DNA of 53,925 nucleotides from Bacteroidales bacterium. Lineage in GTDB: Bacteria; Bacteroidota; Bacteroidia; Bacteroidales; NBLH01. The position numbers and the translations under genes are program-made. Positions within the stretch are counted from its first letter, which is position 1, and every line of letters begins with the position of its first letter. This document shows, in pieces, positions 1 to 53,925 of this stretch. Where the stretch lies: the NCBI GenBank assembly GCA_016937695.1, contig JAFGWC010000052.1, forward strand, positions 1-53,925, written 5' to 3'. Below the pieces are notes generated by a model. The model was not told the origin of the DNA, ran no database searches, and saw only the letters and a list, made by a program, of their open reading frames with translations.

Positions 1-130
1 GTAAATTTGATTTTAAACTAATTTGATCAATGCTTAATTCTTTGTTTTCTTTTAATAAATCATATATTTTTTGTTCTTCGGGTTTAAATTCAATAAATAA
101 TTTTCCTTGAACAGCTTTTTTATCTTTTTT
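1..130 (-). repeat. Left copy of terminal inverted repeat (dprA 3' region)
   Basis: Reverse complement of 53796-53925. Bases 1-87 match exactly; bases 88 and 125 differ, giving 128/130 matches, and similarity stops abruptly at 131. The right copy lies inside intact dprA, so this copy is a detached piece of that gene or of a close relative. Confidence 0.95.
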
Positions 131-163
131 CCTGACGTTCACACTTTTAAAGACATAAAACAT
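1..163 (-). pseudogene. Detached DprA C-terminal winged-helix fragment, runs off window
   Basis: Read on the minus strand, an open frame follows a TAA at 182-184. It has an ATG at 163, about ten unrelated residues (MFYVFKSVNV), and then continues in the dprA frame through KKDKKAVQGKLF and the start of the winged-helix domain, leaving at base 1. It lacks the DprA N-terminal and Rossmann-like DNA-binding regions, so it cannot be a full DprA. The one coding difference well inside the repeat (base 88) changes Leu to Phe. It may be a pseudogene, a stand-alone winged-helix protein, or a product of assembly across a repeat. No promoter was recognised upstream. Confidence 0.6.
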
Positions 164-418
164 AAATATCAATAAATCAGCTTATTAAATAATTATTTTT
201 AGATGAAAAATTATAAATACTCTGAATGCATACAATACTTAGCTAAACTGAGATTTAATGCTATTTAACTTGTATTATAAGCTCGTTTTTTTCGATGCAT
301 ATTATCCTTAAATTATTTTAATACAATTTAAAATAATTGTCGATTCGGTATTAAATAATCCACAAATACAAATGTTAGCAATAATCCGATTAAATAATAT
401 TTCAAGTTTTATTTTTTT

Positions 419-583
419 CTAAGCAGCAATAATAGTCAATATCAAATTGACTAGAACTTGTATACTAACAAAGAAAGTGTATAGAGAAACAAATAAAAAA
501 CCTTCCATAAAATCATGAGTTAGAAACTCAATCAAAACAACATAGGCAAAGAATGTAAGAATATTTATTCCAAATATTTTCAA
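419..583 (-). CDS. Possible small membrane protein, no ATG start
   Basis: An open minus-strand frame running from a TAA upstream of 610 to TAG at 419-421 encodes a strongly hydrophobic peptide with two helices, around ILTFFAYVVLIEFL and FLFVSLYTFFVSIQVLVNL, ending ILTIIAA. No ATG precedes the first helix. A TTG at 583 would give 54 residues, and TTG starts are used elsewhere in this window. The composition looks like a protein rather than random AT-rich sequence, but it could equally be the remnant of a gene that has lost its start. No family recognised. Confidence 0.35.
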   Translation of the reverse strand: MKIFGINILTFFAYVVLIEFLTHDFMEGFLFVSLYTFFVSIQVLVNLILTIIAA

Positions 584-690
584 TTCAATTATTTCACTAT
601 AATATCCTTCTTAAATAAATTATCAAAAGTATTTTTCGCAATTTTATTTTTTAAAATATTAAAAAAACGATAAAAGTTAATTTTCAAATA

Positions 691-733
691 AAAAAAAGCG
701 TAAAATTGAAATAAAAATCAATATTACGCTTTT
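691..733 (-). terminator. Rho-independent terminator of yebC
   Basis: AAAAGCGTAA (694-703) pairs with TTACGCTTTT (724-733), and the stem extends inward through ATTGA/TCAAT. On the minus strand the hairpin ends in a T run, 18 bases past the yebC stop. Confidence 0.8.
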
Positions 734-750
734 CAAAATATTTAAAAAGA

Positions 751-1500
751 TTATTCTTCCTGAAGTGCAGCTTCTAGTTCGTCTGTCATTTCTAAATCAT
801 GATAAACATTTTGAACGTCATCATCGTCTTCGAGATATTCTATAACTTTTAAAGCTTTTTTAGATGTTTCTACATCCAATTCTTTTCTGGAATTAGGTAT
901 TCTTTGCAGTTCAGCACTTTCCACTTCAACTTTCATTTCTTCAAGCTTTTTTTGCATATTTCCAAAATCTTCCATTGCAGTTGTTAAAATCAACATATCG
1001 TCTGCTTGTTCAATATCTTCGAGTCCTGCATCAATTAATTCCAGTTCAAGTTCTTCAATGTTTAAACCTTCCTTCTTAATATTAAAAATACCTTTTCTGT
1101 CAAATAAAAAGCTTAATGATCCATTTTTACCTAAAACACCACCTCTTTTGTTAAAAATTGCTCTAACGTTGCTGACAGTTCTTTGGTTATTATCCGTTAA
1201 ACATTCAACAAAAATAGCAACACCACCTGGCCCTGTTCCTTCAAAAGTAGCTTCAGAATAATTATCGCCGCCTGCTTCGGCTTTAGTAATAGCTCTTTGA
1301 ATAACATCTTTAGGCATATTAACACCTTTAGCATTAGCTACAGCTGTTCTTAAACGTGGATTCATCTCTGCATCGCTACCTCCTCCTTCTTTAACAGCTA
1401 TAGTTATTTCTTTGGAAAGTCGCGAAAAAATCTTTGATCTTTTAGCATCGATCGCTCCTTTTTTCCTCTTAATTGTTGACCATTTACTATGTCCTGACAT
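751..1500 (-). CDS. yebC: YebC/PmpR family translation or transcription factor
   Basis: 249 residues, the usual length. The N-terminus MSGHSKWSTIKRKKGAIDAKR is the family signature, followed by a GVNMPKDVIQRAI-type segment and the EGTGPGG loop. YebC/TACO1 proteins are cytoplasmic. Family members have been described both as DNA-binding regulators and as factors that help ribosomes through difficult sequences, and the sequence here does not decide between these roles. The acidic C-terminus is typical. The gene stands alone, divergent from miaB, and ends at a clear hairpin terminator. Confidence 0.95.
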   Translation of the reverse strand: MSGHSKWSTIKRKKGAIDAKRSKIFSRLSKEITIAVKEGGGSDAEMNPRLRTAVANAKGVNMPKDVIQRAITKAEAGGDNYSEATFEGTGPGGVAIFVECLTDNNQRTVSNVRAIFNKRGGVLGKNGSLSFLFDRKGIFNIKKEGLNIEELELELIDAGLEDIEQADDMLILTTAMEDFGNMQKKLEEMKVEVESAELQRIPNSRKELDVETSKKALKVIEYLEDDDDVQNVYHDLEMTDELEAALQEE

Positions 1501-1644
1501 ACTATTTGTATTTATATTTTATAAGTTTTTCATTTAAATTGCAAAATTGCAAAAAAAATAGATATTTTCATCATTTGAAAGAAATTTATATCAGATATTT
1601 AAATAAAAGACATGTTTATCTTTTATTTTTTCGAATTTAAAATT

Positions 1645-1652
1645 TACTTTTG
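1645..1652 (+). promoter_or_regulatory. Predicted miaB promoter -7 box
   Basis: TACTTTTG fits the Bacteroidota consensus TAnnTTTG and lies 28 bases before the miaB ATG. No convincing -33 TTTG was found. Confidence 0.5.
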
Positions 1653-1679
1653 CAAACTAATTTTTGAATTATTTCTCTT

Positions 1680-3062
1680 ATGCAAAAAATAGTTGTTGAT
1701 AAAATAGAAGAACAAAAAAACGATTTATCTAAAAAATTTAATAAAGCTAAGCAAAAGCTATATATTGAAACATATGGCTGTCAAATGAATGTTGCTGATA
1801 GTGAGCTTGTTGTGTCGATTTTAAATAAAGAAGGTTTTGCATACACCGAAAATATTGAAGATGCAGACTTAATTTTAATAAACACATGTTCGATTAGAGA
1901 GAATGCAGAAAAAAGGATTTTTAATCGCCTTGAGCAATTAAAACATCTAAAGAAAAAAAATAAATCAATGCTGATTGGAATAATCGGTTGCATGGCAGAA
2001 AGGCTAAAAGAAAAACTACTTGAAGAAGAAAAGCTTGTTGATATAGTTGTTGGTCCTGATGCTTACAGAGATTTACCAAAATTAGTAAAAAGTGCAGAAA
2101 GTGGTCAACAAGCAATTAATGTATTACTTTCAAGAGAAGAAACTTATGCTGAAATAAGTCCGATTCGTTTAGATAAAAATGGAGTATCGGCTTATGTTTC
2201 TATAATGAGAGGCTGCGATAATATGTGTGCTTATTGTGTAGTGCCTTTCACCAGAGGAAGAGAAAGAAGCCGCGACCCAAAATCCATTTTAAATGAAGTA
2301 AATGAATTAATAGAACAAAACTATAAAGAAGTTACATTACTTGGCCAGAATGTTGATAAATATAATTGGAATAGTGGTGAAGTAAATTTTGCTAACTTAC
2401 TGGAAATGACTGCAAAGCTAAACTCAAAACTTAGAGTTCGTTTTTCCACATCATATCCACAGGACATGACGGATGAAGTTATAAAAACTATTGCCAAATT
2501 CGGTAATATCTGCAATTATATACATTTGCCTGTACAATCCGGAAGTACAAGAATTTTAGATTTAATGAAAAGAGGATATACAAGAGATTGGTATATGAAC
2601 AGAATTTCCACAATTAAAAAATATATACCTGATTGCGCAATTTCATCTGATTTTATTACCGGTTTTTGTACAGAAACAGAAGAAGACCACAAAGACACAC
2701 TTTCTATTATGGAATGGGTTGGTTTCGATTACGCATATATGTTTAAATATTCTGAAAGACCAAACACTTATGCTGCAAAAAAACTAGAAGACGATATTCC
2801 TGAAGAAATAAAATCGAGACGATTAAATGAAATTATAGAACTTCAACATCAACTTTCTCTTGAAAGCAATAAAAAAGATATTGGAAAAACTTTTGAAGTT
2901 TTAGTTGAGGGCGTTTCAAAAAAATCAGAGAACAGATTATATGGTAGAAGCCCTCAATACAAAATTGTAGTTTTTGAAAGAAAGAATTATAATATTGGAG
3001 ATTTTGTTAATGTGAAAGTAACAGATTGTACTTCTGCAACTTTAAAAGGAGAATCTATATAA
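1680..3062 (+). CDS. miaB: tRNA-2-methylthio-N6-dimethylallyladenosine synthase MiaB
   Basis: 460 residues. It adds the methylthio group to i6A37 of tRNAs reading UNN codons, a radical-SAM reaction that uses two iron-sulfur clusters. The N-terminal methylthiotransferase domain has the three cluster cysteines in YGCQMN, NTCS and GCMAE (near residues 34, 70 and 104). The radical-SAM motif CDNMCAYC lies near residue 180, and a TRAM domain closes the protein (about 385-455). [20 protein letters not shown] is characteristic of MiaB rather than RimO or MtaB. An N-terminal extension of about 25 lysine-rich residues precedes the domain. Monocistronic; converges on lon across a 14-bp hairpin. Confidence 0.97.
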
Positions 3063-3073
3063 TATTATTAAAT

Positions 3074-3109
3074 GTTGAAGGTTACAACTTATAAATTGTA
3101 ATCTTCAAC
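3074..3109. terminator. Palindrome between convergent miaB and lon
   Basis: GTTGAAGGTTACAA (3074-3087) pairs with TTGTAATCTTCAAC (3096-3109), 14 pairs including one G-U, with an eight-base loop. The position suggests a bidirectional terminator. It is closely related to the palindrome at 37419-37453, and every difference between the two preserves pairing. Confidence 0.7.
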
Positions 3110-3124
3110 TTTAAACACTGTAAA

Positions 3125-5593
3125 TTATTCCTTTTTCACATCCAATTTTTTTGGATTTGTGATTTTTTGTTTAAGTATAGATATTTCTAAAACTTCCCTG
3201 ATATTATCAACATAATGAAATTTAAGTCCTTGGATATAAATATCTTTTATTTCAAGAATATCTTTTTTATTTTCAATAGAAAGAATAATTTCTTTAATAT
3301 TCGCTCTTTTTGCGGCTAATATTTTTTCTTTGATTCCACCAACAGGCAAAACTTTTCCTCTTAAAGTTATTTCACCGGTCATTGCAATATTTTTCTTTAT
3401 TTTTCTTTGAGAAAAAACAGAAGCCAAAGCAGTTGCCATAGTAATTCCTGCAGATGGTCCATCTTTTGGTATTGCACCTTCAGGAACATGTAAATGAATA
3501 TTCCAATTATCAAAAATATCTTGTTCTATTCCAAGAATTTCATTATTTGCTTTTAAATATTCTAATGCAATAACAGCAGATTCTTTCATTACATTTCCAA
3601 GATTTCCTGTTAAAGTAAGCTTTCCATTACCTTTGCTAAGGCTTGCTTCAATCATTAAAATTTGACCACCAACAGCAGTCCAGGCAAGGCCTGTAACAAC
3701 TCCGGCATATTCATTGCCTTGATAAGTATTGTTTGAATATCTTGATTGTCCCAGAAAATCAACAATATCTTCAGTTGTTAATTTTGGATTATAATCTTCC
3801 TCAAAAGCTAGTTTTTTCGCAATTTTCCTGACAAGTTTTGCTAAAACCTTATCTAATTGTCTAACACCTGATTCTCTTGTATAATCAACAATTACTTGTT
3901 CAAAAATATTTTTACTTAATACTATTTGATCCTTTTTTAAACCATGCTCGATAATTTGCTTTGGCAGCAAGTGTTTTTTTGCAATTTCAATCTTTTCTTC
4001 AATAATATATCCGCTGATATCAATTATTTCCATTCTATCTCTTAACGCAGGATTAATAGGACCTAAAGTATTTGCTGTTGCAATAAACATTACTTTAGAT
4101 AAATCATACTCTAATTCAAGATAATTATCATAAAATGCTATATTTTGTTCAGGATCAAGCACTTCCAATAATGCTGATGATGGATCGCCTCTAAAATCAT
4201 TACCAACTTTATCAATTTCATCCAAAATAAAAACAGGATTTGAAGATTTAACCTTTTTAATAGATTGAATTATTCTTCCCGGCATTGCGCCGATGTAGGT
4301 TTTTCTATGTCCACGTATTTCAGCTTCATCGTGCAAACCGCCAAGCGAAATTCGTGCATACTTTCTGTTAATTGCAGTAGCTATTGATTTTCCAAGAGAA
4401 GTTTTACCGACTCCCGGAGGGCCTAACAGACATAAAATTGGTGCTTTTAAATCACCTTTTAATTTCAAAACTGCAAGATGTTCTAAAATCCTTTCTTTGA
4501 CCTTATCTAAACCAAAATGATCTTCATCAAGTATTTTTTCAGCTCTTTTTAAATCAAAATTATCCTTTGTATAAAAGTTCCAAGGTAATTCGACTAGTGT
4601 TTGCAAATAACTCAATTCAATTCCATATTCAGGTGATGCTGAGTTAGTTCTTTGAATTTTTGCTATAGATTTGTTAAACATCTCTTTAGCATCTTTTCCC
4701 CACTTTTTCTTTTTAGCTTTCTTTTTAAGTTCTTCTATTTCAATATCAATTGGGTCTTTTCCAAGTTCATTCTGAATAGCTTTAATCTGCTGGTTTAGAA
4801 AATATTCTTTTTGTTGTTGATCTAATTCTAATTTAACTTTAGATTGGATATTATCTTTAAGCTCTAATTTTTGAACCTCAGTAGCTAAATGTTCTAAAAG
4901 AGAAATTGCTCTTTTCTTTAAATCATCAATTTCAAGAAGTTTTTGCTTATCAACAGGCAATAAATCGCTATTTGAACAAATAAAATTTATCAAAAATCTA
5001 GGACTTTCAATATTTTTTATTGCAAAAACTGCCTCTTTAGGAATATGAGAAGAAAGATCGATGATATCAATAGCTGTTTCTTTTAAAGATGTAGTTATAG
5101 CTTCGAATTCCTTGTCTTTTGCCGCCGGAAAAATATCTGCTAATTCAGATACTTTAGCTTGAAAATAAGGTTTTTCTCTTACATATTCATCAATTTTAAA
5201 ACGCTTTAATCCTTGTATAATAACAGTTGTGGAATTATCAGGCATTTCAAGCACTTTTACAATTTGTGCCATCGTTCCTATCTCGTACAAATCCTCTTTT
5301 TGCGGATCATCAATTTTTGAGTCTTTTTGAGTTATTATACCAATCAGCTTCTCTTTTTTATATACTGATTTTATAAGTCGTATTGATTTTTTTCTTCCAA
5401 CGGCAATAGGTATTATAACGCCTGAAAATAACACTGTGTTCTTTAATGTTAAAATTGGCAATATCTCGGGAATATTTGAGCCATTAATATCATCTTCTTC
5501 ATTCTCAGACATTATTGGAATAAAATCAGAACCATTTTCGAGAGCTCCCGAAAATAATAAATCGTCCATATTTTGTTTTTTTCTAAAATCCAT
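3125..5593 (-). CDS. lon: ATP-dependent Lon protease
   Basis: 822 residues, full length. Lon degrades damaged and regulatory proteins in the cytoplasm as an ATP-driven hexamer. The N-terminal substrate-binding domain (about 40-240, beginning PILTLKNTVLFSGVIIPI) and a coiled-coil segment (about 240-330) precede the AAA+ module, which has Walker A GPPGVGKTS near 392 and a FILDEIDKV Walker B. The protease domain has the catalytic serine in KDGPSAG near 712 and the catalytic lysine in GGIKEKILAAKRA near 754, so the Ser-Lys dyad is intact. The Lys-rich C-terminal tail is short. Single gene; an inverted repeat lies upstream at 5632-5662. Confidence 0.98.
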   Translation of the reverse strand: MDFRKKQNMDDLLFSGALENGSDFIPIMSENEEDDINGSNIPEILPILTLKNTVLFSGVIIPIAVGRKKSIRLIKSVYKKEKLIGIITQKDSKIDDPQKEDLYEIGTMAQIVKVLEMPDNSTTVIIQGLKRFKIDEYVREKPYFQAKVSELADIFPAAKDKEFEAITTSLKETAIDIIDLSSHIPKEAVFAIKNIESPRFLINFICSNSDLLPVDKQKLLEIDDLKKRAISLLEHLATEVQKLELKDNIQSKVKLELDQQQKEYFLNQQIKAIQNELGKDPIDIEIEELKKKAKKKKWGKDAKEMFNKSIAKIQRTNSASPEYGIELSYLQTLVELPWNFYTKDNFDLKRAEKILDEDHFGLDKVKERILEHLAVLKLKGDLKAPILCLLGPPGVGKTSLGKSIATAINRKYARISLGGLHDEAEIRGHRKTYIGAMPGRIIQSIKKVKSSNPVFILDEIDKVGNDFRGDPSSALLEVLDPEQNIAFYDNYLELEYDLSKVMFIATANTLGPINPALRDRMEIIDISGYIIEEKIEIAKKHLLPKQIIEHGLKKDQIVLSKNIFEQVIVDYTRESGVRQLDKVLAKLVRKIAKKLAFEEDYNPKLTTEDIVDFLGQSRYSNNTYQGNEYAGVVTGLAWTAVGGQILMIEASLSKGNGKLTLTGNLGNVMKESAVIALEYLKANNEILGIEQDIFDNWNIHLHVPEGAIPKDGPSAGITMATALASVFSQRKIKKNIAMTGEITLRGKVLPVGGIKEKILAAKRANIKEIILSIENKKDILEIKDIYIQGLKFHYVDNIREVLEISILKQKITNPKKLDVKKE

Positions 5594-5956
5594 ATTTTTT
5601 TCTGTAATTTATACAGCTAATTTTAAATTATGACAAAATCTACATAGAAAAGACATTTTGTCGCTTATTTTGAAATAAATTTTAATGTAAATAATTCTTT
5701 AGTTAATAAATAACAACTATAATCTTTTAATTTCCTGAGTTTTGATTATTTTTATTCAAATTTATTTAAAAGCTCGAGCTTCTGTGTCTGCAATATATAA
5801 AGAAAATATTTTTTTATATTAACAATCAGCACTTTACACTTAAGAATATACTTATTCACGAATAATTATAATTAACCATTTCTGTTGGTCAATACTTATG
5901 CCAAATGGAATATTTGAAAAAATGGCATAAATAATCAATTATAAAAAGAAAAAAAA
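5594..5956. other. Intergenic stretch upstream of lon
   Basis: 363 bases with no credible ORF or RNA gene. It holds the inverted repeat near lon (5632-5662) and a second one, TTATGCCA (5896-5903) with TGGCATAA (5923-5930), just beyond the glmX stop. The second lacks a T tract, so it is not called a terminator. Confidence 0.6.
5632..5662. promoter_or_regulatory. Inverted repeat upstream of lon, possible operator
   Basis: GACAAAAT (5632-5639) and ATTTTGTC (5655-5662) form a perfect 8-bp inverted repeat with a 15-bp spacer, 39 bases upstream of the lon ATG. The arm centres lie about 23 bp apart, suiting a dimeric regulator on one DNA face. No T run follows, so a terminator is less likely. Which protein might bind is unknown. 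Confidence 0.35.
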
Positions 5957-7144
5957 CTATTTTCTATATTTATTAGTCATTTCAAAAACTTCTTTTAAAA
6001 TATTCTGTTCAATTGTATCGAACTCAATATTTCGCCTTTCCATTACCTTTTGATTAACTTCAAAAGCTTTAATAACAGTATATTCAGTATATCCATGTGC
6101 ACCGCCCCAAGAAAATGAAGGAACAAAATTACGTGGAAAACCGGAACCGAAAATATTTGCATTAACGCCAACAACAGTTCCGGTATTAAACATGGTATTA
6201 ATTCCGCTTTTTGAATGATCACCCATAATTAAACCACAAAATTGCAAACCTGTTTTAATAAATTTCTCAGCTTTATAATTCCATACTTTTACTTCGGCAT
6301 AATTATTTTTTAGATTTGAGTTATTTGTATCGGCACCCAAATTACACCATTCTCCTAAAACAGCATTTCCTAAAAAGCCATCATGTCCTTTATTTGAATA
6401 TCCGGTAATAACAACATTATTTAGTTCACCTCCCACTTTTGAATGCGGTCCTATTGTTGTTGCACCATAAATTTTTGCGCCCATTTTTATTGTTGAATGT
6501 TCACATAAAGCCAATGAACCTCTAATTACAGAACCTTCCATGATTTCAGAATCTTTTGCTAAATATACAAATGAATCTTTTGCGTTAATAATTGCAAATT
6601 CAGAAACAGCTCCTTCTTCTACAAAAATATTTTCGCCTATAATTCTGTTCGAATTACTTAAATTTGAACTAGTTCTGTTTTTTGTTAATAATTTATAATC
6701 GTTTTCTATTTCTTGTTCATTCAATGAAAAAATATCCCATGGATAACTAATTTTTGAAATCTGTATATTCAATTTTATGATTTCAAGTCCCTTAATTGTA
6801 TCGCTATTTACTTGTCTAATTTCAGCACTACTTTTAAAGCCTACAATTGTTTCATTTGATATTAAAACTTGATTTGATTTTAAATCATTTAATTTGTTAA
6901 CAATCTCATTATTAGGCAATATCAATGAATTCACATATAAATTTTCGCTTGAATATTTAATTTTGAATTTTTCTTGCAAATAACTTTTTGTTAAATAACT
7001 GCAACTTGCCAAAAACATTTTTTCCCATTTTTCTTTAATAGTCAAAATACCAACTCTTATTTCAGAAATAGGCCTTGTATAAGTTAACGGAAGAAGATTT
7101 TCCCAATTATCGATGTAATCAAATAAAATAATATTCATTGTCAT
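5957..7144 (-). CDS. GlmX-type GlcNAc-1-P uridylyltransferase / GlcN-1-P acetyltransferase
   Basis: 395 residues. The N-terminus MNIILFDYIDNWENLLPLTY followed by TRPISEIRVGI is the signature of the Bacteroidota alternative GlmU (family often called glmX). The nucleotidyltransferase-like half (about 1-190) is followed by a left-handed beta-helix of hexapeptide repeats (about 195-350) with GSVIRGSLALCEHSTIKMGA-type turns. The inferred role is making UDP-GlcNAc for peptidoglycan and lipid A. Two in-frame ATGs two codons apart (7144 and 7138) are both possible. Same strand as rpmE2, about 130 bases downstream of it and beyond the rpmE2 terminator, so probably transcribed separately. Substrate is assigned from family only. 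Confidence 0.85.
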   Translation of the reverse strand: MTMNIILFDYIDNWENLLPLTYTRPISEIRVGILTIKEKWEKMFLASCSYLTKSYLQEKFKIKYSSENLYVNSLILPNNEIVNKLNDLKSNQVLISNETIVGFKSSAEIRQVNSDTIKGLEIIKLNIQISKISYPWDIFSLNEQEIENDYKLLTKNRTSSNLSNSNRIIGENIFVEEGAVSEFAIINAKDSFVYLAKDSEIMEGSVIRGSLALCEHSTIKMGAKIYGATTIGPHSKVGGELNNVVITGYSNKGHDGFLGNAVLGEWCNLGADTNNSNLKNNYAEVKVWNYKAEKFIKTGLQFCGLIMGDHSKSGINTMFNTGTVVGVNANIFGSGFPRNFVPSFSWGGAHGYTEYTVIKAFEVNQKVMERRNIEFDTIEQNILKEVFEMTNKYRK

Positions 7145-7222
7145 TATTTTTATTAAAATGAAATTAAACTAAAAAACATTGTAAATTATAAACATTTATC
7201 AATTTTACCAAATACATAAAAT

Positions 7223-7252
7223 AAAAAAAGCTCCGAAAATTCCGAAGCTTTT
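7223..7252 (-). terminator. Terminator of rpmE2
   Basis: On the minus strand AAAGCT pairs with AGCTTT around a CG-closed inner stem and is followed by seven T. It lies 22 bases after the L31 stop. Confidence 0.75.
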
Positions 7253-7273
7253 AAAATATCTTAAATAAAAAAA

Positions 7274-7537
7274 TTATTTCTTTTTATCATCAATATGTTT
7301 TTTGTATCTAGTCATAAATTTATCAACACGTCCGGCAGTATCAACAAGTTTCATTTTACCTGTATAAAACGGATGAGATGTGTTTGAAATTTCTATTTTT
7401 AATAACGGATAAGTTACTCCATCTATTTCAATAGAATCTTTTGAATTAGCTGTAGATTTTGTAATAAAAGTATGTTCATTCGACATATCTTTAAATGCAA
7501 CTAATCTATAACCTTCCGGATGAATACCTTTTTTCAT
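7274..7537 (-). CDS. rpmE2: 50S ribosomal protein L31 type B
   Basis: 87 residues. The start MKKGIHPEGYRLVAFKDMSN and the SNTSHPFYTGKMKLVDTAGRVDKF segment are L31 hallmarks. The four zinc-binding cysteines of type A L31 are absent, so this is the zinc-independent type B form, normal in Bacteroidota. It is a large-subunit component at the intersubunit bridge. The gene has a well-formed promoter (7586-7616) and its own terminator, so it is a single-gene unit. The C-terminal KKHIDDKKK tail is typical. Confidence 0.97.
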   Translation of the reverse strand: MKKGIHPEGYRLVAFKDMSNEHTFITKSTANSKDSIEIDGVTYPLLKIEISNTSHPFYTGKMKLVDTAGRVDKFMTRYKKHIDDKKK

Positions 7538-7585
7538 TGCTATATTTTTTAAATTTTTTCTTGAAAATCCTTAAATTTTGGCTTG

Positions 7586-7616
7586 CAAAAATAAATATTA
7601 ATATCTTAATAACAAA
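7586..7616 (-). promoter_or_regulatory. Predicted rpmE2 promoter
   Basis: Read on the minus strand: TTTG (7616-7613), 19 bases, then TATTTTTG (7593-7586). This matches both boxes of the Bacteroidota sigma-ABfr consensus with standard spacing, about 50 bases before the ATG. Confidence 0.7.
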
Positions 7617-7669
7617 AGAAAATTGAGATTAATTGAAATTTTTAAATAAAATCATAAAATAGTTCTGCC

Positions 7670-7706
7670 TTTTCCATCAAAAAAAAATCATTTTTATGAT
7701 GGAAAA
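7670..7706. promoter_or_regulatory. Palindrome between rpmE2 and etfB
   Basis: TTTTCCATCA (7670-7679) and TGATGGAAAA (7697-7706) form a perfect 10-bp inverted repeat with a 17-base loop. It lies between divergent promoters, so a terminator role is not expected. An operator or regulatory hairpin is possible. Confidence 0.4.
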
Positions 7707-7847
7707 AATCATAAAATCACAAAAAAACAAAGATGTTATGCATGCATATAAAATATTGTAAATGAGCTAATTGGCTGATTTTTAGATACACAGAAATTAA
7801 AATTTATCCAATTTAAGAATAGCATTAGTTTAGTATACAAAAAATTC

Positions 7848-7856
7848 TATATTTGC
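7848..7856 (+). promoter_or_regulatory. Predicted etfB promoter -7 box
   Basis: TATATTTG followed by C fits TAnnTTTG and lies 26 bases before the etfB ATG. The -33 box is weak. Confidence 0.55.
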
Positions 7857-7881
7857 AATCAAAACTAAACAATAATAGAAA

Positions 7882-8754
7882 ATGAATGGATTTAAAATCG
7901 TTGTACTTGCAAAGCAAGTTCCAGACACAAGAAATGTAGGTAAGGATGCAATGAAAGAAGACGGGACAGTTAACAGAGCTGTTTTACCTGCCATATTTAA
8001 TCCGGAAGATTTAAATGCATTAGAATTAGCATTACAAGTAAAAGATAAATATCCGGAATCTGTAATTACAGTTTTAACTATGGGCCCGCCAAGAGCTGCA
8101 GAAATAATTAGAGAAGGCTTATACAGAGGTGCAAATAATGGCATTTTAATTACAGATAGAAAATTTGCAGGTTCTGATACTCTTGCAACTTCTTATGCTA
8201 TTTCTCAAGCAATAAAAAAAATTAAAGATTACGATCTGATATTTGCCGGAAGACAAGCTATTGACGGCGATACAGCTCAAGTTGGACCTCAGGTTGCTGA
8301 AAAATTGAAAATACCGCAAATAACTTATGCTGAGGAACTTAAAGAAATAAATAAAGACAAAATAATCATTAAAAGAAGACTTGAAAGAGGTGTTGAAACT
8401 GTTTCTTGTCAAATGCCTGTATTAATTACTGTGCATAGTTCTGCTGACGATTGCAGACCAAGACACGCTAAGTTTTTAATGAAATATAAACATGCCAGAA
8501 CAAATTCTGAATTAGAAGAAAATAATGAACTTAAAGATTTAATAAACAATAGAGAATATCTGAAAATTACTGAATGGAATGTTGTTGATATTGAAGCTGA
8601 TATTACTTATTTGGGATTATCGGGCTCCCCAACTAAAGTTAAAAATATTGAAAATATTGTGCTTCAATCAAAAGAAGCCAAAAACTTAGAAAGTACAGAC
8701 CAAGATCTTGAAAGTTTTATTATTGAATTAATCGAAAATCATACAATTGGCTGA
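7882..8754 (+). CDS. etfB: Electron transfer flavoprotein beta subunit
   Basis: 290 residues. FixA/EtfB fold: KIVVLAKQVPDTRNVG at the start, the AMP-binding region with VTVLTMGPPRAAE, and the beta signature DLIFAGRQAIDGDTAQVGPQVAE. With EtfA it forms the soluble FAD dimer that takes electrons from acyl-CoA dehydrogenases. It is the first gene of an etfB-etfA-acyl-CoA dehydrogenase operon, separated from etfA by 72 bases and preceded by a TAnnTTTG promoter. Longer than classical EtfB (about 250 residues), closer to anaerobe-type proteins. Bifurcating versus non-bifurcating behaviour cannot be told from what I can see. Confidence 0.95.
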   Translation: MNGFKIVVLAKQVPDTRNVGKDAMKEDGTVNRAVLPAIFNPEDLNALELALQVKDKYPESVITVLTMGPPRAAEIIREGLYRGANNGILITDRKFAGSDTLATSYAISQAIKKIKDYDLIFAGRQAIDGDTAQVGPQVAEKLKIPQITYAEELKEINKDKIIIKRRLERGVETVSCQMPVLITVHSSADDCRPRHAKFLMKYKHARTNSELEENNELKDLINNREYLKITEWNVVDIEADITYLGLSGSPTKVKNIENIVLQSKEAKNLESTDQDLESFIIELIENHTIG

Positions 8755-8826
8755 TATTTAGCACAATACTATTTTTTTCATGAAATATAAATAAAATAAA
8801 ATAGATTTTAATAAAAAAATAAAATA

Positions 8827-9846
8827 ATGAGAAACGTTTTTGTTTATTGTGAATTAGAAGATAACATTATTGCAGATGTAAGTTTAGAGCTTCTAACTAA
8901 AGGCAAAAGCCTTGCTTCACAATTAAATTGTAAGCTTGAAGCAATAGTTATCGGTTCAAACTTAAATGAAATTGACAAACAAATATATAAATATGGCGTA
9001 GACAAAGTTCATTTAGCTGACGACAAAAGACTTTATCCATATTTAACACTGCCGCACACATCAATAGTAACTAAAATTTTAAACGATAATAATCCACAAA
9101 TAGTTTTATTCGGTGCAACATCAATTGGAAGAGATATAGCTCCAAGAGTTGCATCATCGCTAAGATGTGGATTAACAGCAGATTGCACAAGCTTAGTTAT
9201 TGGCGACCATTATGTGAAAAAAGACGAAAAAGAGTATAAAAACCTTCTATATCAAATAAGGCCTGCATTTGGCGGAAATATTATTGCAACAATTATTAAT
9301 CCTGATATGCACCCTCAAATGGCAACTGTTAGAGAAGGCGTAATGAAAATGGAAGTTTTTAATGAAACCTACAAGGGAGAAATAAAACAAATTAATGTTG
9401 CTGATTATGTTTCTGATACTGACTTTGTTCTTGAAATTATTGAACGACATATCGAGAAAAGTAAAATAAATATAAAAGGAGCTTCAATTATTATTGCAGG
9501 CGGATACGGAGTTGGTTCGAAAGAAAATTTCAAAGTTTTATACGAGCTTGCAAATATTTTGGGTGCTGAAGTTGGTGGTTCAAGAGCCGCTGTTGATGCA
9601 GGATTTATTGAGCATGAAAGACAAATAGGCCAAACAGGCACAACTGTAAGACCTAAGTTATACATTGCTTGTGGAATATCAGGTGCAGTACAACACAGAG
9701 TTGGAATGGAAGAATCAGCAATGATTGTTTCTATAAATACAGATAAAAATGCACCAATTAACAGTATTGCAGATTATAACATACATGGAAATGTTGCAGA
9801 AGTTTTACCTAAACTAATTCATTTTTATAAAAAGAACTCAAAATAA
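8827..9846 (+). CDS. etfA: Electron transfer flavoprotein alpha subunit
   Basis: 339 residues. The N-terminal adenine-nucleotide-alpha-hydrolase-like domain (about 1-190) is followed by the FAD-binding domain with GGSRAAVDAGFIEHERQIGQ and the diagnostic segment PKLYIACGISGAVQHRVGME, then the conserved NTDKNAPI turn. It partners EtfB and carries the FAD that exchanges electrons with the dehydrogenase. No ferredoxin-like extension is present. Seven bases separate it from the acyl-CoA dehydrogenase, which points to transcriptional and functional coupling. Confidence 0.96.
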   Translation: MRNVFVYCELEDNIIADVSLELLTKGKSLASQLNCKLEAIVIGSNLNEIDKQIYKYGVDKVHLADDKRLYPYLTLPHTSIVTKILNDNNPQIVLFGATSIGRDIAPRVASSLRCGLTADCTSLVIGDHYVKKDEKEYKNLLYQIRPAFGGNIIATIINPDMHPQMATVREGVMKMEVFNETYKGEIKQINVADYVSDTDFVLEIIERHIEKSKINIKGASIIIAGGYGVGSKENFKVLYELANILGAEVGGSRAAVDAGFIEHERQIGQTGTTVRPKLYIACGISGAVQHRVGMEESAMIVSINTDKNAPINSIADYNIHGNVAEVLPKLIHFYKKNSK

Positions 9847-9853
9847 ATAAGAT

Positions 9854-11575
9854 ATGCCAAATTTTTACAACGATAATAAAGATCTTAGCTTCCATTTAAA
9901 TCACCCTTTAATGAAAAAAATTGTTGATTTAAAGGAAAACATTTATACAGACAAAGAGCAATTTGATTATGCACCACTTAATTTTGAAGATACAATGGAC
10001 AGCTATGCAAAAGTGCTTGAAATTGTTGGTGAAATATCAGGTAATATTATTGCTGAAAATGCAGAATCAGTTGATAAAGAAGGACCTACAATTGTAAATA
10101 ACCAAGTTATATATGCAAAAGGAACTCAGCAAAACTATGACGCCTTAAAAAATGCAGGATTAATAGGCATGACATTACCAAGAAAATACGGTGGTTTAAA
10201 TTTTTCTTTAATTCCATTTACAATGACAGCCGAAATTGTTACAAGAGCAGATGCCGGATTTGTTAATATTTGGGGATTACAAGATTGTGCAGAAACAATT
10301 AACGAATTTGCCTCGCAAGAAATGAAAGATGAATATTTACCTCGTTTTAACAAAGGCGCTTCTGCAGCTATGGCTTTAACAGAACCAGACGCAGGCTCTG
10401 ACTTACAGGCAGTTAACCTTAAAGGTGATATAAAAGCAAGTTATGATATTGAAACAGATACTTGGTATTTAAATGGTGTAAAACGATTTATTACAAATGG
10501 TGATGCCGATTTATCTCTTGTGCTTGCCCGAAGCGAGGGAGATACTTCTGATGCAAGAGGTTTATCAATGTTTTTGTACGACAGAACTTCAAATGCCGTA
10601 AAAGTAAGACGAATTGAAAATAAACTCGGAATTAAAGGCTCGCCGACTTGTGAATTAGTTTATTCAAATGCTCCTGCAAAATTAATTGGCGACAGAAAAA
10701 TGGGACTTATTAAATATGTTATGTCTCTTATGAATTCTGCTCGTTTAGGAATTGGTGCTCAAGGAGTTGGTTTGTGCGAAGCTGCATTTAGAGAAGCTGT
10801 AAACTATGCAAAAGATAGAAAACAATTTGGAAAAGCTATTATTGAGTTTCCTGCTGTTTATGAAATGTTATCTATGATGCAGGTTAAAACTATTGCTGCA
10901 CGTTCTTTATTATACGAAACTGCCAGATACATAGATATTTACAAACTAATTAATGCTAAAGGCAAACATACTGATTTAGAACCTGAGGAAAGGATAGAAG
11001 CTAAAATGTATCAACGACTGGCAGATATTTATACGCCTCTCTTAAAACTTTTTGCAAGCGAATATGCCAACCAAAATGCCTATGATGCAATACAAGTTCT
11101 TGGCGGTTCAGGATACATGAAAGATTATCCTGCAGAAAGAATTTACAGAGATGCAAGAATCACTTCTATTTATGAAGGAACGTCGCAGCTACAAGTAGTT
11201 GCGGCAATTAGAGGAGTTGACAATAAAGGCTTTTTAAATCAAATTAAAGAATACGAAAAACAAGAAATTAACGATGACGTTGATTATTTAAAAAGAAAAC
11301 TTGTTATTATGACCGATGATTTTGAAAATGCTGTTGGGATGGTTAAAGAAACAGGTGATAAAGATTATTCTGAATTTCACGCAAGAGGTTTGGTTGAAAT
11401 GGCGGGAAATATAATTATTGGTTATATTTTACTTATAAATTCTAATTTTAATGATGATTATAAAAGATATGCCGAAATTTTCATAAAAAAAGGGAAATCT
11501 GAAAACAGTCAAAAAATGGAATATATTAAAGTTACAAATATAAAAGATATTCATCTTTTTAGAGATGTAAAATAA
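9854..11575 (+). CDS. Acyl-CoA dehydrogenase family protein
   Basis: 573 residues, longer than the usual 380-400 because of a C-terminal extension of about 110 residues, a form common in Bacteroidota. The FAD/substrate core includes MALTEPDAGSDLQAV, GSPTCELVY, the YAKDRKQFGKAI motif and QVLGGSGYMKDYPAERIYRD. The catalytic-base glutamate is present in SIYEGTSQLQ near residue 442. It oxidises an acyl-CoA to the enoyl-CoA and passes electrons to the Etf dimer encoded just upstream. The chain-length or branched substrate cannot be read from the sequence. The operon ends at a perfect palindromic terminator. Confidence 0.93.
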   Translation: MPNFYNDNKDLSFHLNHPLMKKIVDLKENIYTDKEQFDYAPLNFEDTMDSYAKVLEIVGEISGNIIAENAESVDKEGPTIVNNQVIYAKGTQQNYDALKNAGLIGMTLPRKYGGLNFSLIPFTMTAEIVTRADAGFVNIWGLQDCAETINEFASQEMKDEYLPRFNKGASAAMALTEPDAGSDLQAVNLKGDIKASYDIETDTWYLNGVKRFITNGDADLSLVLARSEGDTSDARGLSMFLYDRTSNAVKVRRIENKLGIKGSPTCELVYSNAPAKLIGDRKMGLIKYVMSLMNSARLGIGAQGVGLCEAAFREAVNYAKDRKQFGKAIIEFPAVYEMLSMMQVKTIAARSLLYETARYIDIYKLINAKGKHTDLEPEERIEAKMYQRLADIYTPLLKLFASEYANQNAYDAIQVLGGSGYMKDYPAERIYRDARITSIYEGTSQLQVVAAIRGVDNKGFLNQIKEYEKQEINDDVDYLKRKLVIMTDDFENAVGMVKETGDKDYSEFHARGLVEMAGNIIIGYILLINSNFNDDYKRYAEIFIKKGKSENSQKMEYIKVTNIKDIHLFRDVK

Positions 11576-11592
11576 ATGAATAAATATATTAT

Positions 11593-11630
11593 AAAAAAAG
11601 AAATATCATTTAAATGATATTTCTTTTTTT
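11593..11630. terminator. Bidirectional terminator between acyl-CoA dehydrogenase gene and thiL
   Basis: A perfect palindrome: AAAAAAAGAAATATCATTT (11593-11611) followed by its reverse complement. It gives an A-run/T-run hairpin in both directions between convergent genes. Confidence 0.88.
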
Positions 11631-11666
11631 ATTTTCATATATAACTGATAATAAATCAATTGTGTA

Positions 11667-12692
11667 TCATTTTTTCATAAAAGCATTCCAGCCTTCGGCG
11701 CTTAAATCCATAATCGAATTATCTAATCTAATCATATTTGTGCCTTGGTTTTGTTTTGTTATATGGCCTATTACAGATATTTGATTATTAGCTTTTAATT
11801 TTTCATAATCATTTAAATCAACAGTAAATAAAAGTTCATAATCTTCGCCGCCATTTAATGCACAAACTAAAGGATTAATTCCAAATTCTTCTGCCATTTT
11901 TATAGTTTCATCATTAATAGGGATTTTATCTTCATAAATCTGGCAACCAACATTAGAATTATTGCAAATATGCATTATTTCTGATGATAGTCCGTCAGAA
12001 ATATCAATCAAAGAATTAGGTGTTATATTATTGTTATTCAGATAGTTACAAACATCATATCTTGCTTCGGGTTTTAATTGTCTTTGTAAAATATAATTGT
12101 AGCCACTTAAATCAGGTTGAATTTGCGGATCGGCTTTAAATATTTCATTTTCGCGTTCGAGCAATTGCAAACCCATGTATGCAGCACCCAAATCGCCGGT
12201 AACACAAATTAAATCATTTTCTTTAGCTGTACTTCTGTAAACTATTTCTTCTTGTTTGGCACCACCAATTGCAGTTATGCTAATAAACAATCCTTGTTTT
12301 GAACTTGTTGTATCGCCACCAACTAAATCAACGCCATAATTTTTACAAGCTAAATGAATTCCGCTATATAATTCGTCTATAGCTTCAAGTCCGAATCTGT
12401 TAGAAATAGCTATCGAAACTATTATCTGGCGCGGTTTTGCATTCATTGCAATAACATCAGAAATATTAACAACTACAGCTTTATATCCAAGATGTTTTAA
12501 AGGAACGTATGCCAAATCAAAATGAACACCTTCAACCAGCAAATCGCTTGTAATTACAATTTTTTCATCAGAGTAATCTAAAACAGCAGCATCATCGCCT
12601 ACTCCTTTAATTGTTTGCTCGTTTATTATTTTAATATCTTTTGTGAGGTGTTTTATCAATCCAAATTCGCCTAATTCGCTTAATTCTGCCAT
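11667..12692 (-). CDS. thiL: Thiamine-phosphate kinase
   Basis: 341 residues from the ATG at 12692 (MAELSELGEFGLIKHL). An in-frame TTG six codons upstream is possible but less likely because the family normally begins at this ELGEF motif. ThiL phosphorylates thiamine monophosphate to thiamine diphosphate, the last step of cofactor synthesis. Magnesium/ATP motifs of the PurM-like fold are present: KGVGDDAAVLDY, the DLVGGDTTSS loop, a VTGDLGAA loop and IDISDGLSSE. Monocistronic and divergent from the lipoprotein gene at 12884. No TPP riboswitch was recognised in the leader. Confidence 0.95.
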   Translation of the reverse strand: MAELSELGEFGLIKHLTKDIKIINEQTIKGVGDDAAVLDYSDEKIVITSDLLVEGVHFDLAYVPLKHLGYKAVVVNISDVIAMNAKPRQIIVSIAISNRFGLEAIDELYSGIHLACKNYGVDLVGGDTTSSKQGLFISITAIGGAKQEEIVYRSTAKENDLICVTGDLGAAYMGLQLLERENEIFKADPQIQPDLSGYNYILQRQLKPEARYDVCNYLNNNNITPNSLIDISDGLSSEIMHICNNSNVGCQIYEDKIPINDETIKMAEEFGINPLVCALNGGEDYELLFTVDLNDYEKLKANNQISVIGHITKQNQGTNMIRLDNSIMDLSAEGWNAFMKK

Positions 12693-12719
12693 ATTTTTTT
12701 TGTTTTTCAAAATAATTTA

Positions 12720-12727
12720 CAAAAGTA
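12720..12727 (-). promoter_or_regulatory. Predicted thiL promoter -7 box
   Basis: Minus-strand TACTTTTG, 28 bases upstream of the chosen ATG; matches TAnnTTTG. No clear -33 box. Confidence 0.45.
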
Positions 12728-12782
12728 AATAAGATAATTAAGTTTACTTATCTTTATCGACAGAAATATTATATAGTGCAAT

Positions 12783-12839
12783 TATCTTTGCAAAAAATTA
12801 ATAAAGATTAGCTGAATATTTTATTATTTTCTAATTTTG
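12783..12839 (+). promoter_or_regulatory. Two candidate -7 boxes upstream of the transglutaminase lipoprotein gene
   Basis: TATCTTTG (12783-12790) and TAATTTTG (12832-12839), each followed by C, both match TAnnTTTG. The second is 45 bases before the ATG and is the better candidate. Confidence 0.45.
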
Positions 12840-12883
12840 CAATTATTCATTTTCATATAAAAATCCAAAAATATATACTAAAA

Positions 12884-13771
12884 ATGAAGTTTTTAAAAGT
12901 CTTATTTTCTTTATCTGTTTTAATTTTAATACAGCCTTCGTGTGCATTATTAAATATAACACCAAGTAAAAAAATAAAACAAATAAATTTTAATTATAAT
13001 GATGTTAAATATTCTGATTGTAACTTTGTTTTTTCTGATTATCAAGATAATATATATTTAGATTCGCTAAAAAAAGAGTTTAAATACGATAGTCTCATAA
13101 CAAATATCAGTAACGATTTAGAAAAAGCATTAATATTATTAGCCTGGACAAATAAACAATGGGAACATAGTATGTCGAATGAGCCTGAAAAATCTGATGC
13201 AATTTCAATATTAAATGAAGTAAAAGAAGGAAAAAGTTTTAGATGTGTTGAATATGGAATAGTTTTAGCCGAAGTATTAAAGTCCGTTGGAATACCAGCA
13301 AGAACTTTAGGCTTAAAAACAAAAATTGTAGAAAAAATTAAAATTGCTGCCGGACATGTTGTTACAGAAGCATATATAAAAGATTTAAATAAATGGATAT
13401 TTCTTGACGGACAAATGAATTTGATTCCTGCATTAAACGGAATTCCGTTAAATGGTGTTGAATTTCAAAAAGCAATTATAAATAATAAAGATTCTTTAAA
13501 ATTTTTACGATATAATGAAGAAGTAAGCATAGAAAGAAAAGAATCTTATATTAAATGGGTTGGTAAATATTTATTTTACTTTAGTTCAAAATTTGATAAT
13601 CGAAATGATAGAAAAACAGAAATAATAATCTGTAATAATAAATCATCTATAATGCTTGTCCCAATTGGAGAAATTGAGCCAACTGTTTTTCAGAGAAAAT
13701 CCAGAATGGATTATTTTATCTATACAAAGAATTATAAAGATTTTTACAAAAAACCATTAATTAAAAATTAA
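12884..13771 (+). CDS. Transglutaminase-like superfamily lipoprotein
   Basis: 295 residues. A lipoprotein signal peptide ends at LIQPSC, so export and lipidation are predicted. The core has a papain/transglutaminase-type triad: Cys in FRCVEYGIVLAEVLKSVGIP (about 120), His in AAGHVVTEAYI (about 157) and Asp in WIFLDGQM (about 174). Such domains can act as proteases or peptidoglycan-active amidases or have other roles; the substrate is unknown. Only 12 bases separate it from the downstream SPOR-domain gene, which hints at a cell-wall connection. The C-terminal 110 residues match nothing I recognise. Confidence 0.8.
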   Translation: MKFLKVLFSLSVLILIQPSCALLNITPSKKIKQINFNYNDVKYSDCNFVFSDYQDNIYLDSLKKEFKYDSLITNISNDLEKALILLAWTNKQWEHSMSNEPEKSDAISILNEVKEGKSFRCVEYGIVLAEVLKSVGIPARTLGLKTKIVEKIKIAAGHVVTEAYIKDLNKWIFLDGQMNLIPALNGIPLNGVEFQKAIINNKDSLKFLRYNEEVSIERKESYIKWVGKYLFYFSSKFDNRNDRKTEIIICNNKSSIMLVPIGEIEPTVFQRKSRMDYFIYTKNYKDFYKKPLIKN

Positions 13772-13783
13772 AATCATAATTAA

Positions 13784-14233
13784 ATGAAAAACATTATTTT
13801 AATTAGCATATTATATTTTATAGCAATTTTAGGAAATGCTCAATCAACAGTAGAATTGAGCCAAACGGGTATTTTTTCAGGTGTATACAGCAGTAATGCA
13901 GGACAAGTATATATTAACCAAAATCCTGATTTACAGAAAATTATAAATAATCATATAAGTATAAATAAAGAAAATTATTCTTTAAAAGGATGGCGAGTAC
14001 AAATATTTTTAGGCTCAGGGAAAAATGCCAGATTTGGAGCGAATTCTGCAAAATCAACCTTTTTATCAAAATATCCTAATATTAATGCATATTTAGATTA
14101 CAATGCACCATATTTTAAAATTAAAGTTGGCAATTTTAGAACAAAACTGGAGGCTGAAGCATTCAAAATGAAAATTTCAAACAGCTTTCCTAACTCGTGG
14201 GTTGTTGAATCGGATATTGAAAAACCAGATTAA
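13784..14233 (+). CDS. Secreted SPOR-domain protein
   Basis: 149 residues. The signal peptide ends near LGNAQ. The C-terminal SPOR domain (about 68-145) shows GWRVQIFLGSGKNAR followed by YFKIKVGNFRTKLEAEAF and a closing beta strand SWVVES. SPOR domains bind denuded glycan strands of septal peptidoglycan, so a periplasmic role near division sites is likely. Between signal and SPOR there are only about 45 linker residues, so it is little more than a bare SPOR module. Cotranscribed with the transglutaminase-like lipoprotein. Confidence 0.85.
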   Translation: MKNIILISILYFIAILGNAQSTVELSQTGIFSGVYSSNAGQVYINQNPDLQKIINNHISINKENYSLKGWRVQIFLGSGKNARFGANSAKSTFLSKYPNINAYLDYNAPYFKIKVGNFRTKLEAEAFKMKISNSFPNSWVVESDIEKPD

Positions 14234-14386
14234 TAAATTATTATTTAATTGGATTTCCAATCTGGCAGTATTATGCAAAACAGCATGAGTTTTTTGATGC
14301 GAATTTTAAAGAATGCTAAGTAAGAACATAAATATAAACCAGAACTTTGTTTTAATAAAAGTTTTAATAGTTAATAGAATAATTAA

Positions 14387-16288
14387 ATGAGCGATCAAAT
14401 TAAACATGAATGCGGAATTGCACTTATCAGGTTATTAAAACCATTAAAGTATTATCACGAAAAGTATGGAACATGGATGTATGGTTTAAATAAACTCTAC
14501 TTATTAATGGAAAAACAACATAACAGAGGACAAGATGGTGCCGGATTAGTTAGCCTGAAAATTGATAATAAACCAGGAAGCAAATATTTAAGTCGCAGCC
14601 GTTCGATACAAGAAATGCCAATTAAAGAAGTTTTTGATGAAGTTCATCAAAGAATAAATTTGGTTTTTGCTGAAAACCCGGAAAAAATTAATGACCCGGA
14701 ATGGGTTCAAGAAAATGTTCCATTTGCAAGCGAATTATATTTAGGACATTTAAGATACGGCACTTTTGGAAATAATAGCATTGAAAATGTGCATCCGGTA
14801 ATGAGAGAAAATAATTGGAAATCGAGAAATCTTGTAATGGCAGGCAATTTTAATTTAACTAATGTTGATGAGCTATTTGAGAGCCTTGTTAATTTAGGAC
14901 AACACCCTAAAGATTATTCAGATACAGTTACTATTCTTGAAAATGTTGGCCATTTTATTGATGAAGAAAATCAAGCTCTTTACAATTTATATAAAAGCAG
15001 AGCATACTCAAAAAAAGAAATAAGCCCTAAAATTGAAGAAAATATTGACTTGCAAAGTATTTTAAAAGAATCAAGTAAAAGATGGGATGGCGGATACGCA
15101 ATAGCAGGAATGCTTGGACATGGTGATTCTTTTGTAATGAGAGATCCATCAGGAATAAGGCCGGCATTTTTTTACAAAGATGAAGAAATAGTAGTTGTGG
15201 CATCAGAAAGAGCTGTTATACAAACAGTTATGAATAAAGATTATGAAAATATAAACGAAGTAAAACCTGGATATGCACTCATAATTAAAAAGAATGGCGA
15301 TATAAGCCAAAAACTTATAAGAGAACCACTTGAAAGAAAATCATGTTCATTTGAAAGAATTTATTTTTCAAGAGGAAGTGATAAAGACATTTATTTAGAA
15401 AGAAAGAACTTAGGTAAACTTATTGTTCCAAAAATACTAGAACTAATTGATAATGATTTAGATAATACTGTTTTTTCATATATTCCAAATACTGCAGAAA
15501 CAGCTTTTTATGGAATGATTAAAGAAGTAGAAAACTTTTTAGCAATTCAGAAAAAAGATGAAATAACAAAAAATATAGAAAAGCTTACGGATGACGTTTT
15601 AGTACAGATTTTAAAACACAGACCAAGAGTAGAAAAAATTGCTATTAAAGATGTGAAAATGAGAACTTTTATCACTCAGGATGATGGCAGAGACGATATG
15701 GTTGAACATGTTTATGACATCACATATGGAACAATAAAGAAAGGCACCGACACTTTAGTTATAATAGACGATTCAATTGTTAGAGGCACTACTCTTAAAA
15801 AAAGCATATTAAAAATTCTAGACCGTTTAGGCCCAAAAAGAGTTATTATTGTTTCATCATCGCCACAATTACGATATCCCGATTGCTATGGTATTGACAT
15901 GGCAAAACTTGGTGATTTTATTGCATTTAAAGCAGCAATTCAGCTGTTAAAAGAAACAGGCAAAGAAAATATCATTAATGAAGTTTTTAAAAAATCAAAA
16001 GCTCAGCAATATTTTCCAAAAGAACAAATAAAAAATTATGTAAAAGAGATTTACGAACCTTTCACTCCTGAAGAGATATCAAAAAAAATCAGCCAAATGC
16101 TAAAAGACAAAAATATAAAGGCAGATGTGGATATTATTTATCAAGATATTCAAAATCTACATATCGCCTGTCCAAACGATAAAGGCGATTGGTATTTCAC
16201 AGGCGATTATCCAACACCAGGCGGAAACAAAGTTGTTAACAATTCATTTATAAACTATATAGAAGGAAGAACTCAAAGAGCTTATTAG
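14387..16288 (+). CDS. Long-form amidophosphoribosyltransferase (PurF homologue)
   Basis: 633 residues, about 130 more than typical PurF. A class II glutamine amidotransferase N-terminus has the nucleophile Cys9 in HECGIALI after an eight-residue leader, with HNRGQDGAG and GHLRYGTFG motifs. The PRPP-binding motif VIIDDSIVRGTTLKK lies near 460. The inferred reaction is PRPP + glutamine to phosphoribosylamine, the first step of purine synthesis. The extra length lies in the central segment (about 390-430) and the C-terminus. Bacteroidota often carry such a long homologue beside a standard PurF, so it may not be the main purine enzyme. Stands alone. Confidence 0.85.
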   Translation: MSDQIKHECGIALIRLLKPLKYYHEKYGTWMYGLNKLYLLMEKQHNRGQDGAGLVSLKIDNKPGSKYLSRSRSIQEMPIKEVFDEVHQRINLVFAENPEKINDPEWVQENVPFASELYLGHLRYGTFGNNSIENVHPVMRENNWKSRNLVMAGNFNLTNVDELFESLVNLGQHPKDYSDTVTILENVGHFIDEENQALYNLYKSRAYSKKEISPKIEENIDLQSILKESSKRWDGGYAIAGMLGHGDSFVMRDPSGIRPAFFYKDEEIVVVASERAVIQTVMNKDYENINEVKPGYALIIKKNGDISQKLIREPLERKSCSFERIYFSRGSDKDIYLERKNLGKLIVPKILELIDNDLDNTVFSYIPNTAETAFYGMIKEVENFLAIQKKDEITKNIEKLTDDVLVQILKHRPRVEKIAIKDVKMRTFITQDDGRDDMVEHVYDITYGTIKKGTDTLVIIDDSIVRGTTLKKSILKILDRLGPKRVIIVSSSPQLRYPDCYGIDMAKLGDFIAFKAAIQLLKETGKENIINEVFKKSKAQQYFPKEQIKNYVKEIYEPFTPEEISKKISQMLKDKNIKADVDIIYQDIQNLHIACPNDKGDWYFTGDYPTPGGNKVVNNSFINYIEGRTQRAY

Positions 16289-16316
16289 CAATACTTTAAT
16301 GTGTTTTATAATTGTA

Positions 16317-16349
16317 AAAAATATAAGCCCGAAATTAAAAATCGGACTT
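16317..16349 (-). terminator. Terminator of the glsA-glsB operon
   Basis: On the minus strand AAGTCCGA pairs with TCGGGCTT (one G-U) across a nine-base loop, followed by a T-rich run. On the plus strand the same stem has a C-A mismatch, so it favours the minus direction. It lies between convergent purF-like and glsB-like genes. Confidence 0.65.
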
Positions 16350-16362
16350 AATAATATACATT

Positions 16363-17313
16363 TTAAGTAAGTTTCATTTTATAAGTAGAAACATGTCTGT
16401 GTTTTTTAGAATCATAAATATCCTTTATTGTTATTAAAATTCCGGTTTCTTCAACAGCACCAAATTTATTATTAATAGATGTGCCAAAAACCTTCATGTT
16501 TGGCGAAAGATTCATATACGAATTAAATAATGGAGGAATTACTTCATTCTTTGCTCTAACTTCTTTAGATAAAATTTTATAGTCAGATTTATAATCCTCA
16601 CCTGAAAATATATTCCCTAATATTTTTTTATCTGTATCAATTAATATTGCTTCTTTTGGAAAAACCAGATTTTCGGTGTCTTTAAAATATTTATTCATGA
16701 AAAATAAAATCAAATCTCTAGCATAACCATTAAATGAAGTATACATTGTAACTTTTCCCAAAAAATATTTTACAGTTGGATTATCTAAAATAAGAGCACC
16801 CAATCCATCCCATAAATTATCGAGAGAAAACATTCCTTTTCTTCCAACTGTACTAGCCTGATATTCATGCCTTACAAAAGAACGCCCAAGTTCTATAGTA
16901 TATGGAAGATAATCATCAATAAATTTTTGTGAAAGATCAAAAAGCCCTGTTGTTGCCATTTTAATATTTCCATCTTTATCTTTAGGTATATTATTACCAA
17001 TTAAAAATCTATAACCACCAATTATTTCTTTACGATTTGGTTCCCAAACTATTAATTGTTGATAAGGATTTTCAGCAATATCGTAATCATCAATATCAGA
17101 TTCCTTCCCAGTTCCTCCACCTGCCATTCTAAAAGAAAGCTCTCTTAATCGTCCTATTTCTTTCAAAACATTAGGTGCATTATGATGATTTAAAATATAA
17201 ATCTCATTGCTTCCATAATTAGTTTTTCGAACAAATCTTTTCATACATAATTCACTAATTAGCAAATCTTTATCAATAGGTTCTATTATTTTTTTGTAAT
17301 TATGTTTATCCAT
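16363..17313 (-). CDS. glsB: GlsB-like N-acyltransferase (hemolysin/OlsB-type GNAT)
   Basis: 316 residues. GNAT-like acyltransferase of the OlsB/hemolysin family: RLRELSFRMAGGGTG is the conserved entry motif, with GGYRFLIGN and ELGRSFVRHEYQ following. In Bacteroides the homologous GlsB attaches a 3-hydroxy fatty acid to the amino group of glycine, the first step of glycine-lipid and related serine-glycine lipid synthesis. The upstream neighbour, 22 bases away, is a PlsC-like acyltransferase matching GlsA, which supports this assignment. It acts at the inner membrane face on acyl-ACP. The amino-acid acceptor cannot be read from sequence. Confidence 0.8.
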   Translation of the reverse strand: MDKHNYKKIIEPIDKDLLISELCMKRFVRKTNYGSNEIYILNHHNAPNVLKEIGRLRELSFRMAGGGTGKESDIDDYDIAENPYQQLIVWEPNRKEIIGGYRFLIGNNIPKDKDGNIKMATTGLFDLSQKFIDDYLPYTIELGRSFVRHEYQASTVGRKGMFSLDNLWDGLGALILDNPTVKYFLGKVTMYTSFNGYARDLILFFMNKYFKDTENLVFPKEAILIDTDKKILGNIFSGEDYKSDYKILSKEVRAKNEVIPPLFNSYMNLSPNMKVFGTSINNKFGAVEETGILITIKDIYDSKKHRHVSTYKMKLT

Positions 17314-17335
17314 TATTTCCTGTCAAAAATTGTAT

Positions 17336-18199
17336 CTAATCATACTTAAAATCTATATCTTCATTATCTTTAAGCTTATAAACGTGTTCCTTTACTAATT
17401 GTGCCCAATCTTCATTGGCTTTTGAATTATCAAAAACCTTATATGAAATTGGTTTACCAAAAGTAATTGTATAGCTTTCTTTTTTTTGTTTAAAGGTTTC
17501 ATCAGCCAAATATAACATTTCAAGATTAGCCTTTATTCCTAAAAAAGCTCTAAAGTTTGCAAAATTATAGAAAAAGTTTGACAATTGCCCTGTAATATGA
17601 ACAGGAATAATATCTCTTTCATGCTCAATAGCTTTAATAATAAAAGAACGCCTCCATTGTAAATCTTCAATCACTCCCTTTTTTCTTCTCGAAGCCAAAC
17701 CTGCAGGGAATAAAAGCACATGATCATTCGATGCATAAACTTTATCTAATTGTTCTAAATCATGTTTTGTGGCTCTTCCCTTTTTATTTACACCAACAAA
17801 GAGAGGATTGAAATTTTCTATATTTAACAATAAATCATTTACAACAGTTTTAGATGGACCACATAATTTGCCAACAACATTAATAAAAACAACACCATCA
17901 ACTCCACCAATTGGATGATTAGATGCGAAAATAAATCTTCCATCTTTTGGTAAATTATGTGTGCCTTTTAAAGTTGTTTTTATCTCAAAATAATTTACAA
18001 GTGCATCTGTAAAATCAAGCCCATAAAGGTTATTGTATTTTGATAACATATAATTTAATTCATCCTGATGCGCAATTTTTTTTAAATAATTTATTAAAAA
18101 CTTAGGTGTTAACCTATACGCAGAAGGATTTTTTTTCTTAAATACAGCATCAATATCTAAATATAATTTATCCTTTTTATCATTATTTGTTGCCGACAT
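17336..18199 (-). CDS. glsA: GlsA-like O-acyltransferase (PlsC family)
   Basis: 287 residues. PlsC/LPLAT fold with motif I NHPIGGVDG (H and D retained), FVGVNKKGRA, motif III in the variant form LLFPAGLASRRKKG and motif IV IIPVHITG. FPAG instead of the classical FPEG is typical of the Bacteroidota aminolipid branch rather than phosphatidic acid synthesis. The inferred role is O-acylating the 3-hydroxy group of the mono-acylated aminolipid made by the downstream GNAT. First gene of a two-gene operon; a -7 box lies at 18240-18247. Confidence 0.78.
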   Translation of the reverse strand: MSATNNDKKDKLYLDIDAVFKKKNPSAYRLTPKFLINYLKKIAHQDELNYMLSKYNNLYGLDFTDALVNYFEIKTTLKGTHNLPKDGRFIFASNHPIGGVDGVVFINVVGKLCGPSKTVVNDLLLNIENFNPLFVGVNKKGRATKHDLEQLDKVYASNDHVLLFPAGLASRRKKGVIEDLQWRRSFIIKAIEHERDIIPVHITGQLSNFFYNFANFRAFLGIKANLEMLYLADETFKQKKESYTITFGKPISYKVFDNSKANEDWAQLVKEHVYKLKDNEDIDFKYD

Positions 18200-18239
18200 T
18201 CAAAAATTTCTTTAAATATTAATTCAATAATTTTTTATG

Positions 18240-18247
18240 CAAATTTA
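18240..18247 (-). promoter_or_regulatory. Predicted glsA promoter -7 box
   Basis: Minus-strand TAAATTTG followed upstream by AT-rich sequence, 41 bases before the glsA ATG. The -33 box is not recognisable. Confidence 0.4.
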
Positions 18248-18303
18248 AAAAAAAATATTTTTTATTATAATAATATATCATCATATAGCTTATTAATTAA
18301 TTG

Positions 18304-18319
18304 TTGAAAACTTTTTCAA
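18304..18319. promoter_or_regulatory. Short palindrome beside the MraZ boxes
   Basis: TTGAAAA and TTTTCAA form a 7-bp inverted repeat with a two-base centre, nine bases before the first MraZ box. Function unknown. Confidence 0.3.
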
Positions 18320-18327
18320 TAAATAAG

Positions 18328-18352
18328 TGGGAAAAAGTGGGAGATAATGTTT
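18328..18352 (+). promoter_or_regulatory. MraZ operator boxes upstream of the dcw cluster
   Basis: TGGGA at 18328-18332 and again at 18338-18342, spaced exactly ten bases apart, with a degenerate third box (TGTTT) another ten bases on at 18348. TGGGN repeats at ten-base periodicity are the known binding pattern of MraZ, the product of the first gene downstream. This predicts autoregulation of the cluster. Confidence 0.75.
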
Positions 18353-18389
18353 AAAAATGGAAAATATTCCTTAATTTTACCAATTGAAA

Positions 18390-18397
18390 TATATTTG
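18390..18397 (+). promoter_or_regulatory. Predicted mraZ / dcw promoter -7 box
   Basis: TATATTTG fits TAnnTTTG, 86 bases before the mraZ ATG and about 40 bases downstream of the MraZ boxes. The -33 region is not clear. Confidence 0.45.
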
Positions 18398-18482
18398 ATT
18401 AGCTTATTTATTTGATATTAAAGACCAAATACAAACTAAGATACTTATAATCAAAATATTATAAACAATAATTGATTTGTTG

Positions 18483-18938
18483 ATGTATAGCTTTATAGGT
18501 GAATATTTTTGCAAAATAGATTCAAAAGGAAGAGTCTTATTTCCATCTGCTTTAAAAAAACAGATGGAAAATACTTTTGCGGAAAAATTTGTAATAAAAA
18601 AAGACATCTACGAAAATTGTTTAATCTTGTATACAATTGATGAATGGGAAAGACAAAATGAGATTTTAAGAACTAAACTTAATACATATAATAAAGAACA
18701 CAGCAAACTATTGAGAGCATATTTCAGAGGAACCGCAGAAATTACTCTAGACTCAAGTAATAGAATGCTTTTACCCAAAAGATTAATGGAATTAGCGGGC
18801 ATTGAAAACGATATATATATGTCTGGTCAGGATAAAAAAATTGAAATTTGGTCAAAACAAGCTTATGATGCTAATATGATTGATGAAAATGAATTCTCGA
18901 CTTTAGCAGAAAAACTATTAGGAAGCAACGAGGCTTAA
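18483..18938 (+). CDS. mraZ: Transcriptional regulator MraZ
   Basis: 151 residues from the ATG at 18483 (MYSFIGEYFCKIDSKGR). Two in-frame TTG codons just upstream are less likely starts. Two tandem AbrB/SpoVT-like halves carry the repeated motif: KIDSKGRVLFPSALKKQ and TLDSSNRMLLPKRLMELAG. MraZ forms a ring that binds the TGGGN repeats upstream of the cell-wall cluster and usually represses it. It is the first gene of the cluster, with 22 bases before rsmH. Confidence 0.95.
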   Translation: MYSFIGEYFCKIDSKGRVLFPSALKKQMENTFAEKFVIKKDIYENCLILYTIDEWERQNEILRTKLNTYNKEHSKLLRAYFRGTAEITLDSSNRMLLPKRLMELAGIENDIYMSGQDKKIEIWSKQAYDANMIDENEFSTLAEKLLGSNEA

Positions 18939-18960
18939 ATGAATACTAAAAGAATTAAAT

Positions 18961-19860
18961 ATGTCAACATACCACACACCGGTACTTATACACCAAAGCA
19001 TAGAAGGCTTAAATATTAAGCCAGATGGTACTTATGTTGATGTTACTTTTGGCGGCGGCGGACATTCAAAAGAAATATTAAAACAACTAAAAAAAGGGCG
19101 TTTAATCGCTTTTGATCAGGATTTAGATGCTATAGACAATATAATTGAAGATAGTAGATTTTTATTCGTAAGAAGTAATTACAGGTTTATAAATAACTTT
19201 TTAAAATATCATAAAATAAATAAAGTTGATGGCATAATTGCAGATCTTGGAGTGTCATCATATCATTTTGATGAAATTACTAGAGGTTTTTCATTTAGAG
19301 CAGATGCCGATATTGATATGAGAATGAATCAAGATGCAAAAATATCTGCCTCTTATATTTTAAATAATTATGATGAAAATGATTTAATAAATATATTTAG
19401 AAAATATGGTGAAATTACAAATTCGCCTATTTTAACAAAAAAAATCATTGAATATAGAAAAACCAACGAAATTAATAGAATCAATCAGCTTTTAAAAGTT
19501 ATTGAATATTGTACCCCAAAAAAAAATGAAAATAAATATTTTGCAAAAGTATTTCAGGCATTAAGAATAGAAGTTAATCAAGAAATAGAATCGCTAAAAG
19601 AGCTTCTTGAGTCAACATTAAATATATTAAACGAAAAAGGAAGACTGGTTGTTATAAGTTATCACTCATTAGAAGACAGAGTTGTAAAAAACTTTATAAA
19701 AAGCGGGAATTTTGAAGGAACAGTTGAAAAAGACATATATGGTAATTTTGATTCGCCTTTTAATATGATTAACAGAAAAGTAATAATTCCAAGTGATGAA
19801 GAATTAGTTTTAAATCCAAGATCTAGAAGCGCTAAACTTAGAATTGCAGAAAAAAATTAG
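18961..19860 (+). CDS. rsmH: 16S rRNA (cytosine1402-N4)-methyltransferase
   Basis: 299 residues. RsmH/MraW: YHTPVLIHQSIEGL at the start, SAM motif YVDVTFGGGGHSKEIL, DGIIADLGVSSYHFDE, FAKVFQALRIEVNQE and the closing ISYHSLEDRVVKNF motif. It methylates N4 of C1402 in the ribosomal P site. Its place between mraZ and ftsL is the standard one in dcw clusters. Five bases separate it from the TTG-started ftsL-like gene. Confidence 0.97.
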   Translation: MSTYHTPVLIHQSIEGLNIKPDGTYVDVTFGGGGHSKEILKQLKKGRLIAFDQDLDAIDNIIEDSRFLFVRSNYRFINNFLKYHKINKVDGIIADLGVSSYHFDEITRGFSFRADADIDMRMNQDAKISASYILNNYDENDLINIFRKYGEITNSPILTKKIIEYRKTNEINRINQLLKVIEYCTPKKNENKYFAKVFQALRIEVNQEIESLKELLESTLNILNEKGRLVVISYHSLEDRVVKNFIKSGNFEGTVEKDIYGNFDSPFNMINRKVIIPSDEELVLNPRSRSAKLRIAEKN

Positions 19861-19865
19861 AAACT

Positions 19866-20234
19866 TTGGAAAAAGAGAATATAAATATAAACGACAGTAA
19901 AAAATCTGAAAATGTTGAATCATTTTTAAAACAACTTATAAATGGCAGTATATTAACTCAACAGATAATAAAAAAACATCTTTTATATATTTTATTTATT
20001 GTAGGCTTATCAATGATTTATATATATAATAAATATCAAACTGAAGATTTAATAATTAAAATTTCGAATACACAAAAAGAAATAAAAGAAATAAGAGCAC
20101 AATCAGTAATAAACGAATCTGAATTAATGATTTTAAGCAGAGAATCTCAGGTAAAAAAACTTTTAGTTAAAAGAAATATTGAATTAAATGAATTGGATAC
20201 GCCTCCAATTGAAATAAAGATTGAAAATAAATAA
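19866..20234 (+). CDS. ftsL: FtsL-like cell-division protein
   Basis: 122 residues with a TTG start (19866). No ATG precedes the transmembrane helix, so a non-ATG start is required. A cytoplasmic segment of about 40 residues is followed by one membrane helix (LLYILFIVGLSMIYIYN) and a coiled-coil-prone periplasmic part (ISNTQKEIKEIRAQSVINES). This matches the Bacteroidota FtsL-like family by topology and by place between rsmH and the PBP gene. It should join FtsQ and FtsB-like partners at the divisome and help activate FtsW/PBP. Sequence similarity alone would be too weak to name it. Confidence 0.82.
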   Translation: MEKENININDSKKSENVESFLKQLINGSILTQQIIKKHLLYILFIVGLSMIYIYNKYQTEDLIIKISNTQKEIKEIRAQSVINESELMILSRESQVKKLLVKRNIELNELDTPPIEIKIENK

Positions 20235-20240
20235 CAGTAA

Positions 20241-22364
20241 ATGAGCACTAATATTAAAAAAGATATTGTTATTCGATTGAGCATAATTTTTACAATTACT
20301 GCCATATTTACTATTATTATAATTATAAGAATTTTTCAATTGCAATATATCCAAAATGAAAAATGGATTGCAAAAACAAAAAGTATTCAATACAGAATGC
20401 TTAAAACCAATAATGACAGAGGCGACATATACGACAGTAACGGAAAAATACTTGCAATCTCTCAACCAGTATATGAAACAAGATTAGATTTAGTGTCAAA
20501 CGGACTAAAAGATTCGACTTTTAATAAATATGTAGAAGCTTTAGCAGATTCATTATCAAAATTTCCTGGATATAAATCAAAAAAGGAATATTTAAACGAT
20601 TTAAAAAAAGGGAGGCGAGATAGTATCAGACATTACCTTATTAAAGAAGATGCAAATTATGCAGAGCACAAAAGGTTTAAAACATACCCTATTCTTAAAT
20701 TAAGTTCGTTTGAAGGAGGATATATTTATTTTAGTAGAGATAAAAGAATTTTACCAAACGGTATATTAGCCTCAAGAACAATTGGATATTCAAATTATGG
20801 TAATGATGTTGGAATTGAAGGCGCATTTAATAATGAATTAATAAGCAAACAGCCAAAAAGATTACATAAAAACATATCTGGTAAGTGGGTTCCTGTTTTT
20901 GACGACGATTACTATAATTCTGTTAGAGGCAACGATGTTGTTTCAACTATTGATATAAATATACAAGATTTTTCACATCAAGAACTTTTAAAGCAATGCA
21001 CTGAATTTAAGGCAGATACCGGCATATTAGTATTAATGGAAGTTAAAACAGGCGAAGTAAAAGCAATTGTTAATTTGGTTAGAAACAAAAATGACACCTA
21101 TTCCGAAGCATATAATTTAGCAGTTGGCGTTCCTATTAATCCAGGTTCAACCTTTAAGCTTCCAGTATTAATAGCTGCTTTTGAAGATAATCATATCAGC
21201 CTTAACGAAATAGTTGAAACTGGTTCAAAAGGATATGTTACTTTTTATGGTGTAGATATTAAAGAATCAACAAGACATGGATATGGGACATTAAATGTAA
21301 AAAAGGTTTTTGAAAAGTCGTCAAATGTTGGAATGTCAATGATTATTAATAAATATTACAAAAATAATCAAACAGATTTTGTGAAACGATTATATTCTAT
21401 GAACCTAAACGACAAACTAGGTTTGCAAATAAAAGGTGAAAAGCCGCCAATTATAAGATATCCTGGTGATGGTTTATGGTCAGGTGTAAGTTTGCCTTTT
21501 TTATCAATTGGATATGAAGTTGAATTAACACCTTTGCAGATTTTAAGTTTTTATAATGCAGTTGCAAATAATGGAAAAATGATAAGCCCAATTTTTGTGA
21601 AATCATTAAAACAACACGGAAAAATTATAAAAGAATTTAAAACTAGAACAATAAACAGTTCAATTTGTTCTAACTCAACTTTAGAAAAAGCAAAAATATT
21701 ACTTGAAGGTGTAGTAAAAAACGGAACGGCTTCTAATATTTATGACATAAGATACAGAATAGCAGGAAAAACCGGGACAGCTCAAGTACCGGATAGAAAT
21801 AATGGATACAGAAGTAATGACAATGAAGTAAAATCACATTATGGTTCTTTTGTAGGATATTTTCCCGCAGATAATCCAGTTTATTCATGTATCGTAATTC
21901 TTAAAACTCAGGATAAAGGAAGATATTATGGTAATATAGTTGCAGCTCCTGTTTTTAAAAAAGTGGCTGATAAATTATATGTTAGCAGCGATATATGGAA
22001 AAACAAAACAAAAACATCAAAATATAATGCTTTAAAATACGCACCAAATACAAAAACAGGAAATATTAACGATATCGATTTTGTTTTAAATTATTTGAAA
22101 ACTCCTGTAATAGGTAAAAAAGATATTCGCTCTGCATGGGTAATAACAAGCTCTATAAATAAAAAAGTAGAATATCAGAATAGATTTATATCAAAAAATA
22201 AAATACCAACTGTTGTTGGAATGGGATTAAAAGATGCACTTTATATATTAGAAAATTTAGGCTTAAATGTAATTGTTAAAGGCAAAGGTTCTATAAAAGA
22301 ACAATCTATAGAGCCAGGAACTGAAATTAAAAAAAATCAAAGAATTTTGCTGTCGCTAGGATAA
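20241..22364 (+). CDS. ftsI: Division-specific penicillin-binding protein with PASTA domain
   Basis: 707 residues. One N-terminal membrane helix (about 10-33), a dimerisation/pedestal domain, and the transpeptidase with SxxK in NPGSTFKLP (about 302), SSN in FEKSSNVGMS (about 358) and KTGTAQV (about 510). All catalytic motifs are intact. A C-terminal PASTA domain (IPTVVGMGLKDALYILENLG, about 645-707) is usual for Bacteroidota dcw PBPs. It cross-links septal peptidoglycan with FtsW. Six bases follow ftsL, and its TAA overlaps the murE ATG by one base, indicating translational coupling. Confidence 0.95.
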   Translation: MSTNIKKDIVIRLSIIFTITAIFTIIIIIRIFQLQYIQNEKWIAKTKSIQYRMLKTNNDRGDIYDSNGKILAISQPVYETRLDLVSNGLKDSTFNKYVEALADSLSKFPGYKSKKEYLNDLKKGRRDSIRHYLIKEDANYAEHKRFKTYPILKLSSFEGGYIYFSRDKRILPNGILASRTIGYSNYGNDVGIEGAFNNELISKQPKRLHKNISGKWVPVFDDDYYNSVRGNDVVSTIDINIQDFSHQELLKQCTEFKADTGILVLMEVKTGEVKAIVNLVRNKNDTYSEAYNLAVGVPINPGSTFKLPVLIAAFEDNHISLNEIVETGSKGYVTFYGVDIKESTRHGYGTLNVKKVFEKSSNVGMSMIINKYYKNNQTDFVKRLYSMNLNDKLGLQIKGEKPPIIRYPGDGLWSGVSLPFLSIGYEVELTPLQILSFYNAVANNGKMISPIFVKSLKQHGKIIKEFKTRTINSSICSNSTLEKAKILLEGVVKNGTASNIYDIRYRIAGKTGTAQVPDRNNGYRSNDNEVKSHYGSFVGYFPADNPVYSCIVILKTQDKGRYYGNIVAAPVFKKVADKLYVSSDIWKNKTKTSKYNALKYAPNTKTGNINDIDFVLNYLKTPVIGKKDIRSAWVITSSINKKVEYQNRFISKNKIPTVVGMGLKDALYILENLGLNVIVKGKGSIKEQSIEPGTEIKKNQRILLSLG

Positions 22365-23824
22365 TGAAAAGATTAAAAAACATATTAGAAAACATAGATT
22401 ACATCAATGCTTTAGGTAGCCTTGACATAAATATTTCTTCAATTAAACTTGATTCAAGAAAAGTTGAAAAAGATGATGCTTTTGTTGCTATTGAAGGCGA
22501 ATTATCTGATGGTCACGATTTTATTAATCAAGCAATAAATAAAGGCGCAATAGCAATTATTTGTCAAAAAATCCCAAATAACTTAAATGAAAAAATAACG
22601 TATATATTTGTAAATGATACAAATAGCGCTTTATCTCAAATTGCTTCAAACTATTTTGAAAATCCATCAAAAAATTTAAAAATAATTGGAATAACTGGCA
22701 CAAACGGAAAAACAACAATTGCTACATTATTATATACATTATTCAATAATTTAGGTTATAAATCAGGTTTGGTTTCAACTATTGCTTATTATATCGGAAA
22801 TAAAAAAATTAAATCAACACATACAACTCCCGATGCAATAATGTTAAACAGCCTGTTTTCAGATATGATTAAAGACAATTGTGAATACTGTTTTATGGAA
22901 GTAAGTTCGCATTCAATATCACAAAAAAGAATAGGCGGAATAGAGTTTAAAGGAGCAGTTTTTACAAATTTAACTCATGACCATCTCGATTATCATAAAA
23001 CATTTAAAAATTATCTGGATACTAAAAAGAGTTTTTTTGATAATCTTGAAAAATCGGCATTTTCGATTATAAATAATGATGACAAAAACGGTAAAATAAT
23101 GCAACAAAATACTGTTTCTAAAAAATATTCTTATTCAATAAAATCAGATGCCGATTATAAAGGAAAAATTATTGAAAGCCATTTCGACAGTACATTAATA
23201 TCAATAAATAATATTGAATTATGGACTAGGTTTACAGGTGATTTTAATGCTTCAAATTTAACTGCTGTTTATTCAACAGCATCTCTTTGCGGATTAAACA
23301 AAGAAGAAATACTTAAAGGAATTAGTGAATTAAAACCTGTTGCTGGCAGATTTGAAACAATTCAAATAAATGGAATTACCGGAATTGTTGATTATGCTCA
23401 TACACCTGATGCATTAAAAAATGTTTTAGAAACCATTATTAAAATAAAAACAGAAAAGCAAACACTAATTACAGTTGTTGGTGCAGGCGGAAACAGAGAT
23501 AAAACTAAAAGACCTATTATGGCGAAGGTAGCAGTCAATTATAGCGATAAACTTATTTTAACATCAGACAATCCTAGAACAGAGCCTCCTACAAGCATAC
23601 TTGATGATATGGAAAGAGGGATTGAACAATCTGATAGAAAAAAAGTTATAAGAATTACTGACCGTAAGGAAGCTATTAAAACTGCTTGCCTTTTTGCCAA
23701 AAAAGGCGATATAATTTTAATTGCAGGCAAAGGACATGAAGATTATCAGGAAATAATGGGCGAAAGATTTTATTTTGACGATAAAATAGTGTTTGAAGAA
23801 CAAATGGAAATTATTAATAATTAA
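22364..23824 (+). CDS. murE: UDP-MurNAc-tripeptide ligase MurE (meso-DAP type predicted)
   Basis: 486 residues. Mur-ligase three-domain layout with ATP motif GITGTNGKTTIATLL near 110, FMEVSSHSI and the C-terminal TSDNPRTEPP motif near 402. DNPR is the signature of MurE enzymes that add meso-diaminopimelate, so a DAP-type peptidoglycan is predicted. It acts in the cytoplasm on UDP-MurNAc-L-Ala-D-Glu. The start overlaps the PBP stop by one base. Nine bases precede mraY. Confidence 0.96.
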   Translation: MKRLKNILENIDYINALGSLDINISSIKLDSRKVEKDDAFVAIEGELSDGHDFINQAINKGAIAIICQKIPNNLNEKITYIFVNDTNSALSQIASNYFENPSKNLKIIGITGTNGKTTIATLLYTLFNNLGYKSGLVSTIAYYIGNKKIKSTHTTPDAIMLNSLFSDMIKDNCEYCFMEVSSHSISQKRIGGIEFKGAVFTNLTHDHLDYHKTFKNYLDTKKSFFDNLEKSAFSIINNDDKNGKIMQQNTVSKKYSYSIKSDADYKGKIIESHFDSTLISINNIELWTRFTGDFNASNLTAVYSTASLCGLNKEEILKGISELKPVAGRFETIQINGITGIVDYAHTPDALKNVLETIIKIKTEKQTLITVVGAGGNRDKTKRPIMAKVAVNYSDKLILTSDNPRTEPPTSILDDMERGIEQSDRKKVIRITDRKEAIKTACLFAKKGDIILIAGKGHEDYQEIMGERFYFDDKIVFEEQMEIINN

Positions 23825-23833
23825 AAAAAATAA

Positions 23834-25081
23834 ATGTTTTATTATTTATTTACATACTTAAACAAATTTGGGTTTCCGGGAGCAGGGATGTTTCAATACA
23901 TTTCATTTCGTTCTGGTTTGGCAATAATTACATCATTGATAATTTCAATGATTTACGGGAAAAAAATAATCCGTTATTTACAAAAAAAACAAATTGGCGA
24001 AGTAGTTCGTGATCTTGGTCTTGAAGGACAATATCAAAAAATTGGCACACCAACAATGGGTGGAATAATTATAATTATTTCGATTTTAATTCCAACTTTG
24101 CTTTTTGCAAAACTGCACAATATTTATGTTATATTAATGATAATTACCACTTTATGGCTTGGGATAATTGGATTTGTTGATGATTATATAAAAGTTTTCA
24201 AAAAAAATAAAGAAGGATTATCAGGAAGATTTAAAATAATTGGACAAGTAGGTTTAGGGCTTATTGTTGGTTTAACAATGTATTTAAGTGATGATATAGT
24301 TATAAGAGAAAAACCAATTCTTACTGACTCAATAAAAAGTGAACTAAGTATAATAAAACCGCTATCATCAAATATTGAAAATATTGAAGAAATTGGGGTG
24401 AAATCGACAAAAACAACTATTCCATTTGTAAAAAGTCATGAATTTGACTATGCATATTTAGTTGCGTTTTTAGGGAAATATAAACAGCAAGCAGCATGGT
24501 TTATTTTTATAATTATTACAATATTTATTATCACAGCAGTTTCAAATGGCGCAAACCTAACCGATGGCCTTGATGGGCTAGCTACAGGAGTTTCATCAAT
24601 AAGCGTTATTACACTTGGGATATTTGCATATTTATCTGGTAACATAATCTATTCCAGCTACTTAAACATAATGTATATTCCAAAAATTAGTGAATTAGTG
24701 ATTTTTGCAAGTGCTATAATTGGTGCAACAATAGGTTTTTTATGGTACAATTCCTATCCTGCTCAAATTTTCATGGGAGATACAGGCAGCCTAACACTCG
24801 GTGGAATTATTGCTGTTTTTGCAATACTAGTTAGAAAAGAGCTATTAATTCCAATACTTTGTGGAATTTTTTTAATGGAAAATCTGTCTGTAATGATTCA
24901 AGTTGCATATTTCAAATATACAAAGAGAAAATACGGTGAAGGAAAAAGAATTTTTAAAATGGCGCCTTTGCATCACCATTATCAAAAACTTGGTTATCCC
25001 GAATCTAAAATTGTAATTAGATTTTGGATAATAGGAATTTTATTGGCAATTGTAACAATAATTACATTAAAAATCAGATAG
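23834..25081 (+). CDS. mraY: Phospho-MurNAc-pentapeptide transferase
   Basis: 415 residues, about 10 membrane helices. Catalytic motifs are all present: [26 protein letters not shown] and [15 protein letters not shown]. It makes lipid I from undecaprenyl phosphate and UDP-MurNAc-pentapeptide at the inner membrane. It is about 55 residues longer than the E. coli enzyme because of an insert (about 155-215, polar, with [20 protein letters not shown]) between helices; such a loop is usual for the phylum. 48 bases separate it from murD. Confidence 0.96.
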
Positions 25082-25129
25082 AGAAATCATATATCATAAT
25101 ATAAACAACTAGTAATCAGAAATTTGCAA

Positions 25130-26464
25130 ATGAAAAAAAAGTTAGTCATACTTGGAGCAGCCGAAAGTGGAACTGGCGCTGCAATTTTAGCTCAAAAAAA
25201 AGGCTTTGATGTTTTTGTTTCTGATTTTGGGGCAATTAAAGATAAATACAAAAAATTATTAGATAAAAATAAAATAAAATGGGAGGAAAATAAACATAGC
25301 CAAGAAATAATTCTTAATGCAGATGAAATAATTAAAAGTCCTGGAATTTCTGATAAAGTTGAAATTATAAAAAAAATTAAAGAAAAAAATATTAGTTTGA
25401 TTTCTGAAATAGAATTTGCTGCAAGATATACAAATGCAAAAAAAATATGTATTACAGGCAGTAATGGTAAAACAACAACTACGATGTTGATTTATCATAC
25501 ATTAAAAAAAGCCGGATTAAATGTTGGGCTTGGTGGAAATGTAGGTAATAGTTTTGCTTTACAGGTTGCTAATTTTAATTACGACTATTATGTTTTGGAA
25601 TTAAGTAGTTTTCAATTAGACTATATGTTTGAATTTAAGGCAGATATAGCAATATTATTAAATATCACACCCGATCATATGGATTGGTATAATAATGATT
25701 TTTCAAAATATGTAGATTCAAAATTTAAAATTATTCAAAAACAAGACAGTTCTTGTTATTTTTTGTACAATACAGATGATCAGGCAATAATTGACAGACT
25801 ATTAAAAATAAAATTTCATCAGCAAAATATCCCCTTCTCAATATATACAAAGCCACAACAAGGTGGCTTTATAGAAAACGATAAATTATCAGTTAATTTT
25901 AACAACAATTCATTTGAAATGAACATTCACGATTTAGCATTACAAGGAAAACATAATCTGTACAATTCTTTAGCTGCAAGTATATCAGCAAAAATTTTGG
26001 ATATTAAAAATCCGGATATCAGAGAAAGTCTGGCTGACTTTAAAGGAGTTGAACACAGATTAGAAAAATTTATAAAAGTTAGAAGTATTCTTTTTATTAA
26101 CGATTCTAAATCAACAAATGTAAATTCAAGTTGGTATGCGCTCGAAAGCATGGAAACTCCTACTGTTTTAATATTGGGAGGTATTGATAAAGGAAACGAT
26201 TATTCAATTTTAAAAGAGCTTGTGAATGAAAAAGTGAAGGCTATAATTGCACTTGGGAAAGATAATTCCAGAATACATGACGCTTTTAGTAAAATTGTTC
26301 CTATAATAGATTCTAATTCTATGAGCGATGCTGTAAATAAAGCTTATCATATTGCAAGTGAAGGAGATACAGTTTTACTTTCGCCTGCATGTGCAAGTTT
26401 TGATTTATTTGAAAATTATGAAGACAGAGGTAGAAAATTTAAAGAAGCTGTAAGAAAACTATAG
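25130..26464 (+). CDS. murD: UDP-MurNAc-L-alanine:D-glutamate ligase
   Basis: 444 residues from the ATG at 25130 (MKKKLVILGAAESGTGAAIL). A TTG two codons earlier is possible but unnecessary. Rossmann-like N-domain, ATP motif ITGSNGKTTTTML near 107, LELSSFQLD, ITPDHMDWY and FINDSKSTNVNSS are classical MurD. It adds D-glutamate to UDP-MurNAc-L-Ala. The 21 bases around its start (AAATTTGCAAATG followed by eight A) recur at about 28809 downstream of murG. Confidence 0.95.
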   Translation: MKKKLVILGAAESGTGAAILAQKKGFDVFVSDFGAIKDKYKKLLDKNKIKWEENKHSQEIILNADEIIKSPGISDKVEIIKKIKEKNISLISEIEFAARYTNAKKICITGSNGKTTTTMLIYHTLKKAGLNVGLGGNVGNSFALQVANFNYDYYVLELSSFQLDYMFEFKADIAILLNITPDHMDWYNNDFSKYVDSKFKIIQKQDSSCYFLYNTDDQAIIDRLLKIKFHQQNIPFSIYTKPQQGGFIENDKLSVNFNNNSFEMNIHDLALQGKHNLYNSLAASISAKILDIKNPDIRESLADFKGVEHRLEKFIKVRSILFINDSKSTNVNSSWYALESMETPTVLILGGIDKGNDYSILKELVNEKVKAIIALGKDNSRIHDAFSKIVPIIDSNSMSDAVNKAYHIASEGDTVLLSPACASFDLFENYEDRGRKFKEAVRKL

Positions 26465-26477
26465 TAAACTTCAAAAG

Positions 26478-27662
26478 ATGAAAGAAATATTGTCAAAATA
26501 TTTTCAAGGCGATAAAAGAATTTGGGCAGTTATAGTATTTTTAACTATAATTTCTTTAGTTTCAGTTTATAGCTCCATAGGAAATTTAGCTTTTAACAAG
26601 GGAATAAACAATACAAGCTCAATTATACTTAACCATATTACTTTTATTATAGTAGGATATATTTTAATAATATTTTTACATAAAATTTCATACAAAGTCT
26701 ATTTTAGTTTATCTCAAGTTTTTATTGTTCTGGTAATTTTATTATTATTATACACATTAATTAAAGGAACTGATAATAATGATGCAAAAAGGTGGGTAAA
26801 TATATTTGGATTTGGAATACAAGCATCTGATTTTGCGAAGTTTGGATTGATTTTATACATCGCCAGAATTCTTTCCATGCATCAAGAATCTGAAGAAAGT
26901 TTAAATATTGCATATAAAAATCTAATTTGGCCAATAATTATTATAACTGCTTTGATTTTTCCTGAAAATATATCAACAGCAGCTTTATTATTTCTTTCTT
27001 CACTGATTTTAATGTTTATTGGCAGAATTCCAATTAAGACTTTACTGAAATTTATAGGAATTATGATGGCAATATTAACATTTGCAGTTTTAATTGCACT
27101 AGTTACACCTTATAAAGGTAGAGTTTTAACAGGCATTTCCAGATTTAAAAACTTTCAAAGTGAAGATATCAGAATAAATCAACAGACAATAACTGCAAAA
27201 TCAGCAATTGCAAGCTCAGGAATTATTGGTAAAGGACCCGGAAATAGTAGTGTTAAATACATTTTATCTTCTGGACATTCTGATTTTATTTTTGCAATAA
27301 TTATTGAAGAATTAGGTTCATTAATAGCTATTTTAGTTTTAGCTTCATATTTATTTATTTTTTACAGAGTTGGAGTAATTGCAAAAGAAAGTTCAATGAC
27401 TTTCCCTGCTCTTTTAGCAATTGGATTAAGTCTTAATTTAGTAATTCAGGCTTTTACAAATATGATGGTGGCAGTTAATTTATTTCCGGTTACAGGACAA
27501 ACTTTACCATTAATAAGTAAAGGTGGAACATCAATGTTAACAACATTTGCATCTTTAGCAATTATTTTAAATATCAGTAAAGAAATTCAAAATAATAAAA
27601 ACAATGAAATAGAAATTAATGAAGAAACCGGATTAGCAGAAGATTCTTCAATCTATTTATAA
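26478..27662 (+). CDS. ftsW: Lipid II polymerase FtsW (SEDS family)
   Basis: 394 residues, about ten membrane helices. SEDS hallmarks: KRWVNIFGFGIQASDFAKFG, the catalytic Asp loop ILSSGHSDFIFAIIIEELG, and TGQTLPLISKGGTSML. The place between murD and murG identifies it as FtsW rather than RodA. It polymerises lipid II at the septum together with the PBP encoded in the same cluster. The family's usual QPSE is QASD here, a mild variation. The hydrophilic tail is acidic. Confidence 0.94.
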   Translation: MKEILSKYFQGDKRIWAVIVFLTIISLVSVYSSIGNLAFNKGINNTSSIILNHITFIIVGYILIIFLHKISYKVYFSLSQVFIVLVILLLLYTLIKGTDNNDAKRWVNIFGFGIQASDFAKFGLILYIARILSMHQESEESLNIAYKNLIWPIIIITALIFPENISTAALLFLSSLILMFIGRIPIKTLLKFIGIMMAILTFAVLIALVTPYKGRVLTGISRFKNFQSEDIRINQQTITAKSAIASSGIIGKGPGNSSVKYILSSGHSDFIFAIIIEELGSLIAILVLASYLFIFYRVGVIAKESSMTFPALLAIGLSLNLVIQAFTNMMVAVNLFPVTGQTLPLISKGGTSMLTTFASLAIILNISKEIQNNKNNEIEINEETGLAEDSSIYL

Positions 27663-27678
27663 TCAAAACTTTAACAAT

Positions 27679-28779
27679 TTGAAAAATAAAAAAATCATAA
27701 TAAGCGGAGGTGGAACAGGAGGACATATTTTCCCGGCAATTTCTATTGCAAATGCTATTATGGAAATGGAAAATAATACAGAAATTTTATTTGTTGGTGC
27801 AAAAGGTAAAATTGAAATGGAAAAAGTGCCTACTGCCGGATACAAAATAAAAGGATTGCCAATTAGAGGAATTGAAAGAAAATTTACTTTTTCTAATATC
27901 ATTGTTCTGTTTAATTTATTTATAAGCATTATTAAATCTTATTTGATAATTAAAAAATTTAAACCGGATGCAGTAATTGGAGTTGGCGGATATGCCAGTG
28001 CACCAGTAGTTTACGTGGCTAGTTTACTTAAAATACCTACTCTATTGCAAGAACAAAACTCTTTTGCGGGCGTAACTAATAAGTTACTTTCAAAAAAAGC
28101 AAAAAAAATATGTGTTGCTTACGATAATATGGATAAATTCTTTTCTGTAGAAAAAATTGTAAAAACTGGTAATCCTGTCAGAGAGATTTTGTATAAATCT
28201 GAAATAAATAAAAAAGAAGCATATAAATATTTTGATATAAATGAAAATAAAAAAACAGTTCTTATTCTTGGAGGAAGCGGTGGAGCTAAATCAATAAATG
28301 AAGCTGTAATAAATAAATTGGATTTAATTAAAGATTCCAATTTCCAATTTATCTGGCAAACAGGAAAATATTATTACGATATTTCAAAAAAAGCAATAGA
28401 AAATAAAGATATAAATAATTTAAAAATTTTTGATTTTATAAATAAAATGGAATATGCTTATTCTGTTACTGATTTAGTTATTTCTAGAGCAGGCGCCGGA
28501 ACTATTTCTGAACTTTGCATTGTTTCAAAAGCATCGATTTTAGTTCCTTCTCCAAATGTTGCCGACGACCATCAAACAAAAAATGCAATTGCTCTTTTAA
28601 ACAATAATGCAGCAATTTTAATAAAAGATGAAGATGCTTTTGAAAATCTAATTCCGAAAGCTATAGAATTAATAAAAGATGAAGAATTAATTGAAAAATT
28701 GAACGCAAATATATCTAAAATGGCAATTAAAGATTCTGATAAGTTAATTGCAAAAGAAATTTTTAATTTATTAACGTAA
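27679..28779 (+). CDS. murG: Lipid II synthase MurG
   Basis: 366 residues with a TTG start at 27679 (then AAA AAT AAA). The first conserved motif ISGGGTGGHIFPA follows nine codons later and no ATG is available. GVGGYASAPVVY, QEQNSFAGVTNK, ILGGSGGAKSIN and SRAGAGTISEL complete the GT28 signature. It adds GlcNAc from UDP-GlcNAc to lipid I on the cytoplasmic face. Sixteen bases follow ftsW. In most relatives murC would follow immediately; here an unrelated lipoprotein gene intervenes. Confidence 0.95.
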   Translation: MKNKKIIISGGGTGGHIFPAISIANAIMEMENNTEILFVGAKGKIEMEKVPTAGYKIKGLPIRGIERKFTFSNIIVLFNLFISIIKSYLIIKKFKPDAVIGVGGYASAPVVYVASLLKIPTLLQEQNSFAGVTNKLLSKKAKKICVAYDNMDKFFSVEKIVKTGNPVREILYKSEINKKEAYKYFDINENKKTVLILGGSGGAKSINEAVINKLDLIKDSNFQFIWQTGKYYYDISKKAIENKDINNLKIFDFINKMEYAYSVTDLVISRAGAGTISELCIVSKASILVPSPNVADDHQTKNAIALLNNNAAILIKDEDAFENLIPKAIELIKDEELIEKLNANISKMAIKDSDKLIAKEIFNLLT

Positions 28780-28808
28780 TTATAAATACTTAAATATCAA
28801 TTGATTAA

Positions 28809-28829
28809 AATTTGCAAATGAAAAAAAAT
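28809..28829 (+). repeat. Copy of the murD start context downstream of murG
   Basis: AAATTTGCAAATGAAAAAAAA occurs here and around the murD start (about 25121-25141), 21 bases. Here it opens only a three-codon frame closed by TAA, so it is not a gene start. It could be a recombination scar or chance in A-rich DNA. Confidence 0.5.
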
Positions 28830-28860
28830 TAAATTATATTTATATAAATATACATTATAC

Positions 28861-28891
28861 TTGTCATTTTGTATTTTATTATTTATTTTTG
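28861..28891 (+). promoter_or_regulatory. Predicted promoter of the dcw-embedded lipoprotein
   Basis: TTG (28861-28863), 20 bases, then TATTTTTG (28884-28891) matches the -33/-7 consensus, 20 bases before the ATG. It lies inside an otherwise continuous dcw operon, so the lipoprotein and downstream murC-ftsZ may have extra transcription. Confidence 0.6.
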
Positions 28892-28910
28892 TCATGTAAA
28901 ATTCTGTGAA

Positions 28911-29777
28911 ATGAAAAAAATTATAAAAAAAACATCTGTAATATTAGTTTTATCTATAATATTACTAAGTTCTTGCTCATCAACAAACAAAAATGAAAGC
29001 AAGATTAAGTTAACTAATAATGGTATTGAGTTGTGTAATCACGTAATAAACACTTTTAATAGTCTTACTAAAGCAGTTAACGACCAGAATTATAATAGTG
29101 AATACATTAATATTTTAACTGATAATTCTCCAGAAACTTATATAATGGAGTATAAATATGATGAGTTTAATGAGCTTGAAAACATAAAAAAATCAAATGC
29201 TTTTTTGTCATTACGAAAAGTTTATTTAGCATATAATTTAGACTTGGATAATAACTTTTCAACCAATAAATCTAATTTGCAATCTAAAATAAACAATTCT
29301 TGTAACTCTTTAGATTCTATTAATTTATCAGAAAATAATTCAGACAGATTAATAAGATTAAAAAAACAGATAAACTCAGGAAAATATGATGCAGGATATG
29401 CTGTTTTCGAACTAACAGACATATACTCAGACCTTTGGGAGAGTGAATCAACAAAATGGTTTCTTTTTCTCGAGAATAATTTTCAAGAGTATAAATCAGG
29501 AATTAAAAAAATATCAAATTCCAATTTTAACTCTTTCGAAGTTGCTAAATTGTTAAACGAACCTTTTAAAAATGAAGCTGTTCAGATAAATCTATATAAA
29601 TTAAAACTTATAAAAGAAAAAGAAACCCAAAAAATAAAAATAGAAGAAGAAATTAATAGAATATCAAAAGGATTTAATGTAATTATTCAAATAGAAGCTG
29701 AATTTTTAAAAAGAAAACAAGATGATTTAAGAATAAAACAGCTTAATGAAGATTTTGATTTAATAGTAAATAATTAA
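28911..29777 (+). CDS. Unrecognised lipoprotein inserted between murG and murC
   Basis: 288 residues from the ATG at 28911. A basic N-terminus (MKKIIKKTS), a hydrophobic stretch and lipobox LLSSC predict a lipoprotein; an upstream in-frame TTG at 28869 would add 14 residues and spoil the signal. The mature part is polar, Asn/Ser/Lys/Glu-rich and predicted mostly helical, with a C-terminal coiled-coil-like segment (about 215-285, KEKETQKIKIEEEINRISKG and IEAEFLKRKQDDLRIKQLNE). No domain recognised. It shares strand with the dcw cluster and lies 20 bases before murC, but the canonical gene order does not include it. A periplasmic division or envelope role is inference from position only. Confidence 0.75.
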   Translation: MKKIIKKTSVILVLSIILLSSCSSTNKNESKIKLTNNGIELCNHVINTFNSLTKAVNDQNYNSEYINILTDNSPETYIMEYKYDEFNELENIKKSNAFLSLRKVYLAYNLDLDNNFSTNKSNLQSKINNSCNSLDSINLSENNSDRLIRLKKQINSGKYDAGYAVFELTDIYSDLWESESTKWFLFLENNFQEYKSGIKKISNSNFNSFEVAKLLNEPFKNEAVQINLYKLKLIKEKETQKIKIEEEINRISKGFNVIIQIEAEFLKRKQDDLRIKQLNEDFDLIVNN

Positions 29778-29797
29778 TATTGTAATTTTTTTAAACG

Positions 29798-31180
29798 ATG
29801 AATTTAAATAATATCCAAAATATATATTTTCTGGGAATTGGCGGTATCGGCATGAGTGCACTTGCTAGATATTTTAACCATATTGGAAAAAATGTTTCCG
29901 GATATGACAGAGTTGAGACTAATTTAACAAAACAATTAGTTACTGAAGGAATTAAAATACATTATACAGACGATATAAATATTATTTCAAAAGAAATTTT
30001 ATCATCAACAAAAACATCTATAATTATTTATACTCCTGCAATTCCTAAAAATCATAACGAGTTAAGTTACTTTAAATCAAACAATTACAGTATTTACAAA
30101 AGAGCTGAAATTTTAGGATTAATTTCAAATAATTATAAAACCGTTGCAGTGGCAGGCACTCATGGAAAAACATCAATTTCAACAAATACAGCACATATTA
30201 TTAAACAATCAACTTTCGAATGCTTAGCTTTTCTAGGTGGAATTTCAAAAAATTATTTCTCAAACTTAATTCTGCCAAACAAAGACGATAATAATACAAT
30301 TGCAGTAGTTGAAGCAGATGAATACGATAAGTCTTTTTTGCAATTAAATCCTTATATAGCACTTGTTTCTTCTACAGATGCAGACCATTTGGATATTTAT
30401 GAAAACAAGAATAACTTAATAGATACTTTTAATCAATTTATAGATAAAATTGATAAAAACGGAATATTAGTTTATAAAAAAGGATTGATTTTGGATAAAA
30501 AATGTTTTCCTAAAAAATCATATTCATACTCATTAGAAGAAAAAGCTGACTTTTATGCAGAAAATTTAAGTACAAATAAAAAAGGTCAATATTGTTTCGA
30601 TTTAATAACACCATTTGGCACTATGAAAAATTTTACATCCGGTGTATCAGGAAAAGTTAATGCAGAAAACGCAGTGGCTTCAATTTCATTAGCGCATTTA
30701 TTAGGAATTGACGAAAAAACAATAAAAAAAAATCTTGAATCTTTTACTGGAGTTGAAAGAAGATTTGATTTTCAGATAAATACCGAACATATTATATATG
30801 TTGATGATTATGCGCATCATCCTGCTGAATTAAAAGCATTTATTACTTCTATAAAAGATTTATTTCCGGGTAAAAAACTTACCGGAATTTTTCAACCTCA
30901 TCTTTTTAGCAGAACCAGAGATTTTGTTGACGAATTTGCAGCTAGTCTTGATTTACTTAATGAATTAATTTTATTGGATATTTATCCTGCAAGAGAAGAA
31001 CCAATTGAAGGTATTACATCTAAAATTATTTTTGATAAAGTAAATCTTAAAACAAAAATGATGTGTAAACTTGAAGATATTATTGAAGTACTAAACCAAA
31101 AAAAACTTGAAGTTTTATTAACAATGGGTGCAGGCAATATAGATAAAATAGTTAAACCGATTAAAGAAAATTTTAAATAA
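29798..31180 (+). CDS. murC: UDP-N-acetylmuramate:L-alanine ligase
   Basis: 460 residues. Starts with the glycine-rich FLGIGGIGMSALARYF motif, ATP site VAGTHGKTSIST near 119, VEADEYDKSFLQL, VDDYAHHPAELKAF and FQPHLFSRTRDF, all MurC signatures. It adds L-alanine to UDP-MurNAc in the cytoplasm, the first peptide step, working ahead of MurD and MurE encoded upstream. Eleven bases precede ftsQ. No D-Ala-D-Ala ligase is fused or adjacent, and murB is absent from the cluster. Confidence 0.96.
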   Translation: MNLNNIQNIYFLGIGGIGMSALARYFNHIGKNVSGYDRVETNLTKQLVTEGIKIHYTDDINIISKEILSSTKTSIIIYTPAIPKNHNELSYFKSNNYSIYKRAEILGLISNNYKTVAVAGTHGKTSISTNTAHIIKQSTFECLAFLGGISKNYFSNLILPNKDDNNTIAVVEADEYDKSFLQLNPYIALVSSTDADHLDIYENKNNLIDTFNQFIDKIDKNGILVYKKGLILDKKCFPKKSYSYSLEEKADFYAENLSTNKKGQYCFDLITPFGTMKNFTSGVSGKVNAENAVASISLAHLLGIDEKTIKKNLESFTGVERRFDFQINTEHIIYVDDYAHHPAELKAFITSIKDLFPGKKLTGIFQPHLFSRTRDFVDEFAASLDLLNELILLDIYPAREEPIEGITSKIIFDKVNLKTKMMCKLEDIIEVLNQKKLEVLLTMGAGNIDKIVKPIKENFK

Positions 31181-31191
31181 AGCCATTAATA

Positions 31192-31980
31192 TTGAAAAAA
31201 TATATTAACATATTATTTTGGATTATCTTTGCAGCATATTTTATTGCAGTATTTGGATTTATTAACAATAAACAAAAAAATGCATTGTGCACTTCAATAA
31301 ACATAACATACAAGGATACAATTCTTGATAAGTTTATTAGTAAACAAGAAATTTTAAAAATAATTGATCCTGAAAACCAAAAAGTACTTGGAAAAAAATT
31401 AGATGAAATAAATGTAGCTGAATTAGAAAAAAAAATTAGTACTCAACATTTCGTAAAATCTGCAGAAGTATATAAAAAAATAAATGGTGAGCTTAATGTA
31501 GAATTATATCAAAGAAAACCAATTATAAGGATTATTAATAAATATGGAAAAAGCTTTTATATTAGCGAAAATGGAGTCATTTTACCAATTTCAAAAAATT
31601 TTATACCTCGTTTACCAATTGTAACAGGTAATATTAATTTTAGTCCTGATTTTGATACAATAACAAACATAACAAATTATAAAATTATAAATAAAGACAT
31701 AAAACTATTAAACGACATATTTACATTAGCAAACTTTATAAAAAACAATGAACTTTGGAATGCTCAAATTCAACAAATTTATATTAACAATGAAAATGAA
31801 TTTGAAATAATACCATTGGTAGGAAATCAAACTATAATAATAGGAAATATTGAAGATTTTGAAGAAAAATTCATAAAATTAGAAACAATATATAAAAATG
31901 GATTTTCAGTAGAAAACATTAATAATTATAAAGAGATAAATTTAAAATATAAAAATCAGGTTATTTGTGTAAAAAAGTAA
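31192..31980 (+). CDS. ftsQ: Cell-division protein FtsQ
   Basis: 262 residues with a TTG start at 31192, the only option ahead of the membrane helix. A very short cytoplasmic N-terminus is followed by one helix (INILFWIIFAAYFIAVFGFI), a POTRA-like region (about 38-105, LDKFISKQEILKIID and KSAEVYKKINGELNVELYQR) and the FtsQ beta domain. Divergent in sequence, as is usual in this phylum, but topology and position between murC and ftsA make the call firm. It anchors the FtsQLB-type subcomplex in the periplasm. Confidence 0.9.
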   Translation: MKKYINILFWIIFAAYFIAVFGFINNKQKNALCTSINITYKDTILDKFISKQEILKIIDPENQKVLGKKLDEINVAELEKKISTQHFVKSAEVYKKINGELNVELYQRKPIIRIINKYGKSFYISENGVILPISKNFIPRLPIVTGNINFSPDFDTITNITNYKIINKDIKLLNDIFTLANFIKNNELWNAQIQQIYINNENEFEIIPLVGNQTIIIGNIEDFEEKFIKLETIYKNGFSVENINNYKEINLKYKNQVICVKK

Positions 31981-32004
31981 TAAGAAACTTATAAATTCGG
32001 AAAA

Positions 32005-33372
32005 ATGGAATACACACAAGCATCAAATACAGATAATGGTTTAAATGAAAAAGCAACAATGCCGAAAGAAAGAATAATTGCAGCAATTGATATAGGAACT
32101 ACAAAAATTGTGGCCATAATTGGCACTGTATCAGATAATGGAAAAGTTAAAATATTAGGAATGGGTAAAAGCATTTCAAAAGGTGTAAAAAAAGGTGTTG
32201 TTTTAAACATTGAAGAAACAACAACTGCAATTCAAGAGGCTGTTGAACAAGCAGAAAAAGCATCTAAGCTTAAATTTAAAGAAGTTTATGTTGGAATAGC
32301 AGGACAGCATATTAAAAGCATGAAAAACAGGCATTCCAAATATATTCAATCTACTGATAATGAAATAAAACAATCAGATATTGATGAACTTTTAAACGAC
32401 ATGAATAATATAGCTTTAGAAGCTGGTGATGAAATAATTCACGTAATCCCACAAAGCTATACTGTTGATAATGAGAGTGGTGTAAAAAAACCAATTGGAA
32501 TGTTCGGTAAAAGATTAGAAGCTAACTTTCATATTGTAGTTGGAGAAATTTCATCAGCAAAGCATATTTATAAATGCATAGAAAGAGCCGGATTAAAAGT
32601 AAAAAGTATGGTACTTGAACCTTTGGCTTCTTCATCAGCAGTATTAACCGAAGATGAAAAAGAAATTGGAGTTGCCATGGTTGATATTGGTGGCGGAACA
32701 ACAGATATTGCAATTTATTATGATGGAATTTTACGTCATACAGCAGTTATCCCTTTTGGTGGCGATATAATAACAAAAGATATCAAAGAAGGATGCTCAA
32801 TACTTCATCGTCAGGCTGAAAAAATAAAAGTTCAATTTGGAACAGCTCTAGGAGAAGCAGCTCCAGAAGATCAGGTCGTTTCAGTGCCAGGAATATCAGG
32901 AAGAGAACCAAAAATGATTTCTTTAAAATTCTTATCTCAAATAATTGAAGCCAGGATGGCCGAGATTATTGATTTTATGAGCTATGAAATTGATAACTCA
33001 GGATATGCGGAAAAATTAGGAGCAGGAATTACAATAACAGGAGGTGGTGCTTTATTAAAACATATTCGTCAATTAATGAGTTACAAAACGAGCCAAGATG
33101 TTAATATTGGTTATCCAAATATTAGTCTTGCAATTGAAGATAATGAAATAAATTTACCTATTTTTTCAACAAGTATAGGTCTTCTTTTAAGTGGATATAA
33201 TATCGAAAAAGAATCTGGAAAAAATATTATGCTTGAAAAAAAGAAAACAATTGAAGACGAAGACGAAGATACTGATAATCAAGAACATATTGAAACTAAA
33301 AATGAAAAAATAATGGATTTTTTAAAAGAAAAATTCCAAAATCTATTTGATGATAAAGGATTTAAAATGTAA
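32005..33372 (+). CDS. ftsA: Cell-division protein FtsA
   Basis: 455 residues. Actin-like ATPase: phosphate-1 motif AAIDIGTTKIVAIIG, phosphate-2 MVDIGGGTTDIAIYYDG and adenosine motif GAGITITGGGALLKHI. It tethers FtsZ to the membrane; the acidic linker (about 412-430) leads to an amphipathic C-terminal helix (IMDFLKEKFQNLF) that fits the membrane-targeting sequence. An extra segment around 255-290 (VQFGTALGEAAPEDQVVSVP) is typical for Bacteroidota. 44 bases before ftsZ. Confidence 0.97.
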   Translation: MEYTQASNTDNGLNEKATMPKERIIAAIDIGTTKIVAIIGTVSDNGKVKILGMGKSISKGVKKGVVLNIEETTTAIQEAVEQAEKASKLKFKEVYVGIAGQHIKSMKNRHSKYIQSTDNEIKQSDIDELLNDMNNIALEAGDEIIHVIPQSYTVDNESGVKKPIGMFGKRLEANFHIVVGEISSAKHIYKCIERAGLKVKSMVLEPLASSSAVLTEDEKEIGVAMVDIGGGTTDIAIYYDGILRHTAVIPFGGDIITKDIKEGCSILHRQAEKIKVQFGTALGEAAPEDQVVSVPGISGREPKMISLKFLSQIIEARMAEIIDFMSYEIDNSGYAEKLGAGITITGGGALLKHIRQLMSYKTSQDVNIGYPNISLAIEDNEINLPIFSTSIGLLLSGYNIEKESGKNIMLEKKKTIEDEDEDTDNQEHIETKNEKIMDFLKEKFQNLFDDKGFKM

Positions 33373-33416
33373 TTTTAAATTATCTAAAAAAGAATATTAA
33401 TAAAAAAACAGTAATC

Positions 33417-34910
33417 ATGGAAGATTTATTACCCTTTGATTTGCCTGCAGATAAATCATCGATAATAAAAGTTATTGGTGTAGGTGGTGGTGGAAGCAAT
33501 GCTGTTAACCACATGTTTAAGCAAGGTATTACTGATGTTGATTTTGTTGTTTGTAACACGGATCAACAAGCCTTGGCAATAAGCCCAGTTCAAATAAAAA
33601 TTCATCTGGGCCAAACATTAACAGAAGGCCTTGGAGCAGGAAACCAACCAGAAAGAGGCAAAGAAGCAGCAATAGAAAATTTAGATGATATTCTACAAGT
33701 ATTAGGTAATAATACAAAAATGACTTTCATAACTGCAGGAATGGGAGGCGGTACAGGCACAGGAGCTGCACCAATAATTGCAAAAGCTTCTAAAGATTTA
33801 GGAATTTTAACAGTTGGAATTGTTACTATTCCTTTTATGTTCGAAGGTAAAAAAAGAATAAATCAAGCAATTGAAGGCGTTAGAGAAATCAGCAAACACG
33901 TTGATTCACTGTTAGTTATAAATAACGAGCGACTACGTGAAATATATGGCGAACTTGAAATTGCAGAAGCATTTTCAAAAGCGGATAATGTTTTAACTGT
34001 TGCAGCAAAGGGAATTGCAGAAATAATTACAAAAAAAGGACATGTAAATGTAGATTTTGCTGATGTTAAAACTGTTATGGCAAACAGCGGTGTTGCAATA
34101 ATGGGTTCAGGCCAAGCAGAAGGAGAAAACAGAGCTAAAGAAGCTGTTGAAGAAGCATTAAAATCGCCACTTTTAAACAATAGCGATATAACCGGAGCAA
34201 AAAACATACTTATTAATATTTCATTTGATGAAGTTGGACTAAAAACAGATGAACTAATTCAAATTACTAAATTTGCTCAAAATGAAGCTGGTGATACAGC
34301 TGATATTATTTGGGGTTACAATCATGATGAAACACTTGGTGAAAAACTAAATGTTACAATTATTGCAACAGGTTTTGAAACCGATATAATACCTGAATTA
34401 TATGTAAATAAGTCTAATACAAAAAAGGTAGTTAATAAATCTAAAATAGCAGAACATTCTATATCAGACAATATAGATTTTGAGGTAAATTATACAAATG
34501 ATGATCTAAACCTAATTTCACAAAAAATAAAACCTCAAATAACAAAACAGTCGTTAGTTGAAGATGATTTTATAACAGAAAATATTGATGATGAAATTAA
34601 ACTTCATAAAAAAGAAACAAAATCAGATAATGAAACTGATGAAGAAGAAAATATTAAACTTGCACTTGAAAGAATGAAGCTTATAGAAAAAGCAAAAAAA
34701 CAATTGCAAAATCCGAAAAATAAAAAAATCGACAATAATTCAAAATCTATTGATGAACTTGAAAACGAACCTGCATACAAACGCAGAAATGTTGATTTAA
34801 ATCAAAAAAACAATATAATCAACACAGAAATTTCCAGATTTGTATTATCTGACGATGATGATGATTCTGAGCTTACTGAAAATACTTTTTTACATGATAA
34901 TGTAGATTAA
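33417..34910 (+). CDS. ftsZ: Cell-division protein FtsZ
   Basis: 497 residues. Tubulin-like GTPase: GVGGGGSNAVNHM, the signature loop MGGGTGTGAAPIIA near 106-118 and NNERLREIYG. After the core (about 1-325) comes a long, charged and variable linker (about 325-450, rich in Lys/Glu/Asp/Asn) and a C-terminal region with PAYKRRNVDL, where FtsA-type partners bind in this phylum, then an acidic tail. It forms the Z-ring. Last gene of the cluster, closed by a strong terminator. Confidence 0.98.
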   Translation: MEDLLPFDLPADKSSIIKVIGVGGGGSNAVNHMFKQGITDVDFVVCNTDQQALAISPVQIKIHLGQTLTEGLGAGNQPERGKEAAIENLDDILQVLGNNTKMTFITAGMGGGTGTGAAPIIAKASKDLGILTVGIVTIPFMFEGKKRINQAIEGVREISKHVDSLLVINNERLREIYGELEIAEAFSKADNVLTVAAKGIAEIITKKGHVNVDFADVKTVMANSGVAIMGSGQAEGENRAKEAVEEALKSPLLNNSDITGAKNILINISFDEVGLKTDELIQITKFAQNEAGDTADIIWGYNHDETLGEKLNVTIIATGFETDIIPELYVNKSNTKKVVNKSKIAEHSISDNIDFEVNYTNDDLNLISQKIKPQITKQSLVEDDFITENIDDEIKLHKKETKSDNETDEEENIKLALERMKLIEKAKKQLQNPKNKKIDNNSKSIDELENEPAYKRRNVDLNQKNNIINTEISRFVLSDDDDDSELTENTFLHDNVD

Positions 34911-34931
34911 ATCAATTCAATAAATAAATTT

Positions 34932-34966
34932 AAAGCCCTATTGAGAATAATCAATAGGGCTTTTTG
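34932..34966 (+). terminator. Terminator of the dcw cluster
   Basis: AAAGCCCTATTGA (34932-34944) pairs perfectly with TCAATAGGGCTTT (34951-34963), six-base loop, followed by T run. It ends 22-56 bases after ftsZ. Confidence 0.93.
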
Positions 34967-35150
34967 TTATATAATATCATAAAATTTAAAGATTGAAAAA
35001 TGCTGACCCTTCATTTTGATAATTACAACTAGCTTGGACTTTTAGATAAATACGATATTGAAATTAATAAGTATTTACAAATTTGCTATCAATTTAAATA
35101 TTGTTAAAGGTAGAGAATTAAAATTTGAAATTAGTTGTTTCCTAATAACT

Positions 35151-36140
35151 CTACTTGTAAAAATTATTTCTGAAAGCATGAAACTCTTTTCTGCTGAGTA
35201 TCAGTCTTTTCCATACTGCTGATAAAAAACCTGAACCATATCCGAATAATTGAATAAATGCTGCCGGAATTGATAAAAAAGCAACTTTTGCCGATTTATT
35301 TAGTATTGCAGAATGAGTGAAAATCAGTAAAACATATAAGATTATTGGAATTAAAAACAACAAATTAATTATTGCTAAAAAAATAATAAAAATTGTTCCT
35401 AACAAAAATAGAGAAGGGAATAAATGTACAAGTTTTAAAGATTTTGGATGTCTGATAAATAGATTAATTCGTGCAATTCCTGAATTATAAACTTGTTTAA
35501 AAAATTTCAGGAAATCTGTGCGACGTTTATGATATACAAATGCTTCTTTAATTAGTTTGGTTTTAAATTTATGGTCAATGATTTTTAAGCTCATATCAAC
35601 GTCTTCGCCAAAGCGCATATCAGAAAAACCACCTGTTTTTTCAAACACTTTTCTTGAATATCCCATATTAAAACTTCGAGGCTTAAATTGTTCCATTTTT
35701 TCATTTCCGCCTCTTATTCCGCCTGTTGTATAAAAAGATGTCATTGAATAATTTATTGCTTTTTGAATAGGCGAAAAACTTTCATGTGCTGCATCAGGTC
35801 CGCCAAAAGCATCATAAAAATCGTAATAAAAGTTGTTTTTTAATACTTCAAAATATTTATCAGGAATAATACAATCAGAATCAAAGAAAATAAAATAATC
35901 GAATTTTGATTTAGAGATACCGAAATTTCTGGCTGTTGCAGGTCCTCCGTTTTCTTTAAAATAGTAGCTTATATCTAAAACTGATTTATATTTTTCAATA
36001 ATTTTATCACATTTTATATCAGAACCATCTTCAATAATTATTACTTCAAAATTTTGTTCTGTTTGTTTTGTTAAACTTTCTAATAACTCTTCAACTTCGT
36101 CAGGCCTGTTATATACAGGAATAATTATGCTAAAATTCAT
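35151..36140 (-). CDS. Family 2 glycosyltransferase with C-terminal membrane helices
   Basis: 329 residues. GT-A fold: FSIIIPVYNRPDEVEELLES at the start, EDGSD, the NGGPATARNFGI nucleotide-sugar loop and the metal-binding FFDSDC. EDVDMS-type motif (FGEDVDMSLKI) supports an inverting enzyme. Two or three hydrophobic helices (about 235-310) anchor it to the inner membrane. It probably transfers a sugar during envelope polysaccharide or glycolipid synthesis; donor and acceptor unknown. Divergent from another glycosyltransferase gene at 36290. Confidence 0.87.
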   Translation of the reverse strand: MNFSIIIPVYNRPDEVEELLESLTKQTEQNFEVIIIEDGSDIKCDKIIEKYKSVLDISYYFKENGGPATARNFGISKSKFDYFIFFDSDCIIPDKYFEVLKNNFYYDFYDAFGGPDAAHESFSPIQKAINYSMTSFYTTGGIRGGNEKMEQFKPRSFNMGYSRKVFEKTGGFSDMRFGEDVDMSLKIIDHKFKTKLIKEAFVYHKRRTDFLKFFKQVYNSGIARINLFIRHPKSLKLVHLFPSLFLLGTIFIIFLAIINLLFLIPIILYVLLIFTHSAILNKSAKVAFLSIPAAFIQLFGYGSGFLSAVWKRLILSRKEFHAFRNNFYK

Positions 36141-36289
36141 TTTTATAAATGGTTTTTTAATTGAGATTTGGCGAATATAATATTAATTTTACATTTATTT
36201 ATAAAAGCCGCTAATTCACTAATATAAATTTGTTTTTTTTTGTAATTATTAGTGCATTTGGGATAAATAATTAAGATTAAATCTATTAA

Positions 36290-37411
36290 ATGAAGATAGC
36301 TGTAAATACAAGATTATTAATTAAAAATAAATTAGATGGAATTGGTTGGTTTACTTTCGAAATTTTTAATAGAATTGTAAAAAATCATCCTGAACATGAG
36401 TTTTATTTTCTTTTTGATAGAAAATATGACGATGAGTTTATTTTTGCACAAAATGTTATACCTGTTGTTATATCGCCACCAACAAGACATCCTGTTTTGT
36501 GGTATTTATGGTTTGAATTTAGAATTCCAAAGGTTTTAAAAAAGCTAAATGTTGATATTTTTATTTCACCTGATGGATTTTTATCTTTAAAATCAAAAAT
36601 AAAATCAATATCAGTAATTCATGATATTAATTTTGCACATTTTCCAAAAGATTTACCTTTTGCAAGTAATTTGTTTTATAATTATTTTTTTCCAAGATAT
36701 GCAAAAAAAGCAAATAGAATTATTACTGTTTCAAAATATTCAAAACAAGATTTAGTTAATACTTATGGAATTAATCCTGATGAAGTAAATGTGTTGTATA
36801 ATGCTGCAAATGAGATATATAGGCCAATTTTAAATAAAGAAATTATATCTATAAAAAATGAATATACTCAAGCTAAAGATTATTTTATATTTATTGGTTC
36901 ACTTCATCCAAGAAAGAATGTGGCTAATATGTTAAAGGCTTTTGATGTATTTTGCAGCAAGCATAATAAAGATTTTAAACTATTAATAATTGGGAACAGG
37001 TTTTTTAAGACAAAAGATATAAGTGAAACTTATGAAAGCATGAAATTTAAAAATAATGTTCAATTTTTAGGAAGATTAGAACCTAATGAAATCAGAAATT
37101 TATTAGCAGCTTCAACAGCTTTGGTTTTAGTTTCTAAATTTGAAGGTTTTGGAATTCCTATTGTAGAAGCAATGAATTGCGATATTCCTTCTATAGTATC
37201 TGATGTTAGTTCATTGCCCGAAGTAGTAGAAAATTCTGCACTTTATGCAAATCCGTATTCGGTAAATTCTATTGCTGATGCAATGCTGAAAATGGCTGAA
37301 AATGAAGAGATTAGAAAAAAGCTTATTGAAAATACTAAAATTGTTAGACAAAAATATAGCTGGGATAAATCGGCAAATGAATTTTGGGAAATTATCGAAA
37401 ATTTGGTTTAA
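36290..37411 (+). CDS. Family 4 glycosyltransferase
   Basis: 373 residues. GT-B fold with the Glycos_transf_1 C-domain: FIGSLHPRKNVANMLKAFD, FLGRLEPNEIRNLLAAS, LVSKFEGFGIPIVEAMNCD and the DVSSLPEVVENSA donor-site motif with the conserved E-x7-E pattern (retaining enzymes). No membrane helix, so it is cytoplasmic or peripheral. The product is likely a surface glycan; no linked flippase or polymerase is in the window. A perfect 14-bp palindrome follows the stop. Confidence 0.9.
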   Translation: MKIAVNTRLLIKNKLDGIGWFTFEIFNRIVKNHPEHEFYFLFDRKYDDEFIFAQNVIPVVISPPTRHPVLWYLWFEFRIPKVLKKLNVDIFISPDGFLSLKSKIKSISVIHDINFAHFPKDLPFASNLFYNYFFPRYAKKANRIITVSKYSKQDLVNTYGINPDEVNVLYNAANEIYRPILNKEIISIKNEYTQAKDYFIFIGSLHPRKNVANMLKAFDVFCSKHNKDFKLLIIGNRFFKTKDISETYESMKFKNNVQFLGRLEPNEIRNLLAASTALVLVSKFEGFGIPIVEAMNCDIPSIVSDVSSLPEVVENSALYANPYSVNSIADAMLKMAENEEIRKKLIENTKIVRQKYSWDKSANEFWEIIENLV

Positions 37412-37418
37412 GTTTTAA

Positions 37419-37453
37419 GTTGCAGGTTTCAAGAATATATTGAAACCTGCAAC
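37419..37453. terminator. Palindrome between glycosyltransferase and S46 peptidase genes
   Basis: GTTGCAGGTTTCAA (37419-37432) pairs perfectly with TTGAAACCTGCAAC (37440-37453), seven-base loop. It sits between convergent genes and is a relative of the 3074-3109 palindrome. There is no T run, so terminator function is inferred from position. Confidence 0.6.
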
Positions 37454-37475
37454 ATGTAACTATCATAAAATGAAT

Positions 37476-39587
37476 CTATTCCATAATTTTCATTTCGTCA
37501 ACAAGGTGTTTTGCGCCACCAAATTTATCCATAATAAATAAAACGTAACGAATATCAACATTTATACATTTTTGAAGTTCGGGTTCAAAAGCAATATCGC
37601 CGCTCATTGCCTCCCAGTTACCATCAAAAGCAAGGCCAATTAGCTCGCCATTTCCGTTCATAATCGGGCTTCCTGAGTTTCCACCTGTAATATCATCGTT
37701 AGATGTAAAACAAACCATCATTTTTCCGTTTTGGCCATATCTTCCATAATCTTTTTTATTGTACAATTCTTTTAATTTTGGAGAAACATCAAATTCAAAA
37801 TCGCCCGGAATTTCTTTTTCCATAACTCCTTTTAAAGTTGTGAAATAATCATAAGTAACAGCATCTTTTGGTTTATAATCGCCAACTTTACCAAAAGAAA
37901 GTCGCATTGTAAAATTTGCATCAGGATAGAAATTTTTATCTTTTTCCATTTCCATTAAACCGGCAAGAAATAATCTTCTACCTGTTTCTAAATCAGCATT
38001 AAATTTCTTAGCTTTTTCTTTTAAGCTTTTACTGGTTTCTAAAACAGACATTGTTGCTGTATATGCAGGATCTTTTTGAATTTTTTCTTTATCATAAGTT
38101 TCCATGAATTTGAAAAATTCTGATTCGTTTGCAAAAATTGATTTTGAATATAAATCATCAACATAAGCTTCAAAATTTCCTTTTCTGATATTGTTAACTT
38201 CAGAACTTAAGAATGCTGGATGATAATTTACATCAACATCTTCATCAAAAAGTTTAAGCATTGCAAGAGCTATTTTTTTATCAGTTGGTTTGCTGTAATC
38301 TTTATAAAAACCTTTTGCATATTCTTTAATTTCATTTGGTTTATCAAGCATATTTGAAACTCTGTTTGCAAATCCGAAAATTTCAATTCCTCTTAGCATT
38401 GTCTCGCTAATATATTGAGCAGCAGACTGATACTCTTTAATTCCTTTGTTAGCAGTTTCTATAAGTGTTAAAGCATTTCCGTATTTTGATTTTAATTTAT
38501 CATCGGCAGCATACCATTTTCTAAATTTGTTTTCGGTTTCTTGTTTTTTTGCATAAACATTAAGTTTGCGTAAACCATTATTCATCCCAATTGAATTTTT
38601 CCAATAGTTACTTGAACCTGCAAATTTTGAAGAATATTGAATTCTGATTTTTTCATCAGCTTTCATATCTTCAAGCATAATATCTTGTCTTATTCCTCTT
38701 ATTTTAATTCTGTTTGTATTTGTAACATCAATTAAATTTTCAATTTCATAAGATGTCATATATCTGTTAGTACTTCCCGGAAAGCCAATAACCATAGTAA
38801 AATCGTCTTTTTTAACGCCTTTTATTGAAACAGGAAGAACATATTTTGGTTTTAAAGGCACATTTTTTTCTGAATATTCCGCAGCTTTTCCATCAGGACT
38901 CATATAAACTCTAAATACACTAAAATCTCCAGTGTGTCGTGGCCAAACCCAATTGTCTGTATCGTGTCCAAATTTACCGATAGATTCAGGTGGAGTTCCT
39001 ACTAATCTAACATCGCTATATTTCTCATATAAAACAAGATAGAAGTTATTATCATTAAAAAATGATTTTACTTCTGTTATATAATTATTCCCTTTTTTAG
39101 CGTTTTCTTCAATTTCTTTACTGATTTTTTCAATAACTTCTTGTCTTTGTTCAAAGCTCATTTTATCTTTAAGCTTTTTATTTATTTGCTCAGTAACATC
39201 TTCAATTCTAACAAAAAATCTTACTGCTAATCCCGGAATTGGCAATTCTTCGTTGAAATTTTTAGCCCAAAATCCGTCTCTCAAATAATTATGTTCTACA
39301 CTACTTTGCGATTGAATAGCAGAATATCCGCAATGATGGTTTGTGAGTAATAATCCTTTATCAGAAACTATTTCTGATGTACAACCACGTCCAAAAATTG
39401 CAATTGCATCTTTAATGCTTGCATTGTTTAAACTGTAAATGTCTTCTGGAGTAAGTTTGAAACCTTGTTTTTTCATTTCTGCATAATTCTTATTTAATAA
39501 AGTAAGAATCCACATGCCTTCGTCTGCTTTTGCTTGAAAATTAAATATAAAAGCAAAAACTAAAAATAAACTCAATATTTTTTTCAT
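37476..39587 (-). CDS. S46 family dipeptidyl-peptidase, DPP7-like
   Basis: 703 residues with a cleavable signal peptide (ending near FQAKA), so periplasmic or surface. Chymotrypsin-type triad: His in LLLTNHHCGYSAI (about 85), Asp in WPRHTGDFSVF (about 220) and Ser in GGNSGSP (about 638). S46 enzymes remove dipeptides from free N-termini of oligopeptides. Eighteen residues after the catalytic Ser lies Gly (FDGNWEAM), the position that is Arg in acidic-specific DPP11, so broad or hydrophobic DPP7-like specificity is predicted. A paralogue lies at 40409 on the same strand. Candidate -7 box at 39618-39625. Confidence 0.93.
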   Translation of the reverse strand: MKKILSLFLVFAFIFNFQAKADEGMWILTLLNKNYAEMKKQGFKLTPEDIYSLNNASIKDAIAIFGRGCTSEIVSDKGLLLTNHHCGYSAIQSQSSVEHNYLRDGFWAKNFNEELPIPGLAVRFFVRIEDVTEQINKKLKDKMSFEQRQEVIEKISKEIEENAKKGNNYITEVKSFFNDNNFYLVLYEKYSDVRLVGTPPESIGKFGHDTDNWVWPRHTGDFSVFRVYMSPDGKAAEYSEKNVPLKPKYVLPVSIKGVKKDDFTMVIGFPGSTNRYMTSYEIENLIDVTNTNRIKIRGIRQDIMLEDMKADEKIRIQYSSKFAGSSNYWKNSIGMNNGLRKLNVYAKKQETENKFRKWYAADDKLKSKYGNALTLIETANKGIKEYQSAAQYISETMLRGIEIFGFANRVSNMLDKPNEIKEYAKGFYKDYSKPTDKKIALAMLKLFDEDVDVNYHPAFLSSEVNNIRKGNFEAYVDDLYSKSIFANESEFFKFMETYDKEKIQKDPAYTATMSVLETSKSLKEKAKKFNADLETGRRLFLAGLMEMEKDKNFYPDANFTMRLSFGKVGDYKPKDAVTYDYFTTLKGVMEKEIPGDFEFDVSPKLKELYNKKDYGRYGQNGKMMVCFTSNDDITGGNSGSPIMNGNGELIGLAFDGNWEAMSGDIAFEPELQKCINVDIRYVLFIMDKFGGAKHLVDEMKIME

Positions 39588-39617
39588 AATATCACCTATT
39601 TATGTTTAATAATTCTT

Positions 39618-39625
39618 CAAATTTA
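39618..39625 (-). promoter_or_regulatory. Predicted promoter -7 box of the first S46 gene
   Basis: Minus-strand TAAATTTG, 31 bases before the ATG; the -33 box is poor. Confidence 0.4.
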
Positions 39626-39687
39626 GAATTTTATAATAAAAAAACAGGATTTTTTTTAATATCTGTAAAAAATCATTGTAAAAAACT

Positions 39688-39722
39688 TGACTTTTGTGTT
39701 ATATATTTATAACTTTGTGTTA
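39688..39722 (+). promoter_or_regulatory. Promoter and candidate operator repeats of the membrane/HTH pair
   Basis: TTG (39688-39690), 19 bases, TAACTTTG (39710-39717) is a good sigma-ABfr promoter. The nonamer TTTGTGTTA occurs at 39693-39701 and 39714-39722, exactly 21 bases (two helical turns) apart, one copy overlapping the -7 box. That placement suits autorepression by the HTH protein encoded in the operon. Confidence 0.55.
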
Positions 39723-39749
39723 GAATAACATAACATAAATTTTAAAGTC

Positions 39750-40151
39750 ATGAGAAAAATATTTTTACCGATTTTTATTATAACTTTTTCATTAGTTATT
39801 TCAGGAATTACTCTTTTTCAAAGCAAACAAAGTATAGAACCTTCGTTTTTAGAGTATGTTTTTGTAGGAATTTTAATTATTTTTTTTGTTTTAGGATTAT
39901 ATTTTAGTTTAGAAAGAATACAAAATAAAAAAAATGTTTTTGCTGAGGAAGATGAATTATTTAGAAAGATTTCTGAAAAAGCATCTTCTGTATCATATTA
40001 TTTTTCGTTATTGTTGTGGGTTATATTAATTTGTGTTCAAAATAATACATATTTAGATATTAAATGGATATTTTTAATTGGAATTATAGGAATGGCTTCA
40101 ATGTATGTGTTTAGTTGGCTGATAATAAAGAGTTTAGGATTTGAAGAATGA
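39750..40151 (+). CDS. Four-helix membrane protein, partner of HTH regulator
   Basis: 133 residues with four predicted membrane helices in two pairs (about 4-24, 34-54, 82-98, 105-127) around a central charged loop [17 protein letters not shown]. Small membrane proteins of this layout (hairpin, DE-rich loop with EKAS, hairpin) commonly sit before a Cro/C1-type HTH gene in many bacteria, but no function is firmly known to me. Its stop overlaps the next start by four bases (ATGA), so the two are translationally coupled. Confidence 0.75.
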
Positions 40152-40345
40152 AGAATCGAATTAAGGAGTTAAGAGCCAAGAATAGCTTAACTCAAAACGA
40201 ATTGGCTTTAAAAGTTAGTGTTAGAAGAGAAACTATAGTTTTTTTGGAAAAAGGGAAATATAATCCGTCATTAAAATTAGCTTATGATATTTCAAAAGTT
40301 TTCAACTTAAAAATAGAAGAAGTATTTATTTTTAATGATGAATAG
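40148..40345 (+). CDS. Small Cro/C1-type HTH transcriptional regulator
   Basis: 65 residues, essentially a lone [44 protein letters not shown], then [11 protein letters not shown]. This is the compact form that usually acts as a dimer on its own promoter. It overlaps the membrane-protein gene by four bases. Likely target: the paired nonamers at 39693 and 39714. Followed by a palindromic terminator shared with the convergent peptidase gene. Confidence 0.92.
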
Positions 40346-40360
40346 CTTAATTTTAGAAGA

Positions 40361-40396
40361 AAAGCAATTGGTAATTTTCTGATTACCAATTGCTTT
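40361..40396. terminator. Bidirectional terminator between HTH gene and second S46 gene
   Basis: AAAGCAATTGGTAA (40361-40374) and TTACCAATTGCTTT (40383-40396) pair perfectly, eight-base loop, with A/T-rich ends, between convergent genes. Confidence 0.8.
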
Positions 40397-40408
40397 ATCA
40401 TCAAATTT

Positions 40409-42571
40409 TTATTCTCTAACAACAGTCATCTCATCAACAAGATTTGTTGCACCTGCGTATTTATCGATAATAAAAAGAACGTATCTGATATCAACATTAA
40501 TGCATTTTTGAAGTTCTGGATCAAAAGCAATATCGCCGCTCATAGCTTCCCAGTTTCCGTCAAAAGCAATACCTATTAGTTCGCCATTTCCGTTTAAAAC
40601 CGGACTTCCTGAGTTTCCGCCGGTAATATCATTATTTGTAGTAAAACAAACAACCATTCTTCCATTATCGGCATATTTTCCGTAATCTTTTTTATTATAT
40701 AATTCTTTTAATTTCGGACTAACAATAAATTCTTCGTTTTTTGGATCTTCTTTGTCCATAACGCCTTTTAAATCAGTTGTATAATCAAATATTTTGTTTC
40801 CAACTTTATATCCGCCAACTTTACCGTAAGTAAGTCTGATTGTTGAATTAGCATCAGGATAATATAATTTATCAGGATTTTTTTCATTTTGCATTTCAAT
40901 CCAAGCAGCAACAAATTTTCTAGTTCCTTTTGATAAATTATCGTGAAAAGGCTTTGTTTTTCCATATAAATCTCTATAAATCTGAACAAAAGACATTGAA
41001 ATTTGATAACCCATATCATTATCAAGAGCTTCTTTTTTTGGATTTGCTAGAAATGCTTCAGCTTTTTGTTTGTCAACAATTATTGAACTGGAATATAATT
41101 TATCAGCATATTTTTTCATATCGCCGCCAAAATCTTTATCCACAGTTTCAAAAAATGTTGGATAATATTCTTTAGGCACATCTTTTTTGTACATTTCCAT
41201 TAAAGCAACAAAAACTTCTTTATCAATATTTGAATCATAATTTTTAAAGAAATCTTGAGCCGATTCTTTTAATTTTTTTGAGTATTCATCTATTGTTGCT
41301 TGCTCACCTTGTTCCAATAGAGCGTATAATCTACTTAATCTATATCCGGACATAAAAATTTCAGCACCTCCAAATACAGATTCGTTCAAATAATTTTCAA
41401 CTTTATCAAATGTTTCCAAGTCTGTATATGCTTTTTTTATTAAATCTAAAGTTTCGCCGTATTTAGCTTCTCTGTTTTCTTTATCAGACTCAATCCATTT
41501 TGTTAATTCTTTTTCAATTGCTTTTTTATCTTTAGTAACTTTTAATTTATCTAAAGCTTGATTTTGACCAATTGAATATTTATAGTAATTAGTTGATTGA
41601 TAGTATTTTGAAGAATATTGGATTCGAGTTTTATCACTTTTGTCCATATATTTTTTAATAATTTCTTGTTTTGCGCCTCTAACTTTAATTCTTATATCGT
41701 TTTCATTATTAATGGTTTGTTCCACGCCCCAAGATGTTGAATATCTGTCGGTTGAGCCTGGATAACCCATAACCATTGCAAAGTCGTTTTCTTTAACGCC
41801 TTTTATCGATACAGGGAAAAAGTATTTTGGTTTTAAAGGAACATTATCAGCAGAGTATTCGGCAGGTTTTCCGTCAGGACCTGTATAAACTCTAAACATA
41901 GAAAAATCGCCGGTATGTCTTGGCCACATCCAATTGTCGGTGTCGCTACCGAATTTTCCGATTGATGAAGGTGGTGCGCCAACTAATCTAACATCTTTAT
42001 ATGTTTCTAACACAAAAAGATAAAAGTTATTACCATTAAAAAATGAACGAACCTGAGCTTCGTAATGAGTATCTCCAATTGCGTCTGCTTTAATTTTTTC
42101 AGATACTTTTTTTATTGTCATTTCTCTTTCGTCTTCGGTCATATCATCTCTTAAAAGAGCGTTAATTTGATCGCTAACATCTTCCATTCTAACAAGAAAA
42201 GTAACAGTTTTTCCGGGATTTGGAAGTTCTTCGGCTCTTGTTTTAGCCCAAAATCCATCAGTTAAATAATCGTGTTCTACTGAGCTATGTTGTTGAATTT
42301 CATCGTATCCGCAGTGATGGTTTGTTAATAATAATCCGTAAGGCGAAACAAGTTCGGCAGTACATGAACCATAATCTAAAGCAACAACAGCATCTTTCAT
42401 GCTTGAATGATTGATATCGTAAATATCCTTTGGGCTTAATTTAAAGCCCATTGCTTTCATTTGGCTGTAGTTTTTGTTAATAAATGCTAAAAACCACATT
42501 CCTTCATCAGCTTTTACATTTATGTTAAATGCAAATATCGCTACTAAAATCAGTGATAAAATTTTCTTCAT
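40409..42571 (-). CDS. S46 family dipeptidyl-peptidase, DPP7-like paralogue
   Basis: 720 residues, signal peptide ending near INVKA. The triad is intact in LLLTNHHCGYDEI, WPRHTGDFSMF and GGNSGSP. The residue 18 positions after the catalytic Ser is again Gly (FDGNWEAM), so this copy also looks DPP7-like rather than DPP11-like. It resembles the 37476 gene over its whole length, especially the catalytic regions, and differs most in the central helical domain (about 300-560), which covers the active site. Probably arose by tandem duplication, with the HTH/membrane pair lying between the copies. Confidence 0.93.
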   Translation of the reverse strand: MKKILSLILVAIFAFNINVKADEGMWFLAFINKNYSQMKAMGFKLSPKDIYDINHSSMKDAVVALDYGSCTAELVSPYGLLLTNHHCGYDEIQQHSSVEHDYLTDGFWAKTRAEELPNPGKTVTFLVRMEDVSDQINALLRDDMTEDEREMTIKKVSEKIKADAIGDTHYEAQVRSFFNGNNFYLFVLETYKDVRLVGAPPSSIGKFGSDTDNWMWPRHTGDFSMFRVYTGPDGKPAEYSADNVPLKPKYFFPVSIKGVKENDFAMVMGYPGSTDRYSTSWGVEQTINNENDIRIKVRGAKQEIIKKYMDKSDKTRIQYSSKYYQSTNYYKYSIGQNQALDKLKVTKDKKAIEKELTKWIESDKENREAKYGETLDLIKKAYTDLETFDKVENYLNESVFGGAEIFMSGYRLSRLYALLEQGEQATIDEYSKKLKESAQDFFKNYDSNIDKEVFVALMEMYKKDVPKEYYPTFFETVDKDFGGDMKKYADKLYSSSIIVDKQKAEAFLANPKKEALDNDMGYQISMSFVQIYRDLYGKTKPFHDNLSKGTRKFVAAWIEMQNEKNPDKLYYPDANSTIRLTYGKVGGYKVGNKIFDYTTDLKGVMDKEDPKNEEFIVSPKLKELYNKKDYGKYADNGRMVVCFTTNNDITGGNSGSPVLNGNGELIGIAFDGNWEAMSGDIAFDPELQKCINVDIRYVLFIIDKYAGATNLVDEMTVVRE

Positions 42572-42695
42572 AATTTATTATTTAATTTATTTTAAAATTT
42601 ATTTATTAAAAAGTAACAGCAAAATTGCACATTAATTATGCCATTAGTTATAAACTAAAAACTGTCAAATATTTAGCTTTATTTAGTTCTAAAAC

Positions 42696-42715
42696 AGTGT
42701 TCGAAAATGAACACT
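42696..42715 (-). terminator. Hairpin downstream of rnhB
   Basis: AGTGTTC (42696-42702) and GAACACT (42709-42715), six-base loop, 20 bases past the rnhB stop, followed on the minus strand by GTTTTAG. The T run is short. Confidence 0.5.
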
Positions 42716-42735
42716 AATTATCAATAACGTACATT

Positions 42736-43335
42736 TTATTTGAAAGGAATTAACAATTGGTCATCTAGTAATTTATATGATAATCTATGATATTTTGTAA
42801 CTCCAAATTTTTTAATTGCCAATCGATGTTCTTTTGTTGGATAAGCTTTATTTTTTTTCCAATTATATTCAGGAAATTCTTCATCTATTTTCAGCATATA
42901 TTCGTCTCTGTGTGTTTTTGCCAAAATTGATGCTGCAGCAATTGATAAATATTTAGAATCTCCTTTTACAATGCATGTATGCTGTATTGAATCATATTTG
43001 TGAAAACGGTTTCCGTCAATTATTAAATGTTCGGGTTTGATTTTTAAATTAGAAATTGCAATATGCATAGCTTTTATCGAAGCATTTAGAATATTAATTT
43101 TATCTATTTCATTATTGTCTATCATTGCAATAGACCATGCAAGAGCCTCTTTTTCAATAATAATTTTTAATTCATCTCTTTTCTTTTCTGATATTTTTTT
43201 AGAATCTGTAATCTCTTGATTATTAAAATCTTGAGGTAAAATTACAGCCGCGGCAAATACTGGTCCAGCTAAACAACCGCGGCCTGCTTCATCGCATCCT
43301 GCTTCTATTTTATTTTCAAGAAAGAATAATTCCAT
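42736..43335 (-). CDS. rnhB: Ribonuclease HII
   Basis: 199 residues. [20 protein letters not shown] carries the first acidic catalytic pair (Asp-Glu); the later acidic residues are in HLIIDGNRF and the KTHRDEYM helix. RNase HII cuts the RNA strand of RNA-DNA hybrids and starts removal of single ribonucleotides from DNA. Single gene; weak terminator downstream. The start [18 protein letters not shown] matches the family length, with no alternative ATG nearby. Confidence 0.97.
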
Positions 43336-43507
43336 TTAGTAAAATTATAAATTTAAAATTAAGAATACAATAAGCTTCATAAAAGAAATAAAATCTCATA
43401 ATTTCAATTCCTTTAAGTATTTATAATTATCTAATATTTCTTAAATTCTTGAGTTTTATTATTAAAAAATAAATTAACTTTACTTTACAATTATAAGCAT
43501 AAAAACA

Positions 43508-45058
43508 ATGAAACAAATAATTCTAACAATTAGCATATTAATTTCAAGTATTTTAATATTTGCACAAGCGCCGGGTTGGATTAAATATGAAACTCGTACA
43601 ATAAAATATCCTGAAAATAATTACTTAATGAGTTTTAGCTCGGAAACTAATTATTACGATATTGACGCTAACGAACTGATTAATAGATGTGTGGAGAATA
43701 CGAAGAAAGGTGTTAGCGAATCTGTTAATGTATCTATAAAGAGTGTAACTGTTAGTGGAATTAGTAATGTAAATACCGGAATTGATGCTGAAACTGTTGA
43801 ATATATTAAGCATTCAAGTGTTTCTTATTCAAATATTGAACTTTCAGGATTAAAAACGGAGACTTATTACGATAAAAGAAAAAAAATTGCATATGCAATA
43901 ACATATATCACAAAAATTAATGTTATAAATCTTTATAAACAGAAATTAGAGACGCTTGTTCTAAAAATTGAAGAAAATATAAAACAAGCAAATAATTTTA
44001 AAAAATCAAATTTAGAGCAAAAAGCATATTTGAAGTTTTCAGAAACTTTAGCTCTTTTTAGAGATGTTGAAGAAGCTCAAACAATACTTGTTGCACTTGG
44101 AACTATTGACAAAATACCAATACAAAGAGAAAAAGTAATTTCTTTAAAATCAGAAATTGATAAAGAAATTAACACAATAAACAGTTCAGTAAAGAATTCG
44201 GTTTCTGACTTGGCATTTTTTATTTCGCAAGAATTAAAAATGCAAATACCAAAACTGGATGGAAATATTAGTTTAAGTATATTTAATTATCAGGATACAA
44301 AAATTAGTAGTCCTTTTGCAAAAAACTTATATAACAATCTGGAACAGAAGCTAATATCAAATTCAAACTATAATATTATAAATATTGATGAGTTTAAAGG
44401 AAATGTTGTAAATAAAAAAATTGATTATATAATTACCGGAAATTACTGGGAAGAAGATAATTTTTTAAAGATAGTTGTAACTTTAAGAGATTTTAAAACA
44501 GGGAAAGCATTAGCAAGTGTAGAAAGTAAAATTTTAAAAGATTATTGCATAAATAATAGCATTACATATTTACCTGAAAACTTTATTAATGCTAATGCAA
44601 AAATTAAAAATTTTTCGGAGAATGAAATTGTAGGAGGCGATTTAAATCTTGAAGTTTGGACAAACAAAGGAAATAACAACTTACTTTTTCAGGAAAACGA
44701 CACTTTAAGTCTATACTTGAGAGTTAATAAAGAATGTTTTGTGAGATTTATTTATCATTTAGCTGATGGCTCAAGTGTATTATTATTAGACGATTATTAT
44801 ATTGGAACAGATAAGGTTAATAAAGTTTACAAGTTACCGGAAGTGTTTGTTTGCACAGAGCCTTTTGGTGCAGAATTATTACAAGTAAATGCTCAAACAG
44901 AAAAATTTCCTGCTATTGAAACAGAAAATAAATATGGTTACGATTTTATTATCGAAAATTTTGCAAGTGTTTTAGAAAAAAGCAGAGGCTTTAAAAAAAT
45001 TGATGATGAAATGATGAAAGCAGAAAATACCTTAATTATAACAACAATGAGAAAATAA
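43508..45058 (+). CDS. Secreted protein with LPP20-like N-terminus and DUF4384 C-terminus
   Basis: 516 residues with a signal peptide (ending near LIFAQ). The N-terminal part (about 20-145: APGWIKYETRTIKYPENNYL then SVSYSNIELSGLKTETYYD) resembles the LPP20/outer-membrane stress-type domain. The middle (about 235-365, LSIFNYQDTKISSPFAKNLY, IDYIITGNYWEED) resembles FlgO/CsgG-like periplasmic modules. The C-terminus (about 380-500, LYLRVNKECFVRFIYHLADG and SVLLLDDYYIG) fits DUF4384. These assignments are from memory of folds and are weak individually. Probably periplasmic or outer-membrane-associated; function unknown. Single gene. Confidence 0.6.
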   Translation: MKQIILTISILISSILIFAQAPGWIKYETRTIKYPENNYLMSFSSETNYYDIDANELINRCVENTKKGVSESVNVSIKSVTVSGISNVNTGIDAETVEYIKHSSVSYSNIELSGLKTETYYDKRKKIAYAITYITKINVINLYKQKLETLVLKIEENIKQANNFKKSNLEQKAYLKFSETLALFRDVEEAQTILVALGTIDKIPIQREKVISLKSEIDKEINTINSSVKNSVSDLAFFISQELKMQIPKLDGNISLSIFNYQDTKISSPFAKNLYNNLEQKLISNSNYNIINIDEFKGNVVNKKIDYIITGNYWEEDNFLKIVVTLRDFKTGKALASVESKILKDYCINNSITYLPENFINANAKIKNFSENEIVGGDLNLEVWTNKGNNNLLFQENDTLSLYLRVNKECFVRFIYHLADGSSVLLLDDYYIGTDKVNKVYKLPEVFVCTEPFGAELLQVNAQTEKFPAIETENKYGYDFIIENFASVLEKSRGFKKIDDEMMKAENTLIITTMRK

Positions 45059-45261
45059 GATAAATTGTTATAAATATAGTTTCTGGTTTATATTTTCCGG
45101 AATATTTAAAATGTCTGTATTATTTATTTTATGTAAGAAATTAGTATACTGACAATTAGCGATTAAGAATATTAGAAGTTCATTTAATTACCAATTAATA
45201 AAGGCTAATTAATTTATAATTATTTCAAAACAACTAATATTAAGCATCACAACTACCTTAA

Positions 45262-45281
45262 ACTAAATATAGCAATTTAGT
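45262..45281 (-). terminator. Weak hairpin after the carbonic anhydrase gene
   Basis: ACTAAAT (45262-45268) and ATTTAGT (45275-45281) form a 7-bp stem of A-T pairs with one G-C, just past the gene's stop. Low stability. Confidence 0.3.
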
Positions 45282-45285
45282 AATG

Positions 45286-45801
45286 TTATTCTTTATACCA
45301 ACTGGAATACATATTATAATTGTTAGCAATTCTATTTATCTGTCCTTCAAGCAGTTCGGTACTTACTTTTTTAATTAGTTTCGCAGGTGAACCGGCATAT
45401 ACGCTTCCAGATTTTACAATAGTTCCTTGTGTTACAACAGAACCGGCTGCAATAATTGAGTTGCTCTCAATAACAGCTTCGTCCATTATTATTGCACCCA
45501 TTCCAATTAAAACATTATCATGAATTGTGCATCCATGAATTATAGCGCCATGAGCAATTGAAACATTGTTTCCAATATTTGTGGGATATTTTTGATAAGT
45601 TGCATGTATTACAGCATTATCCTGAACATTAGTGTTGTTGCCAATTTTTATGTAATGCACATCGCCTCTTAAAACTGCATTAAACCAAATACTGCAGTTA
45701 TCACCAATTTCAACATCACCAACTATAGTAGAATTTTCAGAAAGGTAGCAAGCTGCTCCAATTACAGGTGTTTTGCCTCTTACCGATTTTATTAATGCCA
45801 T
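45286..45801 (-). CDS. Gamma-carbonic anhydrase family protein
   Basis: 171 residues. Left-handed beta-helix of hexapeptide repeats: SENSTIVGDVEIGDNCSIWF, NAVLRGDVHYIKIGNNTNVQ and IAHGAIIHGCTIHDNVLIGM. Metal-ligand histidines appear in AVIHATYQ and the HGAIIHGCTIH segment, as in the YrdA/PaaY/CaiE branch. That branch trimerises and binds metal; carbonic anhydrase activity is established for only some members. Last gene of an apparent operon with the SiaB-like and SiaC-like genes, 27 bases after the latter. Confidence 0.92.
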   Translation of the reverse strand: MALIKSVRGKTPVIGAACYLSENSTIVGDVEIGDNCSIWFNAVLRGDVHYIKIGNNTNVQDNAVIHATYQKYPTNIGNNVSIAHGAIIHGCTIHDNVLIGMGAIIMDEAVIESNSIIAAGSVVTQGTIVKSGSVYAGSPAKLIKKVSTELLEGQINRIANNYNMYSSWYKE

Positions 45802-45828
45802 TTTCTAATATCAAAAGGAAAATTATTA

Positions 45829-46206
45829 TTAAATAACTTCAAATGAAAATTTTAATTTCATTAGTTTAGCATATCTTTTACCAGCTTTTAGCATATCTGC
45901 ATCTTCTTCATCGTAAAACCATTTAATAGTAACATTCTCACTAACAGGACTTTCTTCCATTATTCTAAAGAGTTTTGCCAATTGTTTTGAAGATGCTGTA
46001 TTAAAATAGTCAAGTTTAAAATTAAGAATAAATTTTGCAGGTGCATCGGATGAATAAAAAAAATCATTTGCCCAATTAAAAACTGGTTGATAAAAATCTA
46101 TTGCATTTTCAGGTAATGATTTTCCTTCTATTAAAAAAATATCAACATCCGGCTCGAAATAAATTTTGGGAGTATCTTCTGTAGGTTCAATATTTAATGC
46201 TTCCAT
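45829..46206 (-). CDS. SiaC family regulatory phosphoprotein
   Basis: 125 residues, the DUF1987/SiaC length. It contains IYFEPDVDIFLIEGKSLPEN, the phospho-acceptor region LDYFNTASSKQLAKL and KWFYDEEDADMLKAGKRYA. In Pseudomonas SiaC is phosphorylated at a Thr in this motif by SiaB and, when unphosphorylated, activates the diguanylate cyclase SiaD. Here the Thr of FNTASSK is kept. No SiaA phosphatase or SiaD cyclase lies nearby, so the partner in this organism is unknown. One base separates it from the kinase gene. Confidence 0.92.
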   Translation of the reverse strand: MEALNIEPTEDTPKIYFEPDVDIFLIEGKSLPENAIDFYQPVFNWANDFFYSSDAPAKFILNFKLDYFNTASSKQLAKLFRIMEESPVSENVTIKWFYDEEDADMLKAGKRYAKLMKLKFSFEVI

Positions 46207-46207
46207 T

Positions 46208-47347
46208 TTATTTGTTTTTATTTATTTTAGCTCTTAATGTATAAAAAGAATATTTATCACTAATTTTTAAAAAATTATATTCTAAAATATCATCTGTTTT
46301 TAATCTGATGTCAATCATTCCTAAACCAGCTTCTTTGTTTGAGTCAATTTCAAAATTTAATAGTCTTTCGTTATAAAAATTATCTAAATCTTCATCACTA
46401 AGATTATTTATGTAAGTTAATTTTTCTATTAAAATAGGTATATTTTGGTTATTAATATAATTTCCGGTGTTTAAAATAAAGTTATCATCAGATTCGCTAA
46501 TGTAAAAAAGTCCGGCTTTCCCGTCTGGTGTTTCTTTATAATTATCGCCATGTTGTATAATGTTTTGAAACATTTCAACCATTGTATTATAAATTCGTTT
46601 TTTTAAATTTAGTTTACCAACCATTTGTTTTTCAATAATTGATAATAAATTCATTAAACTTTCTTGGTTAAAATAGCTGTTAAAGATAATAAGTACATTT
46701 TCATCATTCAACATTTTATGCAATGCATTAATATATTTAATAATGTTCGAATTTTGAGTAGAAATGACTTTTTTTGACTCTATTGAAGGAATTTCAGTAT
46801 GTAAGTAAAAATAAGAATATGAATTGTTATATTTTTCGAAACCATATAATAATTTATTTCCAGATTTTCTTGCCATATCAATTAATCCAAGTCCGGCACC
46901 ACCTTTATTAGAAATTTTTCCGTCAATTAATATTTTTTTATGATATTCTTTAAGCTCATCTTTACTTAAACTATTAACTTGTTCAATTTGAAAAGTTAAT
47001 TGGTCAATATTCTCATTTTCAATGAGATTACCAGTTGTTATAAAGTAATTATTATTTTCTTTTTTTAAAACAAAAACTCCATAATTTTCTTCCAATTCAA
47101 GATCAATATCTGCTTGGTGTTTTGTTATGTTTTGAAGGCCTTCAACCATTACATTATAAACCTTTCGTTTAATTGCACGTGGATCATCCTTTTTAACTAG
47201 ATTGCTTTCGGCAAGAGCAAGAATATTATCAGTAATATTAGCAGTAAAAGTTCCTCTGTAAATATAGTTAAGGTTATCTTTTTGCATTGCTTTAAATAGC
47301 TTGAAGATAAACCCTAAATTTTCTTTATTTGATAATTTATTACTCAT
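46208..47347 (-). CDS. Double-headed SiaB-like kinase (two DUF6272/GHKL domains fused)
   Basis: 379 residues, about twice the usual SiaB length of 180. Two homologous halves: residues 1-190 with RKVYNVMVEGLQNITKHQAD and GGAGLGLIDMARKSG, and residues 200-375 with KRIYNTMVEMFQNIIQHGDN and EAGLGMIDIRLKTDD. Each has the E-x3-N (N-box) and AGLG(L/M)ID (G1-like) elements of a GHKL ATP-binding fold, so neither half is visibly dead. It should phosphorylate the SiaC-like protein encoded one base downstream. Fusion suggests a built-in dimer or division of labour between halves. Confidence 0.82.
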   Translation of the reverse strand: MSNKLSNKENLGFIFKLFKAMQKDNLNYIYRGTFTANITDNILALAESNLVKKDDPRAIKRKVYNVMVEGLQNITKHQADIDLELEENYGVFVLKKENNNYFITTGNLIENENIDQLTFQIEQVNSLSKDELKEYHKKILIDGKISNKGGAGLGLIDMARKSGNKLLYGFEKYNNSYSYFYLHTEIPSIESKKVISTQNSNIIKYINALHKMLNDENVLIIFNSYFNQESLMNLLSIIEKQMVGKLNLKKRIYNTMVEMFQNIIQHGDNYKETPDGKAGLFYISESDDNFILNTGNYINNQNIPILIEKLTYINNLSDEDLDNFYNERLLNFEIDSNKEAGLGMIDIRLKTDDILEYNFLKISDKYSFYTLRAKINKNK

Positions 47348-47448
47348 ATAGCTTATATATTTTTAGATAAAAATATTGATAAATTAAGGGAAATCAAAAA
47401 AAAATTGATATAATACTGATATTTTTTTAATAAATGCTTTAAAAAACT

Positions 47449-47456
47449 TAGATTTG
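47449..47456 (+). promoter_or_regulatory. Predicted promoter -7 box for the 47494 gene
   Basis: TAGATTTG fits TAnnTTTG, 38 bases before the ATG; no clear -33 box. Confidence 0.4.
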
Positions 47457-47493
47457 GGTTAATTTTATTTTCAAAATTATTAAATAAAGATAA

Positions 47494-47982
47494 ATGGAAA
47501 TTATTAATAATCAGCTACAAGTAGCAAAAATAAAACTTGCATATATTGTTAGTTTTGTTTTAGGAATTGTTTTATTGGCTTTTGCTTTTTCAAGTTATAA
47601 CTTCACTTTGGAAAAATATTTTGTTCTTATTATAGCAATTTTATTAATTATATATTTAATTTATTTAATAATTATAAAACCTGAGTATGTATATTTTGCT
47701 GAAGGAAATTATAAAATTCAAATAAAAAATTATCCTGCGCGACCAATTTTAAGAAAATATAAAGCTTATGAGATAAAAATTAACGATTTACACCATATTG
47801 AAGTAAAATACAGTTTTTTTAAGCTAAAAATTGAACTCATCCTTTGGATTAAAACATCAAAAGGAATAGGAAAATATCCGGCATTAAGTTTAAGTGCTTT
47901 AAGCAAAAATGAAAAAATCAAGTTATTGAATTATTTGAATAAAAATTCTTTAGTAAAACAAAAGTCTGTAAATCTATTTTAA
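47494..47982 (+). CDS. Membrane protein with two helices and a cytoplasmic beta-rich tail
   Basis: 162 residues. A short N-terminus is followed by a helical hairpin (about 14-32 and 42-61) and a hydrophilic domain with alternating beta pattern (VYFAEGNYKIQIKNYPARP, HHIEVKYSFFKLKIELILWI). That layout resembles bacterial PH-like membrane proteins, but I do not recognise a family. Stands apart from the SiaB operon, in the opposite direction, and precedes the outer-membrane protein gene by 37 bases, so the two may share a transcript. Confidence 0.7.
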   Translation: MEIINNQLQVAKIKLAYIVSFVLGIVLLAFAFSSYNFTLEKYFVLIIAILLIIYLIYLIIIKPEYVYFAEGNYKIQIKNYPARPILRKYKAYEIKINDLHHIEVKYSFFKLKIELILWIKTSKGIGKYPALSLSALSKNEKIKLLNYLNKNSLVKQKSVNLF

Positions 47983-48019
47983 TTTATTATTTTTGAAACT
48001 TTATTTAAAAGAGAAAATT

Positions 48020-48589
48020 ATGAAAAAAATTTTTTTAGTTAGCATTTTATCTTTAGCTATAGTAACTTTTACTAATGCGCAAATTGTATTTAATTCAGGT
48101 CAAACTCTTCAAAAAGGAGCATTTTCTGTTGGAATAAATCCTGCATGGGCAGATTTTGGAGATGGCGATTTTGCCTTATTCATGCATGGTGGTTACGGAC
48201 TTGGTCATAATTCTGATTTAGGTCTGAAACTAGGATTTGGTTGGGGAAATGAGACTTATTTCGGTATCGATTATGAGAAAACATTTTTATCGGGCAAACC
48301 TTCATTTTCGGCTACTATTGGTGGGCATTACTGGCACTATTTCGGTATAGATTTAGGTGGAACCGTAACATTTCCTATTCAAAACATTTACCTTTCTACA
48401 GGTTTAGATGCCGATATAGTTTTTGGCGAAGATGGCGCAGGCGATTTAGAAATGTATGTGCCAATGTGGTTACCAATTGAATTAGAATTTTATTTAAAGA
48501 AACATCTATCTCTTATTTTTGAAGCTGATATTAAACTTACAGATCATGCTTTTACAATTATAAACGGTGGCGTTTCAATTTATTTTTAA
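48020..48589 (+). CDS. Small outer-membrane beta-barrel protein
   Basis: 189 residues from the ATG at 48020; an in-frame TTG at 47993 would lengthen the signal peptide without benefit. The signal peptide ends at FTNAQ. The mature part has alternating hydrophobic strands with aromatic girdles (GQTLQKGAFSVGINPAWADF, DLGLKLGFGWGNETYFGIDY, HYWHYFGIDLGGTVTF) and ends in Tyr-Phe, the usual C-terminal Phe of Omp85 substrates. About eight strands are likely. Function unknown. Followed by a strong terminator. Confidence 0.8.
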   Translation: MKKIFLVSILSLAIVTFTNAQIVFNSGQTLQKGAFSVGINPAWADFGDGDFALFMHGGYGLGHNSDLGLKLGFGWGNETYFGIDYEKTFLSGKPSFSATIGGHYWHYFGIDLGGTVTFPIQNIYLSTGLDADIVFGEDGAGDLEMYVPMWLPIELEFYLKKHLSLIFEADIKLTDHAFTIINGGVSIYF

Positions 48590-48600
48590 TTAATACTTTA

Positions 48601-48633
48601 AAAAAAGTGCCGGCTTAGTCCGGCTTTTTTTTT
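48601..48633 (+). terminator. Terminator after the barrel gene
   Basis: GCCGG (48609-48613) pairs with CCGGC (48620-48624), flanked by A run and nine T. Confidence 0.88.
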
Positions 48634-48667
48634 ACTAACTAAATCTCTCATAATCAATAATATTATA

Positions 48668-49135
48668 ATGAAAAAACTTCTATTAATTGTCTTTACTTTT
48701 TTTATCGTACAAAACATTTTTTCGATAGAAATAAATGCAGATTTATTTAGTTTTGATGAAGAAAAATTTGAAAAGGAATTTGAAAATTTAAATAAACTTG
48801 AACAAATTGTAATCTTAAACCCTGAATTTTCTTTTAACGAATTAGTTGATATTAATCCAGATTTTTTGAATTTAAGTTTTGAAAAAAAATATTTCCCTCA
48901 AGAGATTAATTACACTGCCGAACCTGGAAATATTTCATCTTTTTGGTGGTCTTTTAGCTTTAGTTTAGTTGGATCATATACACTTTATGGTGCTGTTGCA
49001 GGACCAATTTCTGTTGGTGTTGTTTATCTTTCATCAAAAAAAGACAGAATTGAAACAAAAAAAGCTGTTTGGGGTTGCTTAACAGGTACAATTTTAGGTT
49101 TTGGTCTGAAATATGCTGTGCTTACATTTATGTAA
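48668..49135 (+). CDS. Exported or membrane protein, unknown function
   Basis: 155 residues. The N-terminal signal sequence (MKKLLLIVFTFFIVQNIFS) is followed by an acidic segment (about 20-80, FSFDEEKFEKEFENLNKLEQ) and a glycine-rich C-terminal pair of helices (about 95-120 and 132-153) separated by a basic loop KKDRIETKKAVW. The small-residue GAVAGPISVGVV and GCLTGTILGFG patterns suggest membrane packing. No family recognised. It heads a run of same-strand exported genes that includes the yidD-like gene. Confidence 0.65.
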   Translation: MKKLLLIVFTFFIVQNIFSIEINADLFSFDEEKFEKEFENLNKLEQIVILNPEFSFNELVDINPDFLNLSFEKKYFPQEINYTAEPGNISSFWWSFSFSLVGSYTLYGAVAGPISVGVVYLSSKKDRIETKKAVWGCLTGTILGFGLKYAVLTFM

Positions 49136-49274
49136 AAAATATGTTTTTAAAGAGAAAAGTTAATCTTAATTATTTTATATATAAATATCTTGTTAACAGA
49201 TATATATAAGGTTTTAATCATTAATTAAACACTTAAAACTTTCAGCTTAAATTACTAAAGTTAAAATTATTATA

Positions 49275-49952
49275 ATGAGAAAAATCAGTTTAATTTTTTT
49301 AATATTATTATTTGCAAATAACATATCTGCACAAGAATTTTATCGTTTTTCTGCAGAGTATTCTGTAAAATATAAAGAAAAAAATGGCACAGAAATGCTA
49401 AAATTAGGAAAAGTTTTTTACGATTTTAAGCAAAAACAAATTGTAATAAAAAATGGTTTTCCTGTTAAAGAAATTTTTGTTTATACAGATACTACTGTTT
49501 ATCAACTCAGAAACGATAGAGTTGTAAATAAAGAAAAAATTATTGCACCTGTTGAATTTTCAATATTTCATCTTGCTTTAAATGAGCAACTTAGAAATTA
49601 CGGATTAGATAAAGCCGGATATATTTTAGATACCGTTAAAAGAGATAAAGGATTAATTATTGCTCTTTGGAAACCTCCGGTTAATTTCCAAAATATTTTT
49701 GGCAATGTATTAGTTTCAACTAAGGAAAAGCAACTTTTCGGTATTGTATTTCTTAATACAAAAGGCGATATTGTTAGTAAACATTTTTTTAGAAATTATC
49801 AACAAATAAATGGTTTTTCATTTCCAACAGAAGTTGTTAGAATGAATTATATTGATGATTTTGAGAGTTATGAAACAACTACTTATAAAAAAATTATAAT
49901 TAATGATACTGAAAATAATGAGTATTACAATTATGATTTTCATAAAAAATAG
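49275..49952 (+). CDS. Secreted protein with LolA-like beta fold, unknown role
   Basis: 225 residues, signal peptide ending near NISAQ. The mature part is a run of amphipathic strands (FYRFSAEYSVKYKEKNGTEM, GKVFYDFKQKQIVIKNGFPV, EIFVYTDTTVYQLRNDRVV, and SFPTEVVRMNYIDDFESYET) that resembles LolA/LolB-like half-barrels, which bind lipid or lipoprotein chains. Assignment is by pattern only. The yidD-like gene starts 14 bases after its stop, and the genes probably share a transcript. Confidence 0.6.
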   Translation: MRKISLIFLILLFANNISAQEFYRFSAEYSVKYKEKNGTEMLKLGKVFYDFKQKQIVIKNGFPVKEIFVYTDTTVYQLRNDRVVNKEKIIAPVEFSIFHLALNEQLRNYGLDKAGYILDTVKRDKGLIIALWKPPVNFQNIFGNVLVSTKEKQLFGIVFLNTKGDIVSKHFFRNYQQINGFSFPTEVVRMNYIDDFESYETTTYKKIIINDTENNEYYNYDFHKK

Positions 49953-49966
49953 TTAAAAAATTTGCT

Positions 49967-50353
49967 TTGAAAAAAAATCTTTTGCTTTTCTTTTTATTCA
50001 TTTTTGTTAATAAAATTTGTGCTCAAACACAAAATGACATTAAATTATTTGAGAACATTTACAGTACTTACCAAGAAAAAGTTCATTATAATAATTTTAA
50101 AGATAGCCAAAACGAAATTGAGCAAATTACAGGAGTTTTTTTTAGTTTTTATAAAAAAATTCTATCATCTCAAGATGCAAATCATTGTGTTTTTTATCCT
50201 TCTTGTTCAGAGTATACTTTTCAGTCAATTAAAAAAAATGGAGTTATTGGCATTATTGATGGTATTGATAGATTATCGAGATGTAACAGATTAAGCCCCG
50301 AAAATTATAAATTATATAAAAATACTAATCTTTTTTACGATCCAGTTGATTAA
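49967..50353 (+). CDS. YidD-family protein with a signal peptide
   Basis: 128 residues, TTG start at 49967. An N-terminal signal peptide (MKKNLLLFFLFIFVNKICAQ) and a helical linker precede the YidD core (about 65-128): HCVFYPSCSEYTFQSIKKNG, RLSRCNRLSPENY and FYDPVD. All core cysteines are present. Ordinary YidD (about 70-85 residues) has no signal peptide, is a membrane-insertion factor on the cytoplasmic side, and lies by rnpA/rpmH. This copy should be periplasmic, so a different role is likely. Two bases separate it from the following TPR gene. Another frame is open across part of this gene but lacks these features. Confidence 0.85.
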   Translation: MKKNLLLFFLFIFVNKICAQTQNDIKLFENIYSTYQEKVHYNNFKDSQNEIEQITGVFFSFYKKILSSQDANHCVFYPSCSEYTFQSIKKNGVIGIIDGIDRLSRCNRLSPENYKLYKNTNLFYDPVD

Positions 50354-50355
50354 AT

Positions 50356-51207
50356 ATGATTAATAAAAACATTTATAAAATACTGATTATTAGCGTTTTA
50401 ATCATAGCTGTTAATTTGCAGTTATTTTCTCAAAACATACACGATTTGGACCATAGTTTGCAATTTGCAGACTATTTGTTTAAAACAGAACAATTTGATT
50501 TAGCATCTGAAGAATACGAAAGAATTGTCTTTTTAAAGCCTGATAATCAGCAAAATAAAATAAAATTGATACAGTCTTACAGGTTTTCAAAAAAATATGA
50601 TTTAGCTTTAAAAAAAATTGAATACTTTTTTGGTGAAAAACCCACAAATATTCCTGTTGATTTTGCCGAAGAATATGTTAAACTTCTTCTTATCACAAAT
50701 AAAAATGAAGACGCCTATAATTTTCTTGAGATAAACAATTCAATAAATCCTCAAAAAAGACAAAATTATCAATTAAGTTCGCTTTTATTGCAAAAAAAAT
50801 GGGATAAAGCGTTTGTTTATGCTCTGAAAAATCCTGTTATAAATAATGATAAAAATAATGCAGAATTGCATTTATTAGCATTTAAAACAAAAGAAGTTAA
50901 ATATAAAAAACCTTTTAATGCAGCTTTATTTTCAGCATTAATTCCCGGTTCTGGTAAAATTTACACTAAAAGATGGAAAGATGCAGTTATCTCGTTTTTA
51001 TTTGTTGGTTTAAATTCATGGCAATCGTATCGCGGTTTTAATAAAAATGGTTCTGAATCTGTTTACGGATGGGTATTTGCAGGATTTGCTTCAGGTTTTT
51101 ATGTAGGCAATATTTATGGTTCATATAAATCAGCAAAAAAATATAATAAAGAAATTGATGATGAAATATATTTTAAAACGGCTGAGCTTACTGTTAATAG
51201 TTTTTAA
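50356..51207 (+). CDS. TPR protein with C-terminal membrane region, yidD neighbour (copy A)
   Basis: 283 residues. The signal sequence ends near LFSQ. TPR-like helices (about 30-165, SLQFADYLFKTEQFDLASEE and YDLALKKIEYFF) are followed by a membrane part: SALIPGSGKIYTKRWKDAVI, a helix, and GFYVGNIYGSYKSAKKYNK. The IPGSGxxY motif is seen in small membrane proteins of the TM2/DUF5683 type. It starts two bases after the yidD-like gene and its 3' end overlaps copy B by 47 bases, so expression is coupled. Function unknown. Confidence 0.75.
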   Translation: MINKNIYKILIISVLIIAVNLQLFSQNIHDLDHSLQFADYLFKTEQFDLASEEYERIVFLKPDNQQNKIKLIQSYRFSKKYDLALKKIEYFFGEKPTNIPVDFAEEYVKLLLITNKNEDAYNFLEINNSINPQKRQNYQLSSLLLQKKWDKAFVYALKNPVINNDKNNAELHLLAFKTKEVKYKKPFNAALFSALIPGSGKIYTKRWKDAVISFLFVGLNSWQSYRGFNKNGSESVYGWVFAGFASGFYVGNIYGSYKSAKKYNKEIDDEIYFKTAELTVNSF

Positions 51208-52024
51208 ATTTATTCTTTTTTATAATGTTTCTGCGCAAAGCATTGACGAAACTATAAAATTTGCTGATAATCAGTATGGTGAGTTAAATTATAAACTTGC
51301 AATAAAGGAGTATCAAAGAGCACTTTTTTTTAGTAATGGAGATAAAATTGAATATTTATATAAGCAAATTGCAAACTCAAATTTCAATATTCATAATTAT
51401 GACAAAGCTGCATATTATTACGAATTAAGCTATAAAACATCATACAACGACAGTTTAAAAAACGAGCTTCTTTTAAAAAAAGCTTCGTGCTATATTTTAA
51501 ATGAAAATTATGATTTAGCTTTATTGGAATTAATTAATTTTTCTGATTCTTTAGATATTTATTTTGAGAATAGAAAAAACTTTTATTATGCTGTAATTTA
51601 TTTCGGCCTTGAAGATTTTGAAGTCTCGAAATCTTATTTTTTAAAAATATTTAATGACAAGCAATTACTTGAAAAACAGCAAATTGAATTGATTTTTGAT
51701 AAAAAAAAGAATTTTAATAATCCAAACCCGAAATTTGCAAAATTAATTAGCTTTATAGTTCCAGGAAGTGGGCAATTATATTCAGGAAACTTTAAAAATG
51801 GTTTAAATTCTTTAATATTAACAAGTGGAATAGCAGTTTTGGGCATTTATATTGCACAATATTATAGCGTTTTTGATGCAATTTTATCAACTGCACCTTG
51901 GTTTTTCAGATATTATGTTGGTGGAGCTCAAAATTCAAAAAAAATAGCCCTTAATAAAAGGGCTAAAAGAAGAGATAAAACTTACAAAAAAATATTAAAT
52001 ATTATAAAAACCTCTAATAATTAA
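51161..52024 (+). CDS. TPR protein with C-terminal membrane region, yidD neighbour (copy B)
   Basis: 287 residues from the ATG at 51161 (MKYILKRLSLLLIVFKFILF); the ATG at 51158 adds one Met, and one at 51116 would put a polar stretch ahead of the signal peptide. Signal cleavage near NVSAQ. TPR-like helices (TIKFADNQYGELNYKLAIKE) and SFIVPGSGQLYSGNFKNGLN, then YYVGGAQNSKKIALNKR, match copy A in order, so the two are paralogues. It overlaps copy A by 47 bases in a different frame. Its 3' end also encodes, on the opposite strand, the terminator of the convergent gene. Confidence 0.75.
   Translation: MKYILKRLSLLLIVFKFILFYNVSAQSIDETIKFADNQYGELNYKLAIKEYQRALFFSNGDKIEYLYKQIANSNFNIHNYDKAAYYYELSYKTSYNDSLKNELLLKKASCYILNENYDLALLELINFSDSLDIYFENRKNFYYAVIYFGLEDFEVSKSYFLKIFNDKQLLEKQQIELIFDKKKNFNNPNPKFAKLISFIVPGSGQLYSGNFKNGLNSLILTSGIAVLGIYIAQYYSVFDAILSTAPWFFRYYVGGAQNSKKIALNKRAKRRDKTYKKILNIIKTSNN
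51937..51965 (-). terminator. Terminator of the 52033 gene, inside the convergent CDS
   Basis: On the minus strand TAGCCCTT pairs with AAGGGCTA across a five-base loop, then eight T. It lies within codons of copy B (about residues 259-268), about 70 bases past the stop of the minus-strand gene. Confidence 0.85.
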
Positions 52025-52032
52025 AATTAATT

Positions 52033-52734
52033 TTATTTTGTAATTTTTGTTATTAATGAAGAAGATTCAAGATTGCCTTTTTTATCGTAATTTTCAGTTT
52101 TAACAGCACCAACTCCTTTAGAAAACCATTGTTTTGATGAAGATTTAACTTTGATGAACCCAATTTTTGATTCTGCATCGTAAGATATTTTCACGCAATC
52201 AAAAGTTCCTGCAGTGGTTGTTATTTTTTCAAAACCATCAACTTTTCTATTTGTTATATCAACAGTAATTGAAAAAATCTTAATTCCGGAATTTTTTACA
52301 CTTGCTGTAACTTTTCCATTATTAAGCATTTGACCTGCTTGTAAGTTTGCAGGAATTGTTAAGGCATCTGCATCAACATCAACTTGCATTCCTTGATAAG
52401 CGCTCATCTGTTCTTGATTTAAATATGAATCCATATTTATATAAAATTCACCATTTTGACATTTAATAGTAAATTCACTTGAGTTAACATTTTCAGATTC
52501 ATCAGATACTATTTCATTTTTAACTCTAATTGTTGTCACGCCTGCACTCTCTGTATTCTCAAGTACTGTTTGTTTTAATACTGATGACTGATTGTTTTTC
52601 TTATCATAACTTGTTGTTTCTACAATAGTTCCTTTTTCATGTGGAAAATATAACTCGCAATCCTGAGCTTTTATATTGTTGCTTATTATTAACGATGTAG
52701 TAAATACCAATAAATAAAAAATTGATTTTTTCAT
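52033..52734 (-). CDS. Secreted DUF3108/TapB-like protein
   Basis: 233 residues, signal peptide ending near NIKAQ. Beta-rich mature part: CELYFPHEKGTIVETTSYDK, a central AGQMLNNGKVTA strand pair and FEKITTTAGTFDCVKISYDA followed by KQWFSKGVGAVKTENYDKKG. The TxAGTFxCxK and WFSKGVGxVKxE patterns are those of DUF3108-like exported proteins, called TapB family in some annotations. Role unknown. Only eight bases separate its stop from the stop of the convergent TPR gene. A -7 box lies at 52797-52804. Confidence 0.72.
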   Translation of the reverse strand: MKKSIFYLLVFTTSLIISNNIKAQDCELYFPHEKGTIVETTSYDKKNNQSSVLKQTVLENTESAGVTTIRVKNEIVSDESENVNSSEFTIKCQNGEFYINMDSYLNQEQMSAYQGMQVDVDADALTIPANLQAGQMLNNGKVTASVKNSGIKIFSITVDITNRKVDGFEKITTTAGTFDCVKISYDAESKIGFIKVKSSSKQWFSKGVGAVKTENYDKKGNLESSSLITKITK

Positions 52735-52796
52735 TTTGTTTTTGATTTAGTTATTTAAAATTATTGAATAAATTATATTTGTTCTTTTTATTTTGC

Positions 52797-52804
52797 CAAA
52801 TTTA
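52797..52804 (-). promoter_or_regulatory. Predicted promoter -7 box of the DUF3108-like gene
   Basis: Minus-strand TAAATTTG followed downstream by GC, 63 bases before the ATG; no clear -33 box. Confidence 0.4.
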
Positions 52805-52913
52805 GGAATTTATTTTTTTAAACTATTTAAATTTAAATATTGATTTATTAATAAGTTAAGTTATTATTTGAATGCAATTTATTTATTGATAAAAAGTTTA
52901 ACTCTCTAATTAA

Positions 52914-53925
52914 ATGAACGAAAATCTGAATTATAAAATTGCACTTGGTATGATTTCCGGAATTGGGAATATGAATGCTAAAAAATTAATTGCCTATATT
53001 GGAAGCGTTGAAGGAATTTTTAAAGAAAAAAGACAAAATCTTGAAAAAATTCCAGGAATTGGAACAAAACTTTCTTTAGAAATATCAAATTCAAATGCTT
53101 TAAATGAGGCTGAACAAGAAATTTCTTTTATAAATAAAAACAATATTGAAGCAATTTTTTTTACAGAAAAAACTTATCCTGAAAGATTAAAACATTGCGA
53201 GGATTCGCCAATAATAATATATAAAAAAGGTAAATTTGACCTGAATAAGACTAAAATTTTAAGTATTGTTGGTACCAGAAACGCAAGCCAATATGGAAAA
53301 GATAATTGTAATAAATTAATTACTGATTTATTTGAAAGTGGTCATAATCCGCTTATAGTTAGCGGATTAGCTTATGGCGTAGATATTTGTGCTCATAAAG
53401 CTGCAATAAAAAATAATTTAGCAACTGTTGCAGTTTTGGGACATGGTTTAGATATAATTTATCCTGCAGCGCATAAAAATTACGCAAAAGAAATATTACA
53501 AAATGGAGCTTTATTGTCAGAATTTTCAAGTAATTCAAAATTAGATCCATCTAATTTTGTGAAAAGAAACAGAATTATTGCAGGAATGTCTGATGCTACA
53601 ATAGTTGTTGAATCTGCTAAAAAAGGCGGTTCTTTAATTACAGCTGAATTAGCTAATTCATATAATCGTGATGTATTTGCTTTTCCTGGTCGTATAAACG
53701 ACAAGTTTTCAGAAGGTTGTAATTTATTGATAAAAACAAACAGAGCTGCATTAATTGAGAGTTATAAAGATATTGAATATATACTTGGTTGGGAAAAAAA
53801 GGATAAAAAAGCTGTTCAAGGAAAATTATTTATTGAACTTAAACCCGAAGAACAAAAAATATATGATTTATTAAAAGAAAACAAAGAATTAAGCATTGAT
53901 CAAATTAGTTTAAAATCAAATTTAC
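52914..53925 (+). CDS. dprA: DNA-processing protein DprA (3' end cut by window)
   Basis: 337 codons to the window edge. N-terminal SAM-like helix-hairpin region (ALGMISGIGNMNAKKLIAYI and IPGIGTKLSLEI), then the Rossmann-like core: ILSIVGTRNASQYGK, LIVSGLAYGVDICAHKAAI, VAVLGHGLDIIYPAAHKNY, FVKRNRIIAGMSDATIVVE and KKGGSLITAELA. A winged-helix domain begins at KPEEQKIYDLLKENK and is cut. DprA loads RecA on single-stranded DNA during natural transformation. The last 130 bases are repeated in inverted orientation at the start of the window. Roughly 30-40 residues should be missing. Confidence 0.96.
   Translation, partial: MNENLNYKIALGMISGIGNMNAKKLIAYIGSVEGIFKEKRQNLEKIPGIGTKLSLEISNSNALNEAEQEISFINKNNIEAIFFTEKTYPERLKHCEDSPIIIYKKGKFDLNKTKILSIVGTRNASQYGKDNCNKLITDLFESGHNPLIVSGLAYGVDICAHKAAIKNNLATVAVLGHGLDIIYPAAHKNYAKEILQNGALLSEFSSNSKLDPSNFVKRNRIIAGMSDATIVVESAKKGGSLITAELANSYNRDVFAFPGRINDKFSEGCNLLIKTNRAALIESYKDIEYILGWEKKDKKAVQGKLFIELKPEEQKIYDLLKENKELSIDQISLKSNL
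53796..53925 (+). repeat. Right copy of terminal inverted repeat (inside dprA)
   Basis: Reverse complement of 1-130 with mismatches only at 53838 and 53801; the last 87 bases are identical. It covers the linker and start of the winged-helix domain of dprA. Confidence 0.95.

Follow-up and report, generated by a model that had tools for sequence, protein, structure and literature searches.

A predicted exported YidD and two TPR-like partner proteins in Bacteroidota

Introduction

Ordinary YidD is held to aid YidC/SecYEG-dependent insertion from the cytoplasmic side of the membrane. What, then, is a YidD with a signal peptide doing directly ahead of a gene for an exported, TPR-like protein? This question is raised by a locus in the window, that is, the whole 53,925-nucleotide stretch of Bacteroidales DNA analysed here, for which the original prediction was a new envelope system of five genes around an exported YidD. 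The YidD family is very widespread, being found in 143 of 149 genomes of an order sample and in 294 of 296 genomes of a phylum sample, yet its mechanism is obscure and it has no match among the solved structures searched. No description of a module of exported YidD and TPR proteins was found in the titles or abstract starts of open-licence PMC papers, and the three-protein unit described below (YidDx-TprA-TprB) is apparently undescribed so far.

Results

The five genes of the locus, sml to tprB, are open frames at the positions given here, together with the features just upstream:

48020..48589 (+), upstream exported protein, barrel-like by eye, without a Pfam match
48609..48634 (+), terminator-like hairpin and T-run between the barrel-like gene upstream and the module
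48668..49135 (+), sml, small exported protein of 155 aa with a signal peptide and two C-terminal hydrophobic segments
49275..49952 (+), lolx, exported protein of 225 aa, LolA-superfamily fold in the predicted model
49967..50353 (+), yidDx, exported YidD of 128 aa, TTG start; signal peptide residues 1-19, YidD domain residues 57-114
50135..50308 (+), YidD domain within yidDx, with cysteines C74, C80 and C106; DRLxRC motif at D101-C106
50356..51207 (+), tprA, exported TPR-like protein of 283 aa with a C-terminal PGSGKxY hairpin, TM2/DUF5683-like
51161..52024 (+), tprB, tprA paralogue of 287 aa, ATG start, with a PGSGQLY hairpin

Only 2 bases (50354-50355) separate yidDx from tprA, and tprA overlaps tprB by 47 bases, with a longer alternative tprB frame starting at 51116. 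The region 47900-52900 holds five terminator-like sites on the two strands, against 1.1 expected in shuffles. A homologue of the upstream barrel-like protein also precedes the module in a locus of the same genus (L004) and in L008; its gene is probably not part of the core.

The identity of YidDx is clear from its domain. PF01809 matches residues 57-114 of the window protein with an E-value of 1.2e-15 (57.5 bits, cut-off 27), and the YidD domain is shared across nearly its full length, including the three core cysteines. C74, C80 and C106 are invariant in 24 of 24 aligned sequences; in a 103-row alignment C74 and C80 are still invariant, while C106 is absent from both the invariant and the 90% lists. 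The NCBIfam YidD equivalog TIGR00278 accepts the window protein as an ordinary YidD (50.8 bits, cut-off 40), so that proteins of this kind are likely masked by annotation. The predicted model of YidDx (pLDDT 85) gave no Foldseek match in the PDB at an E-value of 0.001 or below, and a VIA-align comparison with 36 chains reached a Z-score of at best 2.5. One profile search of PDB sequences retrieved nothing at an E-value of 1, and another returned two chance-level rows at E-values of 7-8. The fold gives no indication of a mechanism.

The signal peptide of the window protein (residues 1-19, Gln at position +1) is typical of its group. The same signal-peptide rule holds for 120 of 126 YidDx proteins compared with 1 of 33 ordinary YidD, the hydrophobicity-based choice of start being applied identically to both sets; when any start was permitted, ordinary YidD still yielded 1 of 33. 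The six YidDx that fail the rule are in L016, L131, L142, L041 and, with two, L114. YidDx also has a longer linker, with a median of 77 residues ahead of the first domain cysteine versus 30 in ordinary YidD.

In the phylogenetic tree a branch with support values of 99/96, present in 100% of 200 bootstrap trees, separates YidDx from 33 ordinary YidD and 8 other paralogues. The tree took 105 sequences, including 64 of 125 YidDx (one of the 167 YidD rows had no recognisable core); the ordinary set combined 29 sequences out of 30 loci with 4 from another search. Motifs divide the two groups in the same way: a DRLxRC-type motif is present in 99 of 126 YidDx and 1 of 33 ordinary YidD, S.Q ahead of the first Cys in 100 of 126 and 0 of 33, and a C-terminal GxDPVP in 0 of 126 and 33 of 33, respectively. 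The source genome encodes one protein of each kind, an ordinary YidD (103 bits, C147:28620-28814) on a different contig and the exported one (58 bits). A separate canonical yidD, as had been expected, is thus present; its expected position beside rnpA/rpmH was not borne out, since no rnpA/rpmH-like neighbour was visible by eye in 11 kb at its locus (L160).

The presence of a second YidD follows that of tprA. In the order sample two or more YidD are encoded by 30 of the 33 genomes that have tprA and by 2 of the 116 that lack it (Fisher p 1e-25); of the latter two, one has a yidDx truncated at a contig end (G004, L018), and in the other an ordinary YidD is present as two overlapping pieces, one of them at a contig end (G116). 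Three genomes of this sample have tprA and no second YidD (G037, G045 and G070), and in four others (G036, G057, G077 and G104) the two genes co-occur without being adjacent: yidDx is on a different contig from tprA, and the tprA loci show no yidDx. In the phylum sample of 296 genomes the corresponding figures are 33 of 33 and 8 of 263, with a tprA match defined as at least 49 bits, a threshold set after the list had been seen (the next genome scores 36 bits). The extra copies in these eight genomes fall outside the YidDx group of the tree; the YidDx profile outscores the ordinary profile on six of the eight other paralogues, though the tree excludes them, and several are long-branched. Both cross-tables were compiled by hand. 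Two of nine named tprA loci that were checked come from genomes whose YidD are all ordinary-like (G450 and G451).

Among 80 named tprA loci, the best 80 of 324 (L063-L142, on which the neighbourhood counts rest), yidDx is near tprA in 70, tprB in 72, lolx in 63 and sml in 53, and all five genes occur together in 50. The taxonomic labels Gammaproteobacteria (L070), Rickettsiales (L134) and Chlorobiota (L077), taken from titles of metagenome-assembled genomes, were distrusted. One locus labelled KSB1 (L142) was seen outside Bacteroidota. Cultured carriers include Jiulongibacter sediminis (L123), Lacihabitans soyangensis (L109) and Maribellus maritimus (L110). Genome G035 had been suspected of contamination, being GC-rich by eye (L025, L143); it was kept because it has lolx-yidDx on one contig and tprA-tprB on another, although its order label is odd.

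TprA and TprB are paralogues, as predicted, with 25% identity over 297 aligned positions (E-value 8.5e-10 in a small local database). Among 20 aligned TprA (E-value of 0.01 or below), TM2 matches 4 and DUF5683 matches 3, and several TPR-type families match 1-2 each. In the window pair the TPR repeats score poorly (E-values of 0.64 and 0.023), the C-terminal hairpin of TprA falls below the hydropathy threshold used, TM2 gives no Pfam match up to an E-value of 1, and both proteins reach 16.8 bits with DUF5683, short of its cut-off of 26.7.

Natural fusions link YidDx with both TPR proteins. YidDx is fused to TprA twice (L059 and L144), TprB to YidDx once (L097), and in L154 YidDx, the TprA hairpin and TprB form a single chain of 454 residues. 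In three of the four fusions YidD directly follows the signal peptide, which it shares with the part behind it. The TprB-YidDx fusion has no second signal peptide, and a single segment between its TPR and YidD parts exceeds the hydropathy threshold (2.04; the next score 1.15, 1.15 and 0.96); this fusion therefore speaks for association and not for a side of the membrane. Together the four fusions indicate one complex.

The secreted protein upstream of yidDx had been called LolA-like, and we find that this description is sound. Window LolX itself gives no Pfam match up to an E-value of 1, PF03548 (LolA proper) included; 8 of 75 aligned members match LolA_like, and the predicted model (pLDDT 94) matches 3buu in Foldseek with an E-value of 4.5e-10 and, from Porphyromonas gingivalis, LolA3 (Z 15.6) and LolB (Z 15.1). 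Judged from this model, LolX has the half-barrel fold of the LolA superfamily. The PF03548 match of the source genome, an ordinary LolA, is another gene (contig C33), which makes LolX an extra protein. Where present, lolx usually overlaps yidDx (median gap of -44; in 73 of 74 pairs the gap is no more than 20 bases). The small exported membrane protein is represented by sml, and in some other lineages proteins with a signal peptide and a TM2 domain lie near the core (E-values of 2e-14 in L024, 1.5e-15 in L153 and 2.9e-19 in L137).

At larger distances, 3 of the 29 phylum-sample loci show lolx. A search of 29 distant genomes that carry both tprA and a second YidD found LolX in none; it had no positive control, and a very divergent LolX could escape it. 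These genomes had been picked because lolx was unseen beside the core; the four left out of the 33 (G000, G338, G261 and G284) have lolx adjoining yidDx. We therefore reject an obligatory five-gene unit. The core is probably YidDx-TprA-TprB, to which LolX and sml have been added. Of the original prediction, the conserved neighbourhood across Bacteroidota stands and the fixed five-gene order does not; a second yidD and, judging from the predicted signal peptide, an exported N-terminus stand with it.

Discussion

Taken together, these results suggest that the window carries the genes for a YidD complex which faces the periplasm and handles hydrophobic clients, a reading that we regard as somewhat favoured overall. 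Its parts differ in strength. That YidDx, TprA and TprB form a complex is very likely, whereas the specific role in client handling is put forward with considerable reserve. A YidD copy would have acquired a signal peptide and a linker and become the fixed partner of exported TprA and TprB, whose glycine-rich C-terminal hairpins would probably anchor in the inner membrane with the TPR parts in the periplasm. YidDx may do a job like that of ordinary YidD on the opposite side of the membrane: at the outer leaflet it would bind and chaperone part of a client, either an acyl group or a hydrophobic stretch. The TPR proteins might serve as scaffold and client receptor. LolX, where present, could take the hydrophobic part into its LolA-type groove and ferry it through the periplasm, and sml or the TM2 proteins may be additional membrane subunits. 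A role in envelope assembly or maintenance, as first proposed, is probable, though inferred.

We also considered whether the module belongs to a lipid or lipoprotein route, with LolX as carrier and YidDx-TprA-TprB as its inner-membrane loading station, parallel to LolCDE-LolA and dedicated to a particular lipoprotein or surface lipid. The fold of LolX, its closeness to LolA3 and LolB of P. gingivalis, its frequent place beside the core in the best loci and its status as an extra to the ordinary LolA all point this way. Special jobs have been proposed for LolA2/LolB2 and LolA3 in two papers (PMC11885536, PMC13103446), in whose searched text the term YidD is absent. Transporter genes also occur nearby: a MacB/FtsX-like permease adjoins yidDx in L021, an ABC ATPase and a UPF0014 permease lie ahead of it in L013, an ABC ATPase is near tprA in L149, and an ABC-type ATPase cluster is found in 9 loci. 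However, only 2 of the 9 loci have that cluster on the same strand, so there is no constant transporter partner, and the failure to find LolX in any of the 29 distant genomes makes a lipid carrier unlikely as the whole mechanism. We consider this explanation unlikely, if the best of the alternatives.

Somewhat less likely again is a periplasmic helper for the assembly of outer-membrane proteins or lipoproteins, in which the TPR proteins would recruit clients and YidDx would shield their hydrophobic stretches en route. Exported TPR-like, TM2, PEGA-domain (L112) and barrel-like proteins do lie near the module in some lineages, but no such neighbour is constant, and no Bam- or Tam-like gene was noticed by eye among the recurrent neighbours. 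An accessory of type IX secretion or of the gliding machinery is improbable. A stand-alone yidDx adjoins a PorP/SprF gene in L007 (PF11751, E-value 2.7e-50), and type IX tail domains occur in 33 of 33 tprA genomes of the order sample; however, they occur in 143 of its 149 genomes, 110 of them without tprA, so that the module is not needed for such secretion and the test does not discriminate.

Could YidDx be a plain duplicate, its N-terminus a mere membrane anchor, that aids YidC from the cytoplasmic side? The TIGR00278 score and the hydrophobic N-terminus of ordinary YidD would fit, and the number of membrane passes ahead of YidD in the TprB-YidDx fusion is unsure; but the signal-peptide rule, with Gln at +1, separates the two groups almost completely and one signal peptide covers YidD and the following part in the three YidDx-first fusions, which leaves this reading very improbable. 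A secreted, haemolysin-like protein acting against other cells hardly merits belief: the family was formerly known as a 'haemolytic domain' because a Bacillus homologue was reported to lyse cells (PMC3573977), but phylum-wide conservation, two membrane-type TPR partners and the fusions are unlike a released toxin.

If the periplasm-facing complex is correct, a YidD group has changed sides of the membrane and in places become fused with its partners, which names likely binding partners for a family of obscure mechanism, and the natural single-chain fusion is suited to structure work. For a phylum in which lipoprotein and outer-membrane pathways are currently being elucidated, it also adds an envelope module that is apparently undescribed so far. 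More speculatively, YidD may be more than a helper of YidC in the cytoplasm: this group, working from the periplasmic side, may supply the catalytic or client-binding function of an envelope machine of its own (YidDx-TprA-TprB, joined in some lineages by LolX and TM2 proteins), a second, Sec-distal route by which hydrophobic clients would enter or leave the inner membrane in Bacteroidota.

The components resemble known systems to different degrees. TprA and TprB share with TM2 (PF05154) and DUF5683 (PF18935) a P-G-x-G-x-x-Y hairpin, placed at their C-termini; they differ in scoring below the DUF5683 cut-off and in having the hairpin joined to exported TPR-like parts. LolX, likewise exported, is closest to LolA3 of P. 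gingivalis (9tp6) and to LolA_like (PF17131), with 180 residues aligned to LolA3 at an rmsd of 3.1, but the two are only 10% identical and LolA3 was not listed by a profile search of PDB sequences. Ordinary YidD (PF01809/TIGR00278) shares the domain and its three conserved cysteines with YidDx, whereas YidDx has a signal peptide and a longer linker, forms a separate group in the tree, carries DRLxRC in place of the ordinary basic-R/H-hydrophobic-x-x-C and lacks the GxDPVP tail. Finally, in L026 and L031 the gene next to ordinary yidD encodes a ribonuclease P protein, whereas yidDx instead pairs with tprA and tprB.

Gene organization of the module

The five genes sml-lolx-yidDx-tprA-tprB lie in the window as originally noted, including the 2-base gap between the yidDx stop and the tprA start and the overlap of the two TPR genes, which share 47 bases. 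The locus comprises:

46208-47347 (-), protein of 379 aa, two stretches matching DUF6272 (E 2.1e-67)
48609-48624, terminator-like hairpin with T-run, between an upstream barrel-like gene and the module
48668-49135 (+), sml, small exported protein
49275-49952 (+), lolx, exported LolA-fold protein
49967-50353 (+), yidDx, exported YidD homologue
50356-51207 (+), tprA, exported TPR-like protein
51161-52024 (+), tprB, its paralogue
52033-52734 (-), DUF3108-like exported protein (E 8.9e-55), immediately downstream

In the 128 residues of YidDx, a predicted signal peptide (1-19, Gln at +1) is joined by a linker to a YidD domain (57-114; PF01809, E 1.2e-15); the start codon is TTG and the sequence contains no in-frame Met. 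The paralogues TprA and TprB share 25% identity over 297 aligned positions (E 8.5e-10); each is built of a signal peptide, a TPR-like region and, close to the C-terminus, a P-G-S-G-[KQ]-x-Y hairpin.

YidDx is distinct from ordinary YidD

The genome containing the window (3.95 Mb, 159 contigs) encodes a second YidD on contig C147, with 90 residues and ordinary features; it scores 103 bits, whereas the window's YidDx reaches 58. The expected canonical copy is thus present, but its expected rnpA/rpmH neighbourhood was not seen: inspection by eye of 11 kb around it (L160) revealed no rnpA- or rpmH-like gene, in contrast to L026 and L031, where ordinary yidD adjoins the ribonuclease P protein gene. 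The NCBIfam YidD equivalog model takes the window's YidDx as ordinary YidD (50.8 bits, cut-off 40).

We compared 126 YidDx with 33 ordinary YidD sequences from the same order. When starts were picked identically for both groups, a simple signal-peptide rule (Gln at +1) was satisfied by 120/126 YidDx and 1/33 ordinary YidD. The DRLxRC-type motif is found in 99/126 versus 1/33 and S.Q preceding the first cysteine in 100/126 versus 0/33, whereas GxDPVP is confined to ordinary YidD (0/126 versus 33/33). In a tree of 105 sequences (64 YidDx, 33 ordinary YidD, 8 other), YidDx separates from all other sequences at a branch supported at 99/96 and present in 200/200 bootstrap trees; with a short alignment of 70 columns and no root, this establishes one separate YidDx group, not its age. 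Another divergent YidD paralogue lacks an obvious signal peptide and forms a group of four (L179-L182, from G354, G173, G232 and G243; support 100/100); a response-regulator-like gene lies near it in L180, L181 and L182, that of L180 matching Pfam Response_reg at E 4.9e-6, under the family's cut-off.

Conservation and co-occurrence of the core

The predicted conservation of the neighbourhood across Bacteroidota was borne out. Among 80 named loci, the best of 324 retrieved with tprA, counting same-strand neighbours within 2.6 kb (4 kb for sml), yidDx is found in 70, tprB in 72, lolx in 63 and sml in 53, and the complete set in 50. Locus titles span Bacteroidales, Flavobacteriales, Chitinophagales, Saprospiraceae, Cytophagales and Prolixibacteraceae, plus one KSB1 locus. 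The genes are tightly packed, as median gaps are -4 for yidDx-tprA (116 pairs), -38 for tprA-tprB (93) and -44 for lolx-yidDx (74), with starts set by our own rule and pairs limited to -200 to 300 bases.

Ten of these 80 loci have no adjacent yidDx, one of them (L097) being a fusion. Seven of the nine remaining genomes have a YidDx-type match elsewhere (76 to 137 bits) reaching the N-terminal part, and the other two yielded nothing beyond ordinary-like matches (61 and 55 bits); the match elsewhere in G448 is partial. In G036, G057, G077 and G104, yidDx and tprA are on different contigs, with no yidDx within 5 to 7.5 kb around tprA; the link between them is therefore independent of adjacency.

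At least two YidD proteins are encoded in 30 of the 33 genomes with tprA among 149 of the order, versus 2 of the 116 without (Fisher p 1e-25, which ignores kinship, although most genomes are of different families). In the phylum sample (296 genomes; tprA at 49 bits or more), the same holds for all 33 genomes with tprA and 8 of the 263 without. None of those eight second copies groups with YidDx in the tree, although six score higher with the YidDx than with the ordinary profile.

Other neighbours vary among lineages. In 28 loci, tprB is followed by tprC, the gene of another exported protein that is TPR-like in part; it is on the core's strand in 23, with a 4-base overlap in L071 (2757-3632), L074, L077, L080, L088, L110, L129 and L136; at the window's locus no tprC lies beside the module. 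Beside yidDx or tprA, each in a single lineage, are an ABC ATPase with a UPF0014 permease (L013:31-1469), a MacB/FtsX-like permease (L021:1895-3157) and an ABC ATPase (L149:4613-5281). Lipoprotein-like proteins are encoded 5' of yidDx in L112 (4845-5267; PEGA domain, E 8.3e-8), L059 and L061, the latter two similar by eye only. In families beyond the window's class (many loci of L036-L062), an acyl-CoA dehydrogenase gene lies near the core in 20 loci (Pfam checked for L045) and a small conserved protein of ~142 aa in 18. A stand-alone yidDx adjoins a PorP/SprF gene in L007:1495-2956 (PF11751, E 2.7e-50).

Natural fusions and membrane topology

Natural fusions occur in four genomes:

L097, TprB-YidDx, YidD part without its own signal peptide
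L059, YidDx-TprA
L144, YidDx-TprA
L154, 454-residue chain of YidD, TprA-type hairpin, and TprB-type TPR and hairpin

The genome of the L154 fusion also carries an unfused module (L153). Single cases may be assembly errors; together, the four fusions argue from sequence that YidDx, TprA and TprB form one complex. Because YidD directly follows the signal peptide in the three YidDx-first fusions (L059, L144, L154), it is placed on the exported side. L097 indicates no side, since between its TPR and YidD parts a single segment exceeds the hydropathy threshold. Of the window's proteins, TprA has a hairpin under this threshold and TprB a single clear segment, and past the signal peptide the fusion proteins show one to four; membrane anchoring of TprA and TprB by their predicted hairpins is likely.

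LolX and sml as probable additions to the core

LolX was modelled with high confidence (pLDDT 94), and the structures that match the model best belong to the LolA superfamily (Foldseek 3buu, E 4.5e-10); Z scores are 15.9 (a DUF1329 protein), 15.6 (P. gingivalis LolA3) and 15.1 (P. gingivalis LolB). The sequence tie to LolA is weak, with LolA_like and DUF4292 each matched in 8 of 75 members and a top PDB profile match of E 0.05. Ordinary LolA is present elsewhere in the window's genome. A search run without a positive control found LolX in none of 29 distant genomes that carry tprA plus a second YidD; LolX and sml are therefore best regarded as additions. A true TM2 domain (E 2e-14 to 2.9e-19) is present in a small exported protein encoded close to the core in some other lineages.

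Proposed mechanism and relation to known systems

Altogether, the module is real and widespread, a YidD-family form with fixed partners, and is apparently without a name so far; we found no description of it or of an exported YidD among the open-licence papers searched. In the proposed mechanism, the hairpins would anchor TprA and TprB, which would keep YidDx at the periplasmic surface and recruit clients; YidDx would cover hydrophobic stretches, and LolX, where present, might receive an acyl group or another hydrophobic group. There is good support for the exported complex, and we infer what it handles.

Among Bacteroidota LolA-fold paralogues, LolA2/LolB2 are tied to flexirubin loci in one study (PMC11885536), and a separate, unknown function is suggested for LolA3 in another (PMC13103446). 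Ordinary YidD is described as assisting YidC in inner-membrane insertion and is among the listed SecYEG contacts (PMC3573977, PMC8082313). The simplest reading is that YidDx may perform a service like that of ordinary YidD, but on the opposite side of the membrane.
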